From positions 1-64,000 of the forward strand of contig CP046866.1 of the NCBI GenBank assembly GCA_009789175.1: 64,000 bases of DNA, given 5' to 3'. Made by a program: the position numbers and the translations under genes. Each line of letters begins with the position of its first letter. Position 1 is the stretch's first letter. Source of the stretch: Salinibaculum litoreum (GTDB lineage: Archaea; Halobacteriota; Halobacteria; Halobacteriales; Haloarculaceae). Shown here piece by piece: positions 1 through 64,000 of the stretch. Below the pieces are notes generated by a model. That model was not told the DNA's origin. It did not search any database and worked only from the letters and a program-made list of their open reading frames with translations.

Positions 1-402
1 GACTGTGTCCATATCGTAGTGACTGGTGATGTCTGTGAGACGGTCCATCAGGCCCGCCGGGCCGGGAACCTCGGGGTCAGGGTCGCCGCCTGCACCGGCC
101 CGGGTATAGAAATCCTGACCGGCGATCTTCAGCGGGTCCACGAGGTCAAACTCCGCGAGCGGGTCCAGAATCTTTGGGTTGTTGTACCCCAGCGGCATCG
201 CGCCGACGTGGCCCGTGAAATCCAGCAGGACGTTGCCGTCGACATCGGTACAGAACGGGCCGATGGCGGGAGCGGTGTGGTCCCAGACGAACTCGTAGAC
301 GTACGTACTCGGCGCGGCGAAGGTGTGGTGATAGTCGACCCACCGCTTTGCGGCCTCGCCCGGAAAGCCCGATACCTGTGGCTCGACCCTGTCGCGGTCC
401 AT
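1..402 (-). CDS. PLP-dependent class III aminotransferase, N-terminal part (cut by window edge)
   Basis: The reading frame starts with ATG at 402 on the minus strand and is still open at base 1, giving the first 134 residues. It contains the N-terminal layout of class III (acetylornithine/4-aminobutyrate-type) aminotransferases: an FVWDHTAPAIGPFCTDVDG segment, then LLDFTGHVGAMPLGYNNPK, corresponding to the usual 'D-x-D-G-x-x-x-L-D-x-x-x-G' and 'G-H-x-x-P' block. The PLP-lysine region lies outside the window, so the substrate cannot be assigned. Its 5' end faces the surface-protein gene at 732, and the two share a 329-base divergent intergenic region. Confidence 0.75.
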   Translation of the reverse strand, partial: MDRDRVEPQVSGFPGEAAKRWVDYHHTFAAPSTYVYEFVWDHTAPAIGPFCTDVDGNVLLDFTGHVGAMPLGYNNPKILDPLAEFDLVDPLKIAGQDFYTRAGAGGDPDPEVPGPAGLMDRLTDITSHYDMDTV

Positions 403-731
403 GCGTGAAATAGGGTCACACGCCTGATAAGCGATTCCCCGTATCCGCCCACAACGGCGACTCTCGACCGGGGGGTGGGGGTAAACTCCGTGCTGTTGTC
501 GGCCACCCGGACGGAACACAGCGACACGAAGTGGCCGACCCGCGGGACGACGTGAGCAATATTTGACGGCGTTTTCAGAATCTGATATTGCTCCGGGACG
601 TTTATTGAGCGACAATAAGAGCTTGTGTGTATGGGCAAGTGTGCGCCCAGTCGCCCGTGTACCTCTCTGGAGGGCAAGCAGCGAACGCCGCCGTCCTGTC
701 GTCTTGCCGAGTCGAGCGAGGTGAACGGCCG
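403..731. promoter_or_regulatory. Divergent intergenic region with 9-bp inverted repeat and TATA-like box
   Basis: This gene-free stretch lies between the minus-strand aminotransferase and the plus-strand surface protein. A perfect inverted repeat, GAGCAATAT (554-562) and ATATTGCTC (585-593), is spaced by 22 bases. TTTATTG at 601-607 is a plausible TATA box for the rightward gene. That would leave an untranslated leader of roughly 100 bases, long for this group, and an AGGTGA motif at about 718-723 sits 8 bases before the ATG at 732. The repeat could be an operator or a hairpin; its function is inferred. Confidence 0.4.
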
Positions 732-2696
732 ATGACCGGGGAGACGACGCGGAAGCTCCGCGCGGTCGTGTTGACTGCCGTGGTGCTCGGGTCGCTGTTT
801 GCGACCGCTTTCGTCGGACCGGCGAGTGCCGAGGTCGGGAACCTCAGTGTGGGCAACGACGTGGTCCAGTCCGACGCGACGATTACCATCAACGGCAATC
901 TGGACAACGCCGGGAACGACGTGACGTTCCTCATTCAGGACCCGACTGACGACGACGTGGCGACGGTCACGAAGGGAACCGGTGGCGGCGGCTCCTCGTT
1001 TACGGTGACTGTCGACCTCGGGGCACAGACCTTCAACGGCGGTGATGGAACCCTCGACGAGGGCAAGGCAACCATCCAAGCAAGCGAGGGCAGCACCTTC
1101 GACGGGTCGGACGACACCGCTTACGTCACCATCGACGATACAGCGCCGAACGCAGAGATAACGAATCCTCCGGATGGCGCAGAGAATAAAACCCACCCGA
1201 CGATCAAGGGAGATGCCTCCGACGAGAACGGCGTTAAAGATGTCGAGTTGCTCATCGAGAGGAGCAACGGGGACTACTACACCGGGGGCGGGTGGAGCGG
1301 AACCGAAACTACGGTCGACGCCGACGGCACGACCGACTGGAGTTACGACACCAGTACCAACGGGCCGACGGCCGACGACACCTACGACGTGACCGTGCGT
1401 GTGACCGACAAGGCCGGAAACACCGTCGAGGCGACCTACCCCTATCCCGGGGGCGACGACTCGGTCTCGGAGATTAGCTACACGGTCGATACGACGGCAC
1501 CGAGTCTGGGTGGTGTCACGCTAACAGACGCCACCGACGGGAATGGGACGGTTACCGACGGCGAAACCGTCGAGATAAGCGCAACCAGCGTCACCGACGC
1601 GACCAGCGGCCTCAAATCCGTGACTGTCAATGCCTCCACGCTGGGTGCCGGCGAGAACGTCGAACTCACGCAGGACAGCGGCGACGACTACTCGACGACC
1701 GTGACCGTCGACGGGCCGCCCATCGCCGAGGGCGACTTCGACTTGCCCGTGACGGCGACGGACAACTTCGGGAACGAAAACGAGCAGACGACCGGGACGC
1801 TCTATCTCGACACCAGCGTCGCCAACGTTACCAGCCTCTCTGTCGACCACGACTTTGCTGGCATCGTGACAGACGACGAGAAACTGTGGGTGAACGCATC
1901 GGGTATCACCGACCCCCGTGGGAACACCGTCACCGACGCGACGGTCGACATCGAGTTCGTGGGCACTGACACCACCTACGAGGCGGACGTGACCGATGGC
2001 GTCCTGAATCGGAGCGTCGACACGACCGCGATTTCGAACACCGCCGACACCGTCGAGACGACGGTCCGAATCAAGCAGGCCGACAGCGTCGACGCGGACA
2101 CGGCAGCAGTCGAACTCGTCCACGAGGCCAAAGACCTCGACGAAGGGTACCAGGTTCAGGGGACGCCGATGCCGGCAGCCCGGACCGTCACCGAGAACAT
2201 CGACCTCGTGACGACGTGGGACCCCGAGAAAGACGGCGACGCCAAGTGGGTCGGCACCAGTGGAGAGACCGCCGGCGAGGGTTACTACGTCCACGGGCTG
2301 AACAGCAACGCCCGCTTTGGCTACGTCTTCGAGACCTCCGTGGCCGACGGTGAGCAACACCAGACGCGAACGCTCGCGGAGGGATACAACCTCGTCGGTG
2401 CGACCGAGGACCTGACGACCAGCGACAAGCCGACCGCGACCGCCGACCTCGGTGCGATGATTACCTTCAACGGGAGCGACACGTTCGACGGCAACGCCAA
2501 CGTCAACGTGAGTCTGCGAGACGACACTGAGCCGATAGAAAACGACGACACCAGCATCAACGAGGATGCGTTCGATGCCACCGACGACCCGAACAACGTC
2601 GAAATCGACGGCTACGAGGCGTACTTCGTCTATATCGAGGACGAAGAAGTGACCCGCATCGTGGACCGCTTCGGTTACGACCCCGCAGACCGATAG
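732..2696 (+). CDS. Secreted surface protein with Ig-like domains
   Basis: This is a 654-residue exported protein. After a basic start (TRKLR), residues about 10-32 form a Sec-type hydrophobic segment ending FVGPASA, with likely cleavage after the Ala. The rest is very acidic and Thr/Asp-rich, with repeated bacterial-Ig-like beta modules such as DDTAPNAEITNPPDGAENKTHP and VDTTAPSLGGVTLTDATDGNG, and several N-x-S/T sequons. No C-terminal membrane anchor or PGF-CTERM is seen, so it may be released or bound through partners. The start at 732 was preferred over upstream in-frame codons because a purine-rich ribosome site precedes it and the signal peptide begins there. It probably forms a transcription unit with the next gene, 14 bases downstream. 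Confidence 0.8.
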   Translation: MTGETTRKLRAVVLTAVVLGSLFATAFVGPASAEVGNLSVGNDVVQSDATITINGNLDNAGNDVTFLIQDPTDDDVATVTKGTGGGGSSFTVTVDLGAQTFNGGDGTLDEGKATIQASEGSTFDGSDDTAYVTIDDTAPNAEITNPPDGAENKTHPTIKGDASDENGVKDVELLIERSNGDYYTGGGWSGTETTVDADGTTDWSYDTSTNGPTADDTYDVTVRVTDKAGNTVEATYPYPGGDDSVSEISYTVDTTAPSLGGVTLTDATDGNGTVTDGETVEISATSVTDATSGLKSVTVNASTLGAGENVELTQDSGDDYSTTVTVDGPPIAEGDFDLPVTATDNFGNENEQTTGTLYLDTSVANVTSLSVDHDFAGIVTDDEKLWVNASGITDPRGNTVTDATVDIEFVGTDTTYEADVTDGVLNRSVDTTAISNTADTVETTVRIKQADSVDADTAAVELVHEAKDLDEGYQVQGTPMPAARTVTENIDLVTTWDPEKDGDAKWVGTSGETAGEGYYVHGLNSNARFGYVFETSVADGEQHQTRTLAEGYNLVGATEDLTTSDKPTATADLGAMITFNGSDTFDGNANVNVSLRDDTEPIENDDTSINEDAFDATDDPNNVEIDGYEAYFVYIEDEEVTRIVDRFGYDPADR

Positions 2697-2710
2697 GCAC
2701 GCCTAGCACG

Positions 2711-4528
2711 ATGGTCAGGATACGCTGGGCCGCATTCGCAGTCGCGTTGCTACTCGCAGTGACCGCCAGCGCCGCGGTCGCACCCGCAGGTGCACAGAGC
2801 GACGGCCCGGTCGGCTACTACGGCGATGCCGAAACCGAGGACGGCACACCGATTCCCAACGGGACGACACTGGTTGCTGTCGCCAACGGAAACGTCCAAG
2901 ACCGCATCGATATCTCCCCGTCGGGACAGTACGGTACGGAGGACCCGACAGGGCCGAAACTGTTTGTCGACACCGACCAGACGGTGAGTTTCTACATCGA
3001 GAAGCCGGACGGGACACAAATAGAGGCACTCACGACGGCTGATCCAACCCAGGCCGAGGGTGCCGAGCGACTCGACATCACGTTCCCAGCGGGGAGCGTC
3101 GCATCAGCACCGTACTTCTCGGTGTCGAATCTCCAGCCCGCAGATGGCACTGCCGTCGAAGGTGAGACTATCGATGTCTCGGCGACGGTCTCGAACAGCG
3201 TCGACAGCGGGACCCAGTCAATCACGTTCGCCGTCGACGGCGAGACGCGTGCCTCGAAAGACGTATCGCTCGGAACTGACGAGAGCACGACCGTCAACTT
3301 CAGTCTCGATACTACCGACATCGGCACCGGCAGCCACACGTACACGATTGCGAGCGACAACGAGAGCAAAAGCGAGACGCTGACTGTCGCCGAGGAGTAC
3401 GTCGATTTCACCCTCTCGTCGTTCGAGCCCGTCGACACGACGGTGGTGTCCGGTGAGGCCGTCGATATCTCGGCGGCAGTCACTAACGAAGGCAACACCG
3501 AAGGAACCCAGACGGTTTCGGCCGACTTGGACGGGGCGACGGTCGACAGCCAGGAAGTGACACTCGGTGCGGGCAACCAGACGACAGTATCGTTCACGCT
3601 GGAGACAGCAAACGTCAGTGCTGGGAGTCACACCCACGCTATCGCGACGGCAGACGACAGTCAGAGCGGGACGCTCACCATTGAAGACCGGGTGCCTGCG
3701 ACGTTCACCGTCTCCGAGCTGTCACCAACCGAGCGGACTGTGACGGCAGGGACGACCGTCGATGTCTCGGCGACGATAACGAATGTCGGCGAGCGGTCGG
3801 GAACCCAGCAGGTCCGACTCACGGTCGGCGAAAGTCAGGTCGACAACCGGACTCTGACGCTTGACAGTTCCGAGAGCGCAGGCGTCACACTCGCAGTCGA
3901 CACCTCGACACTCGGACCGGGGAGCTACACCCACAGCATCGAGACGGCCAACGACTCACAGAGTGGCACGTTGACCGTCGACCAGTCGGGGACAGCCCGG
4001 TTTACCGTCTCGGAGCTGTCCCCAGCAGACACGACAGTCGAACGGGGAACTGCCGTCGACATCCAGGCGAGAATCACGAACGAGGGCAGTACGGCAGGCA
4101 CCCAGCAGGTCAGGCTCACTGTCGACGGGAGCCAGGTCGACAGCCAGTCGGTGTCGTTGCCGGCTGGCGACGACACGGTGGTGAGCTTCGAGTCGGTCGA
4201 CACAGGACCATTCACGACAGGCACGCACACACACACGGCCGCGACCGAAAACGACAGTCACACCGGGACGATTACAGTCACGGATACCAGCGAGACCACG
4301 CAAGGCCCGAGTGACGGAACGGAGACAACTGCTGGAACCACTGAACCCACCGAGGTGCCGGGCAACGGGACCGCAGCACCGACGACGGCAAACAACGAGA
4401 GTAGCGACGGGGGCGGCGGTGGACTCCTCCCGACGGGGTTGATTCAGACGCTTCTCCTCTACGTCGCCCTCCCGCTGGCACTCATCTACGGCGGGTTGAA
4501 GGCCCTGGCAATCTACCTGGGGTACTGA
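2711..4528 (+). CDS. Exported CARDB-repeat protein with C-terminal membrane anchor
   Basis: This 605-residue protein has a signal peptide (VRIRWAAFAVALLLAV to APAGAQ). After an N-terminal domain it carries four tandem CARDB-like beta-sandwich repeats, each starting FSVSNLQPADGT, FTLSSFEPVDTT or FTVSELSP and ending GTLT(V/I). A Thr/Gly-rich spacer leads to a hydrophobic C-terminal helix (LIQTLLLYVALPLALIYGGL) that should anchor it in the membrane with the repeats outside. It lies 14 bases after the preceding surface protein and is probably co-transcribed. CARDB modules are usually adhesion or scaffold domains on archaeal surface proteins; the ligand is unknown. Confidence 0.8.
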   Translation: MVRIRWAAFAVALLLAVTASAAVAPAGAQSDGPVGYYGDAETEDGTPIPNGTTLVAVANGNVQDRIDISPSGQYGTEDPTGPKLFVDTDQTVSFYIEKPDGTQIEALTTADPTQAEGAERLDITFPAGSVASAPYFSVSNLQPADGTAVEGETIDVSATVSNSVDSGTQSITFAVDGETRASKDVSLGTDESTTVNFSLDTTDIGTGSHTYTIASDNESKSETLTVAEEYVDFTLSSFEPVDTTVVSGEAVDISAAVTNEGNTEGTQTVSADLDGATVDSQEVTLGAGNQTTVSFTLETANVSAGSHTHAIATADDSQSGTLTIEDRVPATFTVSELSPTERTVTAGTTVDVSATITNVGERSGTQQVRLTVGESQVDNRTLTLDSSESAGVTLAVDTSTLGPGSYTHSIETANDSQSGTLTVDQSGTARFTVSELSPADTTVERGTAVDIQARITNEGSTAGTQQVRLTVDGSQVDSQSVSLPAGDDTVVSFESVDTGPFTTGTHTHTAATENDSHTGTITVTDTSETTQGPSDGTETTAGTTEPTEVPGNGTAAPTTANNESSDGGGGGLLPTGLIQTLLLYVALPLALIYGGLKALAIYLGY

Positions 4529-4547
4529 GCCACTCGGCAGTGGCCAG

Positions 4548-5858
4548 TTAGACCACCGTGACAGCGCCCACCGCGACGGCACCGAGAACGAGTACGGCAG
4601 TACTCCAGACCGCAACGCGGGAGGCAAACTCACGGTTGGGGCTGGCAGCGGTCAACCCCGCCTTGACGACGATGCTCGCGGCCGTGGCAGCGAGGATGGC
4701 GATGGTCGCAGTCGTCCCGGTGATAGCCCCGCCCCGGTACAGCAGGACTGCGGACGTTGTCGCGCCGGCACTGGAGACCAATCCCGAGAGTGCGGAGGCG
4801 ACGTATAGGCCAGCGTTGCCGAGCGTCGCCTGTGCGAGGCCGCCGGCGACGACGATGAGCAAAAAGAGCACCCCGAAGGTCAAGGCGTTGCGCAATGAGA
4901 AGGGGCTGTCAAGCGTCATCTCGACGGATTCAGACCAGTCGGCAGTGAGCGCGGCGACGCCGAGACTCCCGACGATGACGACACCGAGAGGGAGAATCGC
5001 CTCGAACAGTGGCTGGCTGTCGCTCCCGAAGGTGAAGGCGACGGCGATGACGAGATTGCGCAACGCCATGGCAGCGTCGGCAAGCAGGATTGCCGCGACG
5101 GCATACGATGTCGCACGCGGGCGCTGGCGCACGTGGTCTATCATCGTCCCGACAACGGCCGTCGAGGAGGCCAGGCCGCCGAAAAACCCGGTGATGGCGA
5201 TGCCACGGCTGCCGTAGCTCTGGACGATGGCATAGTTGACGATGCCGATGCCGGCGATGGTAACGACCATCAGCCAGATGACCCGCAATTCGACAGCGAA
5301 GGACAGCGACCCGAGTGACACGGTGACTGGGTCAGGTGGCAACAGTGGGAGAATGACGAAGGCAAGGATAGCAAACTCCGCAGCAGAGCGGAGTTCCTCG
5401 TGGGTCAACCCCCACGCGAAGGAGTGCAGTTCCCGCTTGAGGACGAGCAACAGCGAGGAGATGACGGCGACGGTGACGCCAGCAACGACGAAACCCTGCC
5501 CGACCAGTGCGCCAACGCCGTAGGCGACCAGCATCGACACTGCCGTCGTCAGCGAGAGCCCCTCCTCGTCGTCGAGGACGCCCTCGACAGCGAGGAGCAG
5601 TCCCTGCACGACCACCAGCACCGCACCTACCGCGAGCAGGAGTTCACTGTCGATAACCGTGAAGACGGCGGCAAGCAGGCTGATGAGCGCGTAGGTCCGG
5701 ATACCCGCGGGCTTTTGTGACCACTCCCGTTCGAGTCCCAGGAAGAGACCGAGCGCGGCCGCGAGTGCCAGTCGCACCACGTCGGGGGCGAACACCACCG
5801 ATGTCGACTCTGTGACCACCTCCGACTGTACGAGACAGACGCCATTAAGTATGGCCAT
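4548..5858 (-). CDS. MgtC-like / DUF4010 integral membrane protein
   Basis: This 436-residue protein has about a dozen predicted membrane helices. The N-terminal third has the MgtC/SapB-like signature (LALAAALGLFLGLEREWSQK, then AGIRTYALISLLAAVF). The C-terminal part resembles DUF4010, with GFFGGLASSTAVVGTMIDHVR and LSGLVSSAGATTSAVLL as conserved helix-breaking motifs. Family members are thought to be transporters or regulators linked to Mg2+ or other small solutes, but the activity is unproven. ATG at 5858 was chosen; GTG codons at 5864 and 5867 are alternatives. It ends convergently with the CARDB gene, 19 bases away. Confidence 0.8.
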   Translation of the reverse strand: MAILNGVCLVQSEVVTESTSVVFAPDVVRLALAAALGLFLGLEREWSQKPAGIRTYALISLLAAVFTVIDSELLLAVGAVLVVVQGLLLAVEGVLDDEEGLSLTTAVSMLVAYGVGALVGQGFVVAGVTVAVISSLLLVLKRELHSFAWGLTHEELRSAAEFAILAFVILPLLPPDPVTVSLGSLSFAVELRVIWLMVVTIAGIGIVNYAIVQSYGSRGIAITGFFGGLASSTAVVGTMIDHVRQRPRATSYAVAAILLADAAMALRNLVIAVAFTFGSDSQPLFEAILPLGVVIVGSLGVAALTADWSESVEMTLDSPFSLRNALTFGVLFLLIVVAGGLAQATLGNAGLYVASALSGLVSSAGATTSAVLLYRGGAITGTTATIAILAATAASIVVKAGLTAASPNREFASRVAVWSTAVLVLGAVAVGAVTVV

Positions 5859-5896
5859 TGCCACCACGCGGCAGGGAGCCGACTACCCAGAAGGCA

Positions 5897-6139
5897 TCAC
5901 TCCAGTCGGTGGCCGTCCCGTGGACAGTAGTCGTATTCGGGGTCACGCGTCCGGAACCCACAGGCTGGACACTCTCTGACCGGTGGTCGGTCGTGCTCCT
6001 CCCCGCTACGGAACAGAAAGGGTACAAAGGGTACAAACAGGAAAAACAGCAGCGAGTCGAAGACCACCCACAGGATACCCGAGAGGGCCAGACTGGCGAG
6101 GAGGCCAACGGCTGCTGTTGCCGTGCGTGAGGAAACCAT
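5897..6139 (-). CDS. Small membrane protein with C-terminal zinc ribbon
   Basis: This 80-residue protein has two hydrophobic segments (residues about 8-24 and 26-44). A short soluble tail follows with ECPACGFRTRDPEYDYCPRDGH, a C-x2-C...C-x4-H zinc-ribbon-like knot. It lies between the PadR regulator (15 bases upstream) and the MgtC-like gene (38 bases downstream) on the same strand. A pairing of PadR regulator and small membrane protein is common, so it may be the regulator's target. The function is unknown. Confidence 0.7.
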   Translation of the reverse strand: MVSSRTATAAVGLLASLALSGILWVVFDSLLFFLFVPFVPFLFRSGEEHDRPPVRECPACGFRTRDPEYDYCPRDGHRLE

Positions 6140-6154
6140 CGGGAAACGCGACCG

Positions 6155-6430
6155 TTACAGGTCGACGTACTGCTGTTCCCACTCGCGGCGGGCATCGATT
6201 TCACGCCGGCCGCGCCGTGTGAGGCTGTAGAAGTTCGTTCGGCGGTCGCGCTGTCCCTTCTCGACGAGCCCTTTGTCGACGAGGGTATCCAGGTTGGGGT
6301 AGAGCCGACCGTGATGAATCTCTTTCTCGTAGTACTCCTCGAGTTCCTCTTTGATCGCCAGCCCGTGCGGTTCCTCCTTGCCGGCGATGACGTACAGCAA
6401 GTCTCGCTGGAATCCTGTCAGGTCGTACAT
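6155..6430 (-). CDS. PadR-family winged-helix transcriptional regulator
   Basis: This 91-residue protein matches the short (PadR-s1-like) class. The order LTGFQRDLLYVIAG, PHGLAIKEELEEYYEKEIHHGRLYPNLDTLVDKGLVEKG and DRRTNFYSLTRRGRREI gives helix-turn-helix plus wing. The 'GRLYP.L..LV..GLVEK' stretch is the family hallmark. It probably represses its own promoter and the small membrane protein downstream. An AT-rich TATA-like stretch (ATTTAATAG read on the minus strand, near 6462-6472) lies upstream. No effector domain is present. Confidence 0.88.
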   Translation of the reverse strand: MYDLTGFQRDLLYVIAGKEEPHGLAIKEELEEYYEKEIHHGRLYPNLDTLVDKGLVEKGQRDRRTNFYSLTRRGRREIDARREWEQQYVDL

Positions 6431-6866
6431 CGGTAACCTCTGTAGCTATCTTATTGTCGGAATCTATTAAATATGTCGTTGGATATACGTGCCGGAACTG
6501 ACCAGTCAGTGACATTCGAGCAGTCAGTGTCTGACAGTATCAGTAGCTGGCACATGCAGGCAACAGCGGGGAAAAACGGCGGACAGCTTGCAGTGCCAGA
6601 GAGGACAAAAACAGTGTTACTGCTCCGCTTCCGGCATTCTACGTTTGCCCTCCAAATCGACGACCGACAGGGACTCTCCCGCCCGGAAGGGTTGAACTCC
6701 CGACAGCCCATACGCATACCGGTCCCGACGTGAATGACAATCAACCCAACCGATATATCGGTGTATCACTCACCTTCGGAAAATATCAAGTTCGTGTCTG
6801 TGAGTTGTTCACCGCCCCGAGAGGTTCCGCGATATCCTTATCGCCACCCGTCTCGTATAGGCGCAT
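6431..6866. promoter_or_regulatory. Divergent intergenic region with 14-bp perfect palindrome
   Basis: This 436-base stretch lies between padR (minus) and the amphi-Trp gene (plus). Short open frames on both strands lack the acidic composition of the neighbours and I do not call them. A perfect palindrome, ACCGATATATCGGT at 6749-6762, stands out, roughly 105 bases before the GTG start of the amphi-Trp gene. It could be an operator for the adjacent PadR protein or another regulator. ATATCCTTAT near 6831-6840 is a plausible TATA box for the rightward gene. Confidence 0.35.
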
Positions 6867-7136
6867 GTGACAGAACGTGTCCTCTTCGAAAGTGAACGGA
6901 TGCTCGACCGCTCGGCAGTAGCGAACTACCTCCGGACCGTTGCGGACAAACTCGACGACGGCGACTCGGTGACGTTGGAGGGCGGGTCCGACAGCGTCAC
7001 ACTCGAACCGCCGGGAACCGTCGAGTTCGAGGTCAAAGCGGAACACGAGGGTCCCGAAGGTGACGGCGAACTTAGCCTCGAACTGGAACTGGAATGGGAC
7101 GAAACCGACAGCGACGACTCGCTTGCCATCAAGTAA
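6867..7136 (+). CDS. Amphi-Trp domain protein
   Basis: This 89-residue acidic protein starts at GTG 6867. The N-terminal ~75 residues fit the amphi-Trp family: VLFESERMLDRSAVANYLRTVADKLDDGDSVTLEGG, then a second hydrophobic/acidic beta block (TVEFEVKAEHE...LSLELELEWDE). The family is widespread in haloarchaea as small proteins, sometimes fused to other domains; its biochemical role is not established. There is no obvious operon partner, and a structured non-coding stretch follows. Confidence 0.75.
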   Translation: MTERVLFESERMLDRSAVANYLRTVADKLDDGDSVTLEGGSDSVTLEPPGTVEFEVKAEHEGPEGDGELSLELELEWDETDSDDSLAIK

Positions 7137-7190
7137 ATAGTCGGCGCGGCTACGGCTTGTCGAGTGTGGTAAACGGAAAGGAAAGCGAGA

Positions 7191-7281
7191 CGCGTGGTGA
7201 AAAGACCACGCGCCCGCTTGCCGCCCTGAATTGGTCCCCGCTGACGCTTCGGCCCTCCAAGCGAAGCGTCAACTGGACCAA
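7191..7281. ncRNA. Tandem hairpins, candidate structured RNA or small inverted-repeat element
   Basis: Between the amphi-Trp gene and the gene at 7405 there are two strong hairpins. Hairpin 1 is CGCGTGGT (7191-7198), loop GAAAAG, ACCACGCG (7205-7212). Hairpin 2 has an outer stem TTGGTCC (7231-7237)/GGACCAA (7275-7281) and an inner stem GACGCTTCG (7243-7251)/CGAAGCGTC (7262-7270), with a 10-base loop. The first loop resembles a kink-loop (UGA...GA). The structure could be a small RNA, a terminator pair or a mini-element; no family was recognised and the strand is undecided. Confidence 0.35.
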
Positions 7282-7373
7282 ATAGCGGGAGAAAGTTAAG
7301 TGTAACGGCCAGACATCAGTCGGGTCCAAAGATGGCCGCCGTCTCCGCATTAGGTGTCGGCTAAACAACAGTC

Positions 7374-7381
7374 CTTTATTG
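7374..7381 (+). promoter_or_regulatory. TATA box of the zinc-ribbon gene
   Basis: CTTTATTG sits 24 bases before the ATG at 7405, as expected for a leaderless archaeal transcript. It supports choosing that start over an upstream in-frame codon at 7354. Confidence 0.5.
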
Positions 7382-7404
7382 GCGCTGGGGACCAACGGAC
7401 GCAT

Positions 7405-8112
7405 ATGAAAATCCGCGGCGAGCGCGAGTGTTCCGCCTGTGGTACCCGGTGGTCCTACTACGAGACGGGGAGTATTTCCTGCCCCGAGTGCGGGAGCGTA
7501 CAGAGCGTCGGCGTCGGCGAGCGGGCCGAACACACGGCCGGCCAGGCGACGCTCGACCTCGGAGCAGTGACGACAGCCGCCGACGAAAAGCCGCCGGCGG
7601 CCGTTGCGGAGATGGCTGCCGAAGCCGCACGTGACTATCTCCGCACTGCTGGCTTCATTCACGCCGGCGACCTCCAGCCGTTTACCGATACCTATCTCCT
7701 CGCTGCGGAACTGCGCCGCGTGGGCGCGACGCTCTCGCGTGCGATGCGAATCACCGAGGACGAAGAGCTGTATCTGCTCTCCCTGCTCCAGGCTGGCGTC
7801 GACGGCGAGCGCGCGCCGCCGGCGGAGGTACCCGAGTCGCTGTGGGCCGAGCGCGGCCTCGGCGTCGCTGCCGCAACCGACGCTTACGTCTCCGACCTTC
7901 GGCGCATCTACGACGACCCCGACGCACACGTCACGGAGGTGCTCTCCTCGATTCGTGCACACCGCAAGCGTATCGAAGCGCTCGACGGCGATGTCGCCCC
8001 GGACCAGGCCGAGGCAGTCGTCCGGACAGTCCGGGACCTCTCGGCGTATCTTCGTGAAGGCGACGAGACTGCACTCGCACGCGCTGGCGACCGGCTCGAA
8101 GAAGAACTGTAG
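7405..8112 (+). CDS. Haloarchaeal zinc-ribbon protein, function unknown
   Basis: This 235-residue protein has an N-terminal TFIIB-like zinc ribbon, CSACGTRWSYYETGSISCPECGS (C-x2-C...C-x2-C, residues about 8-30). A long acidic helical domain follows with motifs such as AARDYLRTAGFIHAGDLQPFTDTYLLAAELRRVGATLSRAM and SIRAHRKRIEAL. Small zinc-ribbon-plus-helical proteins of this kind occur widely in haloarchaea and are annotated only as conserved. It converges with folD, with 12 bases between the stop codons. Confidence 0.7.
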   Translation: MKIRGERECSACGTRWSYYETGSISCPECGSVQSVGVGERAEHTAGQATLDLGAVTTAADEKPPAAVAEMAAEAARDYLRTAGFIHAGDLQPFTDTYLLAAELRRVGATLSRAMRITEDEELYLLSLLQAGVDGERAPPAEVPESLWAERGLGVAAATDAYVSDLRRIYDDPDAHVTEVLSSIRAHRKRIEALDGDVAPDQAEAVVRTVRDLSAYLREGDETALARAGDRLEEEL

Positions 8113-8124
8113 CGGCCAGTCTGG

Positions 8125-9018
8125 CTACGGGAGCGTCACGTCCACGTCGGCCTGCCGGCCCGTCGCTTTTACCGTGTTGTAAAGCAGCATCGCCCGCGTC
8201 ATCGGACCGACGCCGCCGGGGACCGGCGTGATGGCACCTGCCTGCGCTTTTGCACTCTCGTAGTCGACATCCCCGACCAGTTCGTATCCCTTCTCGGTAT
8301 CGGCATCGACGCGGTTGACGCCGACATCGATGACCGTCGCACCCTCCTGCACCATATCGCCGTCTATCATCTCGGGGACGCCCGCGGCAGCGACGAGGAT
8401 GTCCGCCTCGCGGGTCTTGGCTGCCAGGTCGCCTGTCCGGGAGTGACAGACAGTCACCGTCGCGTTGCCACCCTCGGCTTTCTGGATGAGGAGATTTGCC
8501 ATGGGTTTGCCGACGATGTCGGAGCGACCGACGATAACGGCGTCTTTCCCCTCGGGGTCGACACCTGCACTGTCCAGCAGTTTCTGGATGCCGTGGGGGG
8601 TGCAGGGCTTGTAGCGGGCGTTGCCAGCGACGAGACGGCCGACGTTCTCGGGGTGGAACCCGTCGACATCCTTCTCGGGGTCGATGCGCCGGAGTACCTC
8701 ACGGTCGTCCACGTGGTCCGGGACGGGCATCTGGACGAGGATGCCGTTGACACCGTCGTCAGCGTTCAGTTCGTCGATGGTGTCGTACAGTTCCTCGGCA
8801 GGCGCGTCCGGGTCGATGTCCACGTCGACGGCCTCGATGCCGACCTCCTCGCAATCGTCCTGTTTCATCGAGACGTAGGTCTCACTGGCGGGGTCGTCGC
8901 TCATCAACACGGTCGCCAGCGTGGGCTGTTCGCCCGCGTCCGCCAGCGTCTCGATAGCGTCGGTCAACTCCGTCCGAATCTCGCTTGCGACGGCGTTGCC
9001 GTCGATGATCTCTGTCAT
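8125..9018 (-). CDS. folD: Bifunctional methylenetetrahydrofolate dehydrogenase / methenyltetrahydrofolate cyclohydrolase
   Basis: This 297-residue protein is a full-length FolD. It converts 5,10-methylene-THF to methenyl-THF (NAD(P)-dependent) and then to 10-formyl-THF in the cytosol. Family features include the catalytic Tyr/Lys segment (SETYVSMKQDDCEEVGI), GILVQMPVP, the DVDGFHPENVGRL loop, PCTPHGIQKLL, and the Rossmann motif VIVGRSDIVGKPMANLL followed by ATVTVCHSRT. The ending GGVGPMTRAMLLYNTV is also canonical. It is transcribed alone. With glyA (15806) and the YgfZ-type gene (22219) in the same window it belongs to folate one-carbon metabolism, although the three are not adjacent. Confidence 0.95.
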   Translation of the reverse strand: MTEIIDGNAVASEIRTELTDAIETLADAGEQPTLATVLMSDDPASETYVSMKQDDCEEVGIEAVDVDIDPDAPAEELYDTIDELNADDGVNGILVQMPVPDHVDDREVLRRIDPEKDVDGFHPENVGRLVAGNARYKPCTPHGIQKLLDSAGVDPEGKDAVIVGRSDIVGKPMANLLIQKAEGGNATVTVCHSRTGDLAAKTREADILVAAAGVPEMIDGDMVQEGATVIDVGVNRVDADTEKGYELVGDVDYESAKAQAGAITPVPGGVGPMTRAMLLYNTVKATGRQADVDVTLP

Positions 9019-9249
9019 TACCCGAGGTGGCGCGCCGCCGAGCCTTCAACTCCCCGGATTCGTCCGCCGTAGGCGGCAGTTACCGGAACGTGGGGTGACC
9101 GAATGACGGCCATACTATACTGTTAGATACAGGAGCACACGGGGCTTTCGCTATATCGAGGGCATCCATATCCTACGCAAGCGGCTAGGACGTATCAGGA
9201 GGTATCCGGTGGGACGGCGGTGCTGCCGTATCGACCACCGGAAACACAC

Positions 9250-9816
9250 ATGCTACCCAACACCTACGCCAAACTCTCCTCGCAAATGCTGGAAGGTATC
9301 GCAGCAGCGAATACAGCAGCAGTCACCGCAGCCACAGCGACGGTGAAAAGCGGCGACTCCAAACCCGTCGACACGACGGCGGTCGAACCCGACGCGGACC
9401 ACGGCGATTGGTCGGCCGATGTCCCGGAGAAAGACGCTATCTCCGTCGGGGACAGCGTTACCTTCTCCAAGACAATCCACGACAAGGACGTGCGCCGGTT
9501 CGCGGCCGCGAGCGGGGACACCAACCCGCTGCATCTCGACGAGGACTTCGCCGCGGAGACCAGGTTCGAGGGCCGTATCGCCCACGGCGTCCTCGTCTCC
9601 GGGCTCATCAGCGCGGCGCTGGCACGACTTCCGGGGGATGTTGTCTATCTGTCTCAGGACCTGGAGTTTCTCGCCCCGGTCGAAATCGACGACAGGGTCA
9701 CCGCCGAGTGTACCGTCGTCGAGGACCTCGGCAACGACCAGTACCGGCTGACGACCACCATCACCGGCGACGACGTGGTCGTGGACGGCGAAGCCGTCGT
9801 CCTCATCGACGGGTAG
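9250..9816 (+). CDS. MaoC-like hot-dog dehydratase ((R)-enoyl-CoA hydratase type)
   Basis: This 188-residue protein has an N-terminal helical, Ala/Thr-rich extension (residues 1-60). A MaoC/PhaJ hot-dog domain follows, with the hydratase-2 signature FAAASGDTNPLHLDEDFAAETRFEGRIAHGVLVSG, where Asp in SGDTNPLH and the following His are the expected catalytic pair. Enzymes of this class hydrate trans-2-enoyl-CoA to (R)-3-hydroxyacyl-CoA, which in haloarchaea can feed polyhydroxyalkanoate synthesis or fatty-acid metabolism. The N-terminal extension is longer than in minimal PhaJ. No pha genes are nearby, so the pathway is an inference. Start at 9250; 9220 is an alternative. Confidence 0.82.
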   Translation: MLPNTYAKLSSQMLEGIAAANTAAVTAATATVKSGDSKPVDTTAVEPDADHGDWSADVPEKDAISVGDSVTFSKTIHDKDVRRFAAASGDTNPLHLDEDFAAETRFEGRIAHGVLVSGLISAALARLPGDVVYLSQDLEFLAPVEIDDRVTAECTVVEDLGNDQYRLTTTITGDDVVVDGEAVVLIDG

Positions 9817-9986
9817 CCACTGCCCGGACACCCCGGGTGACTAGCCCCAACGTTATATTCATTCGACACATACGCAACCTGTACTAGGCCGTTATGTATT
9901 TGCCACCCCACAGGTGAGTACGAGGCAGTCCCACGTGCGACGGCCTGTCCACCGTCGCCTGCAACAACCGAGGGTGTCCAGACCAG

Positions 9987-12900
9987 ATGCAACCAACGAC
10001 GACACAGATAGAACTGCTGTACGTCACGGGGGAGGACCGTGACAGGGGTGTACTGACAGAACAACTCGGGCTCGACGACACGGCAGTCGAGCTCGAGGTA
10101 GCAACATCCGTCGAACAGGCCGTCGAAATACTCGCCGATGAGTCCGTCGACTGTGCCCTCTGTGCCGACTGCGACGGCCAGCGGTGTCTCGACGCGGTGA
10201 GAACTATCCGGGGGGAAGACCCCGCGGTCCCGATTGTCGCATTTGTCGGTGACAGGGACCAGTCCTTCGTGGAAACGATGCTGGACGCGGGAGCGTCCGA
10301 CATCGTTCAGTCGACGCCGGCCGAAGCATCGCCGCTTTTGGTCCGGCGGCGTATCGACGGCGTCGTCGAGCCGTCCAATCGGGGTATCAACCAGCGGACG
10401 ACCGAGCGCTACGAGACGATTCTCAACACCGCCGTCGACCCGATATACCAGCTCGATACGGCAGGCAACATCGTTGCAGTCAACGATGCCGCCGTCGAGT
10501 TCCTCGGCTACGACCGCGCGGCGCTTGTCGGATCGGATGTCTCGCTCGTCATGGACGACGACGACGTGGCCCGCGGCCAGGAATTCATCAAGTCGGGGCT
10601 GACCGATGGAAACCAGGAGGTCCAGACACTGGAGACGGAGATACAGACCAGTGACGGGGAGCGGGTCCCCTGTGAGATACACATCGCTGTCCTGGAGATG
10701 GACGACGAATTCGAGGGGACCGTCGGCATCATCAGGGATGTCTCCGGACGCCGCGAGCGGGAACGTCAACTGCGCGAGCGCGACGAGTTCCTCGAACAGA
10801 TAAGTAACAGCGTCAACGATGTCGTCTGGGTGTCGACGCCCGGAAAAGACGAAATCGAGTTCGTCAACACCGCCTACGAGGATATCTGGGGGCGCTCGAC
10901 GGCGGAGTTGTTCGAGGATGCCAGGTCCTTCCTCGATGGCGTCCACCCCGAGGACCGCGACCAGGTCCGGGAGGCACTGCAACGCCAGCGCGAGGACCCC
11001 GATTCGTACGACGAAACCTACCGTGTCGTCCAGCCCGACGGGGAGATACGGTGGGTCCGTGACCGTGCCTTCGGCGTCTACGAGGACGGCGAACTCGTCC
11101 GCACCGTCGGTGTCGTACAGGACATTACCGAGCGCAGAGCTGCCAAACGGGAACTTCAGACCGAACGGGATATGTTCGCCCAGGGGCCGGTGGTCGTCTT
11201 CAAGTGGAAAGCAGCCCAAGGGTGGCCCGTCGACTACGTCTCGGAGAACGTGACGGACCTGCTTGGCTATACGCCGAGCCAGTTCGAATCCAGCGAGGTG
11301 ACCTACGCGGAGGTTGTCCACGACGAGGACATCGAGCGGGTGACACAGGAGGTCCAGCAAAACAGCGACGACTCGACTGCGCTGTTCAGCCACGACCCAT
11401 ACCGTATCGTCACGAGCGAGGGGGACGTCCGATGGGTGAAGGATACGACCAAAATCCTCAGAGAGGACGGGGAGATAACGCACTATCTGGGCTATCTCGT
11501 CGACATCACCGAGCGAAAGCAACGAGAGCAGGAGCTCCGGACCCTCAAAGAGGAGTACGAGACGATGGTCGAGACGCTCGGCGACGTGGTGTACACGCTC
11601 GACGAGGACTATTATTTCATGTCCGCAAACGGGGCAGCCGAGGACATAACGGGGTACACCTGCGAGGAACTGGAGGGCGCACACCTCTCCCTGTTGCTCT
11701 CCGAGGACGACATCGAGCGCGGGCAGAAGGACCGCCAGCGAGTTATCGACGGTGAAATCGACACCGGCTCCTTGGAGTTGGACGTCCACCGGAAAGACGG
11801 GTCGAAGCTCCCTGTCGAGTTCCGGTACCGACAACTCCCATCAGACGCCGGGTTCCGCGGCACTGCAGGCGTCATCCGTGACGTGAGCGAGCACAAGCAC
11901 CGCGAGCAGGAACTGCAGGCCGAGCGCGACCTCGTCGAGAACATCTTCGAGACGAGTCCGGTCGGCATCCTCGTCATCGAGGACGGGGAAACGATAACGC
12001 AGGCCAACGACCGTGCCACCGAGATTCTCGGTATCGACCGTGAGGAGCTCATCGGGGAGACTGTCGAGGACAAGGCGTGGAATGCAGTCAGCGAGGATGG
12101 TGAACCGGTTTCCAAGGCAGACGATCCTGTGAGTACGGTCTTCGGGACTGGCACCCCTGTCTATGGCTGGGAAGCAAAGATTGCGCCTGACGGACAGGAA
12201 TCGACCTGGGTGTCGGTCAGTGCCGCCCCGATGGTCGACGAGGACGGGGACGTCTCTGAGGCTGTCATCACTATCGAGGATGTCACCGAGCGCCGGGAAG
12301 CGCAGTTCGACCTCCGCGCAGAGAAGGAGTTCACCGACCAGCTCATCGACGCGATAGATGACGTGCTCTATCTCTTTGGCGAGAACGGGGAGTTCCGACG
12401 CTGGAACGAGACCCTGGAGGAGGTGACAGGCTACGAGCCCGCCGAACTCGAACAACGCCACCCGACGGAACTGTTCGAAGACGAGCACACCGACCGTATC
12501 GCCGACGCTATCGATGCCGTGTTAGAGACCGGTAGCACGACAGTCGAAGGCAACCTGCTCAGGAAAGACGGTGGGTCGATTCCCTACGAGTTTACGGGTG
12601 CCCTGTTGACTGGACAGGACGGCAAGCGACTCATCTGTGGCATCGGCCGGGACATCTCCGAGCGAAAAGAGCGGGAACGACAGATCCAGCGCCAGCGCGA
12701 CGAGCTGGAACAGCTGGACCGCCTCAACGCCGTTATCCGGGACGTAGACCAGGCACTCGTCGGCGCGGAGAGCCGGGAAGAAATCGAGCATGCGGTCTGT
12801 GAACTCCTCACGAAGTCCGGCCACTACGAGTTCGCACTGGCACTCGAGCATCCGACCGACGACACCATCGAGGTCCGTGAATCGACGAGCGTTGCCGAGC

Positions 12901-14915
12901 GATACGTCGACGAGATGTTTCCGATAGAGGGGGTCTCATCGGCGGAGAGCCCCGGGATGCGGGCGCTGGAGGTCGGCCGGACACAGGTCGTCCGCGACAT
13001 CGAGGGCCACCCGGTCATCGGGGAGAAAGCACCGACCGAGACACCTATCGAGGCAATCGCGGCAGTCCCAGTCAGCTACGCGGACCGGGACTACGGCGTC
13101 ATCGGCGTTTACGCCGGGGAAACCGGGACCTTCACCGAGCGCGAAGTCGAGGTGCTGGACGAACTCGGGGACACCATCGGCTACGCCATCGCTGCCATCG
13201 AGCAACGCGAGCGGGAAGCGACGCTCACCGCACTCTACGAGGCAACCCGGGCACTGCTTGGCACCGGCACCCAGCAGGAGGTCAGCGATGTCGTCGTCGA
13301 CGTCGCAACCGACGTGCTGGACCTGCCGGCGGTCGGCATCTTCCTGTTCGACGACGAGAAGAACGCGCTGGTCCCCCAATCCGCGACCGACCAGTTGCTG
13401 GACTTCTACGGCGGCAGCACGGAGTTCGGCCCCGGTCGAGCCGAGTCCGAGACCTGGCAGAGCTACGTCAGCGGCGAGAGCCAGTACTTCGAGGATATTC
13501 GGCGTTCCGAGCGGGTGGCCAACCCCGATACGGACGCCCGGAGCACGCTCATCTTCCCGCTGGGTGAACACGGTGTCTTCGTCGCCGCCGCAGAAGAAGT
13601 GGACGTCTTCGACGACCAACACCGCAGGCTCGTCGGCCTGCTGGCAGCGACAACCGAGACGGCACTCGACCGAGTTGCCGGGCAGAAGACACTGCGCGAG
13701 CGCGACCAGCGGCTATCCGAGCGTACCGAGCAACTCCAGCAGTTCGAACGACTTGGGACGATTTTTCGGTCGGCGACCGGAGTTATCAGGACGGCCACCT
13801 CGCGGGAGGGCATGGTAGACGCGCTCTGTGAGACGCTTGTCACCCAGGACCCGTTCGACTTCGCGTGGATGGGGACGGTCCCGCCGGACGGAGCGGGGGT
13901 CGAACCCGAGGCGTGGGCTGGCCGCTCGGGGGCGTATCTGGATGACGTGTCGCTGTCGCTGTCGACCACGGAGCCAGCCGTCGAAACGGCCACGAACGGG
14001 GAGGTCACCGTCATCGATAACGTCACCGACCACCTCAGAGCCAACGAATGGGCCCGGGCGGCCGTCGAGCACGACTACCAGTCCGTCCTCGCGGCCCCGC
14101 TGGTCCACGACGGGACGACCTACGGCGTCCTCGCAGTGTACGCGACAGCGCCGTCGGCGTTCGACGACACCACACGGTCGGTCCTTGCCGAACTCGGCGA
14201 ACTCATCGCCTACGGCATCAACGTCGTCGAGACCAAGCAGGGCATCCTCGCCGAGCAGGTGACCGAACTCGAACTCGACATCCGGACGCCCGACACCTTC
14301 CTCAACGCCGTAGCCAAATTGGCCGACGAGACCGTCGAGTACAGGGAGATTGTTCCCGACGACGGCGGGGCTGCACGGGTCCTGTTCGAACTGGCCGACC
14401 CGCCGGTCGAAGAGGTGCTCGGACTGGAGGAAGAGTTCGTCGCCGTCGACTCCCTGACCCATGCCGAGCGTGGCGACCATCATCTCTTCCGGGCGACAAT
14501 CGGGGCAGAGACCGTCGCCGCGACACTGCTTGCCTGTGGGGCGATTCCCACGCAGGTCCGCGCCAGCGATGGCACCACTCGCGCGGTTGTCCGCCTCCCA
14601 CAGCAACTCGATGTCCGGGAGTTTCTCAACCGGGTGCAGAAGACGTACCCGGAGACAGACCTGGTCTCCAGACAGACGGTCGAGCGCCACGCCGCCGCTC
14701 GTGAGACGGTCCGAGATGCGCTCGATGAAGACCTCACCGACCGCCAGCGCGAGGTCCTCGTCACGGCCTACGAGAGTGGCTTTTTCGAGTCTCCCCGCGA
14801 GACGACTGGCGCGGAACTGGCGGACTTGCTCGGGGTCTCACAGCCGACGGTCACACACCATCTCAGGGAGGCACAGCGACGCCTGTTCGCCGACCTCTTC
14901 GAGGAGACGCTGTGA
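9987..14915 (+). CDS. Giant multi-PAS/GAF bacterio-opsin-activator-type transcriptional regulator
   Basis: This 1642-residue cytosolic sensor-regulator has several domains. Residues 1-125 are receiver-like, with an Asp near position 60. Six PAS/PAC units follow between about 133 and 890, each ending in a DVSGRRERER- or DITERKQRE-type coiled linker. Three GAF-like domains lie at about 905-1065, 1075-1235 and 1250-1415. A bacterio-opsin-activator domain spans about 1418-1570, and an HTH_10 helix-turn-helix ends the protein (LTDRQREVLVTAYESGFFESPRETTG...LADLLGVSQPTVTHHL). There is no histidine-kinase core, so it should be a one-component DNA-binding regulator. The domains suggest redox, light or small-ligand sensing, but targets cannot be read from context. 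The unusual size comes from repeated PAS units. Confidence 0.88.
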   Translation: MQPTTTQIELLYVTGEDRDRGVLTEQLGLDDTAVELEVATSVEQAVEILADESVDCALCADCDGQRCLDAVRTIRGEDPAVPIVAFVGDRDQSFVETMLDAGASDIVQSTPAEASPLLVRRRIDGVVEPSNRGINQRTTERYETILNTAVDPIYQLDTAGNIVAVNDAAVEFLGYDRAALVGSDVSLVMDDDDVARGQEFIKSGLTDGNQEVQTLETEIQTSDGERVPCEIHIAVLEMDDEFEGTVGIIRDVSGRRERERQLRERDEFLEQISNSVNDVVWVSTPGKDEIEFVNTAYEDIWGRSTAELFEDARSFLDGVHPEDRDQVREALQRQREDPDSYDETYRVVQPDGEIRWVRDRAFGVYEDGELVRTVGVVQDITERRAAKRELQTERDMFAQGPVVVFKWKAAQGWPVDYVSENVTDLLGYTPSQFESSEVTYAEVVHDEDIERVTQEVQQNSDDSTALFSHDPYRIVTSEGDVRWVKDTTKILREDGEITHYLGYLVDITERKQREQELRTLKEEYETMVETLGDVVYTLDEDYYFMSANGAAEDITGYTCEELEGAHLSLLLSEDDIERGQKDRQRVIDGEIDTGSLELDVHRKDGSKLPVEFRYRQLPSDAGFRGTAGVIRDVSEHKHREQELQAERDLVENIFETSPVGILVIEDGETITQANDRATEILGIDREELIGETVEDKAWNAVSEDGEPVSKADDPVSTVFGTGTPVYGWEAKIAPDGQESTWVSVSAAPMVDEDGDVSEAVITIEDVTERREAQFDLRAEKEFTDQLIDAIDDVLYLFGENGEFRRWNETLEEVTGYEPAELEQRHPTELFEDEHTDRIADAIDAVLETGSTTVEGNLLRKDGGSIPYEFTGALLTGQDGKRLICGIGRDISERKERERQIQRQRDELEQLDRLNAVIRDVDQALVGAESREEIEHAVCELLTKSGHYEFALALEHPTDDTIEVRESTSVAERYVDEMFPIEGVSSAESPGMRALEVGRTQVVRDIEGHPVIGEKAPTETPIEAIAAVPVSYADRDYGVIGVYAGETGTFTEREVEVLDELGDTIGYAIAAIEQREREATLTALYEATRALLGTGTQQEVSDVVVDVATDVLDLPAVGIFLFDDEKNALVPQSATDQLLDFYGGSTEFGPGRAESETWQSYVSGESQYFEDIRRSERVANPDTDARSTLIFPLGEHGVFVAAAEEVDVFDDQHRRLVGLLAATTETALDRVAGQKTLRERDQRLSERTEQLQQFERLGTIFRSATGVIRTATSREGMVDALCETLVTQDPFDFAWMGTVPPDGAGVEPEAWAGRSGAYLDDVSLSLSTTEPAVETATNGEVTVIDNVTDHLRANEWARAAVEHDYQSVLAAPLVHDGTTYGVLAVYATAPSAFDDTTRSVLAELGELIAYGINVVETKQGILAEQVTELELDIRTPDTFLNAVAKLADETVEYREIVPDDGGAARVLFELADPPVEEVLGLEEEFVAVDSLTHAERGDHHLFRATIGAETVAATLLACGAIPTQVRASDGTTRAVVRLPQQLDVREFLNRVQKTYPETDLVSRQTVERHAAARETVRDALDEDLTDRQREVLVTAYESGFFESPRETTGAELADLLGVSQPTVTHHLREAQRRLFADLFEETL

Positions 14916-15253
14916 CCGCCGCGCACCCATCCTAGATAATTAGAGCGTCGGTGGCGAATGCTTTCGGATATTAGCAGGTACGTCTTTACTGAAATAAGCC
15001 GTACCGAACGATGGCGGCAGTGGTGAGGAGACGTTGGCAGGCGAAGATCGTTCGCACCGCCGATTAGGCCGGGTCCACCCCGCGGTGGACCGCTGTCAGA
15101 GGCACGGACCGCGCTTCCGTCACGACTGGACACCCCTTGTCGTGCTTGGACACCACGACATCCCCTTTCGACGACGATGGAAGTCGACGTTGACCCCCCA
15201 TGACCGACCACCACTTCTGGGACGGTCGGTCCCCACTTCTCTCCCCCGAGACG
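14916..15253. terminator. Convergent intergenic region with an 8-bp hairpin
   Basis: This 338-base gap separates the ends of the bat-type regulator (plus) and the lipoprotein gene (minus). GGTCCACC (15072-15079), loop CCGC and GGTGGACC (15084-15091) form a perfect hairpin that could act as a bidirectional terminator or RNA-stabilising structure. Nothing else in the stretch looks coding. Confidence 0.3.
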
Positions 15254-15763
15254 TTACGGACAGTCGCTCGCATCGAATGACGCCGGCTCCGCTCCCTGTC
15301 TGACCTGTTGGACCGCTCCGCTATCGATAGCCACCAGCATCGTCTGCCCTCCGTAGCCGTGGGTCTGGTCGTGTCCGCGGACGACGACACAGGACGTGTC
15401 GGCCGGTACGTCGACGGTCTCCGAGCGGGTAAACGGCTGCTCGGCATGTGGATGGGTCAGGTCGCGCCGACCCAGCCGCTCCCCGTCGAGGGATTCGACC
15501 TGCCACCAGTTCGCGTAGCCGCCCTCGCCCTCGTCATCGTGGTGAAGCGCTACCTCGAACGTGGCCCTGCCGTTTTCACGGGTGACCGATACGTCGACGA
15601 CGTTGGCCTCACGCAAATCGAGGTTCTCTAGGTCTGTCCCTGTCCCGCTGTTCTGAACGGGTCCGGACGCATCGTCGGCGGTATCACTGCAGCCGGCTAT
15701 CGGGGCGACGGTGGCCACGCATACAGCGAGCAGCGACCGGCGTGTCGGCTGCAAAGGACTCAT
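15254..15763 (-). CDS. Exported lipoprotein, function unknown
   Basis: This 169-residue protein has a twin-arginine start (PTRRSLLAVCVATVAPIAGC) whose IAGC matches a lipobox. It is therefore predicted to be Tat-exported, processed and lipid-anchored at Cys25, as is typical of haloarchaeal lipoproteins. The mature part is acidic with a beta-rich core (ANVVDVSVTRENGRATFEVALHHDDEGEGGYANWWQVES...ADTSCVVVRGHDQTHGYGG). I do not recognise the domain. It may be a small extracellular binding or stress protein. It is transcribed in the same direction as glyA but lies downstream of the glyA stop. Confidence 0.72.
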   Translation of the reverse strand: MSPLQPTRRSLLAVCVATVAPIAGCSDTADDASGPVQNSGTGTDLENLDLREANVVDVSVTRENGRATFEVALHHDDEGEGGYANWWQVESLDGERLGRRDLTHPHAEQPFTRSETVDVPADTSCVVVRGHDQTHGYGGQTMLVAIDSGAVQQVRQGAEPASFDASDCP

Positions 15764-15805
15764 ACCGGCCGTTGACGCGTAGGAAAACAGTACTGCGGGT
15801 GTGCG

Positions 15806-17053
15806 TTACTCGTACAGCGTGAACTCGTCGGTGAGTTCGTCGACGCGCTCGCTGACCTCTGCTTTCACGTCGTCGTCGTCGTAGTTGTCGACCACGCGGT
15901 AGATGAGGTCTGCGACCTCGCGGCAGGCCTCCTCGTCGAAGCCACGCGTCGTGAGCCCGGGCGTGCCCGCGCGGATGCCCGAGGGGTTAAACGCGGAGCG
16001 GGTCTCGCCGGGGACGGTGTTTGCGTTGAGGACGATGCCGACCTCTTCGAGTGCCTCTTCTGCGTCCTTCCCCGTCGTGTCGGGATGGGAGTCGCGCAGG
16101 TCGACCAGCACGAGGTGGTTGTCCGTGCCGCCAGAAACCAGCGAGAAGCCGTGTTCCTGCAACTGGTCGCCCAGCGCCTTCGCGTTGGCGACGACCTGCT
16201 CGGCGTAGGCCTCGAACTCGGGTTCCAGGGCTTCCTTGAAGCCGACGGCCTTGCCGGCGACGTTGTGCATCAGGGGGCCGCCCTGGCCACCGGGGAAGAC
16301 CGCGGCGTCGATGTCGTCGGCATACTCCTCGTCGCACATGATGATGCCGCCGCGGCCGGCACGGATGGTCTTGTGTGTCGACCCGGTGACGAAGTCGGCG
16401 ATGCCGACCGGCGAGGAGTGAACGCCCGCCGCCACGAGACCGGTGATGTGGGCGATGTCTGCGAGGTGGTAGGCGTCGACATCGTCGGCCGCCTGCTGAA
16501 TCTTCTCCCACTCGATGTCACGCGGGTAGGCGGAGTAGCCCGAGACGATGATATCGGGGTCGAAGGAGGCAGCCAGGTCCTGCAGTTCGTCGTAGTCGAT
16601 GTAGCCCGTGTCCGGGTCGATGGTGTACTGCTCGACTTCGTAGGTCTTGCCCGTGAAATTCGCGGGGTGGCCGTGCGAGAGGTGCCCGCCGTGTTCCAGT
16701 TCGAGGGAGAGAATCTTGTCACCGGGTTCGAGCATGGCCAGGTAGACGCCCATGTTGGCCTGCGTGCCCGAGTGGGGCTGGACGTTGACGTGCTCTGCAC
16801 CCCAGAGTTCCTCGGCGCGCTCGATGGCCAGGTTCTCGACGTCGTCGGCGTACTCACAGCCGGCGTAGTAGCGCTCGCCGGGATAGCCCTCGGCGTATTT
16901 GTTTGTCAGCTCCGAACCCTGAGCCTCCATGACCGCTTCGCTGACGTGGTTCTCGCTCGCAATCATCGCCAGCGTGTCGTTCTGTCGGTCCCGCTCGCCC
17001 ACGAGGGCGTCGGCGACGGCCGGGTCTACGTCCCGTACCGTATCGTAGCTCAT
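15806..17053 (-). CDS. glyA: Serine hydroxymethyltransferase
   Basis: This 415-residue PLP enzyme interconverts serine and glycine, passing the hydroxymethyl group to tetrahydrofolate. Hallmarks include IASENHVSEAVMEAQGSELTNKYAEGYPGERYYAGCEYAD near the N-terminus, NVQPHSGTQANMGVYLAML, the histidine/aspartate LADIAHITGLVAAG, and the PLP-lysine motif VTGSTHKTIRAGRGG. The C-terminal RSAFNPSGIRAGTPGLTTRG matches the family. The start at 17053 is the family start; the open frame extends further upstream without recognisable sequence. It shares a divergent gap of about 95 bases with the Nudix gene. Confidence 0.96.
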   Translation of the reverse strand: MSYDTVRDVDPAVADALVGERDRQNDTLAMIASENHVSEAVMEAQGSELTNKYAEGYPGERYYAGCEYADDVENLAIERAEELWGAEHVNVQPHSGTQANMGVYLAMLEPGDKILSLELEHGGHLSHGHPANFTGKTYEVEQYTIDPDTGYIDYDELQDLAASFDPDIIVSGYSAYPRDIEWEKIQQAADDVDAYHLADIAHITGLVAAGVHSSPVGIADFVTGSTHKTIRAGRGGIIMCDEEYADDIDAAVFPGGQGGPLMHNVAGKAVGFKEALEPEFEAYAEQVVANAKALGDQLQEHGFSLVSGGTDNHLVLVDLRDSHPDTTGKDAEEALEEVGIVLNANTVPGETRSAFNPSGIRAGTPGLTTRGFDEEACREVADLIYRVVDNYDDDDVKAEVSERVDELTDEFTLYE

Positions 17054-17149
17054 GTACGGAGCCAAGGGAGAGGGGGGTAAGAATCTACCTTTCTGGCCGA
17101 GCAGGAGCGAACGACAACAGCGAAGGGCCGCCCGGGCCTGACACCGGCC

Positions 17150-17620
17150 ATGGAGACGACCCGTCACTTCGTCGCCACCGTCTACGTCGTCAACGACGGC
17201 GCGACTGCGTTGCACTACCACGATAAACTGGAGATGTGGTTGCCCCCCGGAGGGCACGTCGACCGGGACGAACTCCCACACAGGGCCGCGGTCCGCGAGG
17301 TCACCGAAGAACTCGGCCTGGAGCCAGACCTGCTCACAGAAGCCGGTGATATTGAATCACCAACTGTCGAGTCCATCCCACAGCCCCAGCAGTTCCTGCT
17401 GGAGGACATCAATACCTGCAACGGCGAAGTCGGTCACCAGCACGTCGATTTCGTCTTCTATGGCGCGGTACAGAGCCGCGAGATAACACCGGGTCCCGGC
17501 GAGCAGCCAGCCGAGGACTGGGAGTGGTTCACCCCCACCGAGTTGCGCGAGCGCGCCGATGCGCTGGAGCCGGACGTGGTCGAACTCGGGCAGGACGCTA
17601 TCGAACGCGTCCAGCAGTGA
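17150..17620 (+). CDS. Nudix hydrolase
   Basis: This 156-residue protein has a perfect Nudix box, GHVDRDELPHRAAVREVTEELGL (G-x5-E-x7-R-E-V-x-E-E-x-G-L), the metal-binding helix that hydrolyses nucleoside diphosphate-linked compounds. The start (METTRHFVATVYVVNDG) fits the MutT-like beta-sheet opening. The substrate cannot be predicted. It lies 49 bases upstream of mutL, so a shared transcript or a housecleaning role beside DNA repair is possible, but mutL has its own TATA-like box. Confidence 0.88.
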   Translation: METTRHFVATVYVVNDGATALHYHDKLEMWLPPGGHVDRDELPHRAAVREVTEELGLEPDLLTEAGDIESPTVESIPQPQQFLLEDINTCNGEVGHQHVDFVFYGAVQSREITPGPGEQPAEDWEWFTPTELRERADALEPDVVELGQDAIERVQQ

Positions 17621-17640
17621 GCCGCCCGGTGAGGGCGAGG

Positions 17641-17646
17641 TATATG
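17641..17646 (+). promoter_or_regulatory. TATA box of mutL
   Basis: TATATG begins 29 bases before the ATG at 17670, the expected spacing for a leaderless haloarchaeal transcript. Confidence 0.5.
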
Positions 17647-17669
17647 TGTGCCCGCTCCAAACGGCCTGT

Positions 17670-19796
17670 ATGACCGATATCCGGGAACTCGACCAGCAGA
17701 CGGTCGAGCGAATCGCAGCAGGGGAGGTGGTCGAGCGCCCGGCCAGCGTCGTCAAGGAGTTGGTCGAAAACAGCCTCGACGCCGACGCCAGCCGTATCGA
17801 GGTGGCCGTCGAAGCCGGCGGCACCGACGGCGTCCGCGTCACCGACGACGGCCACGGCATGACCCGCGAGGCGGTCCAGCGGGCCGTCGACGAACACACC
17901 ACCAGCAAGATTACCGATATCGCCGACCTCGAAGGCGGCGTCGGAACGCTCGGCTTTCGCGGTGAGGCGTTACACGCTATCGGCGCGGTCTCCAGGCTGA
18001 CAATCACCACGCGCCCGCGCGAGGGCCGCGGCGGCTCCGCCGACCACGGGACCGAACTCGTCGTCGAAGGTGGCGAGGTCACCGGGGTCGACGCCGCCGG
18101 CTGTCCGCCTGGGACCACTATCGATGTCTCGGACCTCTTCTATAACGTGCCAGCGCGCCGGAAATACCTCAAACAGGAGTCGACAGAGTTCGCCCACGTC
18201 AACACGGTCGTCACCAGTTACGCGCTGGCCAATCCCGACGTGGCCATCTCGCTGTCCCACGACGGCCGCGAGACGTTTGCCACCACTGGCAGCGGCGACC
18301 GCCGCGAGGCTGTCATGGCCGTCTACGGCCGCGAAGTCGCCCAGTCGATGGTGTCCATCGACGAGGACGCAGTGCCCGATGGCCCGCTCGATGGCCTGAG
18401 CGGCCTCATCAGCCACCCCGAGACGAACCGGGCCAGCCGGGAGTATCTCTCGACGTTTGTCAACGGTCGCTACGTCACCGCCTCGACGGTCAGAGAAGCT
18501 ATTGTCGAGGGATACGGGACACAGCTCGCGAGCGACCGCTATCCCTTCGCCGTCGTCGACCTCGCGGTCGACGCCGGGGACGTGGACGTGAACGTCCACC
18601 CGCGCAAACTCGAAGTCCGATTCGCCGACGACGACGCTGTCAGCCGACAGGTCCAGACGGCCGTCGAGGAGACGCTGCTCGCGGAGGGGTTGATTCGCTC
18701 GTCCGCACCGCGGGGTCGCTCGGCTCCCGAACAGACCGAAATCCGTCCCGAAAGTGGCGATAGCGACGGGACAGACAACGACCAGACACCTCCGTCGGCA
18801 ACGTCTCCGTCACAGCAAGACGGAAGCGACAGCGGAGGGATGGAGACGGACGCCGACAGCAACACGGATACGACCCGCGTCGATGACAGGTCGGCGGAGA
18901 CCACAGGGACACATACAGCACGGCCGACCCGTGCCGAGAGCGGGGCTGAGACGGACAGCAGGGCACAGGGGCGTCTAGACGCCACGGGAACGGCCGAGGA
19001 CACGACCGCCGCGACGGCGTCCGGGGAAACGGCTGGTGAGAGTGAGACGCCGGAAAAAGGAGAGACCGCCACGGCGGAAGCCGCCGAGCCAACCGACATC
19101 GACGGGTCGGCGGGCGACACGGCCCGGAAGTTCACACCCAGCCACGAGCAGACGCGACTGGACGGGGACGTCGACGACAGCCAGTCATTCGACCGACTCC
19201 CGTCGATGACTGTATTGGGTCAGTTGCGGGACACCTACGTCGTCGCCGAGACGGATGACGGACTCGTACTGATAGACCAACACGCCGCCGACGAACGGGT
19301 CAACTACGAGCGATTGCGGGCGGAGTTCGAGGGTGAAACCCCGACACAGGTGCTGGCCACACCGATTCGACTGGAGTTGACAGCCCGTGAGCTGTCGGTG
19401 TTCGAGGCCAACGTCGACGCGCTGGCACGCCTGGGGTTCCGGGCCGAGCGGGTCGAAGAGCGGACCGTCGAGGTCCGAACAGTGCCCTCGTTGCTGGCAG
19501 AGCCCGCCAGCCCGGACCTGTTGCGCGACGTGCTCGCGGAGTTCGTCGCCGGCGACACCGAGCGGGCCGAAACCGTCGAGGCTGCCGCCGACGAGTTGCT
19601 CGCGGACCTGGCCTGCTACCCGTCGGTGACGGGGAACACCTCGCTGACCGAGGGGTCGGTCGTCGAGTTGCTGGGGGCGCTGGACGACTGTGAGAACCCA
19701 TACGCGTGCCCGCACGGGCGGCCGACGATTGTCGAACTGGAGTGGGAGGAACTGGAGGCCCGCTTCGAGCGGGACTACCCCGGCCACGGCGGGTAA
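17670..19796 (+). CDS. mutL: DNA mismatch repair protein MutL (endonuclease type)
   Basis: This 708-residue protein has a GHKL ATPase N-domain: ELDQQTVERIAAGEVVERP, KELVENSLDADA, VTDDGHGM and GTLGFRGEALHAI. A transducer domain runs to about residue 330, followed by a very acidic Thr/Glu-rich linker (about 345-490). The C-terminal dimerisation domain carries the metal-binding endonuclease motif DQHAADERVNYE (from D536) and CPHGRP (from C680). It should therefore nick DNA itself, as in MutL homologues outside the MutH-containing bacteria. MutS is not adjacent. The long linker is haloarchaeal in composition. Confidence 0.95.
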   Translation: MTDIRELDQQTVERIAAGEVVERPASVVKELVENSLDADASRIEVAVEAGGTDGVRVTDDGHGMTREAVQRAVDEHTTSKITDIADLEGGVGTLGFRGEALHAIGAVSRLTITTRPREGRGGSADHGTELVVEGGEVTGVDAAGCPPGTTIDVSDLFYNVPARRKYLKQESTEFAHVNTVVTSYALANPDVAISLSHDGRETFATTGSGDRREAVMAVYGREVAQSMVSIDEDAVPDGPLDGLSGLISHPETNRASREYLSTFVNGRYVTASTVREAIVEGYGTQLASDRYPFAVVDLAVDAGDVDVNVHPRKLEVRFADDDAVSRQVQTAVEETLLAEGLIRSSAPRGRSAPEQTEIRPESGDSDGTDNDQTPPSATSPSQQDGSDSGGMETDADSNTDTTRVDDRSAETTGTHTARPTRAESGAETDSRAQGRLDATGTAEDTTAATASGETAGESETPEKGETATAEAAEPTDIDGSAGDTARKFTPSHEQTRLDGDVDDSQSFDRLPSMTVLGQLRDTYVVAETDDGLVLIDQHAADERVNYERLRAEFEGETPTQVLATPIRLELTARELSVFEANVDALARLGFRAERVEERTVEVRTVPSLLAEPASPDLLRDVLAEFVAGDTERAETVEAAADELLADLACYPSVTGNTSLTEGSVVELLGALDDCENPYACPHGRPTIVELEWEELEARFERDYPGHGG

Positions 19797-19820
19797 CGCA
19801 GTGAGGCGGACCGAAGGACT

Positions 19821-19826
19821 ATATCC
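19821..19826 (+). promoter_or_regulatory. TATA-like box of the PfkB-fold gene
   Basis: An ATATCC-type box, preceded by ACT, lies 27 bases before the ATG at 19848. It supports that start over the in-frame TTG at 19839. Confidence 0.4.
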
Positions 19827-19847
19827 TCTCCTGTCGATTTGGCGCGT

Positions 19848-20816
19848 ATGCCGGACTTTGTTACCTTTGGGGAAACGCCAGTACGGCTCTCGCCACCGGG
19901 GAAACAGCGCCTTGAGACCACAGAGACGGCGACAGTGTACACCGACGGGACCGAAAGCAACGCCGCAGTCGCAGCAGGGGCTTTCGGCATCGACAGCGCG
20001 TGGGTCTCGAAACTGCCCGACTCGCCGCTTGGCCATCGGGTCGTCCGGGAACTGGAGGGGCACGGTATCGACACGGAGGTCACCTGGGCTGATGCCGAAA
20101 CACACAGACAGGGGCTGGTCTTTCACGAAACCGGGCACCCGCCACGGCAGAGCCAGCGGTTCCAGGACCGCGAGGGAACGGCCGTCGCGACGGCAAAACC
20201 CGGCGACCTGCCGATGGGTGCGATTCAGGGAGCCGACGTTGTCTTTTCGGGGTTGAGTACGCCGGCACTGTCAGAGGACGCTGCGAGTACGACTGCGGCG
20301 ATGCTCCGGGCGGCCCACGGCAGCGGGGCCACGACTGCAATCGATGTCGACTACCAGCCAGGCCTCGCCGACCCCGCGCTCCTGCAGGACGTGTTGCTGG
20401 AACTACTCCAGCACCTCGAAGTACTGATCGCAAACGAGGAGAAGATTCGGACCGTCCTGGACCGGTCGGGCAAGCCACGTGAACTCGCCAACTCCATTGC
20501 CGCCGAATACGACCTGGAGACGGTCGTCATCACGCGCAGCGGCCGCGGCGCGGTCGCCCTGCAGGACACGCCAGGGACGAATATAATCCACGAGCGTGAA
20601 ACAATCGAGACCGACACCGTCGACGAGGCGGGCCAGCACGGTGCGTTCTCCGGGGGATTCCTCGCAAAACTCGCCGACGGTGCCGACCTCGCCAGCGCAC
20701 TGAGTTACGGCGTCGCCACGGCGGCGTTGACCCGGACTATCCCCGGCCCGCTGTTGACTGCCGAGGAACACGAAATCGACCGCGTCGCCGAGGACGTAAG
20801 TGAAGTTTCGCAGTAG
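19848..20816 (+). CDS. PfkB/ribokinase-fold sugar-kinase homologue lacking the catalytic Asp
   Basis: This 322-residue protein opens like haloarchaeal 2-keto-3-deoxygluconate kinases (MPDFVTFGETPVRLSPPGKQRLE) and keeps the N-terminal sugar-binding region (GTESNAAVAAGAFG...VSKLPDSPLGHRVV) and NEEKIRTVL. The second PfkB signature, normally D-T-x-G-A-G-D-A-F, reads D259-E-A-G-Q-H-G265-A-F. The anion-hole G-A-G and the catalytic Asp are therefore altered. The frame is otherwise intact, so it is not an obvious pseudogene. It may be a non-catalytic sugar or nucleoside binder, or use another base. It is transcribed with its own TATA-like box. Confidence 0.8.
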   Translation: MPDFVTFGETPVRLSPPGKQRLETTETATVYTDGTESNAAVAAGAFGIDSAWVSKLPDSPLGHRVVRELEGHGIDTEVTWADAETHRQGLVFHETGHPPRQSQRFQDREGTAVATAKPGDLPMGAIQGADVVFSGLSTPALSEDAASTTAAMLRAAHGSGATTAIDVDYQPGLADPALLQDVLLELLQHLEVLIANEEKIRTVLDRSGKPRELANSIAAEYDLETVVITRSGRGAVALQDTPGTNIIHERETIETDTVDEAGQHGAFSGGFLAKLADGADLASALSYGVATAALTRTIPGPLLTAEEHEIDRVAEDVSEVSQ

Positions 20817-20861
20817 AAGCCACCTACCCCGCCGCTCGAAGCGAGTGCGTTTCCTGCAAGG

Positions 20862-20869
20862 TTTATAAG
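20862..20869 (+). promoter_or_regulatory. TATA box of the PGF-CTERM gene
   Basis: TTTATAAG, a near-consensus haloarchaeal TATA element, ends 22 bases before the ATG at 20892. Confidence 0.6.
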
Positions 20870-20891
20870 ACGCCTGTTCGACAGTCAGAGT

Positions 20892-22175
20892 ATGTCACGT
20901 TCATCTGTCGGCGTTATAGCGACACTACTCGTCGTGTCGGTACTGGCACCGGCGGCCGTCGGGGGGACGGCCGCACAGGAGAGTGACCAGGTGACGGTGA
21001 CCGTCGCAGTCGTCGACTCGAACGGGGACCCCGTCGGTGACACCGATATCTCGGTCACGTGGGACGGTGGGGACGGCGGGCCGATAAATAAGACGACGGC
21101 CGGGAACGGGAAGGCGTTCGTCGATGTCCCCAGGGGGGCCGACATCAGGGTGACCGTCCACGACGACGAGTTCGTCCGCAACAGACCGTTTGACAGGCTC
21201 AACGTCAGCGAGGAGGAAATCGAGGTGGATGTTGCACGGTCCGGCCAGGCAACCATCACCGTCGAGAGCGAGAGCGGCCCAGTCGCCGACGCGCACGTCG
21301 TCGTCGATGGCCCATACTCGACTGCCGACAGACTCACCACCGACGAGAACGGACAGGTGACGACACGGCGGGTCGAACAGACCAGCTACGACCTTCGCGT
21401 CTCCAAGCCCGGGTTCTACACCAACAACAGCGCCTCGGTCGAACTAGATAGCGAGTCGGTCCAGAAAACGGTCGAACTCGAACGCGGGACGAAGCAGATT
21501 ACGTTCAAAGTCGTCGACGACAACTTCGATAGCCCGCGGCCAGTCGATGGAGCGCTTGTCGAGGTCGAGGACATCTTTTCGGCACGGACCTTCGAGAACG
21601 GCGAGACATCGACGTCGCTGCGTGTCAACACCGAGTACAACGTGGCCGTCTCGAAAGACGGCTACAGCAGTTCGGCGAAGGTGGTCGAGATTCGGGAGGA
21701 AGAGCGGACCGTCGAAGTCGGTATTCGACGCACACCCGACCTCACGCTGGCTGCAGCGAACAATCAGGTCGTCGTCGGTGAGCCAACATTTATCACTGCC
21801 ACCGACGAGTACGGCGATCCAGTCTCGGACGCGTCAGTCACTGTCAACGGGACCACCGTCGGCCAAACTGACGCCAACGGACGGGCAATCGTTCCGATAA
21901 ACAACGACGGGAACCTGGAAATCACCGTCAGTGACGACCGGGGTCTCTCCGAGTCCGTCATCGTCGAAGGCGTCGAGGATACGAGCGACAGCACGCCCAC
22001 CGAGACCACGGCGATGACGACCGAAGAGCCGACTGAAGCGGGCGGCGGCGGTGCCACTGGGACCGAAGAACCCGAGGACGGCGATGATGGCGACGGCGAG
22101 AGCGGTCCCGGCTTCGGCGTCGTGACCGCACTGGCCGCACTGGCTGTGGCGTTCGTGGTCGCTCGCCGGCGCTGA
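20892..22175 (+). CDS. PGF-CTERM surface protein with carboxypeptidase-regulatory/Ig-like repeats
   Basis: This 427-residue protein has a signal peptide (VGVIATLLVVSVLAPAAVGG) and several beta-sandwich modules of the peptidase-regulatory-like type (VAVVDSNGDPVGDTDISVTW, GPVADAHVVVDGPYSTADRLTTDENGQ, YGDPVSDASVTVNGTTVGQTDANGRA). A Thr/Glu/Gly-rich stalk follows. It ends in a PGF-CTERM sorting signal, GPGFGVVTALAALAVAFVVARRR: a PGF motif, one membrane helix and an Arg cluster. It should be processed by archaeosortase A and lipid-anchored at the cell surface. The binding function is unknown. Confidence 0.88.
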   Translation: MSRSSVGVIATLLVVSVLAPAAVGGTAAQESDQVTVTVAVVDSNGDPVGDTDISVTWDGGDGGPINKTTAGNGKAFVDVPRGADIRVTVHDDEFVRNRPFDRLNVSEEEIEVDVARSGQATITVESESGPVADAHVVVDGPYSTADRLTTDENGQVTTRRVEQTSYDLRVSKPGFYTNNSASVELDSESVQKTVELERGTKQITFKVVDDNFDSPRPVDGALVEVEDIFSARTFENGETSTSLRVNTEYNVAVSKDGYSSSAKVVEIREEERTVEVGIRRTPDLTLAAANNQVVVGEPTFITATDEYGDPVSDASVTVNGTTVGQTDANGRAIVPINNDGNLEITVSDDRGLSESVIVEGVEDTSDSTPTETTAMTTEEPTEAGGGGATGTEEPEDGDDGDGESGPGFGVVTALAALAVAFVVARRR

Positions 22176-22218
22176 CGCGGGTCGGATAACTTAACCTTCG
22201 CGGCGCGTATGCTTCAGC

Positions 22219-23295
22219 ATGACAGTTCTCGCTTCGGTCCACGACGACCACGGTGCGAGCTACGTCGAGCGTGGTGGTCGACAGGCCGTTGCCCACTACG
22301 GTCGCCCGGACCGCGTTCACCGCGCCATCCGAAAGGTCGTCGGCGTCATCGAACACGAGTACGGCGTGTTGACAGTCACCGGCGACGACCGCATCGAGTT
22401 CGTCGACAACGCTATCACCAACCGCGTCCCTGACGAGGACGGGCGCGGGGTCTACGCCCTCCTGTTGAACCCCCAGGGCCGCATCGAGACGGACATGTAC
22501 GTCTACAACGCGGGCGAGCGCCTGCTCGTGTTCACGCCACCCGGCGAGGCGACGCCGCTGGCCGAGGAGTGGGGGGAGAAAACGTTCATCCAGGATGTCA
22601 CAGTCGCGGTTGCGACCGACGATTTCGGCGTGTTCGGCGTCCACGGCCCAAAGTCGACCGAGAAGATAGCCAGCATCTTCTCCGAGCAGACACCTGACGA
22701 GCAACTGTCCTTCGTCCGCGGGTCGACCCAGGATACAGGTGTCACGGTCATCCGGACCGATGCGCTGACCGGTGAAGAGGGATACAAAGTGGTCTGTGAT
22801 GCCACGGCGGCCGAGAGTGTCTTCGATACGCTCGCAAACAGGGGCCTCAACGCTGCGCCATTTGGCCACCGGACCTGGGAGTTGCTCACGCTGGAGGCCG
22901 GGACGCCGCTTTTCCCCTCGGAGTTGGACGAGCGCCTTCCGAACGACCTCGGGCTTCGCAACGCCGTCGACTTCGAGAAGGGCTGTTTCGTCGGCCAGGA
23001 GGTCGTCTCCCGCATCGAAAACCGCGGCGAACCCGCCCAGCGGCTGGTTGGACTGACAGTCGATGCCGTCCCCGAGGCCGGTGCTGCTGTCTTCGACGGC
23101 GACGAGGCGGTCGGTGAAGTCACTCGCGGGGCCAGGAGTCCGACCCGCGATGAGCCGATTGCCCTCGCGGTAATCGACGCCGCTGCCGGCGATGACCTGA
23201 CTGTCCGCGTCGAGGGCGAAGCGGTCGCTGCAAGTCAGGAGTCGTTACCATTTGTCGACGGCTCGGATGCGTCCGCTCGACGGCCGAGTTACTGA
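22219..23295 (+). CDS. YgfZ/GcvT-domain folate-binding protein
   Basis: This 358-residue cytosolic protein belongs to the folate-dependent COG0354 group. The diagnostic motif KGCFVGQE is present (within VDFEKGCFVGQEVVSRIENRG), as are the GcvT-like N-terminal fold (LTVTGDDRIEFVDNAIT...YALLLNPQGRIETDMYVYN) and DALTGEEGYKVV. Family members assist Fe-S cluster enzyme maintenance using tetrahydrofolate. It is not a glycine-cleavage T-protein: the length and the KGC motif fit YgfZ, and no gcv genes are adjacent. It starts at ATG 22219, shortly after the PGF-CTERM gene, probably from its own promoter. Confidence 0.85.
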   Translation: MTVLASVHDDHGASYVERGGRQAVAHYGRPDRVHRAIRKVVGVIEHEYGVLTVTGDDRIEFVDNAITNRVPDEDGRGVYALLLNPQGRIETDMYVYNAGERLLVFTPPGEATPLAEEWGEKTFIQDVTVAVATDDFGVFGVHGPKSTEKIASIFSEQTPDEQLSFVRGSTQDTGVTVIRTDALTGEEGYKVVCDATAAESVFDTLANRGLNAAPFGHRTWELLTLEAGTPLFPSELDERLPNDLGLRNAVDFEKGCFVGQEVVSRIENRGEPAQRLVGLTVDAVPEAGAAVFDGDEAVGEVTRGARSPTRDEPIALAVIDAAAGDDLTVRVEGEAVAASQESLPFVDGSDASARRPSY

Positions 23296-23675
23296 CCCGC
23301 GTCCGCGAGCCACGTCTCGTGGACACTCACCCAGGAGAGGCCACCGGGCGCACCCTCGTCGACATGCAACAGGACCGTGCTGAGCCGTGCAGTCCGCTCG
23401 TCGGGCGTGGTCTGGTGTTCCTCGTATCTGGCAAGGGCGTACCCGGGGCCGCTGTCGATGATGCGACTGTCCCGAATCTCGATGTCGAACTCGCCGGGGT
23501 CGTACGTGTCCCCTCTCTTCTCGACAAGTTCCAGGACGGCCTCGCGGTCCAGGCAGGACCCACCGGGTGTGACCATCTCGAAGTCGGCAGCGAGTGCAGC
23601 AGGGAACCGCGAGAAGTCGGTTCGCTCGCCCGTGTAGTAGGCGACGAAGAAGTCGTGCAGCGCCTCGATTTCCAT
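23289..23675 (-). CDS. NTF2-like (SnoaL/DUF4440-type) protein
   Basis: This 128-residue protein has the length and pattern of the NTF2-like cone fold: MEIEALHDFFVAYYTGERTDFSRFPAALAADFEMVTPGG (helix, then the first pocket strand), REAVLELVEKRGDTY, and the closing sheet TARLSTVLLHVDEGAPGGLSWVSVHETWL. Such proteins are often small-molecule-binding or isomerase-like; no catalytic residues can be assigned. A TATA-like CGTATAAAAAGG (minus strand, near 23752-23765) lies upstream. Its 3' end overlaps the stop region of the YgfZ-type gene by 7 bases, so the two transcripts converge. Confidence 0.7.
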   Translation of the reverse strand: MEIEALHDFFVAYYTGERTDFSRFPAALAADFEMVTPGGSCLDREAVLELVEKRGDTYDPGEFDIEIRDSRIIDSGPGYALARYEEHQTTPDERTARLSTVLLHVDEGAPGGLSWVSVHETWLADAGQ

Positions 23676-23889
23676 TAGACACGCCGAGTGCGTCGGTGTG
23701 ACTATGCGACTTCTTCGGGTCGACACGCTTGAAGATCGGGGCGACGCCGACCTTTTTATACGGGCACGCGGCCAGACGGCCTGTGCGTTGAGAATAGCCC
23801 GGTGACCGGCAGCGATAGCGCGACACACCGTCACCGGGGCAGTCCGTGTCGCCTGTTTGCCAGCGGAGAGGCCACGAGTGTCTGCTGAC

Positions 23890-24972
23890 TCACCGCGAGA
23901 GCAGCGCGCGCAGTTGCTCCCGTGAGAACAGCGTCGTCGGCCGGTCCATGTGGACGCCGATTTCCCCCTCGAAGGTTGCCATCCCGGCCCGCTGGAGCGG
24001 TTCCGGCGCGGAGTAGGCCGCCCGGACGAGCTTTCCCAGCCGAATCTCCATCCGCAAATCCTCGCGCCACGCGCGCTCGTACTCCCCGAGTGTCCCGGGG
24101 TCGTCGGGGTCGATCTCGCGGGCAGCGTGGTCGGCAGCAGTCATCCCGTAGCGGATGCCACCGCCAGTAAAGGGTTTGGTCTGGGCAGCGGCGTCCCCGA
24201 TGAGGAAGGACCGACGGCCAGTGACACGGCTGGGTGGCCCGACAGGGATGAGTCCCGAACAGCGGCGGTCGGTCTCGACGCCGTAGTCGGCAGTGAAGTT
24301 CTCGAAGCGCTCGCGTACGTCGTGACCCGGCCCCATCGCCAGGCCGTACTCGACGCCTGCCTCACCCCGCGGGATGCGCCAGGCGAAAAACCGGGGCACA
24401 GTGAGATGGACATCCACGAAATCCTGGTGGTCGGCCTCGTCCGTGAAACCTAGGACGCCGTGGAGCAGTTCGTCGGGGTCGGGCAGGCCGAGTTCCCGCC
24501 GGACCCGCGATTTCGGCCCGTCACAGCCGGCGACCATCTTCGCGCGGTGAGTGTCGATGCCGTCGGGACCACGAACGTCGACGGTCACGTGGTCGTGGGC
24601 CTCGGTGACGCCGACAACCGTGTGGTGTTCGCGCAGGTCCGCGCCAGCATCGCGGGCGGCACCGGCCAGCGTGCGGTCCAGGCCGACGCGGTCGATGACG
24701 TTCGAAATAACCTCGTCTTTGTGGAACTCGTATGGACGGCTCTCGGCACCGCCGAGGTGAAAGCGCGCGCCGTAGACATCGTTCTGGTGAAGGTCCGAGC
24801 GAGCACCGTCGGGGACAAACTCCCAGATATCGGTGCTAACGTGGCCCGAACAGGCAAGCGGCTTGCCTACTTCACCCTGCTCGAAGACGAGGACATCGTG
24901 TCCGGCCGCTGCCGCGCGCCGCGCGAAGCGCGCGCCTGCCGGTCCAGCCCCCACGACGACGAAATCGTGCAT
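23890..24972 (-). CDS. Geranylgeranyl reductase-family FAD-dependent oxidoreductase
   Basis: This 360-residue flavoprotein begins with a dinucleotide-binding motif (MHDFVVVGAGPAGARFARRAAAAGHDVLVFEQ). It has the GGR-family segments KPLACSGHVS near residue 40 and the FAD-binding FLIGDAAAQTKPFTGGGIRYGMTAADHAA near 265. Members reduce prenyl double bonds of archaeal lipids or related isoprenoids; others are halogenase-like or of unknown specificity. Several paralogues usually exist in haloarchaea, so the exact substrate is open. It diverges from nuoJ1 across 163 bases. Confidence 0.85.
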   Translation of the reverse strand: MHDFVVVGAGPAGARFARRAAAAGHDVLVFEQGEVGKPLACSGHVSTDIWEFVPDGARSDLHQNDVYGARFHLGGAESRPYEFHKDEVISNVIDRVGLDRTLAGAARDAGADLREHHTVVGVTEAHDHVTVDVRGPDGIDTHRAKMVAGCDGPKSRVRRELGLPDPDELLHGVLGFTDEADHQDFVDVHLTVPRFFAWRIPRGEAGVEYGLAMGPGHDVRERFENFTADYGVETDRRCSGLIPVGPPSRVTGRRSFLIGDAAAQTKPFTGGGIRYGMTAADHAAREIDPDDPGTLGEYERAWREDLRMEIRLGKLVRAAYSAPEPLQRAGMATFEGEIGVHMDRPTTLFSREQLRALLSR

Positions 24973-25135
24973 ATCGCATCTGCTGTATCGAAAGATAAAT
25001 GAGTCACGATTAACCCACACGGCGGGACCGAACCAGCCCGCGGGGAGAAAACTCAACTTGCTGTCAGGAAAGGGGCGTCACTGGGGAGAGAAAAAGGAAT
25101 CTTCAAAAGCACGCCGGTTGGAACGTCCAATAACG

Positions 25136-25402
25136 ATGGGACTGTACGAATTAATCGCATTTGCGCTGTTTGCCATGGTCACCGTGGGGAGCAGCGTCGG
25201 CGTCGTCCTCGTCCGCGACATCTGGCACGCGGCGTTGTTGCTCGGCGTGGCGCTACTGAGTGTAGCGGTCCACTACGTGATGGTCCAAGCCGAGTTCATC
25301 GCCGCGATGCAGATTCTGGTGTACGTCGGCGGGGTACTCATCCTCATCACCTTCGCGGTGATGCTGACCCGTGACGAAGACGTGGAGGGGATGCCGACAT
25401 GA
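25136..25402 (+). CDS. nuoJ1: NADH dehydrogenase-like complex I subunit J, N-terminal half
   Basis: This 88-residue protein has three membrane helices and corresponds to the first half of bacterial NuoJ: LYELIAFALFAMVTVGSSVGVVLVRDIWHAALLLGVALLSVAVHYVMVQAEFIAAMQILVYVGGVLILITFAVML. The conserved AEFIAAMQILVYVGG helix is clear. In haloarchaea nuoJ is split in two. It is the first gene of a tight run through nuoN, and its stop overlaps the start of nuoJ2 by 4 bases. The genes normally upstream (nuoA, B, CD, H, I) are not here; the upstream neighbour is divergent. Confidence 0.88.
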   Translation: MGLYELIAFALFAMVTVGSSVGVVLVRDIWHAALLLGVALLSVAVHYVMVQAEFIAAMQILVYVGGVLILITFAVMLTRDEDVEGMPT

Positions 25403-25695
25403 CCACCAAACCGCGGCCGATAGACATCGACCGGAGTACGGTGCCCGGACTGGCCGCGTTTGCGCTGTGTACCGTGATGGTAACAGTGTTCATCCGCGCG
25501 AGCTTCGGGACGGCCGAGGGCTTCCCGGCAGGGGAGAGCATCGTCGAAGGCATCGGGAACTCGCTTCTGAACATCACGAGCGGGACACTCGTCACCGAGG
25601 GCTTCCTGGTGGCGTTCATCCTGATTGCCATCGCGCTGGACGCGGCACTCGATGGTGCCCTGCTGCTGGCCGAACGCGACGGAGGTGACGAGTAG
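25399..25695 (+). CDS. nuoJ2: Complex I subunit J, C-terminal half
   Basis: This 98-residue protein starts at an ATG within the ATGA overlap with nuoJ1. It has two hydrophobic helices (TVPGLAAFALCTVMVTVFI and EGFLVAFILIAIALDAALDGALLLAE) connected by a polar loop ending NITSGTLV. It is assigned to the second part of NuoJ mainly from position between J1 and K and from size, because this region is poorly conserved. The stop codon abuts the nuoK start. Confidence 0.75.
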   Translation: MTTKPRPIDIDRSTVPGLAAFALCTVMVTVFIRASFGTAEGFPAGESIVEGIGNSLLNITSGTLVTEGFLVAFILIAIALDAALDGALLLAERDGGDE

Positions 25696-26001
25696 ATGGC
25701 CGTCGCAGTCCAGTACTATCTGCTGCTGTCGGCCGTCGTCTTCTGTACCGGCCTCTTTGGCATCCTCGTCCGGCGCAACGCCCTGATGTTCCTGATGTCC
25801 GTCGAGCTGATGCTCAACGCCGGGAACATCAATCTGGTTGCCTTCTCGCATTACTACGGCAACCTCACTGGGCAGGTGTTCAGCCTGTTCATCATCGCGC
25901 TCGCCGCTGCCGAGGTCGCAATCGGTATCGGCATTATCCTGGTCCTGTATCGCAACTTCGACGACATCGACGTGACTGAAGCAACAACGATGAGGTGGTA
26001 A
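25696..26001 (+). CDS. nuoK: Complex I subunit K
   Basis: This 101-residue, three-helix protein has the NuoK/MnhC-like signature VQYYLLLSAVVFCTGLFGILVRRNALMFLMSVELMLNAGNINLVAF. Its two buried Glu residues, in SVELMLNAGN and ALAAAEVAIGIGI, take part in proton translocation in homologues. The C-terminal FDDIDVTEATTMRW is typical of the group. The start follows directly after the nuoJ2 stop. Confidence 0.93.
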   Translation: MAVAVQYYLLLSAVVFCTGLFGILVRRNALMFLMSVELMLNAGNINLVAFSHYYGNLTGQVFSLFIIALAAAEVAIGIGIILVLYRNFDDIDVTEATTMRW

Positions 26002-26003
26002 CA

Positions 26004-28067
26004 ATGGCGGAACATCTCGTCTTCGAGCTCGCACCGGCCATCGCGGGGCTGCCGTTCCTCGCGTTCCTGATTGCACTCTTCTTCGGGAAGTACATGCCCA
26101 AGAAGGGGGCGCTTGCAGGCATCGCCGCGGCAGCCGGCTCGCTCGTCCTCGCAGTGTGGACGGCAGCGACGCTGTTTGGCGGCGCAGAACCGTATCACAC
26201 CCACATCTATGACTTCGTCCTCGGCGCGGAGGGCGTGGGTGGGGTCGACCTGAGTTTCGGTATCCTCATCGACCCGCTGTCGGCGCTCATGCTGGTCATC
26301 GTCACGCTCATCTCGACGCTGATCCAGATTCACTCGCTTGGCTACATGAACGACGACGGCCAGACGGGCCTCCCACGGTACTACGCCGAACTCGGCCTCT
26401 TTACGTTCTCGATGCTGGCCTTCGTCTACTCCGATAACCTCCTGATGGCCTTCATGTTCTTCGAGCTGGTGGGCCTGTGTTCGTACCTGCTCATCGGCTT
26501 CTGGTTCCGTGACGAGGGCCCGCCAAGCGGCGCGAAGAAGGCCTTCCTGGTCACCCGCTTCGGTGACTACTTCTTCCTCATCGGCGTGGTGGCCGTCTTC
26601 GCCACCTTCGGCACGACTGCCTTCGTCGGCGAGGACTCCTTCGTCGTGATGGCCGAACACGCCCTCGCTGACGGCGCGACCGAGCATATCACGACCTACC
26701 TCGGGCTGGACGTCCAGCAGTGGTTCACCGTCATCGGCCTGCTCGTGCTGGGCGGGGTCGTCGGCAAGTCCGCACAGTTCCCGCTGCACACGTGGCTGCC
26801 CGACGCGATGGAAGGTCCGACGCCAGTCTCGGCACTGATTCACGCGGCGACGATGGTCGCGGCCGGTGTCTACCTGGTCGCCCGGATGTACGGCTTCTAT
26901 GCCCTGTCGCCGACGGCGCTTGGCGTCATCGCACTCATCGGCGGCTTCACCGCCCTGTTCGCGGCGACGATGGCCGTCGTCAAACAGGAAATCAAGCAGG
27001 TACTCGCGTACTCGACCATCTCCCAGTACGGCTACATGATGCTCGCGCTGGGTGGCGGTGCCTACACCGCGGCGGTCTTCCACCTGACCACCCACGCCGT
27101 CTTCAAGGCCTTGCTGTTCCTGGGTGCTGGCTCGGTCATCATCGCCATGCACCACGACGAGAACATGTGGAACATGGGGGGCCTGAAAGACGACATGCGG
27201 GTCACCTACCTCACGTTCCTCGCGGGCTCGCTCGCGCTCGCGGGCATCTTCCCCTTCGCGGGCTTCTGGTCGAAAGACGAGGTGCTCTACGAGACGCTCA
27301 TCCACGGGCTGGCCGGCAGCCCGCTGTTGCTCGTCGGCTACGCCTTCGGCCTGCTGTCGGTGTTTGTCACCGGCTTCTACACCTTCCGGATGGTCCTGTT
27401 GACCTTCCACGGCAACCCCCGGTCCGATGCCGCACGGGACCCTGCTTCGCTGCGCTGGAACACGAAACTCCCCGTCGCAGTGCTTGGCATCGGCGCGGCC
27501 ACCATCGGGTTCATCAACATGAAGCCGGTCGAGGAACTGGCAGGAACCCACCTGACCTTCCTGCATGACTGGCTGGCAATCGGGACCGTCGGCGAGGAAT
27601 CCGAGTTCGCCGCACTGACCACCGAACACTACCACCACATACTGTTTGCTGACTACGGGGCGGGCTACAGTGCCGCCGACCTCGGGCCGCTGATTCCGGC
27701 AGTCGTCTCGCTGGGACTGGCGCTTGCGGGCGTCGGCGCGGCGTGGGTTCTCTACAGCGACCCCGACCCGGTACCGCAGACCAAGAAGCTCGGTTCGGTT
27801 CGTACGCTACTCATGAACAACTACTACCAGGACGAGTTCCAGGTGTGGCTGGCCCGGGGCGTGACCGTTCCGGTCGCGAAGGCAGCCGACACCTTCGACC
27901 AGAGTATCATCGACGGCGTCGTCAACGGCGTCGGGAGTGTCAGCCTGTTCTCGGGCGAGCGCTTCCGACGCATCCAGACCGGCGTCGTGAGCAACTACGC
28001 CACGCTCCTGACACTGGGGCTGACGCTGTTGCTCGTCGTCTTCGGACTCGTCGGGGGGTGGTTCTAG
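26004..28067 (+). CDS. nuoL: Complex I subunit L (antiporter-like proton channel)
   Basis: This 687-residue membrane protein has about 16 helices. It shows the antiporter-family core: NDDGQTGLPRYYAELGLFTFSMLAFVYSDNLLMAFMFFELVGLCSYLLIGFW, containing the conserved Glu in FFELVG, and PLHTWLPDAMEGPTPVSALIHAATMVAAGVYL with its lysine/histidine proton-path residues upstream. The C-terminal extension (PTVPVAKAADTFDQ-like region near residue 615 onward) corresponds to the lateral helix and final helix of NuoL. The start codon is two bases after the nuoK stop. In haloarchaea the complex probably accepts electrons from a carrier other than NADH, since nuoE/F/G are usually missing (general knowledge). 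Confidence 0.95.
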   Translation: MAEHLVFELAPAIAGLPFLAFLIALFFGKYMPKKGALAGIAAAAGSLVLAVWTAATLFGGAEPYHTHIYDFVLGAEGVGGVDLSFGILIDPLSALMLVIVTLISTLIQIHSLGYMNDDGQTGLPRYYAELGLFTFSMLAFVYSDNLLMAFMFFELVGLCSYLLIGFWFRDEGPPSGAKKAFLVTRFGDYFFLIGVVAVFATFGTTAFVGEDSFVVMAEHALADGATEHITTYLGLDVQQWFTVIGLLVLGGVVGKSAQFPLHTWLPDAMEGPTPVSALIHAATMVAAGVYLVARMYGFYALSPTALGVIALIGGFTALFAATMAVVKQEIKQVLAYSTISQYGYMMLALGGGAYTAAVFHLTTHAVFKALLFLGAGSVIIAMHHDENMWNMGGLKDDMRVTYLTFLAGSLALAGIFPFAGFWSKDEVLYETLIHGLAGSPLLLVGYAFGLLSVFVTGFYTFRMVLLTFHGNPRSDAARDPASLRWNTKLPVAVLGIGAATIGFINMKPVEELAGTHLTFLHDWLAIGTVGEESEFAALTTEHYHHILFADYGAGYSAADLGPLIPAVVSLGLALAGVGAAWVLYSDPDPVPQTKKLGSVRTLLMNNYYQDEFQVWLARGVTVPVAKAADTFDQSIIDGVVNGVGSVSLFSGERFRRIQTGVVSNYATLLTLGLTLLLVVFGLVGGWF

Positions 28068-29594
28068 ATGCTTATCGAGGCCACCTTCTTCGCGACACTG
28101 ACGGCGGCAATGGTCGTCTTCATGGCACCCAGCCGCTACGCTGGCAAGCTGGCGACGCTTTTGTCGGTCGTCCCGCTTGGCACCAGCCTCTACATGTGGT
28201 TCACCTTCGACGGCTCCGGCAACGCCTTGCTGGAGTCCGGTGACATCGCCTTCGAGACGACGCTCAGCTGGCTCGAACTGGGCCCCTACCAGCTCCAGTG
28301 GCACGTCGGTGTCGACGGCGTGAGCATGCCGCTTCTGGTGTTGACGACCATCCTGACGACGCTGGCGCTGATCTCGTCGTGGACGCCCATCGACGAGCGC
28401 GAGTCCCAGTTCTACGGCCTGATGCTGCTGATGGAGGCGTCGCTTATCGGCGTCTTCACGGCGCTTGACTTCTTCCTGTGGTTCGTCTTCTGGGAGGGCG
28501 TGCTCATCCCGATGTACTTCCTCATCGGTGTCTGGGGCGGCCCCCGCCGGAAGTACGCATCCATCAAGTTCCTCGTCTACACGAACGTCGCATCGCTGGT
28601 GATGTTCATCGGTCTGTTCGGCCTGGTCTTTGGCCTGGGCGACTCGCTGACGACGCTTGGACTGCCCGAAATCGCACAGGGCGTCCGCGGTGGCGACCTC
28701 GGAAGCTTCGCGGGGCTGGACCCAGAAGCGCTGAAGGCAGCGGCCTTCCTCGCGATGTTTGCCGGCTTCGCGGTGAAGGTGCCCGTTGTCCCCTTCCACA
28801 CGTGGCTGCCCGACGCACACGTCGAAGCACCCACGCCGGTGTCGGTCATCCTGGCCGGCGTCCTGCTGAAGATGGGGACCTACGCACTGCTGCGATTCAA
28901 CTTCACGATGCTTGCGGATGTCGCACGCGATTACGCGGAAATCATCGCCATCTTCGGTGTGCTCTCGGTCATCTACGGTGCGATGCTCGCACTCGCACAG
29001 CGCGACCTGAAACGCATCGTCGCCTACTCGTCGATTTCCTCGATGGGATACGTCATCCTCGGACTGGTCGCGTTCACGCCACACGGCTTCGGCGGGGCGA
29101 CCTTCCAGATGATTTCCCACGGACTCATCTCGGGACTGATGTTCATGGTTGTCGGTGTCATCTACAACACGACGCACACGCGCATGGTCGGCGACATGTC
29201 CGGTATGGCCGACAAGATGCCCTGGACGGTCGGCATCTTCATCGCAGCGGCCTTCGGATACATGGGGCTGCCGCTGATGAGCGGCTTCGCCGGAGAGGTG
29301 CTGGTCTTCATCGGGGCCTTCCACTCGACGGTCATCCCCGGCGCACCCGTCTACACCGCCATCGCGATGTTCGGTATCGTCATCGTGGCAGGCTACCTGC
29401 TGTGGGCCATGCAGCGGACGCTCTTTGGCCCGTTCAAGCTGGAGACCGACTACGAAGTCGGGCCCGCGGCGTTCCACGACGTGGCTCCGCTCGTGGTCTT
29501 GCTCCTGCTCGTCATCCTGCTTGGCGTCGCCCCGGACATCGCCTACGAAATGATACAGGATGCGATTAACCCGCTCCTGGGAGGTGGTGCCTGA
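28068..29594 (+). CDS. nuoM: Complex I subunit M (antiporter-like proton channel)
   Basis: This 508-residue protein has about 14 membrane helices. Typical motifs are FLWFVFWEGVLIPMYFLIGVWGGPRRKYASIKFLVYT (with the essential Glu in the FWEG helix), KVPVVPFHTWLPDAHVEAPTPVSVILAGVLLKMGTYALLRF and DLKRIVAYSSISSMGYVILGL. It starts directly after the nuoL stop and overlaps nuoN by one base at TGATG. It forms part of the proton-pumping membrane arm. Confidence 0.96.
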   Translation: MLIEATFFATLTAAMVVFMAPSRYAGKLATLLSVVPLGTSLYMWFTFDGSGNALLESGDIAFETTLSWLELGPYQLQWHVGVDGVSMPLLVLTTILTTLALISSWTPIDERESQFYGLMLLMEASLIGVFTALDFFLWFVFWEGVLIPMYFLIGVWGGPRRKYASIKFLVYTNVASLVMFIGLFGLVFGLGDSLTTLGLPEIAQGVRGGDLGSFAGLDPEALKAAAFLAMFAGFAVKVPVVPFHTWLPDAHVEAPTPVSVILAGVLLKMGTYALLRFNFTMLADVARDYAEIIAIFGVLSVIYGAMLALAQRDLKRIVAYSSISSMGYVILGLVAFTPHGFGGATFQMISHGLISGLMFMVVGVIYNTTHTRMVGDMSGMADKMPWTVGIFIAAAFGYMGLPLMSGFAGEVLVFIGAFHSTVIPGAPVYTAIAMFGIVIVAGYLLWAMQRTLFGPFKLETDYEVGPAAFHDVAPLVVLLLLVILLGVAPDIAYEMIQDAINPLLGGGA

Positions 29595-31111
29595 TGGCAC
29601 TCGGTACGCTGCCCAACGAGGCAGCTATCTTGCCGATGGCAATCTTCGGCATCACCGCCGTGGCGTTGTTCCTGTATGACACCATCGAGCCAGATAGTAC
29701 GAACTCCGAGATGCTCGCCGGTATCTCGGTACTCGGGTCGCTGTCGGCACTTGGCGTGACTGGCTGGTATCTCGTCGCGGGCACTGGCCAGCCCGAGACC
29801 GAAGGGGCCATCCGCATCTTCGACGACGCGCTGGTCGTCGACGGGATGAGCCTCTTCTTCACGGCGCTCATCGCCAGCGTGGTCACGCTCGTGGTGCTCG
29901 CGAGCTACGATTACGTCAAAGACCAGGAGAAGCAAGCCGAGTACTACTCGCTGCTGTTGCTCGCAGCGACGGGGATGGCGACGATGTCCGCCGCCAACTC
30001 GCTGGTGACCGGCTTCATCGCGCTTGAACTCTCCTCGCTGCCCTCGTACGCCCTGGTCGCGTACCTCAAGGACAACAAGGGCAGCGTCGAAGCGGGCCTG
30101 AAGTACTTCCTCATCGGCGCGCTCTCCTCGGCGGTGCTCGCCTACGGTATCTCGCTGGTGTACGCGGCCACGGGGTCGCTGCAGTTCGAGGCCGTGGCGG
30201 CTGTGCTGGCCGACGGTGAGGCCATCGAGGCACCGGGCGTCCTCGGTCTGGGCGTGATGATGGTCATCGGCGGCTTCGCGTACAAGACCGCCAGCGTCCC
30301 GTTCCACTTCTGGGCACCCGAAGCCTACGAGGGAGCGCCGGCACCCATCGCCGGGTTCCTCTCCTCGGCCTCGAAGGCGGCCGGGTTCGTGCTCGCCTTT
30401 CGCGTGTTCACCGTCGCCTTCGGTGGCCCCGCCGGTGAGGCGGCCATCCTGGAGACGGTCGACTGGGTCGTGGCGTTCCAGATTCTGGCCGTTGCCACGA
30501 TGACCGTCGGCAACTTCGCCGCGCTCAAACAGGAGAAGGTCAAGCGGATGCTTGCCTACTCCTCGGTCGGCCACGCCGGCTACGTCCTCATCGCGCTGGC
30601 GGCACTGACCGAAGGTGCCGACCACCAGCTCGTCCTCGGGTCGGGCATGGCCCACCTGCTCGTCTATGGCTTCATGAACACCGGCGCGTTCATGTTCATC
30701 GCCCTGACCGAACACTGGGGCGTCGGCCGCGAGTTCGAGGACTTCAACGGCCTCTCGCAGGAAGCACCCTTCGCCGCCGCCGCGATGTCCATCTTCCTGT
30801 TCTCGCTTGCAGGGCTGCCACTCGGCGGGGGCTTCTTCTCGAAGTTCTACCTGCTGATGGCCTCCATCAACGGCGGCGTCGCCTTGCTCGCCGTGGCACT
30901 GGTCGTCAACAGCGCCGTCTCGCTGTACTACTACACCCGCGTCGTCAAGGCGATGTGGGTCGAGGAACCCAACGGTGACCTCGAAATCGAGAGCTACCCG
31001 ACGGGGCTGTACGCCGCCATCGCCATTGCAGCGGTGGCGACAGTCCTCCTCCTGCCCGGCTTCGGCATCGTCATCGACACCGCACAGATGGCCGCCGGTA
31101 TGCTGGTCTAG
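29594..31111 (+). CDS. nuoN: Complex I subunit N (antiporter-like proton channel)
   Basis: This 505-residue membrane protein shows the NuoN pattern: LVTGFIALELSSLPSYALVAYLKDNKGSVEAGLKYFLIGALSSAVLAYG (with the conserved Glu), GGFAYKTASVPFHFWAPEAYEGAPAPIAGFLSSASKAAGFVL and KRMLAYSSVGHAGYVLIALAAL. It is the last gene of the run. After the stop at 31111 there is an AT-rich gap of 177 bases with no clear gene, consistent with the operon ending here. Confidence 0.95.
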   Translation: MALGTLPNEAAILPMAIFGITAVALFLYDTIEPDSTNSEMLAGISVLGSLSALGVTGWYLVAGTGQPETEGAIRIFDDALVVDGMSLFFTALIASVVTLVVLASYDYVKDQEKQAEYYSLLLLAATGMATMSAANSLVTGFIALELSSLPSYALVAYLKDNKGSVEAGLKYFLIGALSSAVLAYGISLVYAATGSLQFEAVAAVLADGEAIEAPGVLGLGVMMVIGGFAYKTASVPFHFWAPEAYEGAPAPIAGFLSSASKAAGFVLAFRVFTVAFGGPAGEAAILETVDWVVAFQILAVATMTVGNFAALKQEKVKRMLAYSSVGHAGYVLIALAALTEGADHQLVLGSGMAHLLVYGFMNTGAFMFIALTEHWGVGREFEDFNGLSQEAPFAAAAMSIFLFSLAGLPLGGGFFSKFYLLMASINGGVALLAVALVVNSAVSLYYYTRVVKAMWVEEPNGDLEIESYPTGLYAAIAIAAVATVLLLPGFGIVIDTAQMAAGMLV

Positions 31112-31288
31112 GAACTCAACATCGATTTTCGACGTTAGAAGATAATTCGGGCTTTTGTCGGACGGTCATCGTTATATTCTCCAAATAGATTCATCTATAC
31201 TAGCGTATATTAGGAGTATGCTTACGTACACACAGACGTAGCACAGCACAATGTCCGATTCACGGGGAAGACCGGCCAGAGGTGGGCG

Positions 31289-31840
31289 ATGAGCGAGCAG
31301 GGCCAACGGAAGCGGGCGGAAGCAGTCGCGCAGATGTCCCCGAACGCGTCCGTGACAGTTCCCGTCCTCGCCGATGAGGGACACGACCGTGGGACAGCAC
31401 GGCTTGCCGGTCCCCCGCCGGTGAGCTATCTCGAAGAGTGCGAGGCACCGGCGTTCGTCCTGACAAACGAGAAGCGAGGCATCGGCCTTGGAGCGAAGCG
31501 CAACCGGACGACACCTGGCGAGGACCGCGGCACAGTCGTCCTCGTGACTGGCCGTCGGACGCTCTGTCTGGTCGGAGTCAGTCCGGACGATGTCGCTATC
31601 GAGATTCCACACGAGGAGGTCGCAACTGTCACCTACCACACGGGGCTGCTGGCGAACCGACTCGAACTGCGGACGCCACAGCAGGCGTATCACTGCTGGG
31701 TCGACCGCACGGCAGACCGACAGCTACTGGCGGAGACTGCCTCCTACATCGAAGAGCGCTCGAGTAGCGACGACGAGAGCGAAGGGGATTCGAAGGTCAT
31801 GTACCGAGGACACCCGGTGGATTCATCCTACCTGAAATGA
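31289..31840 (+). CDS. Conserved-looking protein with PH-like beta domain, function unknown
   Basis: This 183-residue protein has an acidic C-terminal tail. The central part reads as a beta-rich, PH-like module: APAFVLTNEKRGIGLGAKRN, GTVVLVTGRRTLCLVGVSPDDVAIEIPHEEVATVTYHTGLLANRLELRTPQQAYHCWV. This is the 'V-T-x-x-R-x-L...I-P-x-x-x-V-x-x-V...G...L...T' layout of short bacterial PH/GRAM-like domains. The C-terminus (TASYIEERSS) is helical. No signal peptide is seen. There is no operon partner, and its role is unknown. Confidence 0.65.
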   Translation: MSEQGQRKRAEAVAQMSPNASVTVPVLADEGHDRGTARLAGPPPVSYLEECEAPAFVLTNEKRGIGLGAKRNRTTPGEDRGTVVLVTGRRTLCLVGVSPDDVAIEIPHEEVATVTYHTGLLANRLELRTPQQAYHCWVDRTADRQLLAETASYIEERSSSDDESEGDSKVMYRGHPVDSSYLK

Positions 31841-31899
31841 GCGCCGAGTGCGAAACCTGAAAGGTTAACTCCATCGTCACCGGACGTGCAGCCACGCCG

Positions 31900-33522
31900 A
31901 TGAATCGCCGCCATATCCGCCTCACCTTTATCATCGCCCTCGTCGCCTCGCTCGCGGTCATTGGCTACGGTGCCGCGACCGCTGAACGGACTGGTGACCC
32001 CTCCGACGTACCGGAGGCGCCGCCGACGGACAACGTGACTGTCGCCACGGAGTCCGCCAGATACGGTACTATCATGGCGTGGAACCCTGACGGGAGTCGC
32101 CTGTACTACAACGACACCTACACCAAGTACTACGATGTCGACCCCGTCGAGGGGACCGAGTACACCGTCGAGTACGCCGCTACGAAGACGATTCACACGG
32201 AGGGAGCGACCTGTTCGTCGCCTCCGTGTGCGAAAAACATCATCGAGCGGGCGAACCTCTCGACGGGTGAAACGGAGGTCATCTACGAGCGCTACGACGC
32301 GACCGAGACCGCCTCAGAGTGGCACGACCACGAGCGGGTCAACGAGACTCACATCCTCATCGCAGATATGGTCGAAGACCAGGTGTTGATGGTCAACACC
32401 GAGACCGATATCATCGAGTGGGGCTGGGACGCCCAGGGTGAGTTCCCCATCAAGGGCGGCGGTCCGTTCCCGCGTGACTGGGCCCACCTCAACGACGTGG
32501 ACCTGCTGGAGGACGGCCGCATCATGGCCAGCCTGCGCAATCAGGACTCCGTAGTCTTCATCGACCCCCAGGAGGGTCTGCAAGAGGACTGGACCCTGGG
32601 GACCGATGGCAACCACTCCATTCTGTACGAGCAACACAACCCTGACTACATCCCCGAGGAACGCGGCGGGCCGGCAGTCGTCGTCGCTGACTCCGAGAAC
32701 GGCCGCCTCGTCGAGTACCAGCGCGAGGACGGCACCTGGAACAAGTCCTGGGAGTGGTACGACAGCCGGATGCAGTGGCCCCGCGATGCCGACCGCCTCC
32801 CCAACGGCAACACGCTGGCGACTGACACGCACGGCAGTCGACTCCTCGAAATCGCCCCCAACGGCAGCGTCGTCTGGTCGGTCGGCCTCGCCCACCCCTA
32901 CGACGTGGAGCGCCTGGGCACCGGCGAGGACAGCGCCGGCGGCCACAGCGCTGCGAGCCTCGGATTAGAGTCGAAAACCGGCGGCAGTAGCGCCGAGGCC
33001 GGCGGTGGCGGCGGTGGCGGCGGAGGCATCGTCGACTGGGTGAGCGACCTCTTACCGAACTTCTCGAACCTGCTGGAGATGTTCCTGCCACATCGCATCG
33101 TCAACGGTATCCTCTACGTCTCGCCCATCTGGATGGGCAAGACCCAGTACTGGGCCGTGACGATGATTCTCGTGGTCGTACTGGCCTGGCCCGCGACCGA
33201 ACTGCGCTGGCGGTTCCCCGACGTGTCCGTCCGCTCGCCGCTGTACCGGGACGGTGGCGGTGACACGGCAGTCGCTGCCAACGGTGCAGGCGAACAACTC
33301 CCGGACGACGGCACAGCCGAGGATGACTCGGACGACAGTGAACCGGACGACGGTGACGGAACAGCCACCGAGACGGACGCTGAAGCTGACTCGGGCGAGG
33401 AGTCAACGGACACGGAAAGCGAGACAGGTGATGCCGACAGTGAGGAAGGAGAGTCCGGTAAAGATAGCAGCAGCGACGATAGCGAGCGGGACGCTACCGA
33501 AGCCGACGACACCGACCAGTAG
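31900..33522 (+). CDS. Membrane-anchored arylsulfotransferase-family protein with acidic tail
   Basis: This 540-residue protein has an N-terminal hydrophobic segment (residues about 8-26) acting as signal or anchor. A beta-propeller-like arylsulfotransferase (ASST) domain follows (about 40-345), with repeats such as GTIMAWNPDGSRLYYNDTY, HDHERVNETHILIADMVEDQVLMVN, DWAHLNDVDLLEDGRIMASLRNQDSVVFID and DADRLPNGNTLATDTHGSRLLEIAPNG. The paired histidines (HDHE, WAHLND) resemble ASST active-site positions. A poly-Gly linker, an amphipathic stretch and a second membrane helix (YWAVTMILVVVLAWPATEL) lead to a ~100-residue tail of Asp/Glu/Ser. The propeller should face outside. Whether it transfers sulfate is unknown; it may bind or modify surface glycans. 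Confidence 0.8.
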   Translation: MNRRHIRLTFIIALVASLAVIGYGAATAERTGDPSDVPEAPPTDNVTVATESARYGTIMAWNPDGSRLYYNDTYTKYYDVDPVEGTEYTVEYAATKTIHTEGATCSSPPCAKNIIERANLSTGETEVIYERYDATETASEWHDHERVNETHILIADMVEDQVLMVNTETDIIEWGWDAQGEFPIKGGGPFPRDWAHLNDVDLLEDGRIMASLRNQDSVVFIDPQEGLQEDWTLGTDGNHSILYEQHNPDYIPEERGGPAVVVADSENGRLVEYQREDGTWNKSWEWYDSRMQWPRDADRLPNGNTLATDTHGSRLLEIAPNGSVVWSVGLAHPYDVERLGTGEDSAGGHSAASLGLESKTGGSSAEAGGGGGGGGGIVDWVSDLLPNFSNLLEMFLPHRIVNGILYVSPIWMGKTQYWAVTMILVVVLAWPATELRWRFPDVSVRSPLYRDGGGDTAVAANGAGEQLPDDGTAEDDSDDSEPDDGDGTATETDAEADSGEESTDTESETGDADSEEGESGKDSSSDDSERDATEADDTDQ

Positions 33523-33670
33523 CGGTCGTGTGTCGACCGGTCCGAGCCGGGTGCTGTTCTTTACGGTGACAGTCGAACTAGGTCGTCGTGGGGCTGGGAG
33601 CGCCTGGAGATGACGCTGCTGGGAGCACCGGGTTCAAAAGCCACAAGTGGTGTCCTGCGGAGGTGAGGGT

Positions 33671-34651
33671 ATGAAGGCGACAGCGAAGGCGCACCCGATT
33701 CAGGGGCTGGTCAAGTACCACGGGATGCACGACCACGAGTTGCGACTCCCGTACCACGACTCCATCAGCATCTGTACCGCACCGAGTCACACGAAGACGA
33801 CCGTCGAGTTCGACCCGTCGCTATCGGCGGACCGCTATATCATCGACGGCGAGGAAGTCGACGGGCGCGGCGCGGAGCGGATTCGGGGCGTGGTCGACCA
33901 CGTCCGCGAGTTGGCGGACATCGACCACCGCGTCCGCTTCGAGTCCGAGAACTCTTTCCCGACGAACATCGGCTTTGGCTCCTCGGCATCGGGCTTTGCA
34001 GCCGCGGCGACGGCACTGGTCGAAGCGGCCGGGCTCGATATGACCCGCCCGGAGATTTCGACAGTGGCCCGGCGTGGCTCCGCCTCGGCCGCACGCGCAG
34101 TCACGGGCGCGTACTCGCACCTGCGGACGGGCATGGACGACGCCGACTGTCGCTCCGAGCGCATCGAGGTCCCCGACGAACTCGAAGACGACCTGCGCAT
34201 CGTCGCCGGGATGGTCCCCTCGTATAAGGAGACCGAGGCAGCCCACGAGGAGGCCGCCGACAGCCACATGTTCGAGTCACGAATGGCACACATCCACGGC
34301 CAGATTGCGAAGATGCGCGACCGACTCCGGTCGGGCGACTTCGATTCGGCCTTCGAACTGGCCGAACACGACTCGCTGTCACTGGCAGCGACGACGATGA
34401 CCGGCCCCGCCGGATGGGTCTACTGGCAACCGCGCACCATCGAGATTTTCAACACGGTCCGGCAGTTGCGCGAGGAAGAAGACCTGCCGGTGTATTTCTC
34501 AGTCGACACCGGAGCCAGCGTCTACATCAACACCACCGCCGAGTACGCCGACCGCGTCGAGGAGGCGGTCGCCGAATGTGGCGTCGAGACCCGCGTCTGG
34601 GAGGTCGGCGGCCCCGCACGCGTCCTCGATGGGGACGAGGCGCTGTTTTGA
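33671..34651 (+). CDS. mvaD: Phosphomevalonate / diphosphomevalonate decarboxylase (GHMP family)
   Basis: This 326-residue protein has the decarboxylase-type start KATAKAHPIQGLVKYHGMHDHELRLPYHDSISICTAPSHTKTTVEF, then the GHMP ATP loop FPTNIGFGSSASGFAAAATALVEAAGL. TARRGSASAARAVTGAYSHL-type sequence and VYFSVDTGASVYINTTAEYADRV complete the fold. Haloarchaeal homologues act as phosphomevalonate decarboxylases in the modified mevalonate route to isoprenoid lipids (established for a Haloferax enzyme, as I recall). The start was set at the ATG 33671 by family alignment. Confidence 0.9.
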   Translation: MKATAKAHPIQGLVKYHGMHDHELRLPYHDSISICTAPSHTKTTVEFDPSLSADRYIIDGEEVDGRGAERIRGVVDHVRELADIDHRVRFESENSFPTNIGFGSSASGFAAAATALVEAAGLDMTRPEISTVARRGSASAARAVTGAYSHLRTGMDDADCRSERIEVPDELEDDLRIVAGMVPSYKETEAAHEEAADSHMFESRMAHIHGQIAKMRDRLRSGDFDSAFELAEHDSLSLAATTMTGPAGWVYWQPRTIEIFNTVRQLREEEDLPVYFSVDTGASVYINTTAEYADRVEEAVAECGVETRVWEVGGPARVLDGDEALF

Positions 34652-34717
34652 GCAGGGGACACTCCGGCCCACTGTAGCGAGCGGAGGGCTTTACTCGATT
34701 CCGCCCAACGAATAAGT

Positions 34718-35845
34718 ATGCACGTCGCCGTTCTCGGTGCTGGATACGCCGGTATTAGCCTCGCGAGAAAGCTGGAGCGGTCCCTGCCCTCCACAGTCGA
34801 GGTGACCGTCGTCGACGAGCGCAGCGACCACCTCGTCCAACATCTTGTCCACCGCGTGGTCAGCCATCCCTCGCTGGCCGAGGAACTGACGATTCCCATC
34901 GCCGACCTGCTGGGACGGGCCGACCATCGACAGAGCGAGGTTCTCGATTTCGACCCTGACACGGGCGCGGTCGAACTGGTAGACGGGGCACTCGATGCGG
35001 ACCTCCTTGCGGTCAGTCTGGGCGCACAGACGGCCTTTTATGACCTTCCGGGCGTGCACGAGCACGCGACGCCGCTGAAACGGGTCGACCACGCCGAGGA
35101 GATTCGAGCGGACTTCGAGACGGTGAACGAACACGGCGGACGCGTGGTCGTCGCCGGTGCCGGCCTCTCGGGCATCCAGATTGCGGGTGAGCTTGCGGCG
35201 ATGGCAAGCGACGGGGTCGAAATTCGACTTGTCGAACGGCTGGACACCGTGGCACCGGCGTTTCCCGAGGCCTTCCAGCGGGCTGTCGCCGAGGAACTCG
35301 ACGCGCGTGGCGTCCACGTCGAGACCGGACGGGGGGTCGAGTCCGCCGACGACGAGCAACTCGTCTTCGATGATGGCGACAGCGTCACCTACGACCAGCT
35401 TATCTGGACCGGCGGTATCACCGGACAGGATGCCGCCGGCGGCCAGCGCCCGGAAGTGCGGGCGGACCTGCGCCTGGGTGACCGCGCCTTCGCCGTCGGG
35501 GACGCTGCCCGTGTCGTCGACGCCGACGGCCAGCCCGCACCAGCGAGTGCACAGACGGCAGTCAGGCAGGCCGACGTGGCCGCGACGAACCTGCAGCGAC
35601 TGGCGGAGCATCATCGCGATGGCGGCGGCTTCGAGCCACGACTGGAGCGATACCGCTACACGGAACTGGGATGGCTGGTCAGCATCGGTGACGGTGCAGT
35701 CGCCCAGGTCGGCGGGCAAATCGTCCGCGGACAGGCGGCAAAAGCTCTGAAGACGACAGTCGGTGCCGGCTATCTGGGCTCTATCGGGGCGATAGAGAAC
35801 GCCTCGGAGTACGTCTGGGAGAAAGTCGGCGCTGACGGCGAATAG
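34718..35845 (+). CDS. NDH-2-like FAD-dependent NAD(P)/quinone oxidoreductase
   Basis: This 375-residue flavoprotein has two Rossmann motifs: MHVAVLGAGYAGISLARKL (FAD) and GRVVVAGAGLSGIQIAGELAAM (NAD(P)H). Family segments include VDHAEEIRADFE, YDQLIWTGGITGQDAA and the FAD ribityl-binding RAFAVGDAARVVDADGQPAPASAQTAVRQADVAATNL. It resembles type II NADH dehydrogenases, which pass electrons from NADH to menaquinone without proton pumping and could compensate for the NADH-independent haloarchaeal complex I. The C-terminal membrane-binding helix is weak. It is transcribed alone. Confidence 0.87.
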   Translation: MHVAVLGAGYAGISLARKLERSLPSTVEVTVVDERSDHLVQHLVHRVVSHPSLAEELTIPIADLLGRADHRQSEVLDFDPDTGAVELVDGALDADLLAVSLGAQTAFYDLPGVHEHATPLKRVDHAEEIRADFETVNEHGGRVVVAGAGLSGIQIAGELAAMASDGVEIRLVERLDTVAPAFPEAFQRAVAEELDARGVHVETGRGVESADDEQLVFDDGDSVTYDQLIWTGGITGQDAAGGQRPEVRADLRLGDRAFAVGDAARVVDADGQPAPASAQTAVRQADVAATNLQRLAEHHRDGGGFEPRLERYRYTELGWLVSIGDGAVAQVGGQIVRGQAAKALKTTVGAGYLGSIGAIENASEYVWEKVGADGE

Positions 35846-35851
35846 ACAGCC

Positions 35852-36841
35852 CTACTCGGCCTCTTCGAGCGCGAGGTCGGGGGTCGTCCAGATGACGAAC
35901 TCGCCGTCGTCGCGGTCGATGACGCCGTTGATGTAGTCTTCCTGCATCGGCGGGTCGTTGACTTCGTCCTCGCTGATGGGCGAGACCTGGCGCACGTCGT
36001 CGACGACCCACCCGATATGGCCCTGGTCTTCGAAGGCCTCGGAGTCGAAGACGACGATGAGGTCGCCCGCGGACATGTCGTTTTTGCCGATGGTGACTTT
36101 CGGGTTGAGGATAGTCGTAATCTGCCCGCGGAGGTCGACGACGCCCTCGACGAAGTCGGGGGTGTTGGGCACGCGGGTGATGTTCGTGTGTTTGACTATC
36201 TCCTCGATGTACTGGATGTCCAGACAGTACTGCTCGTCGTCGAGGGTGAACTCGAGGACGCGAGTGTCCGCTTCCTGTGTCTGCTCGACTTCCTTGTCCC
36301 CGGCAATGCCAGCGGGACTGGCCGACTCCTCCTCGCTGTCGGCCTCCGTATCGGCCTCAGCCTCGCCCTCTTCGACTTGCTCCATGGTCTGTTCCATGGC
36401 GGCTTCCATCTGCTCGCTGCTTGGCAGTTCCGCACGCGTTCCGCTGACGTCGTCGACTGCCTCGCTCACGTCGGGGTCAGCTTCGGCTCCCGCGGCGGAG
36501 TCTGCTGTCTCGGGGTTGTCGTCGTCCGCCTCTTCGGGCTCGGCCGGGGCCGCTGTGGCACCGCCGTCGGTCGACGCGGTGGCACCACCGGCATCGGCGG
36601 CAGTGGAATCTGCCTGTGCGGCCGCAGCGTCGGGACTGGCCTGTGCTGGCTCGTCTGCGGTGTCGCCAGCATCGGTCTGGCTCTCGCCAGCGTCGGCCTG
36701 GTTTTCGCCAACGTCGGCCTGTGTCTCGTCGGTATCGGCCCCTGATTCGCCGGCGTCGGACGCCTCGTCCTCGCCGTCGCGCTGTCCCTCTCGCATCCGT
36801 CGGATACGTCGTGCTCGTTCCATTCGGTCGTTTTCACTCAT
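35852..36841 (-). CDS. cheW: CheW-domain protein with long acidic N-terminal extension
   Basis: This 329-residue protein has about 190 N-terminal residues of low-complexity Ala/Asp/Glu/Gln sequence (starting RMERARRIRRMREGQRDGEDE) that should be disordered. A complete CheW domain follows: TRVLEFTLDDEQYCLDIQYIEEIVKHTNITRVPNTPDFVEGVVDLRGQITTILNPKVTIG...GWVVDDVRQVSPI. CheW couples chemoreceptors to the CheA kinase. The extension is unusual, since classical CheW is about 150 residues. Its start overlaps the upstream parA stop by 4 bases, implying translational coupling, and points to a role in placing the receptor array. Confidence 0.9.
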   Translation of the reverse strand: MSENDRMERARRIRRMREGQRDGEDEASDAGESGADTDETQADVGENQADAGESQTDAGDTADEPAQASPDAAAAQADSTAADAGGATASTDGGATAAPAEPEEADDDNPETADSAAGAEADPDVSEAVDDVSGTRAELPSSEQMEAAMEQTMEQVEEGEAEADTEADSEEESASPAGIAGDKEVEQTQEADTRVLEFTLDDEQYCLDIQYIEEIVKHTNITRVPNTPDFVEGVVDLRGQITTILNPKVTIGKNDMSAGDLIVVFDSEAFEDQGHIGWVVDDVRQVSPISEDEVNDPPMQEDYINGVIDRDDGEFVIWTTPDLALEEAE

Positions 36842-37740
36842 GCTGTCACCTCGGCGTAGCCGAACTGCCTGTCGAGTTCAGTCGCGATGTCCAGAAAGAT
36901 ATCCTGCATATCTACGTGTTCCTCGTACTCGAAGATAGAGGTACCGGCGGAGAACGCCCGCTGCAGCGCCACGCGCTTGCGGACCTCCCAGACCGGGAAA
37001 TCAGCGAAGACTTCTTCGAGCCACTGGAGCATCGTCCGGTCCTCGCTGGTGTTCTCGATGCGGTTTGCCACCACACCGATGGTGTTGACCGAGATGTCGA
37101 CCTGTCCTTCCAGGGCGGCAATCTGGTCGATGAGCAACTCGATGGCTCGCTCCGAGGACGCCTCCGTCAGTGCTGGGACGATAACGTTGCGGGCGGCGAA
37201 GATGCCCGTGTCGGTCAGCTTCCCGTAGAACGGTGGCGAGTCGACCACGATATAGTCGTAGTCCTCGTCCAGTTCCGAGAGCACGAGCTCCAGTGCGTCG
37301 AGTGCGTGTGGCGGCTCGATAGCGTCCGGGTCGACGTTGATGGCAAGCGCCGACAGCGCGTCCATGCCACCGGAGAGGTCGGGGTCGCTTTTGATGCGTG
37401 CGACGAGGTCTGCGATGGTCAGTTCGTGCTCGGCCTGTAGCAGGTCGATACTCGACGGGAGCACGTCCATCTCCTCGTGTTCGACGATGAGGTCGTTCAC
37501 CAGTCCCCGACGACGGTGGTCGGTCAGGACATCGAACAGCGTCGGTGGCCCGGCGTCGTAGGCCTCGAGCAGGCCCAGCCCCTCCGTCGCGTTGCCCTGT
37601 GGGTCGAGGTCGACGAACAGAACGTCCCGACCCCGCTCGTTGAGCGCGCCGGCGACGTTGATAGCCACGGTCGTCTTGCCAGTCCCGCCTTTGGCGTTGG
37701 TCACACAGATTCTGGCCGCACCACTGTCCTCGCGTTGCAT
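36838..37740 (-). CDS. ParA/Soj-type ATPase coupled to CheW
   Basis: This protein of about 300 residues has a deviant Walker A (VTNAKGGTGKTTVAINVAGAL), Walker A' (DVLFVDLDPQGNATEGLGL) and Walker B-like DYDYIVVDSPPFYGKLTDTGIFAA. ParA ATPases position plasmids, chromosomes or protein clusters. No ParB partner is present; instead cheW follows with a 4-base overlap. Polar positioning of chemotaxis arrays (as for ParC-type proteins in bacteria) is the obvious inference. ATG 37740 was chosen; GTG at 37746 is an alternative. A TATA-like TTTTTATTA (minus strand, about 37776-37784) lies upstream. Confidence 0.88.
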   Translation of the reverse strand: MQREDSGAARICVTNAKGGTGKTTVAINVAGALNERGRDVLFVDLDPQGNATEGLGLLEAYDAGPPTLFDVLTDHRRRGLVNDLIVEHEEMDVLPSSIDLLQAEHELTIADLVARIKSDPDLSGGMDALSALAINVDPDAIEPPHALDALELVLSELDEDYDYIVVDSPPFYGKLTDTGIFAARNVIVPALTEASSERAIELLIDQIAALEGQVDISVNTIGVVANRIENTSEDRTMLQWLEEVFADFPVWEVRKRVALQRAFSAGTSIFEYEEHVDMQDIFLDIATELDRQFGYAEVTA

Positions 37741-37932
37741 CGTCACCTGGCGGACTCTCGGGGACGCGCCGTAATAAAAATACGTTCCTCATTATCAGAC
37801 AGAAGAAAGGCTGCTATCGCTGTCCCTACCGGGTGTTTGGTACTAAAAGAGTCGAAACCAGGCGCGAGAGCGTCAGACGCACGTCAGACTGACTCCAACA
37901 TTTAACAGGACGTAGAAGAAAGATACGATAAC

Positions 37933-38442
37933 ATGAGTATCAACCCGCGAGATTACGACCTCGACGAACTCCGGAAGATGGCCCGGAAGCGTGGGGGTCA
38001 AACCAACGGCGGCGGTGGCGGTGGCGGCGGTGGGGGCGTCGAGGAGTCGGATATCGGCCTCGGGTCGATGGGTGGCACCGAACCCGAGCCGTCCACCGGT
38101 GGCTCCTTCCGGGAGGGGCTGTACCGCGAGTTGCTCCCGCTTGAGGCCGGGTCCGGGCAGACGACCAAGCCCTACCTCGACGGGTTGCCCGAACACTACG
38201 CCGGTGAGAACCTCATCTTCGAGTGGCTGGAGTTTCTGCTGCTTCACGCCGGCTACCAGGGAGCCATCGAAGCGCTGGATTACTACGAGTCGGTCGGCTG
38301 GATAACCGAACAGGCCGAATCCGAACTGAGTGATTACCTGCTGGGCATGGACGACCAGGGAGCCAACGACGGCAACAGTCTGGACGTCGACGACCACCTC
38401 CTGAGTCTCGTCTACATCGCCAAGCTGGAATCGATGGTCTAA
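37933..38442 (+). CDS. ArlD/ArlE (FlaD/FlaE)-like archaellum accessory protein
   Basis: This 169-residue protein has an N-terminal segment (MSINPRDYDLDELRKMARKRGG), a poly-Gly linker, and a C-terminal module matching the FlaD/FlaE domain: KPYLDGLPEHYAGENLIFEWLEFLLLHAGYQGAIEALDYYESVGWITEQAESELSDYLLGM. That module is normally part of ArlC/D/E, which link the chemotaxis adaptor CheF to the archaellum motor. Here it stands outside an arl operon, beside cheW-parA (divergent) and an actin-like gene (77 bases downstream). A role in placing or connecting the motor or polar cap is inferred. Confidence 0.82.
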   Translation: MSINPRDYDLDELRKMARKRGGQTNGGGGGGGGGGVEESDIGLGSMGGTEPEPSTGGSFREGLYRELLPLEAGSGQTTKPYLDGLPEHYAGENLIFEWLEFLLLHAGYQGAIEALDYYESVGWITEQAESELSDYLLGMDDQGANDGNSLDVDDHLLSLVYIAKLESMV

Positions 38443-38486
38443 GGCCGCCGTCGACCTTCTATAACCTCCGTTACCCTTTTCGATTC

Positions 38487-38493
38487 TTATATA
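38487..38493 (+). promoter_or_regulatory. TATA box of the actin-like gene
   Basis: TTATATA ends 26 bases before the ATG at 38520, preceded by a purine/pyrimidine tract typical of a BRE. It shows that the actin-like gene can be transcribed independently of the ArlD/E-like gene. Confidence 0.6.
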
Positions 38494-38519
38494 CCGGGCG
38501 CGCTGCAACACCTGCCCGT

Positions 38520-39608
38520 ATGAGTTCCGATGTCGATGCCGAGACCGAGGAGGTGTCGGGCAGCGGTGGGACCGGCAGCAGCGACGCCGTTCCCGTCGGC
38601 GTGAAACTCGGGAGTACGCGGACGGTAATCGCGTTCCCGAACGAGGACGGGTCGGGTCTGAAGACTATCCGCACTCTGACCTGTCTTGCCAGCTACGAGG
38701 ACCCGCTGACCGGCGAGGAAAAGTATCTCTACGGCGAGGAAGCCGCCCGGGAGTACCCCGACCGCGTACAGTTCATGCTCCGTTCGGGGCTGCCCGAGGA
38801 CGAGAACCGCGCCGAGTTGACCGAGCAGTTCTTCACGAGTGTCATCGAATCCCACGACATCCCCGAGGATAGTGCCGTCGTCTACGCGATTCCGACCATC
38901 GACAACCCCGCGGGGCTGGAGAACCTCCAGAGCGTCATCGAGGATAGCCCCATCGGGAACGCCCTGATGGAGAGTTACCCCGAGTCGCTGTGTGGCTCGA
39001 TTCCCGCCTTCGGCGACGACCTCGAAGCTATCGAGCAGATTTTTATTGCGGTCAACATGGGCTCGACCAATCTGGAGGCCTCCGCCTATCGCCGCGGTGA
39101 GCAGATTTCGCCCTTTACCACCGGTGCAGTCACCGGCAACGAAGTCGACCGCATCATCGCCAACTACGTCGAGGAGGAGACTCAGGGCCGTGTCAACATC
39201 GACATTACGACCGCCCGGGAGTACAAGGAGGAACACGCCGACTTCGAGGCGTTCGAACCCTTCACCGACATCATCCAGCAACCCGGTGGCGGCTCCCACG
39301 AGTACACCATCGAGCGCTCCGTGATGGACGCTTGCAACGAGTATCTGGACGACGTGGTCGAGGAGTTCGCCAACACATTCCTCGCACAGCTGGCCAACGA
39401 CCACATGAAAGTCTACCAGCTCGCCCTCGACCGCCCCGTCGTACTGACCGGTGGGATGGCCTGCATCCCCGGCGTCGTCGAGGAGTTCGAACGGCGTGTC
39501 AGCGAGGAACTCGGCCGCGAAATCGAAGCTGTTGCCGCCGAGCGGCCCGACCTCTCGGCAACCATCGGTGCCCAGCGCATCGCTGCCCGACTCGTCCAGA
39601 ATAGCTAA
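38520..39608 (+). CDS. Actin/MreB-superfamily protein resembling haloarchaeal salactin/volactin
   Basis: This 362-residue protein has the actin/Hsp70 ATPase layout. Phosphate 1 is VPVGVKLGSTRTVIAFPNEDG, a second acidic core follows as AVVYAIPTIDNPAGLENLQSVI, phosphate 2 is QIFIAVNMGSTNLEASAYRRGEQISPF, and the adenosine motif is RPVVLTGGMACIPGVVEEFERRV. Length and Asp/Glu-rich surface match the haloarchaeal polymer-forming actins described as salactin and volactin. The first 20 residues are an acidic flexible leader. It sits beside cheW-parA and an ArlD/E-like gene, so a filament that organises the cell pole or chromosome partition is plausible. Assignment to that exact orthologous group is from memory. 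Confidence 0.85.
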   Translation: MSSDVDAETEEVSGSGGTGSSDAVPVGVKLGSTRTVIAFPNEDGSGLKTIRTLTCLASYEDPLTGEEKYLYGEEAAREYPDRVQFMLRSGLPEDENRAELTEQFFTSVIESHDIPEDSAVVYAIPTIDNPAGLENLQSVIEDSPIGNALMESYPESLCGSIPAFGDDLEAIEQIFIAVNMGSTNLEASAYRRGEQISPFTTGAVTGNEVDRIIANYVEEETQGRVNIDITTAREYKEEHADFEAFEPFTDIIQQPGGGSHEYTIERSVMDACNEYLDDVVEEFANTFLAQLANDHMKVYQLALDRPVVLTGGMACIPGVVEEFERRVSEELGREIEAVAAERPDLSATIGAQRIAARLVQNS

Positions 39609-39641
39609 CGCTGTGGGCTGTCGGTCGGCCGACTATCCAGT

Positions 39642-39803
39642 CTAGTCGTCGCTTTTCGCCCAGCAGGACAGCCAGCGGTCGACCTGCTGGCTCACCTCGT
39701 CGGCTCCCTCGATACCGGCACCCAGCGGCCGTGAGGCCGCGTCGGAGCTACTCGGCTTGTCCCTGCGCAGGTCGTCCGGCAACGATATCGTTAACCGGGG
39801 CAT
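39642..39803 (-). CDS. Possible 53-residue ribbon-helix-helix-like protein
   Basis: This short frame starts at ATG 39803 and ends TAG at 39642-39644. It begins MPRLTISLPDDLRRDKPSS, which looks like the beta-strand and first helix of a CopG/Arc-type ribbon-helix-helix protein, and ends EVSQQVDRWLSCWAKSDD. The composition is acidic and haloarchaeal. The second RHH helix is not obvious, so it may be a truncated repressor or a small independent protein. It lies in the 325-base gap after the actin-like gene, transcribed towards it. No other gene is seen in that gap. Confidence 0.45.
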   Translation of the reverse strand: MPRLTISLPDDLRRDKPSSSDAASRPLGAGIEGADEVSQQVDRWLSCWAKSDD

Positions 39804-39894
39804 TGTCGACGCTACCGGCCATCCAGTAGTAAAACCCCGTCAGACGCCCGTCTGTCACCCCCGCTGTGCCGGGTGGGCAACAGCCGGAAAGAAC

Positions 39895-39912
39895 AACCAT
39901 AATGATTAATAA
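39895..39912 (+). promoter_or_regulatory. Duplicated promoter box, copy 1
   Basis: AACCATAATGATTAATAA lies 21 bases before the first zinc-ribbon ATG and is identical to the copy at 40165-40182 before the second paralogue. ATTAATAA is a reasonable TATA element; the flanking identical bases may bind a shared regulator. Confidence 0.6.
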
Positions 39913-39933
39913 TTCTTGTCTCGAAGTCCGGGT

Positions 39934-40065
39934 ATGATGGACTGTCCCCGGTGTGGAACGCGGATGAGTCACAACGACGAGACGACGAAGCTGACGGAGT
40001 ACGTCTGTCCGAACTGCCACAATACGGAAATCGTCTGGAAGTCGGCCTATCGCGTGAGCGCCTGA
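39934..40065 (+). CDS. Tiny zinc-ribbon protein, paralogue 1
   Basis: This 43-residue protein (MMDCPRCGTRMSHNDETT...) has two C-x2-C knuckles (CPRC and CPNC) in one compact ribbon, followed by HNTEIVWKSAYRVSA. It is about 75% identical by eye to the paralogue at 40208. ATG codons at 39934 and 39937 are both possible starts. Tiny zinc fingers of this type in haloarchaea are implicated in stress responses and regulation through protein or nucleic-acid contacts; this one's target is unknown. Confidence 0.75.
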   Translation: MMDCPRCGTRMSHNDETTKLTEYVCPNCHNTEIVWKSAYRVSA

Positions 40066-40164
40066 GCGAACACGCCGAGTCGTTCGCTGTTGTCCGGGAC
40101 TGTCGTTCACATACTGAGACTATCCGTTCTGTTCTCTGACCCTAAAACGCATATTAGGAATGTA

Positions 40165-40182
40165 AACCATAATGATTAATAA
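40165..40182 (+). promoter_or_regulatory. Duplicated promoter box, copy 2
   Basis: This copy has the same 18 bases as at 39895-39912, 25 bases before the ATG at 40208. The exact match, in a background where the flanks have diverged, argues for selection or a recent duplication. Confidence 0.6.
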
Positions 40183-40207
40183 CCCTACCGTCGTACGAGC
40201 AGATGGA

Positions 40208-40339
40208 ATGACACAGTGTACTCGGTGCGGCTCACGGATGAACTATAACGACGAGACAACGAAGCTGACAGAATACGCTTGTCCGCAGTGTCACAACACG
40301 GAAATCGTCCAGAAAGAATCCTTCCGCATCACGGCCTAA
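40208..40339 (+). CDS. Tiny zinc-ribbon protein, paralogue 2
   Basis: This 43-residue protein (MTQCTRCGSRMNYNDETT...) has Cys knuckles CTRC and CPQC and the shared core NDETTKLTEYxCPxCHNTEIV. It clearly derives from a tandem duplication with the gene at 39934. Differences concentrate at both termini, which may reflect different partners. An upstream ATG at 40203 runs straight into a stop, so 40208 is the start. Confidence 0.75.
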   Translation: MTQCTRCGSRMNYNDETTKLTEYACPQCHNTEIVQKESFRITA

Positions 40340-40497
40340 CGATGACCGGTCACAGTTCCCAGCTCGGCGACGCTGTATCTTCCGCACCAGTACACTACTG
40401 AGCGTCCCGATTTTCAACCGTTTTTCACCGACCAGCGACAGCTGACCAGTAGTGCGGCCAGGAGGCCAACGCTGGAAAGGACCGGGAGCCTCCACAA

Positions 40498-40713
40498 TCA
40501 ATCCGAGGCGCGCATCCCGGCGACACGGAGGCGGTAGTAGTCAGTAAAGCGCACGATTGTCCCGTCGAGGGATTCGTCTACCTGGCCGCCGAACTCGCCG
40601 TCCAGCAGCTCATGTAGCGTCTGCTGCTGGTCATCGGCAAGCTCGTCGAAGTCGCTGACAGCCGCACCGTGTGGGACTTCCTCCACCTGCTGTGCAGTGA
40701 GATGTTTTGCCAT
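40498..40713 (-). CDS. Small acidic haloarchaeal protein, function unknown
   Basis: This 71-residue soluble protein (MAKHLTAQQVEEVPHGAAV...) has an amphipathic helical first half (DFDELADDQQQTLHELLDGE) and a short beta-like end (GTIVRFTDYYRLRVAG). No family is recognised. A 7-bp inverted repeat, TGGTATG (40717-40723)/CATACCA (40730-40736), sits directly before the start codon, and GATATAAG (minus strand, near 40749-40756) is a good TATA box. Expression is therefore probably controlled by a repressor binding near the transcription start. Confidence 0.65.
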   Translation of the reverse strand: MAKHLTAQQVEEVPHGAAVSDFDELADDQQQTLHELLDGEFGGQVDESLDGTIVRFTDYYRLRVAGMRASD

Positions 40714-40716
40714 GTT

Positions 40717-40736
40717 TGGTATGGTGTAACATACCA
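40717..40736. promoter_or_regulatory. Inverted repeat at the promoter of the 71-residue gene
   Basis: TGGTATG and CATACCA are separated by six bases, 4 bases upstream of the start codon and downstream of a TATA-like box. The position is typical of an autoregulatory operator; the binding protein is unknown. Confidence 0.45.
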
Positions 40737-40889
40737 TTCTGGCTGGAAGTACTTATATCCACCTCTCAGATAGACACTGGTATCCAGTCCAGGTGGATTT
40801 CAACCGAGTGCGGGGGCAAACAATCAGCGCAGTCGGAAGTGAACGGGTAATGGCCAAAGCGATTAGCAGCCCCGCGCCTAATCCGGTGT

Positions 40890-41261
40890 ATGGAACACGA
40901 GGAGCGAAACGTGCTGGGGACGGAGTTGGCTCCCTGTAGCGAGGACCCGATGACCGGCTACCTGCGGGATGGCTGCTGTCACCACCTCGAAGAGGACGCC
41001 GGCCGCCACGAACTCTGTGCGGTGATGACCGACGAATTCCTGCAATACAGCAAGGCACAGGGTAACGACCTGATTACGCCACGACCCGGGCTGGAGTTCC
41101 CGGGACTGGAGGCCGGTGACCGCTGGTGTCTCTGTGTCGGTCGGTGGAGAGAAGCCCAGGAGGCAGGTGTCGCACCACCCGTCGTTCTCTCAGCGACCGC
41201 CGAAGAAGTACTGGAGCGGGTCGACAGGGAAACGCTGGAGGCCCACGCCCATGCGGAGTGA
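40890..41261 (+). CDS. DUF2237 family protein
   Basis: This 123-residue protein matches DUF2237 almost end to end: NVLGTELAPCSEDPMTGYLRDGCCHHLEEDAGRHELCAVMTDEFLQYSKAQGNDLITPRPGLEFPGLEAGDRWCLCVGRW. The four conserved Cys residues (PC, GCC, LC) and the D-R-W-C-L-C motif are intact and suggest metal binding. The biochemical role of the family is unknown. It ends immediately before the 3' end of the convergent flavoprotein gene, whose stop codon starts at 41262. Confidence 0.9.
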   Translation: MEHEERNVLGTELAPCSEDPMTGYLRDGCCHHLEEDAGRHELCAVMTDEFLQYSKAQGNDLITPRPGLEFPGLEAGDRWCLCVGRWREAQEAGVAPPVVLSATAEEVLERVDRETLEAHAHAE

Positions 41262-43064
41262 CTACTCCAGTTGGTGATAGTCGAGTTCGTGGTCAGCATC
41301 GAGCGCGTCCTGAACGGCTTCACTTGGGGTCCCGACGGGTTCGGTCCGCAGTCGCATCGCACCCACGCTGTCCCTGGCTGCGTAGATGTTGCGTTGCCAG
41401 GACTGGTCCAGTTCGGTGTGGTCGGTGCGGTAGTGTGCACCGCGGGACTCCGTCCGCTTGCGCGCACCACGGAGTATCGTCTCGGCGACGACCAGGGCAA
41501 AGCCCACATCGAGGGCGTACTCGAAGGACTCGCTCGTCCGGTCCCCGACGGCGAGGTCATCGGCCGCCTGCCGGAGTTCCCGTAGTTCGGCGAGTCCGCG
41601 GTCGATGTCGTCGCCGCTCCGCCGGATGCCAGTCGTCTCCCACAGGAGCGAGCGCACGTCGTCCAGCAGGTCTCTGGGGTCGTGTGTACCGTCGCTGTTG
41701 GTCAACGCAGCGAGGTCGGCGAAGTGCTGTCTGGCACGAGTCTGTCGGGTCCCGTCATCCACAGCAGGCACGGCACCGGCCCCGAGACGCTCGGCTACTG
41801 CCACGCCAGTGTGTTTTCCGAACGCGATAGTCTCGGCCAGGGAGTTGCCGCCGAGTCTGTTCGCACCGTGGACACCGGCCATCGTCTCGCCGATGGCGTA
41901 CAGGCCGTCTACGTCGGTCTCGCCAGCCTTGTCGACGGCGACGCCGCCCATTCCGTAGTGTGCTGTCGGCGCGACTTCGACGGGCTCTGTGGCCATATCG
42001 ACACCCAACTCAGCGAAGCGCTCGTACATCCGTGGGAGCCGCTCTTTGATGAAATCGCGGTCCCGGTGGGCGATGTCGAGATAGACGCCGCCGTTCTCGG
42101 TGCCGCGGTCGGCATCGATTTCCGAGGCGATAGCACGGGCGACCACGTCCCGGGCGTCTAGCTCCATCTGGTCGGGCGAGTACTCCTCCATGAACCGCTC
42201 GCCCTCGGAGTTGTACAGCCGGCCACCTTCGCCGCGGACGGCCTCCGTGACGAGTCGGCCGTCCCACTGGTCGCCGTAGCGGTCGCCGACCATCCCGGTC
42301 GGGTGGAACTGGACGAACTCCATGTCGAAGAGGTCAGCCCCGGCGAGATAGGCCAGTGCCGGGCCATCCCCCGTGTTCTCGTCATCACGCGAGGAGTGTC
42401 GCTCGTAGAGGCTGGTGTATCCGCCGGCCGCGAGGACGACCACGTCGGCCTCGAACAGCACGAACTCGCCGGTGTCCATGTCGTAGCCCGCCGCACCGAG
42501 GATGCGGTCCCCAGCGGAGAACAGCCGCGAGACGAAGACGTTCTCGCGGTAGGGTATCGACAGCGACTGTGCCTTCTCGACGAGTGTATCGAGCAGTGAC
42601 TCGCCGGTGTGGTCACCGGCGAAGGCCGTCCGCCGGAACGACTGGGCACCGAAGTAGCGCTGGTCGATATCACCGTCTTCGGTCCGGCTGAAGTCCATCC
42701 CCCACGCATCGAGTTCGCGCAGGAGTCCGGGCATCTCCTTCGTGACGCGCTCGACTTTCTCCGGGTCGTTCAGGAAATGTCCTTCCTTCAGAGTGTCCGC
42801 CGCGTGGATAGTCCAGTCGTCTTCCGGGTCCTGGGTGCCAAGCGCACCGTTGATGCCACCGCGGGCCCACGTCGTGTGGGCATCACCGTGGCTACGCTTG
42901 CCGATGACAAGCACTTCCTCCGGGTCGACGCCCTGCTCTACCATCTCGATGGCCGCCCGAGCCCCCGCTGCACCTGCCCCGACGACCAACACCCCGAGGT
43001 CGACGGTCTGGTATTCGAGTGGCTCCTGGGGCTCTCTACCGGCTGTTTCCTGAGAACGGTCCAT
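41262..43064 (-). CDS. Succinate dehydrogenase/fumarate reductase-type flavoprotein
   Basis: This 600-residue FAD protein starts with a dinucleotide-binding motif (LGVLVVGAGAAGARAAIEMVEQG). It has the FRD/SDH/aspartate-oxidase signatures: RGGINGALGTQDPEDDWTIHAADTLKEGHFLNDP, EFVQFHPTGMVGDRYG (substrate-binding HPTG), LDARDVVARAIASEI, and GLYAIGETMAGVHGANRLGGNSLAETIAFGK. The C-terminal helical domain (Arg-rich ESRGAHYRTDHTELDQSWQRNIY) is as in SdhA. The HPTG motif favours the SDH/FRD branch over NadB. No iron-sulfur or membrane subunit is adjacent, so a stand-alone or thiol-linked fumarate reductase role is possible. Confidence 0.82.
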   Translation of the reverse strand: MDRSQETAGREPQEPLEYQTVDLGVLVVGAGAAGARAAIEMVEQGVDPEEVLVIGKRSHGDAHTTWARGGINGALGTQDPEDDWTIHAADTLKEGHFLNDPEKVERVTKEMPGLLRELDAWGMDFSRTEDGDIDQRYFGAQSFRRTAFAGDHTGESLLDTLVEKAQSLSIPYRENVFVSRLFSAGDRILGAAGYDMDTGEFVLFEADVVVLAAGGYTSLYERHSSRDDENTGDGPALAYLAGADLFDMEFVQFHPTGMVGDRYGDQWDGRLVTEAVRGEGGRLYNSEGERFMEEYSPDQMELDARDVVARAIASEIDADRGTENGGVYLDIAHRDRDFIKERLPRMYERFAELGVDMATEPVEVAPTAHYGMGGVAVDKAGETDVDGLYAIGETMAGVHGANRLGGNSLAETIAFGKHTGVAVAERLGAGAVPAVDDGTRQTRARQHFADLAALTNSDGTHDPRDLLDDVRSLLWETTGIRRSGDDIDRGLAELRELRQAADDLAVGDRTSESFEYALDVGFALVVAETILRGARKRTESRGAHYRTDHTELDQSWQRNIYAARDSVGAMRLRTEPVGTPSEAVQDALDADHELDYHQLE

Positions 43065-43613
43065 ACACAAAGTTGGGGCCGAACGGGCATAAGTGCATAG
43101 CGGCTGTGCGCGCCCTCAATCGTCGAATCAGGGGCTATGAAAGCAGATTTCGATGTATTGTAGAGTGAAAAATTCACACTCAGCGGGTCTATCGACGGGC
43201 CCGGTTCGGGACTCAATCCGCAGGGGCGCTTGCTGGCGGTTTCCTGCGTGGGCCGAGCCGTTCCCGAAGCGCCGGGAGGACGGCGGCATCGAGCGAGTAG
43301 CGGCCAGTGCCGGTCACCATCAGCGCTGAGAGTCCCGGCGACGAGGAGGGCGACACTCGTCGGCGAGGACAGGACAGCCCTCATCAGTTCAGCGACCGAC
43401 CTAGGGTCGTCGCTGTCGGTGACGTAATCGACATGTGCGGCTGCCGTCCCGGTCGTCACGGCGAGGACGCTGGCGAGTGTCTCACCCGCACGGTGGGCGG
43501 TTCATCTCATCGCTATTGGTAGGTGCTGTAGCCGATTGAGGCTGTCTGGGGGCCGCAGTCGGGTGATTTCGCGGACAACAGCTTATTATCTGTCGCGCCC
43601 GTGGCTCCCGTCG
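43065..43613. other. 549-base gap holding a decayed gene and the creatininase-family promoter
   Basis: No intact gene is seen here. A frameshifted minus-strand remnant (43213-43501) occupies the middle. TTATTAT at 43583-43589 lies 25 bases before the creatininase-family start and is a good TATA box. The minus-strand flavoprotein promoter should lie near 43080-43100. Confidence 0.4.
43213..43501 (-). pseudogene. Frameshifted remnant of a small membrane protein
   Basis: Read on the minus strand, one frame gives AHRAGETLASVLAVTTGTAAAHVDYVTDSDDP...AVLSSPTSVALLVAGTLSA. After a one-base shift near 43325 the next frame gives MVTGTGRYSLDAAVLPALRERLGPRRKPP and a stop at 43213-43215. Together they read as two hydrophobic segments and a basic tail, similar in style to a DoxX-type haloarchaeal membrane protein. 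No start codon and an upstream in-frame stop indicate decay. The frame join is my inference. Confidence 0.35.
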
Positions 43614-44387
43614 ATGTATCTCGCTGACGAAGCGTGGCCCGACCTGCGGACGTACTTCGAAGAGGAATCACTCGCTATCGTCCCGCTCGGGTCGACCGAA
43701 CAACACGGCCCACACCTCCCCGAGGGAACCGACCACCGGATTGCACAGGCGCTGGCTCGGGAAGCCGCCCGCCGGAGTGGCTATCTCTGTACGCCCACTA
43801 TCACGGTCGGCGTGAGCCCCCATCACCGACAGTTCCACGGGACGATGTGGGTCGATGCACCCGTCTTCCGTGACTACGTGGAAAGCTTCTCCGAGAACCT
43901 CGCCTACCACGGAATCGACCGCATCGTCTACGTCAACGCCCACGGCGGCAACATCCAGCACCTCCGGGAAGTCGGCCGACGGCTCCACGAGGCGGAGACT
44001 GCCTACGCCGTCGAGTGGATGTGGGACGAGTCCATCCCCGACCTGGTCGACGACCTCTTCGAGCAAAACGGCCCCCACGGCGGCCCGAAAGAGACAGCCA
44101 TGATGCAGTACATCGACAGCGAACTGGTCCACGAGGACCGTCTCACCGAGGCCCGGGACGGCGGCCTGCTCGAATTCGGCCGGGAGACGGGTCGGGTCCA
44201 TGGCGCTCGCACCTTCTACGACGCCGCGGACAACACCGACAACGGCGTCCTCGGTGACCAGACTGACGCGACCCCCGAGAAAGGCGAGCGTCTCTTCGAG
44301 GCCGCGACCGACCAGCTCGTCCAGTTGTGTGACTGGATGGCCGACCGCGACCGGGAGGAGTTGCTGCCGGAACCACACGTCGAGTGA
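43614..44387 (+). CDS. Creatininase-family amidohydrolase (possibly FAPy deformylase ArfB)
   Basis: This 257-residue protein shows the creatininase metal-binding pattern: IVPLGSTEQHGPHLPEGTDHRIAQ (Glu/His/Asp ligands), then VGVSPHHRQFHGTMWV, RIVYVNAHGGNIQHLREV and GPHGGPKETAMMQY with the last Glu ligand. In archaea this family includes ArfB, which deformylates a pyrimidine intermediate of riboflavin and F420 synthesis; that is a good candidate role but not proven here. ATG 43614 is preferred over 43536 because the TATA box at 43583 gives leaderless spacing. Confidence 0.85.
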   Translation: MYLADEAWPDLRTYFEEESLAIVPLGSTEQHGPHLPEGTDHRIAQALAREAARRSGYLCTPTITVGVSPHHRQFHGTMWVDAPVFRDYVESFSENLAYHGIDRIVYVNAHGGNIQHLREVGRRLHEAETAYAVEWMWDESIPDLVDDLFEQNGPHGGPKETAMMQYIDSELVHEDRLTEARDGGLLEFGRETGRVHGARTFYDAADNTDNGVLGDQTDATPEKGERLFEAATDQLVQLCDWMADRDREELLPEPHVE

Positions 44388-44410
44388 CGCCTCGATGCCG
44401 TTCTCGCTCG

Positions 44411-44517
44411 TACTGTCGGCTGTAACTTTCTCGATCCGCACCAACGCAGTGTTGCTGTCTGGAGGCTTGCGCGACGACTTCTTCGTCGCGTTCGGTAGGC
44501 ACTGACAGCCGACAGTA
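44411..44517. mobile_element. MITE copy 1 (107 bp)
   Basis: The element is bounded by near-perfect terminal inverted repeats, TACTGTCGGCTGT on the left and ACAGCCGACAGTA on the right. Its interior aligns along its length with the reverse complement of the copy at 47642-47748, including a shared CTTGCG-GACG-CTTC core able to fold back. It has no coding capacity. It ends exactly where the stop codon of the SDR gene (44518-44520) begins, so insertion just missed or created the end of that gene. Confidence 0.8.
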
Positions 44518-45480
44518 TCAGGCAGGGACGGTCAGGTCGTCGAAGTCGTAGCTGACGCCAGTCAGTTCCTCGGAGACCGCCCAGAGGCGCTGTGCAGTCG
44601 ATTCGTCCCGTGCAGCGTCGCTTGGCTCTTGTCGTTCCGGTGTACCCCGCATGTTGAACAGTCCGCCCGGGCCGTAGTATGCGCCGGCCTCGGCTTCGGC
44701 GGCGGTCGTCGCATACAACAGCGGTAGTGCACCCTGCTCGGCCGACTGGGCAGCGACGGCGTTCATCGCTTTCATCATGCCATAGCGCAGCCGCGACCCC
44801 ATCTGTTCGGGGCCACGGTACTGAAGATTCGTGTCGGCATAGCCGGGATGACACGCCAGTGAGATGGTGTCCGTGACACCCGCCTGCTCCAGACGGCGCT
44901 GGAGTTCGAACGCAAACAGCAGGTTGGCCAGTTTGCTCTGTGAGTAGGCTTCCCACTTGCCGTAGTCGTCCTCGCTGTGTAAGTCAGCGAAATCTATCTC
45001 GCCGGCCGTGTGTGCCCCACTGGAGTGGGTCACGATTCGTGACTCGCCATCAGCGGCGACCAGCAAGGAGAGCAGATGGCCCGTCAGCGCGAAGTGTCCG
45101 AGGTGGTTCACGCCGAGTTGCATCTCGAAGCCGTCCTCGGTCTCCTGTCGTGGAATCGCCATCACGCCGGCGTTGTTACAGAGTGCGTCGAGGGCGTCAT
45201 ATTCCTCGCGCACGCTCGCGGCGAAGTCGGCAACGGAGGACAGCGAGGAGAGGTCACACTGGCGTATCTCAAGCGTGGCTCCGGTGTCGGGGAGTTCGTC
45301 GCTAATCTCCCGTGCTGCCTGTTCGCCCCGCTGTATGCTCCGGCAGGCCATCACGACTGTCGCACCCTGCCGTGCGAGCGCCTTCGTCGCCTCGTATCCC
45401 AGCCCGCTGTTTGCTCCCGTGATGACGACGGTTCGCTCCGAGCAATCGGGCATCGCGTCGACGTTCCATGTCGTTGTCAT
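44518..45480 (-). CDS. Short-chain dehydrogenase/reductase (retinol dehydrogenase-like)
   Basis: This 320-residue SDR has the nucleotide-binding motif TVVITGANSGLGYEATKALA, LDALCNNAGVMA, the structural VNHLGHFALTGHLL and the catalytic block RIVTHSSGAHTAG with Y-x3-K in WEAYSQSKLANLLFAFEL. The size and C-terminal part fit the haloarchaeal oxidoreductases related to retinol dehydrogenases. The substrate is unknown. The stop codon is immediately followed by the MITE at 44411-44517, which may have altered the 3' untranslated region. Confidence 0.9.
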   Translation of the reverse strand: MTTTWNVDAMPDCSERTVVITGANSGLGYEATKALARQGATVVMACRSIQRGEQAAREISDELPDTGATLEIRQCDLSSLSSVADFAASVREEYDALDALCNNAGVMAIPRQETEDGFEMQLGVNHLGHFALTGHLLSLLVAADGESRIVTHSSGAHTAGEIDFADLHSEDDYGKWEAYSQSKLANLLFAFELQRRLEQAGVTDTISLACHPGYADTNLQYRGPEQMGSRLRYGMMKAMNAVAAQSAEQGALPLLYATTAAEAEAGAYYGPGGLFNMRGTPERQEPSDAARDESTAQRLWAVSEELTGVSYDFDDLTVPA

Positions 45481-45526
45481 TGTGTAGACGACGGTGTCGA
45501 CTGACACAAACCTACCGCCCAACTAG

Positions 45527-45778
45527 TCAGGGGTCAAAGCGCCACTCGCTGTCGGCGTCGTCGTCCGTCTCCTGGGTCCGGTAGTAGACCACCAGCGATG
45601 CGATGCCGATGGCAGCGACAAACTCCAGCCCTGCGACGAGTGCAACGTATGCGGTCAGCGACAGCCCCAGCTCTGCCCCCACCGACGGTGGTACGAAAAA
45701 CGGAACCGCTGCAAGCAGCCCGCACAGAAACATCCCGACCCAGCCGTACCACGGAAAGTATTCCCTGAGGGATGGCAT
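45527..45778 (-). CDS. Small two-helix membrane protein, function unknown
   Basis: This protein of about 83 residues has two membrane helices (WVGMFLCGLLAAVPFFVP and AYVALVAGLEFVAAIGIASLVVYY) and an acidic cytosolic tail (QETDDDADSEWRFDP). The N-terminus has aromatic residues at the membrane edge (REYFPWYGW). No family is recognised. It is on the same strand as the SDR gene, 46 bases upstream of it. Start at ATG 45778; GTG 45781 is an alternative. Confidence 0.6.
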   Translation of the reverse strand: MPSLREYFPWYGWVGMFLCGLLAAVPFFVPPSVGAELGLSLTAYVALVAGLEFVAAIGIASLVVYYRTQETDDDADSEWRFDP

Positions 45779-45836
45779 CACACCGCATAAGGAACCGTCT
45801 CACTTGTAGGTTCAACGTCGACAGTTTGGTACGCAC

Positions 45837-45877
45837 TTTGACTTCCTCTCCGCGCTAAAGCGCGAGGCTTCCGCTAG
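45837..45877. mobile_element. Possible IS200/IS605-type end remnant
   Basis: The stretch reads TTTGACTTCCTCTCCGCG then CTAAAGCGCGAGGCTTCC, with a hairpin stem CCGCGC/GCGCG. It resembles the subterminal hairpin that closes the tnpB side of IS200/IS605 elements in haloarchaea ('CTTCCTCC-stem-GGCTTCC' pattern). No tnpA or tnpB sequence is next to it, so it would be a solo end or scar. Resemblance by eye only. Confidence 0.4.
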
Positions 45878-45950
45878 CTATCCGTCACTGTCCCTTGGGC
45901 GGGCTGGGCAGCTACGTCGCAGTCGGAGTTATCGACCGGGGGCCGTGCGG

Positions 45951-47036
45951 TCAGACCCGGTCAAGGGTGACTGTGACTCGGTTCCCGTCGGGTCCATCCT
46001 CACGGCGGTCGAACGCCAACTCGCCGCCGGCAGTCTCGACAATCCAGTTGGCCAGCCAGAGCCCGAGCCCACTGCTGTGACTCAGCGCCGTCTCCTTGCC
46101 TGCCTCGAGTACGTCGAGTTCCTGTGCCGGCAGCGGCGGGCAGGTGTCTTTGATGACTGTCTCGACCGTTTCCTGCCCTGGCTCGACCGCCACGTGGACA
46201 GCTGCAATCGTATCCTCTGGCCGATGCTCGATAGCGTTTTCGACCAGCTCTTCGAGTGCGATAGTAAACGACGACGGGACGTTCGCGGACACCGGTCGCA
46301 CGGGGACATCGACTGTGACGCGATGCTCGGGATGGGTCTCGCGTGCCGTTTCGACGACACGCTCGATTTGACCTGTGATTTCGGTCCTGTATCGCTCACC
46401 GGGGTTGTCCTGAATTTCCTCCTGGACTTTTCTGACCTTCGAGCCTGTTTGAATCAACTCGTCTGCCGTCCCCTCGATGAGTTCAGCTGCCTCCTGTGTC
46501 TCTGGGTCATCAGTGTCTTTGACCCGCTCGGCCTGGCCCATGATGACTCCCATCTTGTTCCGGAGGTTGTGTCGCAAAACTCTGGTCAGCACGTTCAGCT
46601 TCTCCTCGCGGCGACGCCGCTGGCGGATGTCCCGCGAAATCTCTACGAGTCCGTTATAATCCCCATCAGAAGTCGGTGGGAGCAACGCGAACTTCGTCTC
46701 GATGGGAATGGTCGAGCCGTCTTTCGTGACGATTTCACCGCGCCAGAAGTCGGAGGCATCCCGCTCGCCGTTCCACAGCTGGAAGGTCACGTACCGCCCT
46801 TTCTCGATGGTCTCGTCGGTAAAGTAGTTCCGGACGTGCGTACCCAGCATCTCGTCTTTCGTGTAGCCGGTGAGTTCGACCCACCTGTCGTTGACCGCGA
46901 CACACTCGTTGTTGCTGTTGATGATATTCAGGAGTTCCCCGCTTTCTTCCATCAACAACTCCAGTTCGCTGGTCTTGTCCTCGCCGATGCCCTCCGGTAG
47001 TTCCACGCGTCCGGATTCCGAGATTTTCAGTGCCAT
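45951..47036 (-). CDS. PAS-domain sensor histidine kinase
   Basis: This 361-residue soluble protein has a PAS domain at about 20-140 (ELLNIINSNNECVAVNDRWVELTGYTKDEML...EISRDIRQRRRRE) and an H-box LTRVLRHNLRNKMGVIMGQAE with the phospho-acceptor His at 156. The HATPase region has an N-box LEELVENAIEHRP and a G2-like stretch SHSSGLGLWLANWIVE. The G1 box reads DTCPPLP instead of the usual D-x-G-x-G-I-P, so ATP binding may be altered. The gene starts one base after the stop of the upstream 138-residue gene, so the two are translationally linked. No response regulator is adjacent. Confidence 0.87.
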   Translation of the reverse strand: MALKISESGRVELPEGIGEDKTSELELLMEESGELLNIINSNNECVAVNDRWVELTGYTKDEMLGTHVRNYFTDETIEKGRYVTFQLWNGERDASDFWRGEIVTKDGSTIPIETKFALLPPTSDGDYNGLVEISRDIRQRRRREEKLNVLTRVLRHNLRNKMGVIMGQAERVKDTDDPETQEAAELIEGTADELIQTGSKVRKVQEEIQDNPGERYRTEITGQIERVVETARETHPEHRVTVDVPVRPVSANVPSSFTIALEELVENAIEHRPEDTIAAVHVAVEPGQETVETVIKDTCPPLPAQELDVLEAGKETALSHSSGLGLWLANWIVETAGGELAFDRREDGPDGNRVTVTLDRV

Positions 47037-47037
47037 G

Positions 47038-47454
47038 TTAGAGCCGTGGTTTCCGTAGCCGCGTCGATTTGAACGTGAACTCCCCACACCTGCCGGGCGG
47101 TTTCGCAATCCCCTGGCGGTCGGCCGTCTCGAACTCCCCTCGGTCGGTCACCTCGATGTTCGTCACGTTCGTCGTCCCGTCCATATCCTCGCCGCCGACA
47201 CGCCCCCAGCCATCGAGGAGGTCGATGTGGTCGTGACAGATAGCGCCGACGATGCCATGCGTATCAAGCGCTCGAACGTGCGAGTTCTCCCGAATCACGA
47301 CACAATCGTCATGTCGCTCAAGAGTCGTCTCGACGGCAACGTCTGCTGTATCAGCCGGTACGTACTCCCGCAACAGCGCCTCCACGATGTCACCGAGCTC
47401 CTCGGCGTGCTCGGCCGACGGCGGAATCAGGGTGAGGACGCCACCGCTTGCCAT
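47038..47454 (-). CDS. Conserved-looking protein upstream of histidine kinase, function unknown
   Basis: This 138-residue protein starts MASGGVLTLIPPSAEHAEELGDIVEALLREYV. It continues with a compact alpha/beta core (DVAVETTLERHDDCVVIRENSHVRALDTHGIVGAICHDHIDLLDGWGRVGGED) and ends in a basic tail. I do not recognise a family. Position directly upstream of the PAS kinase (one-base gap) suggests a shared signalling function, perhaps as receiver, ligand binder or output. An AT-rich TTATAATAA stretch at about 47478-47486 upstream can serve as promoter. Confidence 0.6.
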   Translation of the reverse strand: MASGGVLTLIPPSAEHAEELGDIVEALLREYVPADTADVAVETTLERHDDCVVIRENSHVRALDTHGIVGAICHDHIDLLDGWGRVGGEDMDGTTNVTNIEVTDRGEFETADRQGIAKPPGRCGEFTFKSTRLRKPRL

Positions 47455-47641
47455 GTCTGGTGTAGATATGGGTACTGTTATAATAAATTCGCGGTCGAGT
47501 ATCGGCCGTTCGTGGGCCGCTCGTTACACCCCCATGGAGGACGGGCTCCAGAACCGCCGCCATCTCCGGTCCGGTCAGCCCGCGGTGGCAATCGGTCGAG
47601 CCCTGTGACCGCTCCGAGGGGCGACCAGTCACACAGCCTGA

Positions 47642-47748
47642 TACTGTCGGCTGTAAGTACGTAAAGAGCGCGCCGCCGAAGCCGTCCCGCAAGCCTTCGG
47701 ACTCCCGCAATGAGTCGGTGCAGATTGATAGAGTTACAGCCGACAGTA
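47642..47748. mobile_element. MITE copy 2 (107 bp), inverse orientation to copy 1
   Basis: Terminal inverted repeats TACTGTCGGCTGTAA and TTACAGCCGACAGTA (15 bp, perfect) bound a non-coding interior matching copy 1 in reverse complement. Both flanks carry TGA next to the element, compatible with a 3-bp target duplication. It lies in the 324-base gap between the 138-residue gene and the NHL-repeat gene, downstream of both. Confidence 0.82.
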
Positions 47749-47778
47749 TGAGTACAGGCGGCCTGTAGCCGACGGGCG

Positions 47779-49839
47779 CTACGGGCCATCCCAGACGTAG
47801 TGGTAGCCGACGTTCAACGCGGCGTCGGGCACGAGTACGTCCCACTCGCCGGCCGACGGTCGGTGGCTGGCCGAGATGAGATACGGCATCCAGAACTCTC
47901 CAGCCGTGGTGTCGCCGCCGAAGGCTGCCTGCGAGTCCACGAAGGAGAGGGTGACGCGGTCAGCCTCGTCCCTGGTCGCCTCGAAGACTTTGATCGCCCT
48001 GTTCACGAGGTCGTTGACGAACAGGTAGCCGCCACTCGCCGCGATGCTCATCGGCATGCAAAACGTGTCGCCAGCCGTTGCATACCCTGTCGTCCCGACC
48101 GCACGCCACTCCCCGTCGTAGAGTTTGAGGCGATTGTTGAACTGGTCGGCGACGACCATCGTCCCGTCGACGACGGCCACGTCAGCGGGAATCCAGAGTT
48201 CGTCCTCGCCGTGTCCGAAATCGCCCACTATCGACAGATGTGTCGCCTCGCCGGCCTCGGCGTCGAAACGCCACCGGGAGACCCGCCCGTTGAGCGAGTC
48301 CGCCACCGATACACGGGCTGTCGTTCGGTCGAGGGACTCGACTGCAACACCCTCCGGAATCCGGAGTTCAGTCGGCGCAGCGCCGTAGGCCCCGAAGGAG
48401 GTCACGCCGTGGACGCCGTCGTCGGTGACGCGATAGACCCTCACTTGGTCGGGCCGCGCGCCCCGGCCGGCGGAGGGCGTCGACTCCGTCACGAACAGAT
48501 ACGTCCCCGCGCCGCCCTGCCAGACGGTGAGGCCGATTGGAATATCGTTCTCGGACAGTGACTGCGTCGCCAGTGGCGTCGAGAGCCCTGATTCCGTCCG
48601 CTTGGCGACGCCTGTGGCTGCATCCACGAACCAGCCACGCGATTGCCCGTCAGCCTGTTCGCGGAGTGTCGACCCCGAGAGCAAGCCGAACGCTTCGCTG
48701 TCGGGCACACCCCTGGCGTGTGCGAAGCAGTCGTGCGTGTCCTCGATGAGCGAGAGTTCCGTCGCCGACAGTTTGTGTGTCCGGGCCTCCGTGAGCAATA
48801 CTGGGACGTGGGCCCGCCCTTTGTCGAGGTCGGTCTCGGCCCGGAGACTCGGCGGCGGGTCATACCCCGCAACCGCCATCGGCGTCCCGAACCGGCGCTG
48901 GTCCTCCGGACACGTCCGGGGCATCGTGACCTCGCCTTTCGCTGGCCGATTGTCGACCAGCCCCGGCACCTCCCCCCGGTCCATCCCACGCGACGTGTAG
49001 ACGTTGAGTTGTCCCTCCGGAGCGTCGGGGACGTAGATGCGCCCGCCGTGGTCGTCGGGCACGAACGCAACCGACCGCGGCATTTGGAACGTATCGTCGA
49101 GTACGGCGGAGTTCGTGATATAAAACGGGACGCCCTCGCCGGCCCGGTCACACCGCAGGACGTTCGCGTAGTACTCCGGGAGACCATCCTCTTTCCCCAG
49201 GGTTCCGTACCCGGTGTTCGCAATCAGCAGATTACCCTCGTCGTCGACATCGATTCCCTGGGGCCAGTACAGCGGAATCTCGTCCCGGCCAAAGCCACCC
49301 TCGTCGCTGACCGTCTGGAAGCTATCCAGTTGCTCGCCAGCCTCGTCGAAGACGACGATACGGCTCCGGAGGTCCGTCGGTTCAGCGCGGTAGAACTCGT
49401 CGGCTACGAACACGCGGATGCCGTCGTCGTACTCGTAGGCCGTGATACCGTTGGGGTGGATGCCCCCCTCGGCGGTGAACGCCGTCTCGACCGACACCGA
49501 CAGCGGGTCGCCGTCGGCATACGAGAGCACGACGACACGCTCGTTACCGAGGTCCGTCACGTACAGCCGCTTTGCGGTCGGATGTCGGGCAAGCCGGAAG
49601 GGCAAGTCCAGTTGCACCGACGCATCCGTACGGCCACCGACCTGCGCGAGAACGTGGTCCAATGTTGGGTCGAACACCAGCAGGCGGTTGTTCCCGGTGT
49701 CCGCAAGCCACACGTTGCCGACCTCGTCTTGCACGACACCGACCGGCGAGGTCAGTGTCACGTCCGTCTCGGCCAGCGACTTCGGGAACGGCGGTGATAG
49801 CGAGTGGCTCCCCGCCCCGTACGTTGTTACTAACTCCAT
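47779..49839 (-). CDS. NHL-repeat beta-propeller protein
   Basis: This protein of about 686 residues has repeated NHL blades: GVVQDEVGNVWLADTGNNRLLVFD, RLYVTDLGNERVVVLSY, PQGIDVDDEGNLLIANTGYG, PEGVAVESLDRTTARVSVADSLNGRVSRW, PADVAVVDGTMVVADQFNNRLKLYD and SGGYLFVNDLVNRAIKVFE. They form a propeller at each end with a less repetitive middle (residues about 300-440). No signal peptide is evident, so it is probably cytosolic. The function is unknown; NHL propellers bind protein or RNA, or act as lyases. ATG 49839 was chosen; GTG 49854 is possible. Confidence 0.78.
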   Translation of the reverse strand: MELVTTYGAGSHSLSPPFPKSLAETDVTLTSPVGVVQDEVGNVWLADTGNNRLLVFDPTLDHVLAQVGGRTDASVQLDLPFRLARHPTAKRLYVTDLGNERVVVLSYADGDPLSVSVETAFTAEGGIHPNGITAYEYDDGIRVFVADEFYRAEPTDLRSRIVVFDEAGEQLDSFQTVSDEGGFGRDEIPLYWPQGIDVDDEGNLLIANTGYGTLGKEDGLPEYYANVLRCDRAGEGVPFYITNSAVLDDTFQMPRSVAFVPDDHGGRIYVPDAPEGQLNVYTSRGMDRGEVPGLVDNRPAKGEVTMPRTCPEDQRRFGTPMAVAGYDPPPSLRAETDLDKGRAHVPVLLTEARTHKLSATELSLIEDTHDCFAHARGVPDSEAFGLLSGSTLREQADGQSRGWFVDAATGVAKRTESGLSTPLATQSLSENDIPIGLTVWQGGAGTYLFVTESTPSAGRGARPDQVRVYRVTDDGVHGVTSFGAYGAAPTELRIPEGVAVESLDRTTARVSVADSLNGRVSRWRFDAEAGEATHLSIVGDFGHGEDELWIPADVAVVDGTMVVADQFNNRLKLYDGEWRAVGTTGYATAGDTFCMPMSIAASGGYLFVNDLVNRAIKVFEATRDEADRVTLSFVDSQAAFGGDTTAGEFWMPYLISASHRPSAGEWDVLVPDAALNVGYHYVWDGP

Positions 49840-49963
49840 CGTCAGTGGTGTCACTCAGGCATCTCTTGAGTGTGTTCCTCTTCTCACGTGCGAGTCCGGC
49901 GCGCTACAGTACCGGTGTTCGGGCCGTTGCGATTCACTCCTGCAGATGTAGGAAGGGACTTCA

Positions 49964-49990
49964 TGGGTCGGGGCGGATTTGAACCGCCGG
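49964..49990 (-). repeat. tRNA 3'-end fragment, probable attachment site (att) of an integrated element
   Basis: Read on the minus strand, the sequence GGCGGTTCAAATCCGCC (T-arm) is followed by CCGACCCA (3' acceptor strand with discriminator A). The bases upstream do not supply the matching GGGTCGG strand, D-arm or anticodon arm, so this is only the 3' part of a tRNA. It is closest in style to haloarchaeal tRNA-Val. A 3' tRNA fragment next to an integrase gene is the classic boundary left by site-specific integration. The intact tRNA should lie beyond the right edge. Confidence 0.7.
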
Positions 49991-50118
49991 CTTCCCCGCG
50001 CCTTCGGGCGATTACACGCCCTTCGGCGCGCCCGCAGAGCAGGTGATTGGCGGGCAACCGCTCGCCACTCACCACCCCTCGGTCGTCGTCTCTGACGGGC
50101 CGCGGTTCGGGAGCAAAC

Positions 50119-51126
50119 ATGAGTCGAAGCATGACCCCCGAACGCGCGGCTGAACGGTATCTCAAAGAACGCAAGGCCGAAGTCTCGGAATCCACCCACC
50201 GCAACCACAAGTACGCGCTCAAGCGGTTCGTGGAGTGGGCCGATGAGGCCGGGCTGGACGACATCTCGGAGTTGGACGGCTTCCACGTCCACGACTTCAA
50301 GATTCATCGCCGGGAGAACGACGACATCAACGAGGTGACGCTCTACAACAACCTCTGTGCCCTCCGAGTGTTCATCCGCTGGCTGGAATCGGTTGGCGTT
50401 GTCGAGAACGACGTGGCGGAGGACATGATTCTGCCCAACCCCGACGACACCCGCGATGAAAAGATTGAGCCGGACACCGCGGAGGACATCCTCACCTACC
50501 TTCGCAAGTTCGAGTACGCGACGCTCCGGCACGCGCTGTTTGCCCTGCTGTGGGACACCGGCTTCCGACTGGGGACGGTTCGGTCGCTCGACCTCGAAGA
50601 TTACCACTCCGACGAGCAGTACGTCGAGGTGCATCATCGGCCCGATGAGGGCACGGCGCTGAAGAACGGGCAGAGTGCCGAGCGAGAGGTGAACCTCCAC
50701 GAGTGGGTTTGCGAGATACTGGACGACTACATCCAGAGCCATCGCCACGACGTGACTGACGACGCAGGTCGGGAGCCACTACTGACCTCCCGCCACGGTC
50801 GCCCCGTCCGGTCGAACCTCCGCCAGCACATCAACGCAGTCACTCGGCCCTGCCACTACGGAGACGAGTGTCCCCACGACCGCGACGAGGAAACGTGCGA
50901 AGCGGCCTCGCAGTACCGGCGGGCACAACGCTGTCCGTCGTCGGTGTCGCCCCACCCGATTCGGCGGAGCGTCATCACCGCATGGCTGAACGAGGGCCAC
51001 CGCAAGGAACTCATTAGCGACCGCATGAACGTGGGGACCGACACGCTGGAGAAACACTACGATGCCCGGACAGAAAGCGAGAAACGAGAGTTGCGACGCG
51101 AAGCGTTCGAGATGACTGGGGACTGA
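50119..51126 (+). CDS. Tyrosine recombinase/integrase (XerC/D-like)
   Basis: This 335-residue protein has a SAM-like N-terminal core-binding domain (MTPERAAERYLKERKAEVSESTHRNHKYALKRFVEWADEAG). The catalytic domain shows R150 in DTGFRLGTVRSLDLEDY, H279-x2-R282 in HPIRRS and nucleophile Y314 in EKHYDARTE. A Cys/His cluster (CHYGDECPHDRDEETC) is typical of halovirus and haloarchaeal element integrases. The start at 50119 is 129 bases from the tRNA fragment. It should catalyse integration and excision at the tRNA site. Confidence 0.92.
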   Translation: MSRSMTPERAAERYLKERKAEVSESTHRNHKYALKRFVEWADEAGLDDISELDGFHVHDFKIHRRENDDINEVTLYNNLCALRVFIRWLESVGVVENDVAEDMILPNPDDTRDEKIEPDTAEDILTYLRKFEYATLRHALFALLWDTGFRLGTVRSLDLEDYHSDEQYVEVHHRPDEGTALKNGQSAEREVNLHEWVCEILDDYIQSHRHDVTDDAGREPLLTSRHGRPVRSNLRQHINAVTRPCHYGDECPHDRDEETCEAASQYRRAQRCPSSVSPHPIRRSVITAWLNEGHRKELISDRMNVGTDTLEKHYDARTESEKRELRREAFEMTGD

Positions 51127-51203
51127 CTTGATGAGGCCGGGGGCGCAGGCAACTCTGTGCTTCTGCGTACTCCGACTCGGTCGGCCCGCACGCCCTTCGG
51201 CGC

Positions 51204-51368
51204 GGGTACGTCACCAAGGCGCTGAACGCCGGACAGCCGCACGATGTGACCGTTGACCGCGTGGACATGACCACGGAGGTCTTGGATAAGCACTACGACC
51301 ACGCGACGAAAGAAGAGCGGATTGAACGTTGGGAGGATTACCTTATTGATGATAGCGGTTCCGAGTGA
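51204..51368 (+). pseudogene. C-terminal remnant of a second tyrosine integrase
   Basis: The frame from about 51204 to TGA at 51366-51368 reads GYVTKALNAGQPHDVTVDRVDMTTEVLDKHYDHATKEERIERWEDYL. This is a recognisable integrase C-terminus including the tyrosine in KHYD. The upstream part, including the Arg and His-x-x-Arg motifs, is absent, and no start codon in frame gives a sensible protein. The sequence is not a copy of the adjacent integrase, so it records an earlier, different element at the same site. Confidence 0.75.
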
Positions 51369-51410
51369 ATATCAAGAGTTATTAGAACTCACCGTCTACG
51401 TCTAAATGAG

Positions 51411-51460
51411 CGTCTTCGAGAGAAGACGTGGTTTCAGTCCCTCACAGGGGATTGATTTTC
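51411..51460. other. Two hairpins between convergent genes, including a CRISPR-repeat-like stretch
   Basis: CGTCTTC (51411-51417), GAGA loop and GAAGACG (51422-51428) form a perfect tetraloop hairpin. Directly after it, GTTTCAGTCCCTCACAGGGG and ATTGATTTTC (51431-51460) contain the short stem CCCT/GGGG. The beginning GTTTCAG and the later GGGATTGA resemble the two ends of haloarchaeal type I-B CRISPR repeats. There is only one copy, so this is not an array. A terminator for the minus-strand gene at 51468 is the simplest reading. Confidence 0.35.
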
Positions 51461-51467
51461 ATACTCA

Positions 51468-52553
51468 TCAGTCACAACTACCTACTCTGTTTCCATCAAA
51501 GTACTCGATTGCTTCATCTCCAACAACTAACTCCACATCTTTATTCAGTTGAGAGAGACGAGTTAATTCGTCCGTCTCCTTGTCCAGAGCAACCAGAATA
51601 TCTCCCTCTGAGATGTAGTGCCGGTCAATGTGCAAATCCAATGACTTAACGCAACCTCGCTCCTGATATGCATAGTCACACGCATACCGCATAGCATCAA
51701 GAGATTCCATTTCTTTCCTGCCCACGTTCCCTCGTTCTATATATATCGTTGGCTTTGGATAATGCTGGGAGCGTCGGATTGTCTCGTCCCGGTTCGGAAT
51801 CATACGCTCAAATTCGTACTCTTGAGATGTGCTCAGCCCATCTGCGTCAATCCAAGCATCAGAATAACTTTCGTCATCGTAATACTCTCGAAGGTGTTCA
51901 TAGATATTTTGAGCGAACAGAGGATAGACTTCCTGTTCCAAATATCCCATAATAATATCTGCGGCAGAGAGAAGGGGGTACGTCTGGTCTCCGTTGGGAA
52001 CAATATTTAAATGTTCAGACTCATCGCCCAATTCGGACCACATCTTATTATATTTCCCAGTAAAATCATCAGTCAATATGTTTTTTCGAGTTTCCGTAGG
52101 TCTACTATCGTCATTGTCGATATATTGCCAGATGGATACAAGATTATAATATGAAGATAATTTTCCTGTGAGTAGTTCTTGAGCGTTCATTCGATTGTGG
52201 GAGTGGTCATCATCTTTGTAGATGTCAACCCAAGAGGGTTCAAAGTAAGTTTCAGTAATCTGGATAGTCTCAACAGAACTTATATCCAACAAGGAGGTCG
52301 CAATATCGATACGGGCCTCCTGAATCCTCCAATCAGCGACCCATCTGTTAATGTCTTTATTTTTTATAATCTCGAATGGAATTCGAATATCATATTTACT
52401 CTTCTTTTCTGATATTACTTCTTTATAACTTTCATCAAAGTCATCAATATTTTCTACAGCAACGGCGACGGACAGAAGGCTGGCTCCTCCGGGTCGTTCA
52501 CTATCAAATCTCACTACCAACGAATCCGAAGCAACCCAGCCATTGTCAGGCAT
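51468..52553 (-). CDS. AT-rich island gene of unknown function (possible nuclease-like fold)
   Basis: This 361-residue acidic protein is encoded by sequence much richer in A/T than its neighbours. I cannot assign a family. By eye, the start (ASDSLVVRFDSERPGGASLLSVAVAVEN) and the middle (LNIVPNGDQTYPLLSAADIIMGYLEQEVYPL) recall RNase H-fold DUF3800-type proteins, where an Asp ends the first strand and an A-D-x-x-x-G helix carries another acid. The second half (PTIYIERGNVGRKEMESLDAMRYACDYAYQERGCVKSLDLHID) is different and could be a separate domain. It diverges from the HsdR-N nuclease gene and may belong to a defence module. Confidence 0.6.
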   Translation of the reverse strand: MPDNGWVASDSLVVRFDSERPGGASLLSVAVAVENIDDFDESYKEVISEKKSKYDIRIPFEIIKNKDINRWVADWRIQEARIDIATSLLDISSVETIQITETYFEPSWVDIYKDDDHSHNRMNAQELLTGKLSSYYNLVSIWQYIDNDDSRPTETRKNILTDDFTGKYNKMWSELGDESEHLNIVPNGDQTYPLLSAADIIMGYLEQEVYPLFAQNIYEHLREYYDDESYSDAWIDADGLSTSQEYEFERMIPNRDETIRRSQHYPKPTIYIERGNVGRKEMESLDAMRYACDYAYQERGCVKSLDLHIDRHYISEGDILVALDKETDELTRLSQLNKDVELVVGDEAIEYFDGNRVGSCD

Positions 52554-52642
52554 AACTGCCGATTTGATACCACATGAACATAAATTGCAGGGTAAGGAGA
52601 GGCATCATCAATTCATTGGAAGTTCGTGCGGTTTGCACCACC

Positions 52643-52649
52643 TTTTAAA
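52643..52649 (+). promoter_or_regulatory. TATA box of the HsdR-N-like gene
   Basis: TTTTAAA ends 25 bases before the ATG at 52675, giving leaderless spacing and supporting that start. Confidence 0.55.
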
Positions 52650-52674
52650 CAGGTTCGATACGGACTGCCTCACA

Positions 52675-53856
52675 ATGGATAGGGACGAGATTGACGAGTA
52701 CGTCCAGCGGTGCCAGCAACTCATCGAATCATCACCGCAGATGGACGAGGAGAACACGAAGGTCAAACTCGTTCAGCCGTTTCTCGAACTCCTCGGGTGG
52801 GACCTCTACTCTACGGAAGTCGCACTCGAATACACTATCCCGATGGCCTCGGGAAGCACTCACGTCGATTACGCCCTCCTCGTGGGGGATTCTCCGGTGG
52901 TGTTCGTTGAGGCCAAGCCAGTCCGGTCCACGCTCACCGACGACGAAGTCCAGCAGTTGCGGAGTTACATGAGACAAGAACTCGACGTGGACTGGGGGAT
53001 TCTGACCAACGGGAAATCCTTCGAGGTACTGACCAAGAACCGCCAGCAGAACGGCGGTGAAGAGGTGTCCGTCGTTCAGTTTGACCTCGATGACCTCGCC
53101 GAGAACCCGGATGTGCTGGAACTGCTCACCAAGGAGTCGATTCGGTCGGGGAAATCCGACGAGGTCGCCGAGCAGGTCGCGCAAACGAACCGAGCAATCC
53201 GCCACCTGCAAAGTAACGAGGACAGCGTCACCGAGTCCGTGACCGAAGCCGTAGAGAGCGAGGTAGGCGACCTCACCATCGACCTCGAAGAACAGTCTCG
53301 GGAGTTCGTGCAGAGTCTCGTCTCTGTACTCCGCGAACAGCGCCACTTCGTCAGTGAGGAGCCACCGAGTAATAGCGAGCAGGGCGAGGAGAAACCCGAT
53401 GACGCCGCTGACGAGATTGAGCCGCTTGAGAATCAGGTAGTGGGCAAAATCGCGCGGAAGGACATAGAAGGCGACCCTGACGCTCGGGTTGCCGTGTTCC
53501 CTACCAAGGAGTCAGGACTCCCCTTCCTGAAAGAGAACGAGGCGTGGGGATTCGTCCGTGTCGGTAGCGAGTTTGATTATGTGGCGATGTACGTTACGGG
53601 CGACGTTCGAGAAGTGAAGTATTTCGCTACGGTTGACGACGTAGTCAAACCCGAAGAAGCCGACCTGATGCGGAATCCGCTGGACTACAAGGATAGGGCG
53701 AAGATTGCGGACGACAAGATGGTCGTGACGTTCGAGCCGGGGACGCTCTACGAACTGGAAGACCCAGTCCCCTACGAGAACAAATACCCGCAGGGACTTC
53801 GATACACAACCCTCGGCAAATTGAGGGACGCAGAGACGACGGATGATATGCTCTAA
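52675..53856 (+). CDS. Stand-alone HsdR-N-type PD-(D/E)XK nuclease-domain protein
   Basis: This 393-residue protein has an N-terminal type I restriction HsdR-N-like nuclease domain: VKLVQPFLELLGWDLYSTEVALEYTIPMASGSTHVDYALLVGDSPVVFVEAKP. The catalytic triad D65, E79 and K81 is complete. The Q-rich helix (DDEVQQLRSYMRQELDVDWGILTNGKSFEVLT) follows as in the family. The middle is a Glu-rich helical linker. The C-terminal ~150 residues form another domain (GKIARKDIEGDPDARVAVFPTKESGLPFLKENEAWGFVRVG...DYVAMYVTGDVREVKYFATV). No helicase motifs are present. Its role may be restriction with the methylase downstream, or independent defence. Confidence 0.8.
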   Translation: MDRDEIDEYVQRCQQLIESSPQMDEENTKVKLVQPFLELLGWDLYSTEVALEYTIPMASGSTHVDYALLVGDSPVVFVEAKPVRSTLTDDEVQQLRSYMRQELDVDWGILTNGKSFEVLTKNRQQNGGEEVSVVQFDLDDLAENPDVLELLTKESIRSGKSDEVAEQVAQTNRAIRHLQSNEDSVTESVTEAVESEVGDLTIDLEEQSREFVQSLVSVLREQRHFVSEEPPSNSEQGEEKPDDAADEIEPLENQVVGKIARKDIEGDPDARVAVFPTKESGLPFLKENEAWGFVRVGSEFDYVAMYVTGDVREVKYFATVDDVVKPEEADLMRNPLDYKDRAKIADDKMVVTFEPGTLYELEDPVPYENKYPQGLRYTTLGKLRDAETTDDML

Positions 53857-53936
53857 CGGATTGATTATCTCACCTTTCACCTGACTGTTTGTGCCCGATG
53901 AGCCGGCGAGCGTAGCCGACCGAGTCCACCGAACCG

Positions 53937-54923
53937 CTACGATTCACCCCCTGACTTCGTGTGGAAGGATGACGCGGAGTCGAAACTCGTGAGGTCGTCA
54001 ATCCGGTCTTCTAACTCCTCGATTTCCTTTTGCAGTTCCTCGGTGTCTTCGTCGGCGGCGGCCAGTTGGTCTTTCAGCCCTTGGAGGCGCGTCTCTTTTT
54101 CGTCTTCGTCAACCTCGGCTTTGCGGACGTATTCGCTCTCCTCTATCTCGTACACGTCTGACTCGGAGAGTTCCGTCACTTCCAGCGCGTCGTCTACCTT
54201 GCTGGCGTCTACGCTGGTTACGCGCTCGCGGCCGATACCAGCCGCTTCCAGCGCGTTGAGGACCGTCTCCTCGTCTTTGAGCGAGCGGTTGCGCCGCGTG
54301 GTCCGCTGGACCGAGCCGAACTGCCCGCTGACGGGCCGGTCGTGATGAAGCCGGTCGAGTAGAATACTCCGAACGTCCTGCCGAAGGTCGTTGGCGTTGC
54401 GCTGTACGTCTGAAAGAAGCGTGTAGAGATTTACCAGCGCGGGCGTCTCCATGCCTTCGAGGTCGGTGGGGTCGTGGCGTTCGAGCGCGTCAATCAGCAA
54501 GAGTGCGTCGGCGTAGACGGGGATGTCGGGTTCTTCGCGCTCGCCGGTCGTCTCCTCTGAGGGCTGTGCCTCTACGAGTGGCGACCCTGTCGGTGTCTCT
54601 GACTCGGCGAGCGTTCCCTCGCTGTCGTCCAACTCGAAGCGTGGATGCAGACTCAACACGGTGGCGTAGGGTTCGGCGTCCGGCGGCAGACGGTCGAGGT
54701 CGAACCCATCGTGGGCGTCGTTGACGCGCTGGAACAACGTCTCGAACTGGTCGCGCTGGAGTGGGCGGGTTTCGTCTTTGTCCTCGAACTCGATGACGAC
54801 GCGGTGCTCTTGCACGTCCGTCACGCGAAACGACTTCCGCGAGAGCGGTGTGTAGAGGGTCGCATCGTCGGCCACCTCCTCGACGTTATCGAGCAAGTTG
54901 TGCCAACTCGTACTGAAAGACAT
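53937..54923 (-). CDS. Coiled-coil protein beside the Type IIG gene, function unknown
   Basis: This 328-residue acidic protein starts MSFSTSWHNLLDNVEEVAD. The N-terminal ~90 residues form a beta-rich domain (TLYTPLSRKSFRVTDVQEHRVVIEFEDKDETRPLQRDQFETLFQRV). A helical core (PVYADALLLIDALERHDPTDLEGMETPALVNLYTLLSDVQRNANDLRQDVRSILLDRL) follows. The C-terminal coiled coil (RLQGLKDQLAAADEDTEELQKEIEELEDRIDDLTSF) ends the protein. I believe very similar genes recur next to Eco57I-like methylase genes in haloarchaea, which would make it a dedicated partner, but that is from memory. It diverges from the Type IIG gene. Confidence 0.7.
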   Translation of the reverse strand: MSFSTSWHNLLDNVEEVADDATLYTPLSRKSFRVTDVQEHRVVIEFEDKDETRPLQRDQFETLFQRVNDAHDGFDLDRLPPDAEPYATVLSLHPRFELDDSEGTLAESETPTGSPLVEAQPSEETTGEREEPDIPVYADALLLIDALERHDPTDLEGMETPALVNLYTLLSDVQRNANDLRQDVRSILLDRLHHDRPVSGQFGSVQRTTRRNRSLKDEETVLNALEAAGIGRERVTSVDASKVDDALEVTELSESDVYEIEESEYVRKAEVDEDEKETRLQGLKDQLAAADEDTEELQKEIEELEDRIDDLTSFDSASSFHTKSGGES

Positions 54924-55036
54924 ATGCCAGCGTTGACCGCCGTAGGGCAAAAGACTGCGGACGACCTTCGCCGTCTTCCCAATCCTTAACCCGTATTGCT
55001 CGGTTGGATTGAAACATCCCTTTCCGAGGACGAGAT

Positions 55037-58000
55037 ATGCCCCCTGCTACAACATCTACCTCGCAGACTGAGTTCGTTCAGGAAGCGTTCGAGACAAGCG
55101 TTGAAGACGAGTCTGAGTTGCGCCTTCTGGAGGCGATTGACGACGCCGTCACGCGACTTCGAGAGCAGATTGACGACGACACGCTCGAAGAAATCCTCCG
55201 AGCAGACGCCGGTTCGTATCGGCTCCGCAGCGACATGACCCGCGACGGACTCCAACCCGAACCGTTCACTCAACAGGCCGTCATCGAGCCGCTTCTCACT
55301 GAGTTGGGTCACGAGTTCGATACCGAAGCGGGCGGCCTCTCGGGCGGTCGCACGATGGTCGCCGACTACACTGTCTCTCTGCGGGACTACGATACCGATT
55401 CGACGCGGCTCCTCATCGAAGCCGAACCCATCAACAAGGACCTACACTCCCGCGAGCACGGCATCGGGCAGGTCCGCGACTGGCTCAGTCAACGCGAGTT
55501 CGAGTCCGACTTCGGTTTCGCCACTGACGGCCTCCGGTGGGCCTTCGTTCGCTACGACCCGGACTCCTACACGCACAACGTCATCGAAGAAGTGGACCTC
55601 CAGCCCGTGTTCCTCGCCCTGTTCGAGAACCAAGTCGGCAAACAGGAACCGCTCGATGAGGCGGTCTTCGATGCCGACCGTAACCGTGTGACCCGCCTCC
55701 TGCGGACCTTCGAGTTCGAGAACTTCGTCTCTATTGCTGTCGAGGCCCGGCAGGTCATCAAGCGAACGCAGGAAGAAATCACCGACGAGTTCTACGACGA
55801 CTACATCCGCTACGTCTTCGGCATCGTCGGTGAAGACGAAGAAACAGCCCGCTCGCTCATCGGTGACGGCGTGGTCAGGCCCGATGAGGCCGCGGAGGAC
55901 GACGCCCGACTGTTTGCCGTCGAGTTGATGAATCGGCTCATCTTCATCAAGTTCCTCGAAGACAAGGAAATCGTTCATCCTGACCTCTTGCTGACTCTTA
56001 AGGACACCTACGAGGACGGGATGTACACCGGCTCGCTCTACGACGAGTTCATCCAACCGCTGTTCTACGACGTGATGAACGAGAAGCCGAACAAGCGGCC
56101 TTCGACCGTGCAGGACATCGACGTGTTCGAGGACATCCCCTACCTCAACGGTGGGTTGTTCCGTCCGTCTATCGGCGACGGCGAGGAGTTCGATGAAGAA
56201 GACTTCGATGTTCGGAACTCTGTACTGTTCTCCATCATCGACCTCTTGGAGGCGTACAGTTTCTCGGCGGGCGGTTCGCCGACCGACCTCGACCCGAGCA
56301 TCCTCGGGAACGTCTTCGAGAAGACTATCAACTACATCACCAGCGACAACGCGGACAAGAACAAGGAACTCGGGGCCTACTACACACCGAGCGAAATCAC
56401 GCGGTTCTGTGCGGAGGAGACAGTCCGACCCGCCCTGCTCGACCGCTTCGAGCGGGTCCTGATTGAGGAGTGCGACTGGCCCGAGCACGAAGCCGAGAAG
56501 TTCGACTCGGTCTACGAACTCATCGAAGGACTTCCCGGCCACTGGAGTTCCGTCAGTGCGCTCCTCGCCGAAGTGGACGAGTTCCGTGTTGTAGACCCGG
56601 CCTGCGGGAGCGGCCACTTCCTTACGTCCGTTCTCGAAGAAATCGTCAACATCCGCAAGGCGCTGTACGCACAGAACGACTCATATCCCGACGAGTACCG
56701 GCTCAAGAAGACGACGGTCCTCAACAACATCTACGGCGTGGACTTGGTCGGACCAGCCGTCGAAATCGGGAAACTCCGGCTGTGGCTCTCCATCATTTCG
56801 GAACTGGAACAGGAGGACGTTGACGACCTCGATGACGACGACCTCGCGCTTCCGAACATCGTGTTCAACCTCCGGGAAGGGAACAGTCTTATCGGATACA
56901 CGGGCTTCCCGGAGACGACTGACAACGGCGAGTACACGCTCGGCAGTTTCAGCGAAGACAGCGTCCGGGACCGCTACCAAGACATCATCGACGAGATAGA
57001 AAAACACGAGGAAGCGGTGGATAGTGACGTGGCCGAGGAGCATCGTATCAGGGCCTTCGAGAAACTACGCAACGCGAGAGAGGAACTGATTAGCGACATC
57101 CACGGCGATTTCGTAGAGGCTGGCATAGACGGGTTGACAAAAGATGATGTTGAGAGGATGCAGCCTTTCAATTGGGTTCTTGAATTTGCGGAAGTTTATG
57201 CTGACGGTGGTTTTGATGTTGTAGTTGGAAATCCACCATGGGACCGGATTAAAGCGAATAGAGACAACTTCTTTTCCCGCTATGATTCAGACTTTAGGAC
57301 ACTTTCAACAACTGAGAAGGATGAACGCCAGAAAGAACTTCTTCAAGATTCAGAGATAGCGAGCAAGTGGGAGCAATATCAGCGCCAAAAGGAGGTCCAA
57401 TCGAAATACTTCAACGAAGGAGAAGCCTACACGAAACAGCGAGCAAAAATTGGGGGAAGAACACAGTCTTCAGAGAACGACCTATCATCGCTATTCTTTG
57501 AGAGGGTATTCGAAATTGCGAGACAAGATGGATTCATCTCACAGGTCCTACCCGGACGTATCTTCCATGGAGCACCGACAAAGACGCTACGTCAACATTT
57601 GTTGAACGAGTCTACGGTAGAATCGCTCGTTAGTTTTGAAAACCATGGCATATTCGAAGATATTGACAACAGATACAATTTCGGCGTAGTGACCTTCGAG
57701 AATCAAGGACGAACAGAAACTTTGAAAGGGATATTCCAGACTACGGACTTAGAGATACTACAAGAACCAGATGAACATCTGATTGAGATTCCACGGGAGG
57801 TACTTACTAATTTTGCACCTTCGTCACTTCTGTTTCCTCGAATCCAGTCTGAAGCAGATGTTGGTGTGTTGGAGACAGCAGTATCATATCCTGCTGTAGG
57901 AGATAAAAGTCGGGAGTGGTACGCAAACCCGTTCTACCCCCTTCACAAAACCAGTGACAAAGACCGATTTTTCGACAGTCCAGGCGGATGTGACTATGAA

Positions 58001-58885
58001 ATTCTAACCGGTAGGAACTTCTTCCAGTTTTCGCATGACCCTACCTTTTACGAGGATATTGACCCGCCGTTTCAGTGGAGTGTAGATGCAGAAAAGAACC
58101 CCGAGAGAAGCGCCAAACAACGGATTCGTGAAAAGAAAGTTAGGGACCTAAAGCGTGAGTTGTTTGACCATTTCGACGGGTCTGGGTCGATGAAAGGGTT
58201 TGTAAACGAACTATTACAAGATGCCCGGGATTCTCCTCTCTTGCCAGATGATGTCCTTTTACCGTCTACGGAATATCGGATTGGCTTCCGACGAGTCGCA
58301 AGGGGTACAGATGAGCGGTCTATGATTTCCGCTGTGGTGCCACCGGGGCCAGTGTGTGATTACAGTTTCTACGTAGTCGAACCGTTTGAAATCAAACCCT
58401 CAAAAGACGACTTGACTGACTCACCACTCCACGGGGTTTATGAGAATATCTTTTCTGACGAGGAGTTGTTCGTCGCTACAGGCTTGTTCAATAGTCTACC
58501 ATTTGACTTTCTCATCCGAAGGAAAATTGACAACAGTATCCCAATCTACAGTTTCAAGGAAACACAGGTCCCCGACCTGACCGATGGGGATGAGTGGTTC
58601 GAGTACATCTGGACGCGAGCCGCCCGGCTGAACTGCTACGGCGAGGAGTTCGAGGAGATGCGCGACCGGCTCGGTGACATCGAACCGGCGACCGAGATGG
58701 ACGAGCGCCGTGAGATTCAGGCCGAACTTGACGCCGCGGCGTTCCACGCCTACGGCCTCGACCACGAGCAGACGGAGTTCGTTCTCGATGACTTCCACCG
58801 TGTCCAAGACCCGCGGCTGATGGACGAGGACTACTTCGAGATGGTGCTGGAGAAGTACGAGATGCTTTCGAAAGGTCAAAATTGA
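55037..58885 (+). CDS. Type IIG-like restriction-modification protein (Eco57I/BREX PglX-like methylase)
   Basis: This 1282-residue protein has an N-terminal HsdR-N-like domain whose active site reads D110...E128-A-E130, with Glu in place of the usual Lys. A helical region follows, then an N6-adenine methyltransferase: motif I VVDPACGSGHF (D520-G526) and motif IV GNPPWDRI (N732-W735). The C-terminal part (about 850-1175) should be the target recognition domain, ending in a helical tail. It probably methylates adenines and may cleave unmodified DNA. The segment 57130-58565 (residues about 698-1175) is visibly AT-rich, whereas the ends match the GC-rich genome, suggesting replacement of the specificity region by recombination. 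Confidence 0.87.
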   Translation: MPPATTSTSQTEFVQEAFETSVEDESELRLLEAIDDAVTRLREQIDDDTLEEILRADAGSYRLRSDMTRDGLQPEPFTQQAVIEPLLTELGHEFDTEAGGLSGGRTMVADYTVSLRDYDTDSTRLLIEAEPINKDLHSREHGIGQVRDWLSQREFESDFGFATDGLRWAFVRYDPDSYTHNVIEEVDLQPVFLALFENQVGKQEPLDEAVFDADRNRVTRLLRTFEFENFVSIAVEARQVIKRTQEEITDEFYDDYIRYVFGIVGEDEETARSLIGDGVVRPDEAAEDDARLFAVELMNRLIFIKFLEDKEIVHPDLLLTLKDTYEDGMYTGSLYDEFIQPLFYDVMNEKPNKRPSTVQDIDVFEDIPYLNGGLFRPSIGDGEEFDEEDFDVRNSVLFSIIDLLEAYSFSAGGSPTDLDPSILGNVFEKTINYITSDNADKNKELGAYYTPSEITRFCAEETVRPALLDRFERVLIEECDWPEHEAEKFDSVYELIEGLPGHWSSVSALLAEVDEFRVVDPACGSGHFLTSVLEEIVNIRKALYAQNDSYPDEYRLKKTTVLNNIYGVDLVGPAVEIGKLRLWLSIISELEQEDVDDLDDDDLALPNIVFNLREGNSLIGYTGFPETTDNGEYTLGSFSEDSVRDRYQDIIDEIEKHEEAVDSDVAEEHRIRAFEKLRNAREELISDIHGDFVEAGIDGLTKDDVERMQPFNWVLEFAEVYADGGFDVVVGNPPWDRIKANRDNFFSRYDSDFRTLSTTEKDERQKELLQDSEIASKWEQYQRQKEVQSKYFNEGEAYTKQRAKIGGRTQSSENDLSSLFFERVFEIARQDGFISQVLPGRIFHGAPTKTLRQHLLNESTVESLVSFENHGIFEDIDNRYNFGVVTFENQGRTETLKGIFQTTDLEILQEPDEHLIEIPREVLTNFAPSSLLFPRIQSEADVGVLETAVSYPAVGDKSREWYANPFYPLHKTSDKDRFFDSPGGCDYEILTGRNFFQFSHDPTFYEDIDPPFQWSVDAEKNPERSAKQRIREKKVRDLKRELFDHFDGSGSMKGFVNELLQDARDSPLLPDDVLLPSTEYRIGFRRVARGTDERSMISAVVPPGPVCDYSFYVVEPFEIKPSKDDLTDSPLHGVYENIFSDEELFVATGLFNSLPFDFLIRRKIDNSIPIYSFKETQVPDLTDGDEWFEYIWTRAARLNCYGEEFEEMRDRLGDIEPATEMDERREIQAELDAAAFHAYGLDHEQTEFVLDDFHRVQDPRLMDEDYFEMVLEKYEMLSKGQN

Positions 58886-60211
58886 CGATTGTGGGATTTA
58901 GTCCGATTCACCATCCCCGCCGACTCCTCTATTCGCGAGGGTGGAGAGTACGCCCCACGTTGCTCTGAGCGCCCTCAGAATCGGCTTGAGTTTTCCACGA
59001 TGTTTCCCCTTTACGCACCTCGATTAGTCCATGAGACGAGGCGTAGGGCGGCTCATGCAGGTGTGCGCCCACGTGCAGTGTGCCGCTCCCCACCACGGGC
59101 TTTGCTCGGGGATGGAACTGTGGGTAGTTACCCGTGTTCTCTTACCCCTCTAACGGGTTCCCTTCCGATGACGCCGCCGGGTATTTACTGCGGGCTATTG
59201 CGGGAATCGGTCCCCGAGGGCTGGTTCACGGGGTCTGGAACACGGGGACTAAACCACAGAAAAACAGTACACGCACCGGCCTCATCGGCAAAGAACACGG
59301 AGGGGTTTAGCACAAGGATTAGGACCACAACAACTACCCAGTGAGTAGTCACCCTCAGTAACTACCCAGTAGGTCATCCCCTTATGGGAAACCACCCTTA
59401 GTTAACCCCCTTTGTATTTCCCCCTTACAGCGAGTTGACAAGATTCCGAACACCGGACTACCTCTCCCACACAGGGCAGTGTTTGTAAAACTCCGAGATA
59501 ATAAAACACGTGTCCAGTTACGGTGTCCTCTGAGGTTCCCGAAACGTGCTACTCTGTGCTTGATAGTCACCGCGATGGACGCCTGATTGACTCTGGACTG
59601 CGGGTCCATCTTCGATGACGGCGGGCATGACGACCAAGTGGTGATGTGAGGGCCAAGACTGAGACGGCACCAACCTCTCCTCGAAGTGATGCTGGCCGCA
59701 CAACAGTTGGAGTCCCTCTCTCAGACTAACGCCCCTCGAAATCCCGGCGATACAGGCGGTCTTCGGCCCGAGGATTGGACCTGTTGTCTCCGTTCACGAA
59801 ACCCCCACACTTCGAGGTCTTCAAACAGCCCTCCAGAATCGAAATCTACTGCTGTACTTCGGTTCGGGGGACAGCGGTCCGTAGTTGGCGTCGGTGGGGG
59901 TCGGAGAGCCTGACGGTGGTCCAGTCCGGTTCCCAGTGTAGCCCGAGCCACGCTGTCAACTCCTCGGAGTTGTATCACAGGCGGACGAGCCGCGAAGGTC
60001 GGCGTTGCTTTGCTGTCGTGGGGGACACAACTCACCGATAGTAAACAACTATGCGGTAAGCAGAAAACCTCACTCCCACCTCCGCGCGGCGCACTCAACT
60101 GCTGACCGGCCAGTGGCGAGACTCACGAGTGGGAACGACCAACCGCTACCCTGAAACAATCGCCTGTTGCATCGGACCCTGTTGATTCTCTCGTTGCCGC
60201 ATAGTTGTTTG
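58886..60211. other. 1.3-kb gene-free stretch with repeats, possible origin or control region
   Basis: Open frames here on both strands lack the acidic composition of real genes in this window, so I call none. Two direct repeats AACTACCCAGT occur at 59332-59342 and 59360-59370, with GGGTAGTTACC at 59124-59134 as a related reverse copy. Near the right end, a 21-base motif TAGYAAACAACTATGCGGYAA occurs as an inverted pair (60039-60059 and 60194-60214). The repeats, the lack of genes and the adjoining plasmid-type gene suggest a former replication origin or recombination region. Confidence 0.4.
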
Positions 60212-60214
60212 CTA
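60039..60214. repeat. Inverted repeat pair flanking 134 bases
   Basis: The plus-strand copy at 60039-60059 and the minus-strand copy at 60194-60214 agree at 19 of 21 bases (TAGYAAACAACTATGCGGYAA). The right copy contains the TAG stop codon of the gene at 60212-61087. They could be recombination or Rep-binding sites. Confidence 0.6.
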
Positions 60215-61087
60215 CAAGTCGGCAACGCCCCTGCTCGTTCGGAACCACCGATAGGGACTCACCCATGCGAGAACTCCGCCCTCAAGCAGTGTCTCAGATG
60301 GGTCTTCCCGTTGGCTGTTGTAGTAGTCCCCGACTGGGAGATGTGCGAGTTGTTGGGCAACGAACTTCGCTCCTCTCGTATTTGGTCGGCCCGGTGCTTC
60401 GCTCACCTCTTGAATCTGGAAGAAGTCGGCGGGAGGACTGGATACGAGTGGCGGCGAGTGCGCGACAGTGATAGCACCTGCGCTTCCGTCATCCTGATAC
60501 GTGTGATTCTCCGCGTAGGCGTTGTCACATCCTGAGAGGTGTTTCTCCAGTGCTGGTGCCAAGTTATCGGTCGAGACCTCGTTTTCGGGGTCATCTATCC
60601 AGAGGTAGATGTATTCCCGAGGCGTTCCCGTGGTTAGTGTGACGCTTGTCACAGCCACCCACTCGAAACCAAGTTCCAACTTGTCTTTCAAGTGATAGTC
60701 AAGTGCCGAGCGAACACGTTGACGAACGGTTCCTCCGTTCAGCATCTCATCAAGTTCCCACGGTGTTAACCGCTCGCCTGTATCATCCAGAGGTGACACT
60801 CCTCGTGTGAGTTTGGCCGTCGTTACATCCTCGTATTGCTCTTGGAGTCGGCGGTCTGTCTCAAGAATCTGGGGATAGCACTGCTTGAGGTGGCGCATAT
60901 GCTTCGAGGTACGACCCTCAGTATTCCACGCATGGCGCTCTATCCGAACGTACGTCTCCCGCGCCTCATCGAGCGGAAGCGGTCTATCTCCATCGCTCAA
61001 CAGGTCAGGGAGTTCATCAACATCGACTGAGGGAGGGGCCAAAGGTCGAGATTGGTCAGAGTCGGAAGCCGAGCCGTCCGTAGTCAC
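60212..61087 (-). CDS. Plasmid/element-type protein, possibly replication-associated
   Basis: This 291-residue protein uses GTG as start. Distinct stretches are ARETYVRIERHAWNTEGRTSKHMRHLKQCYPQILETDRRLQEQYEDVTTAKLTRGVSP, TPWELDEMLNGGTVRQRVRSALDYHL, and FEWVAVTSVTLTTGTPREYIYLWIDDPENEVSTDNLAPALEKHLSGCDNAYAENHTY. The style matches proteins I associate with haloarchaeal plasmids and integrated elements, some thought to be replication initiators. The REYIYLW position could correspond to an HUH-type H-x-H strand, but the histidines are missing here. The function is uncertain. Confidence 0.6.
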   Translation of the reverse strand: MTTDGSASDSDQSRPLAPPSVDVDELPDLLSDGDRPLPLDEARETYVRIERHAWNTEGRTSKHMRHLKQCYPQILETDRRLQEQYEDVTTAKLTRGVSPLDDTGERLTPWELDEMLNGGTVRQRVRSALDYHLKDKLELGFEWVAVTSVTLTTGTPREYIYLWIDDPENEVSTDNLAPALEKHLSGCDNAYAENHTYQDDGSAGAITVAHSPPLVSSPPADFFQIQEVSEAPGRPNTRGAKFVAQQLAHLPVGDYYNSQREDPSETLLEGGVLAWVSPYRWFRTSRGVADL

Positions 61088-61174
61088 GATACCCGATAGA
61101 TTTCACCCGCAATACATAGTCGTTGTAGACTTTATCGTTCTACCTCTGGAAACTGACACAACCTTTGGTTGCGT

Positions 61175-61603
61175 TCACCGTCCATAGAAACCCTTTCCCC
61201 GATACCCTATGTTGGACGAAATCCGCCGCTTCAGCAACCCTCCATGCTCGGCGCTCCATGTCGTTGCTATCTGCGGAAATCGTGCGCTGACCGACTGGCC
61301 GACCCTCGCGGCTCCGCCGCTGGTCGCCCCCGGCGGCACGCCACTCGCGGGGGAAATTTCAGCGAAAATCAGTCGCCTACCAAATCGGCGGCGTACCCCT
61401 CTCGAACCCACGGGGTCGTCTGATTCGATACCCCGCGGGGAAGGGACCGACGGGAGGATGTGACGGAGCAGATGTGCAGTTTCCGTTGCGCCGGGTTCGT
61501 CTGACGCTTCGACTTCGGCGAGCACGTCCTCGATGACGCCCGGCTGTGCTTCGATGTCGATGCCTGCCTCCTCAAGTCGTTCCACGAGTTCGACCGACCG
61601 CAT
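61175..61603 (-). pseudogene. Probably truncated small gene
   Basis: The frame starts at ATG 61603 and gives an acidic, helical N-terminal part (MRSVELVERLEEAGIDIEAQPGVIEDVLAEVEASDEPGATETAHLLRHIL, residues 1-55) of normal haloarchaeal composition. From about residue 65 it becomes basic and Gly/Ser-rich (RRRFGRRLIFAEISPASGVPPGATSGG...KRRISSNIG), which looks like an out-of-context frame. I read it as a gene whose 3' part was replaced or frameshifted. Alternatively it is a short protein with a novel tail. Confidence 0.4.
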
Positions 61604-61755
61604 ATGCAAACGCACGCGAGCGGCCTACTTGGGCGTTCTCACGGCCACTCGACGTTTTGGCCCCGAAAATCAGGTGAGAACCGCTTACCGACGCGAGCCG
61701 AGTTACCAATAACTGCGCTCGCGCCGCCCGCTGATGTAATAACCGGGCAGTTGAC

Positions 61756-61980
61756 TCACTCGCTGAGGAACCAAATGAGGGAGTTGCCTGCCATCTTCGA
61801 TTCCACCGCGCCCTCATCGCGCAGTTGCTTCAAACGGTAATCAGCCGTCCGACGAGGACACCCGACGGCGTCGGCTACCTCGCTGGTCGAAGCCGGTTCG
61901 AGTTCGCTGACAGCGTCTCTAAACTCGCTGTCTTCGTACTTTCTGCGTGCGTCCGCACCCGGATTATCGGAGTCAGTCAT
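61756..61980 (-). CDS. Small winged-helix DNA-binding protein
   Basis: This 74-residue protein (MTDSDNPGADARRKYEDSEF...) has a clear HTH: FRDAVSELEPASTSEVADAVGCPRRTADYRLKQLRDEGAVESKMAGNSLIWFLSE, i.e. helix, recognition helix and beta wing ending in an aromatic/hydrophobic strand. It resembles the MarR/ArsR-like mini-regulators of haloarchaeal plasmids and viruses. It diverges from the 62146 gene pair, and two inverted repeats lie between them, so it probably regulates that region and itself. Confidence 0.78.
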   Translation of the reverse strand: MTDSDNPGADARRKYEDSEFRDAVSELEPASTSEVADAVGCPRRTADYRLKQLRDEGAVESKMAGNSLIWFLSE

Positions 61981-62008
61981 GTGTCTGTCTTCGTCACGCT
62001 GGTACTAA

Positions 62009-62039
62009 TTTCCTATGGAGGAAAACCATTAAGTGGTTT
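62009..62039. promoter_or_regulatory. Two adjoining inverted repeats, candidate operators
   Basis: TTTCCT (62009-62014)/AGGAAA (62019-62024) and AAACCA (62023-62028)/TGGTTT (62034-62039) are each perfect and overlap slightly. They sit about 30-60 bases upstream of the winged-helix gene start and on the path to the divergent gene pair, as expected for operators of the regulator. Confidence 0.45.
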
Positions 62040-62098
62040 GCCTATGTAGGATAATCTGAGGAGGTCGCCGTCCCTCGGGGCGTAGTTTCAGAGAACGC

Positions 62099-62141
62099 CC
62101 GGCGCTGGAGACGCCGGACGGTGGCCTTCTGGGAACCAGAA
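62099..62141 (+). promoter_or_regulatory. Structured leader of the 62146 gene pair
   Basis: Two hairpins precede the ATG at 62146. CCGGCG (62099-62104)/CGCCGG (62112-62117) encloses 7 bases, and TTCTGG (62127-62132), GAA, CCAGAA (62136-62141) forms a tight stem-loop only 4 bases before the start codon. They could control translation or be binding sites. Leaderless initiation would have to begin inside them, so the transcript probably has a leader. Confidence 0.4.
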
Positions 62142-62145
62142 AGCC

Positions 62146-62307
62146 ATGTCGAAGTCAACAGTCAGCCGACTTCAGAGTGACGAACAGTCCCCTGCAAACG
62201 ACGATACCTGTCCGAACGGGGAGGAGTGGTGCCCCGGCCCTGACGGCGACGACCTGCCGTGTTTCGACTGCTTCGAGGTCCCCGACGAGCGGGGTGATGC
62301 TCGATGA
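62146..62307 (+). CDS. 53-residue Cys-rich small protein
   Basis: This small protein reads MSKSTVSRLQSDEQSPANDD, then a Cys cluster (DTCPNGEEWCPGPDGDDLPCFDCFEVPDE) and ends GDAR. The cysteines C-x6-C...C-x2-C could bind zinc. Its stop overlaps the start of the 290-residue zinc-finger gene (ATGA), a strong sign of translational coupling and hence of a genuine gene. The function is unknown; small Cys-rich proteins before zinc-finger genes fit a viral or plasmid regulatory cassette. Confidence 0.72.
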   Translation: MSKSTVSRLQSDEQSPANDDTCPNGEEWCPGPDGDDLPCFDCFEVPDERGDAR

Positions 62308-63176
62308 CCGACCGGGACCGCGACTCCCACGAGAACGACGAGCGGACGGTTCGGTGCCCGGTCGAAGGGTGCGACTCCGAGCAACTGGCCCGTGCGCTCC
62401 ACCTTCACGTCCGGCAGTCGAAGGGCGACGGCCACGGCCCGCGCGGCGAAATACCCGACGACGTGTCGCTTGATGACGCCGAGACGGTTGGCACGGAGAC
62501 GGTCGAAATGGAGTACCCGACCGAGCGCGACACCGAACAGGAGGCCCGGCTCTGTCCGTACTGCGGGCAGACGTTCACCGGGAGCCACGGTGTGAAAATC
62601 CACCTCGGGCAGGTCGCCGGACGGCACAACCATCCCGAAGACGCCGCGGACGAACACGAGCCGGAGGACTTCCCCCGCGTGACGGTGGACGACGAGGAGA
62701 ACGTCGTCGGCGTCATCGGACGCAAACACGGGGCCACGGACACCGAGGTCGAGTCTGCAATCCCCGCCGACCGCGTCTACGAGTTCATCGCCGAACTGCT
62801 GGCCGACGACCGACAGGCAGAGGCACAGCGTGTCCGAAGCCGCCTGCTCGCTGGCACGACCGATACGACGCTGTTCCCTCTGTCACCCGCCTACGAGTGG
62901 GTTATCCTCGAAGCCCGCTCGAAGACGCTCCGTGAGGGGCTGGCCGCGAAACTGGATGCCGACGGCGTTCACATCGAGTGGCGCGGGAAGACCGAGACGC
63001 TGGCGAGCGACGAGGTCCGGGACCTTGCCGCGAAGTTGGAAGAACGGTCCAACCGGGTGAACGCGCTGGACGACGACCTGCCCGCCCTCATCGAGTGGTT
63101 GCGCGACGCGGCGGAGGTGCTGGAAGGAGAGGAGACTAAGGCACGACAGTTCGGTGGAAATCAGAGCGGGCGTTGA
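62304..63176 (+). CDS. Zinc-finger element protein, function unknown
   Basis: This 290-residue acidic protein has two C2H2-like zinc fingers. The first is RCPVEGCDSEQLARALHLHVRQSKGDGH (residues about 17-45) and the second LCPYCGQTFTGSHGVKIHLGQVAGRHNHPE (about 83-112). The remainder is helical with no familiar motif (YEFIAELLADDRQAEAQRVRSRLLAGTTDTTLFPLSPAYEWVILEARSKTLREGLAAKL). Such proteins are frequent in haloviruses and integrated elements and probably bind DNA. It overlaps the 53-residue gene by 4 bases. Confidence 0.72.
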   Translation: MTDRDRDSHENDERTVRCPVEGCDSEQLARALHLHVRQSKGDGHGPRGEIPDDVSLDDAETVGTETVEMEYPTERDTEQEARLCPYCGQTFTGSHGVKIHLGQVAGRHNHPEDAADEHEPEDFPRVTVDDEENVVGVIGRKHGATDTEVESAIPADRVYEFIAELLADDRQAEAQRVRSRLLAGTTDTTLFPLSPAYEWVILEARSKTLREGLAAKLDADGVHIEWRGKTETLASDEVRDLAAKLEERSNRVNALDDDLPALIEWLRDAAEVLEGEETKARQFGGNQSGR

Positions 63177-63228
63177 GTTAGCGGCATCGAGACAACCGAG
63201 GACACCGCACTCGTAGGCTGACCCTCGG

Positions 63229-64000
63229 CTACGAGCCTTGATTTTCTTCCACGATTTGGGCTTTCATTGTCTCGAACTCGTCTTCTGTGATGGACCCACG
63301 TTCCCGGAGTTTTTCGAGGCGTTCCAGTTCATCGACTGCTGAAGTAGTTTCAGACTCGCCCGCCGATTTCCCTTCTTTCTTTTTCCTGATGTAGTTCATG
63401 GCGTCTCTGCACTCTGCTTTCGCCGTGTTGAATCCTGAGAAGTGATACGTTCGGCCCTTGGTGTGGACAGTGAGGCGCTTGTTCACAACTCCGGTATCGA
63501 GGTCAACCCCCGTCACCGCGTCATATGCGATGTTCCGATAGTCGTTGCCGGTCGCCTGTTGGACGACACAGAACACGCGCTGGTCGGTGACGACCACGTA
63601 ACAGCCCATCCCGCCGAGCGTTGAAATCTTCCGACTGCGGTCGTCTCCGAACAGCGACGACGAATCGCCACCGCCCTCTACGTCGATTGTTCCACCGTCT
63701 ATGAGGTAGTGCGGTTGTTCTTCCGGGTCCAGAAGGTCAACAAGGTGTTCGTCGTTTGCCGGACTGACCATCTTCAGCAACGACTTCTCAGTGATAGACT
63801 CCCCTTCTGCGGCTTCTGCGAGGTCGGCTATTCGCTGTTCGTCGTAGCCGTCGCCGACGCCCATCCGCTCCCGGACATCGGCGTGGACCTCCTGAAACGA
63901 CTTCTTGACCTCACTTTTCTCGGGTTCGTGTCCGCACTCCTGACAGACAGGTGTGCGAGGAAAAATCAAGCCGGTGCCCTCGATAGCATCTGCGCCACAC
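63229..64000 (-). CDS. PH-domain/SHOCT protein with N-terminal zinc ribbon (5' end outside window)
   Basis: The open frame continues past base 64000: in-frame codons before 63969 read CGADAIEGTGLIFPRTPVCQECGHE. This is a zinc ribbon with its first Cys pair at the window edge, so the TTG at 63969 is not the true start. A helical linker follows, then a bacterial PH-type domain (GGMGCYVVVTDQRVFCVVQQATGNDYRNIAYDAVTGVDLDTGVVNKRLTVHTKGRTYHFSGF). A C-terminal SHOCT motif closes it (DELERLEKLRERGSITEDEFETMKAQIVEE). The zinc ribbon-PH-SHOCT order is common in uncharacterised membrane-peripheral or stress proteins. The function is unknown. Confidence 0.8.
   Translation of the reverse strand, partial: CGADAIEGTGLIFPRTPVCQECGHEPEKSEVKKSFQEVHADVRERMGVGDGYDEQRIADLAEAAEGESITEKSLLKMVSPANDEHLVDLLDPEEQPHYLIDGGTIDVEGGGDSSSLFGDDRSRKISTLGGMGCYVVVTDQRVFCVVQQATGNDYRNIAYDAVTGVDLDTGVVNKRLTVHTKGRTYHFSGFNTAKAECRDAMNYIRKKKEGKSAGESETTSAVDELERLEKLRERGSITEDEFETMKAQIVEENQGS

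What the first reader, a model, noticed from the sequence alone, without database searches (positions are those of the whole stretch)
51468..58885. Candidate defence module: unknown AT-rich protein, solo HsdR-N nuclease, coiled-coil partner and Type IIG-like enzyme
Four genes, arranged as two divergent pairs, lie directly behind the integrase. Seen in the sequence: one complete PD-(D/E)XK site (D65/E79/K81) on a protein with no helicase, an adenine methylase with an altered nuclease site, a coiled-coil protein between them, and a 361-residue protein with no recognisable family. Known: restriction and abortive-infection genes cluster in integrated elements. Inference: the stand-alone nuclease and the coiled-coil protein may supply functions that the Type IIG-like enzyme has lost or shares, and the 361-residue protein may be a new effector.
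Basis: partly seen in the sequence, partly recalled or inferred. Interest (0 to 1): 0.7.

Follow-up and report, generated by a model that had tools for sequence, protein, structure and literature searches.

The report
Mobile element carrying unrelated defence genes
The four genes sit in a 14-kb DNA element integrated in a tRNA gene of a salt-loving archaeon; in other genomes they almost never travel together, so they are independent cargo rather than one system, and the best-understood one looks like a single-protein enzyme that joins a DNA-cutting domain to a domain of a kind that reads chemically modified bases, with a reader that has been swapped many times in its relatives.

Summary
The four genes are real, but the four-gene module is not supported. 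They lie in one integrated element: a 33-34-bp tRNA-Val(CAC) 3' end at 49962-49995 is repeated at 64335, 336 bp past the window, where the complete tRNA-Val stands, with a tyrosine integrase just inside. Among 391 haloarchaeal genomes the 361-aa protein occurs in 17, the HsdR-N protein in 229, the coiled-coil protein in 223 and the IIG-like enzyme in 148, yet within 6 kb they almost never meet (only coiled-coil/IIG, 5 of 40 loci). IIG homologues do recur alone in similar tRNA-Val elements (3 of 20). (2) The 361-aa protein matches no family; its model and invariant aspartates suggest a divergent RNase H-fold nuclease. (3) The IIG-like enzyme's altered site (EAE instead of EAK) is invariant in 13 of 13 homologues, so it is not decay. 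(4) The coiled-coil protein is a common, multicopy plasmid-borne gene. All functions are inferred; nothing has been assayed.

The parts
49962..49995 (-). Left attachment site: duplicated 3' end of tRNA-Val(CAC); the second copy, with the whole tRNA gene, starts at contig position 64335, 336 bp past the window end
   Evidence: Exact 34-bp repeat, two copies in the genome, complete tRNA-Val at the far copy, undivided site in the same-genus genome G391
50131..51126 (+). Tyrosine integrase (331 aa)
   Evidence: Pfam Phage_integrase 2e-9, XerC 2.5e-21
51468..52553 (-). 361-aa protein, predicted RNase H-fold nuclease of a new family; AT-rich
   Evidence: No family match; D10, D162, D189, D199, D318 and W142 invariant; AF2 pLDDT 86, pTM 0.88; best meaningful folds RNase H2, NurA, SPARTA Ago, all weak
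52675..53856 (+). HsdR-N-type PD-D/ExK nuclease fused to a C-terminal ASCH/EVE-like domain (393 aa)
   Evidence: HSDR_N_2, catalytic residues invariant in 58 of 58, C-terminal domain model and fold match
53407..53853 (+). C-terminal ASCH/EVE-like (PUA superfamily) domain of the same protein
   Evidence: AF2 pLDDT 92; Foldseek ASCH 5y6b E 5.5e-4, probability 1.00, TM 0.50; no Pfam match
53937..54923 (-). Coiled-coil protein (328 aa), a multicopy plasmid and element gene
   Evidence: phrog_35116 5e-141; 223 of 391 genomes; 69 haloarchaeal plasmids
55037..58885 (+). Type IIG-like adenine methylase with an N-terminal HsdR-N-type domain whose lysine is replaced (E129-A-E131-PIN-K135)
60212..61087 (-). 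291-aa element gene, weak match to a replication protein
   Evidence: phrog_10542 E 5e-4; no match in plasmids or phages
61756..61980 (-). Winged-helix regulator, likely element backbone
   Evidence: HTH_20 1e-7
62304..63176 (+). 290-aa protein at the far end of the element, no family
   Evidence: Coding potential; no Pfam or PADLOC match

Best explanation
The locus is a roughly 14.4-kb element that entered the 3' end of tRNA-Val(CAC) by a tyrosine integrase (shown from sequence). Between integrase and backbone it carries independent cargo. The HsdR-N protein most likely works alone as a modification-dependent (type IV-like) nuclease: the C-terminal ASCH/EVE-like domain recognises a modified base or other feature of viral DNA and the PD-D/ExK domain cuts (domains shown or predicted, action inferred). 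The IIG-like enzyme methylates, and may restrict, on its own. The 361-aa protein is probably an RNase H-fold nuclease acting alone. The coiled-coil gene is a mobile-element hitch-hiker, not a dedicated partner.
For: att repeat and tRNA. No co-occurrence within 6 kb: with class-wide counts and no recurring neighbour. IIG homologues in other tRNA-Val elements with att repeats of 30, 18 and 36 bp. HsdR-N reader fold; catalytic residues; at least 9 reader exchanges on a tree of 58. Precedent: MDREs are often fusions of a PUA-superfamily sensor and a nuclease (PMC7897488), an REase-ASCH fusion is described (PMC10853773), haloarchaeal PUA-wH-HNH enzymes exist (PMC11037411), and halovirus DNA can be modified (HVTV-1, dPreQ1, PMC6884629). 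361 aa.
Against: No activity is shown. The ASCH match is by fold only (TM about 0.5, no Pfam ASCH hit), and ASCH domains can be hydrolases or bind RNA. The homologue neighbourhoods are a sample of the closest hits, so rare associations could be missed. One plasmid (Haladaptatus salinisoli) does carry HsdR-N and IIG homologues divergently, 0.8 kb apart, and one HsdR-N lineage sits beside a methylase in some loci. The 361-aa fold matches are weak (best E 0.04).
Confidence: 0.6

Rival explanations
1. One restriction system: the HsdR-N protein supplies the nuclease that the IIG-like methylase has lost, with the coiled-coil protein as bridge.
For: Adjacent in the element; the IIG site is EAE instead of EAK; a related HsdR-N lineage lies next to an Eco57I-type methylase and PLD-SNF2 helicase in L259, L260, L261 and L263; Haladaptatus plasmid has both genes.
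Against: 0 of 20 IIG loci have the HsdR-N gene and 0 of 20 HsdR-N loci have a homologue of this IIG within 6 kb; a distant 1300-aa relative of the IIG cluster is near in 3 of 20; no helicase in the element.
Confidence: 0.12
2. The HsdR-N protein's C-terminal domain is an RNA or replication-fork sensor, and the protein is an RNA-directed or abortive-infection nuclease rather than a DNA-modification reader.
For: PUA-superfamily domains mostly bind RNA (PMC7641849); the gene can lie in an ordinary metabolic context.
Against: HsdR-N-type PD-D/ExK domains normally cut DNA (established for type I enzymes); reader exchange resembles specificity switching against DNA targets (inference).
Confidence: 0.2
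3. The IIG-like enzyme and its neighbours are decaying cargo without function.
For: AT-rich, variable island; 1.3 kb without clear genes after the IIG gene.
Against: All four ORFs intact; catalytic residues invariant.
Confidence: 0.08

Closest known systems
Modification-dependent (type IV) restriction endonucleases with PUA-superfamily sensors (VcaM4I EVE-HNH; haloarchaeal PUA-wH-HNH such as HhiV4I)
   Same: Single polypeptide joining a nuclease to a PUA-superfamily fold; encoded without a dedicated methylase in most loci
   Different: HsdR-N-type PD-D/ExK nuclease at the N terminus, long helical linker, sensor at the C terminus; sensor closest in fold to ASCH but in no Pfam family; sensor exchanged with an unrelated domain among close relatives
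Type I restriction HsdR subunit
   Same: N-terminal PD-D/ExK domain (HSDR_N_2)
   Different: No helicase motor, no HsdM or HsdS partner in the element
Type IIG enzymes (Eco57I/MmeI type) and PglX-like methylases
   Same: N6-adenine methylase core with motifs DPACGSGHF and NPPW, N-terminal nuclease-type domain, 1282 aa
   Different: The conserved lysine of the ExK motif is replaced (EAE...K) throughout the subfamily; cutting unproven
RNase H-fold nucleases (RNase H2, NurA, Argonaute PIWI; DUF3800 by analogy)
   Same: Acidic residues at the expected places of strand 1, a later strand and a helix; weak fold matches
   Different: No significant sequence or fold match; extra C-terminal domain; not DUF3800 by Pfam or profile comparison
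REase-ASCH fusions coupled to Orc/Cdc6 (PMC10853773)
   Same: Nuclease fused to an ASCH-type domain in mobile neighbourhoods
   Different: No Orc/Cdc6 partner gene recognised in this element; I could not compare the sequences

Membership tests
Type IV / modification-dependent restriction endonuclease | Nuclease domain with intact catalytic residues | tested here: met
   D65, E79, K81 (and E25) invariant in 58 of 58
Type IV / modification-dependent restriction endonuclease | Fused modified-base reader of the PUA superfamily or another reader | tested here: met
   Fold level only: ASCH E 5.5e-4, probability 1.00, EVE and YTH also listed; base binding untested
Type IV / modification-dependent restriction endonuclease | No cognate methyltransferase | tested here: inconclusive
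   No homologue of the window's IIG within 6 kb in 20 of 20 loci, but an adenine methylase is in this element and beside another HsdR-N lineage
Type IV / modification-dependent restriction endonuclease | Cuts only modified DNA | not testable with these tools
   Needs biochemistry
ASCH domain (Pfam, sequence level) | Match to the curated ASCH model | tested here: not met
   No Pfam ASCH hit in any of 33 members
Type I HsdR | Helicase motor fused to the N-terminal nuclease | tested here: not met
   393 aa, no helicase domain
Type IIG restriction-modification enzyme | N6-adenine methylase core in one long polypeptide | tested here: met
   Eco57I 4e-27, REase_MTase_IIG 3e-41; DPACGSGHF and NPPW present
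Type IIG restriction-modification enzyme | Intact PD-D/ExK nuclease in the same chain | tested here: inconclusive
   Homologous domain present but EAK is EAE, invariant in 13 of 13, with a conserved K four residues on
BREX | PglZ and the other core genes next to PglX | tested here: not met
   No PglZ or other core gene among the element proteins scanned
DUF3800 | Pfam PF12686 match | tested here: not met
   None in 19 members; profile comparison probability 0.6 percent, but with only 2 DUF3800 sequences
RNase H-like superfamily | Fold plus catalytic acidic residues | tested here: inconclusive
   D10, D162 and D199 invariant; best fold match RNase H2 probability 0.47, E 0.048
Integrative element in a tRNA gene | Integrase, direct att repeat, intact tRNA at one end | tested here: met
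   undivided tRNA-Val in G391

The most novel reading that the evidence does not exclude
Haloarchaea hold a widespread family of single-protein restriction nucleases whose sensor is an exchangeable cassette: one HsdR-N nuclease body joined, repeatedly and independently, to an ASCH/EVE-like reader, to an unrelated second domain (CT-B) or to a third, giving different recognition of modified viral DNA; and the island also carries a new RNase H-fold effector family.
Probability: 0.35. Interest if true: 0.65.

Novelty: new variant of a known kind. Interest (0 to 1): 0.42.

Why it matters
If right, a gene annotated only as 'HsdR N-terminal domain protein' and matched in 229 of 391 sampled haloarchaeal genomes gains a testable mechanism, and its swapped C-terminal domains give a natural set of candidate readers of modified DNA or RNA. 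The locus also shows how neighbouring defence genes in a mobile element can look like one system while being independent cargo.

Tried and rejected
Four-gene module: rejected by co-occurrence. Coiled-coil protein as an IIG partner: it lies within 6 kb of an IIG-type gene in 2 of 20 and 3 of 20 loci and is widespread, multicopy and plasmid-borne; no tblastn match in the phage collection although its PHROG comes from viral proteins. DUF3800 for the 361-aa protein: no Pfam or profile support. Decay of the IIG nuclease site: rejected because EAE is invariant in homologues. Profile search of genome contigs with the full alignment of the 361-aa family failed for lack of conserved patterns; the narrower one gave 5 haloarchaeal loci, most of them probably seen already. 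Sequence search of the PDB with the 361-aa profile gave nothing useful.

Full report
Observation. The ORFs are present as described. A coding-potential caller trained on the window and loci places the starts at 50131 (integrase), 52675 (HsdR-N), 54923 (coiled coil) and 55037 (IIG); the AT-rich 361-aa gene scores low in that caller but is conserved as a full-length frame elsewhere. The genome is a 3.73-Mb assembly in 3 contigs; the homologues that carry names are haloarchaea.

Where the genes lie. The 3' 33-34 bp of tRNA-Val(CAC) at 49962-49995 recur once in the genome, at 64335, where the complete tRNA-Val stands. A same-genus genome has the tRNA-Val with an unsplit site. The integrase starts 136 bp inside the left repeat. 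So all four genes are inside one element of about 14.4 kb (GC 0.56 against 0.63 on the right flank); its far end carries a winged-helix regulator, a weak replication-protein match and two further proteins.

Do the genes belong together? In a sample of 391 haloarchaeal genomes the 361-aa protein is found in 17, HsdR-N in 229, coiled coil in 223 and IIG in 148. I fetched 18-20 neighbourhoods for each, mostly 16-19 kb and shorter at contig ends. Within 6 kb: 361-aa loci 0 of 18 with any of the other three (3 near an integrase); HsdR-N 0 of 20; IIG 3 of 20 with the coiled coil and 3 of 20 with a related integrase; coiled coil 2 of 20 with an IIG-type gene. No neighbour family recurs strongly. The three IIG-plus-integrase loci are themselves elements in tRNA-Val, with repeats of the tRNA 3' end of 30, 18 and 36 bp. 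The association is therefore element to cargo. The nearest annotated HsdR-N plasmid homologue (Natronorubrum bangense) sits among metabolic genes. Counter-examples: Haladaptatus salinisoli has IIG and HsdR-N homologues divergently, 0.8 kb apart, and a second HsdR-N lineage stands beside a PLD-SNF2 helicase and an Eco57I-type methylase in L259, L260, L261 and L263; those loci were chosen because the genes were close, so they give no frequency.

HsdR-N protein. The N-terminal domain is HSDR_N_2. The C-terminal 149 aa match no Pfam or NCBIfam family but fold with pLDDT 92, and the four PDB matches with E below 0.001 are all an ASCH domain (5y6b E 5.5e-4, probability 1.00, TM 0.50), followed by an EVE-type protein, TRIP4 ASCH-DNA complexes and YTH domains. 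In homologues with 80-90% identical N-terminal halves the C-terminal half can be unrelated. Three N-terminal lineages each occur with the ASCH-like domain (CT-A) or with a second domain (CT-B). On a maximum-likelihood tree of 58 N-terminal domains CT-A changes at least 9 times and CT-B at least 10 times on well-supported branches, 13 changes in all, fewer than in every one of 200 label shuffles (mean 20); the tree cannot say which was gained or lost. CT-A also occurs in short proteins of about 140-190 aa and on other N-termini. Fusions of PUA-superfamily sensors with nucleases are the common plan of modification-dependent enzymes (PMC7897488), so the predicted mechanism is recognition of a modified base followed by cutting. 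This step is inferred.

361-aa protein. Nineteen homologous sequences from haloarchaea share invariant D10 (15 of 15 rows that reach it), W142, D162, D189, D199 and D318. The model is confident (pLDDT 86, pTM 0.88); the matches that make sense are RNase H2, NurA and SPARTA Argonaute, all weak. The gene is AT-richer than its surroundings in 18 of 18 loci. A divergent RNase H-fold nuclease is my best reading. DUF3800 resembles it in motif order, but profile comparison with the two DUF3800 proteins at hand gives no support.

IIG-like enzyme. Its N-terminal domain is homologous to the HsdR-N domain. EAK has become EAE, followed by PINK or PVNK, and this is invariant in 13 aligned homologues, so it is a conserved variant. 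BamHI uses a D/E/E site (my own knowledge), so activity is not excluded.

Coiled-coil protein. It is phrog_35116, present in 223 of 391 genomes, often in several copies, and in 69 haloarchaeal plasmid records, near replication, partition and integrase genes in several of those inspected. It is most simply a mobile-element gene.

Verdict. Real genes, real island, no module; one predicted type IV-like nuclease family with an exchanged reader, and one new RNase H-like family, both untested.

Noticed in passing
L137 4100-13380, L132 6168-16609, L134 4846-13507: Three other haloarchaeal elements of about 9-10 kb in tRNA-Val genes carry the same IIG-like enzyme and a related integrase, with att repeats.
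   Followed up: partly
L259, L260, L261, L263: A second HsdR-N lineage lies beside a 1240-1275-aa PLD-SNF2 helicase and a 1200-aa Eco57I-type methylase, a possible three-gene restriction system.
   Followed up: partly
L271-L277: Two IIG-type methylase genes stand back to back, divergently, in seven genomes.
   Followed up: no
L193-L196: Stand-alone proteins made of the ASCH-like domain alone; in L193, L195 and L196 a roughly 300-aa and a 720-aa ORF lie close by.
   Followed up: no
L042 and L230: One HsdR-N homologue has a third kind of C-terminal domain, related to neither of the two common ones.
   Followed up: no
window 58886-60211: About 1.3 kb of the element without a clear gene; could hold an origin or remnants.
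   Followed up: no
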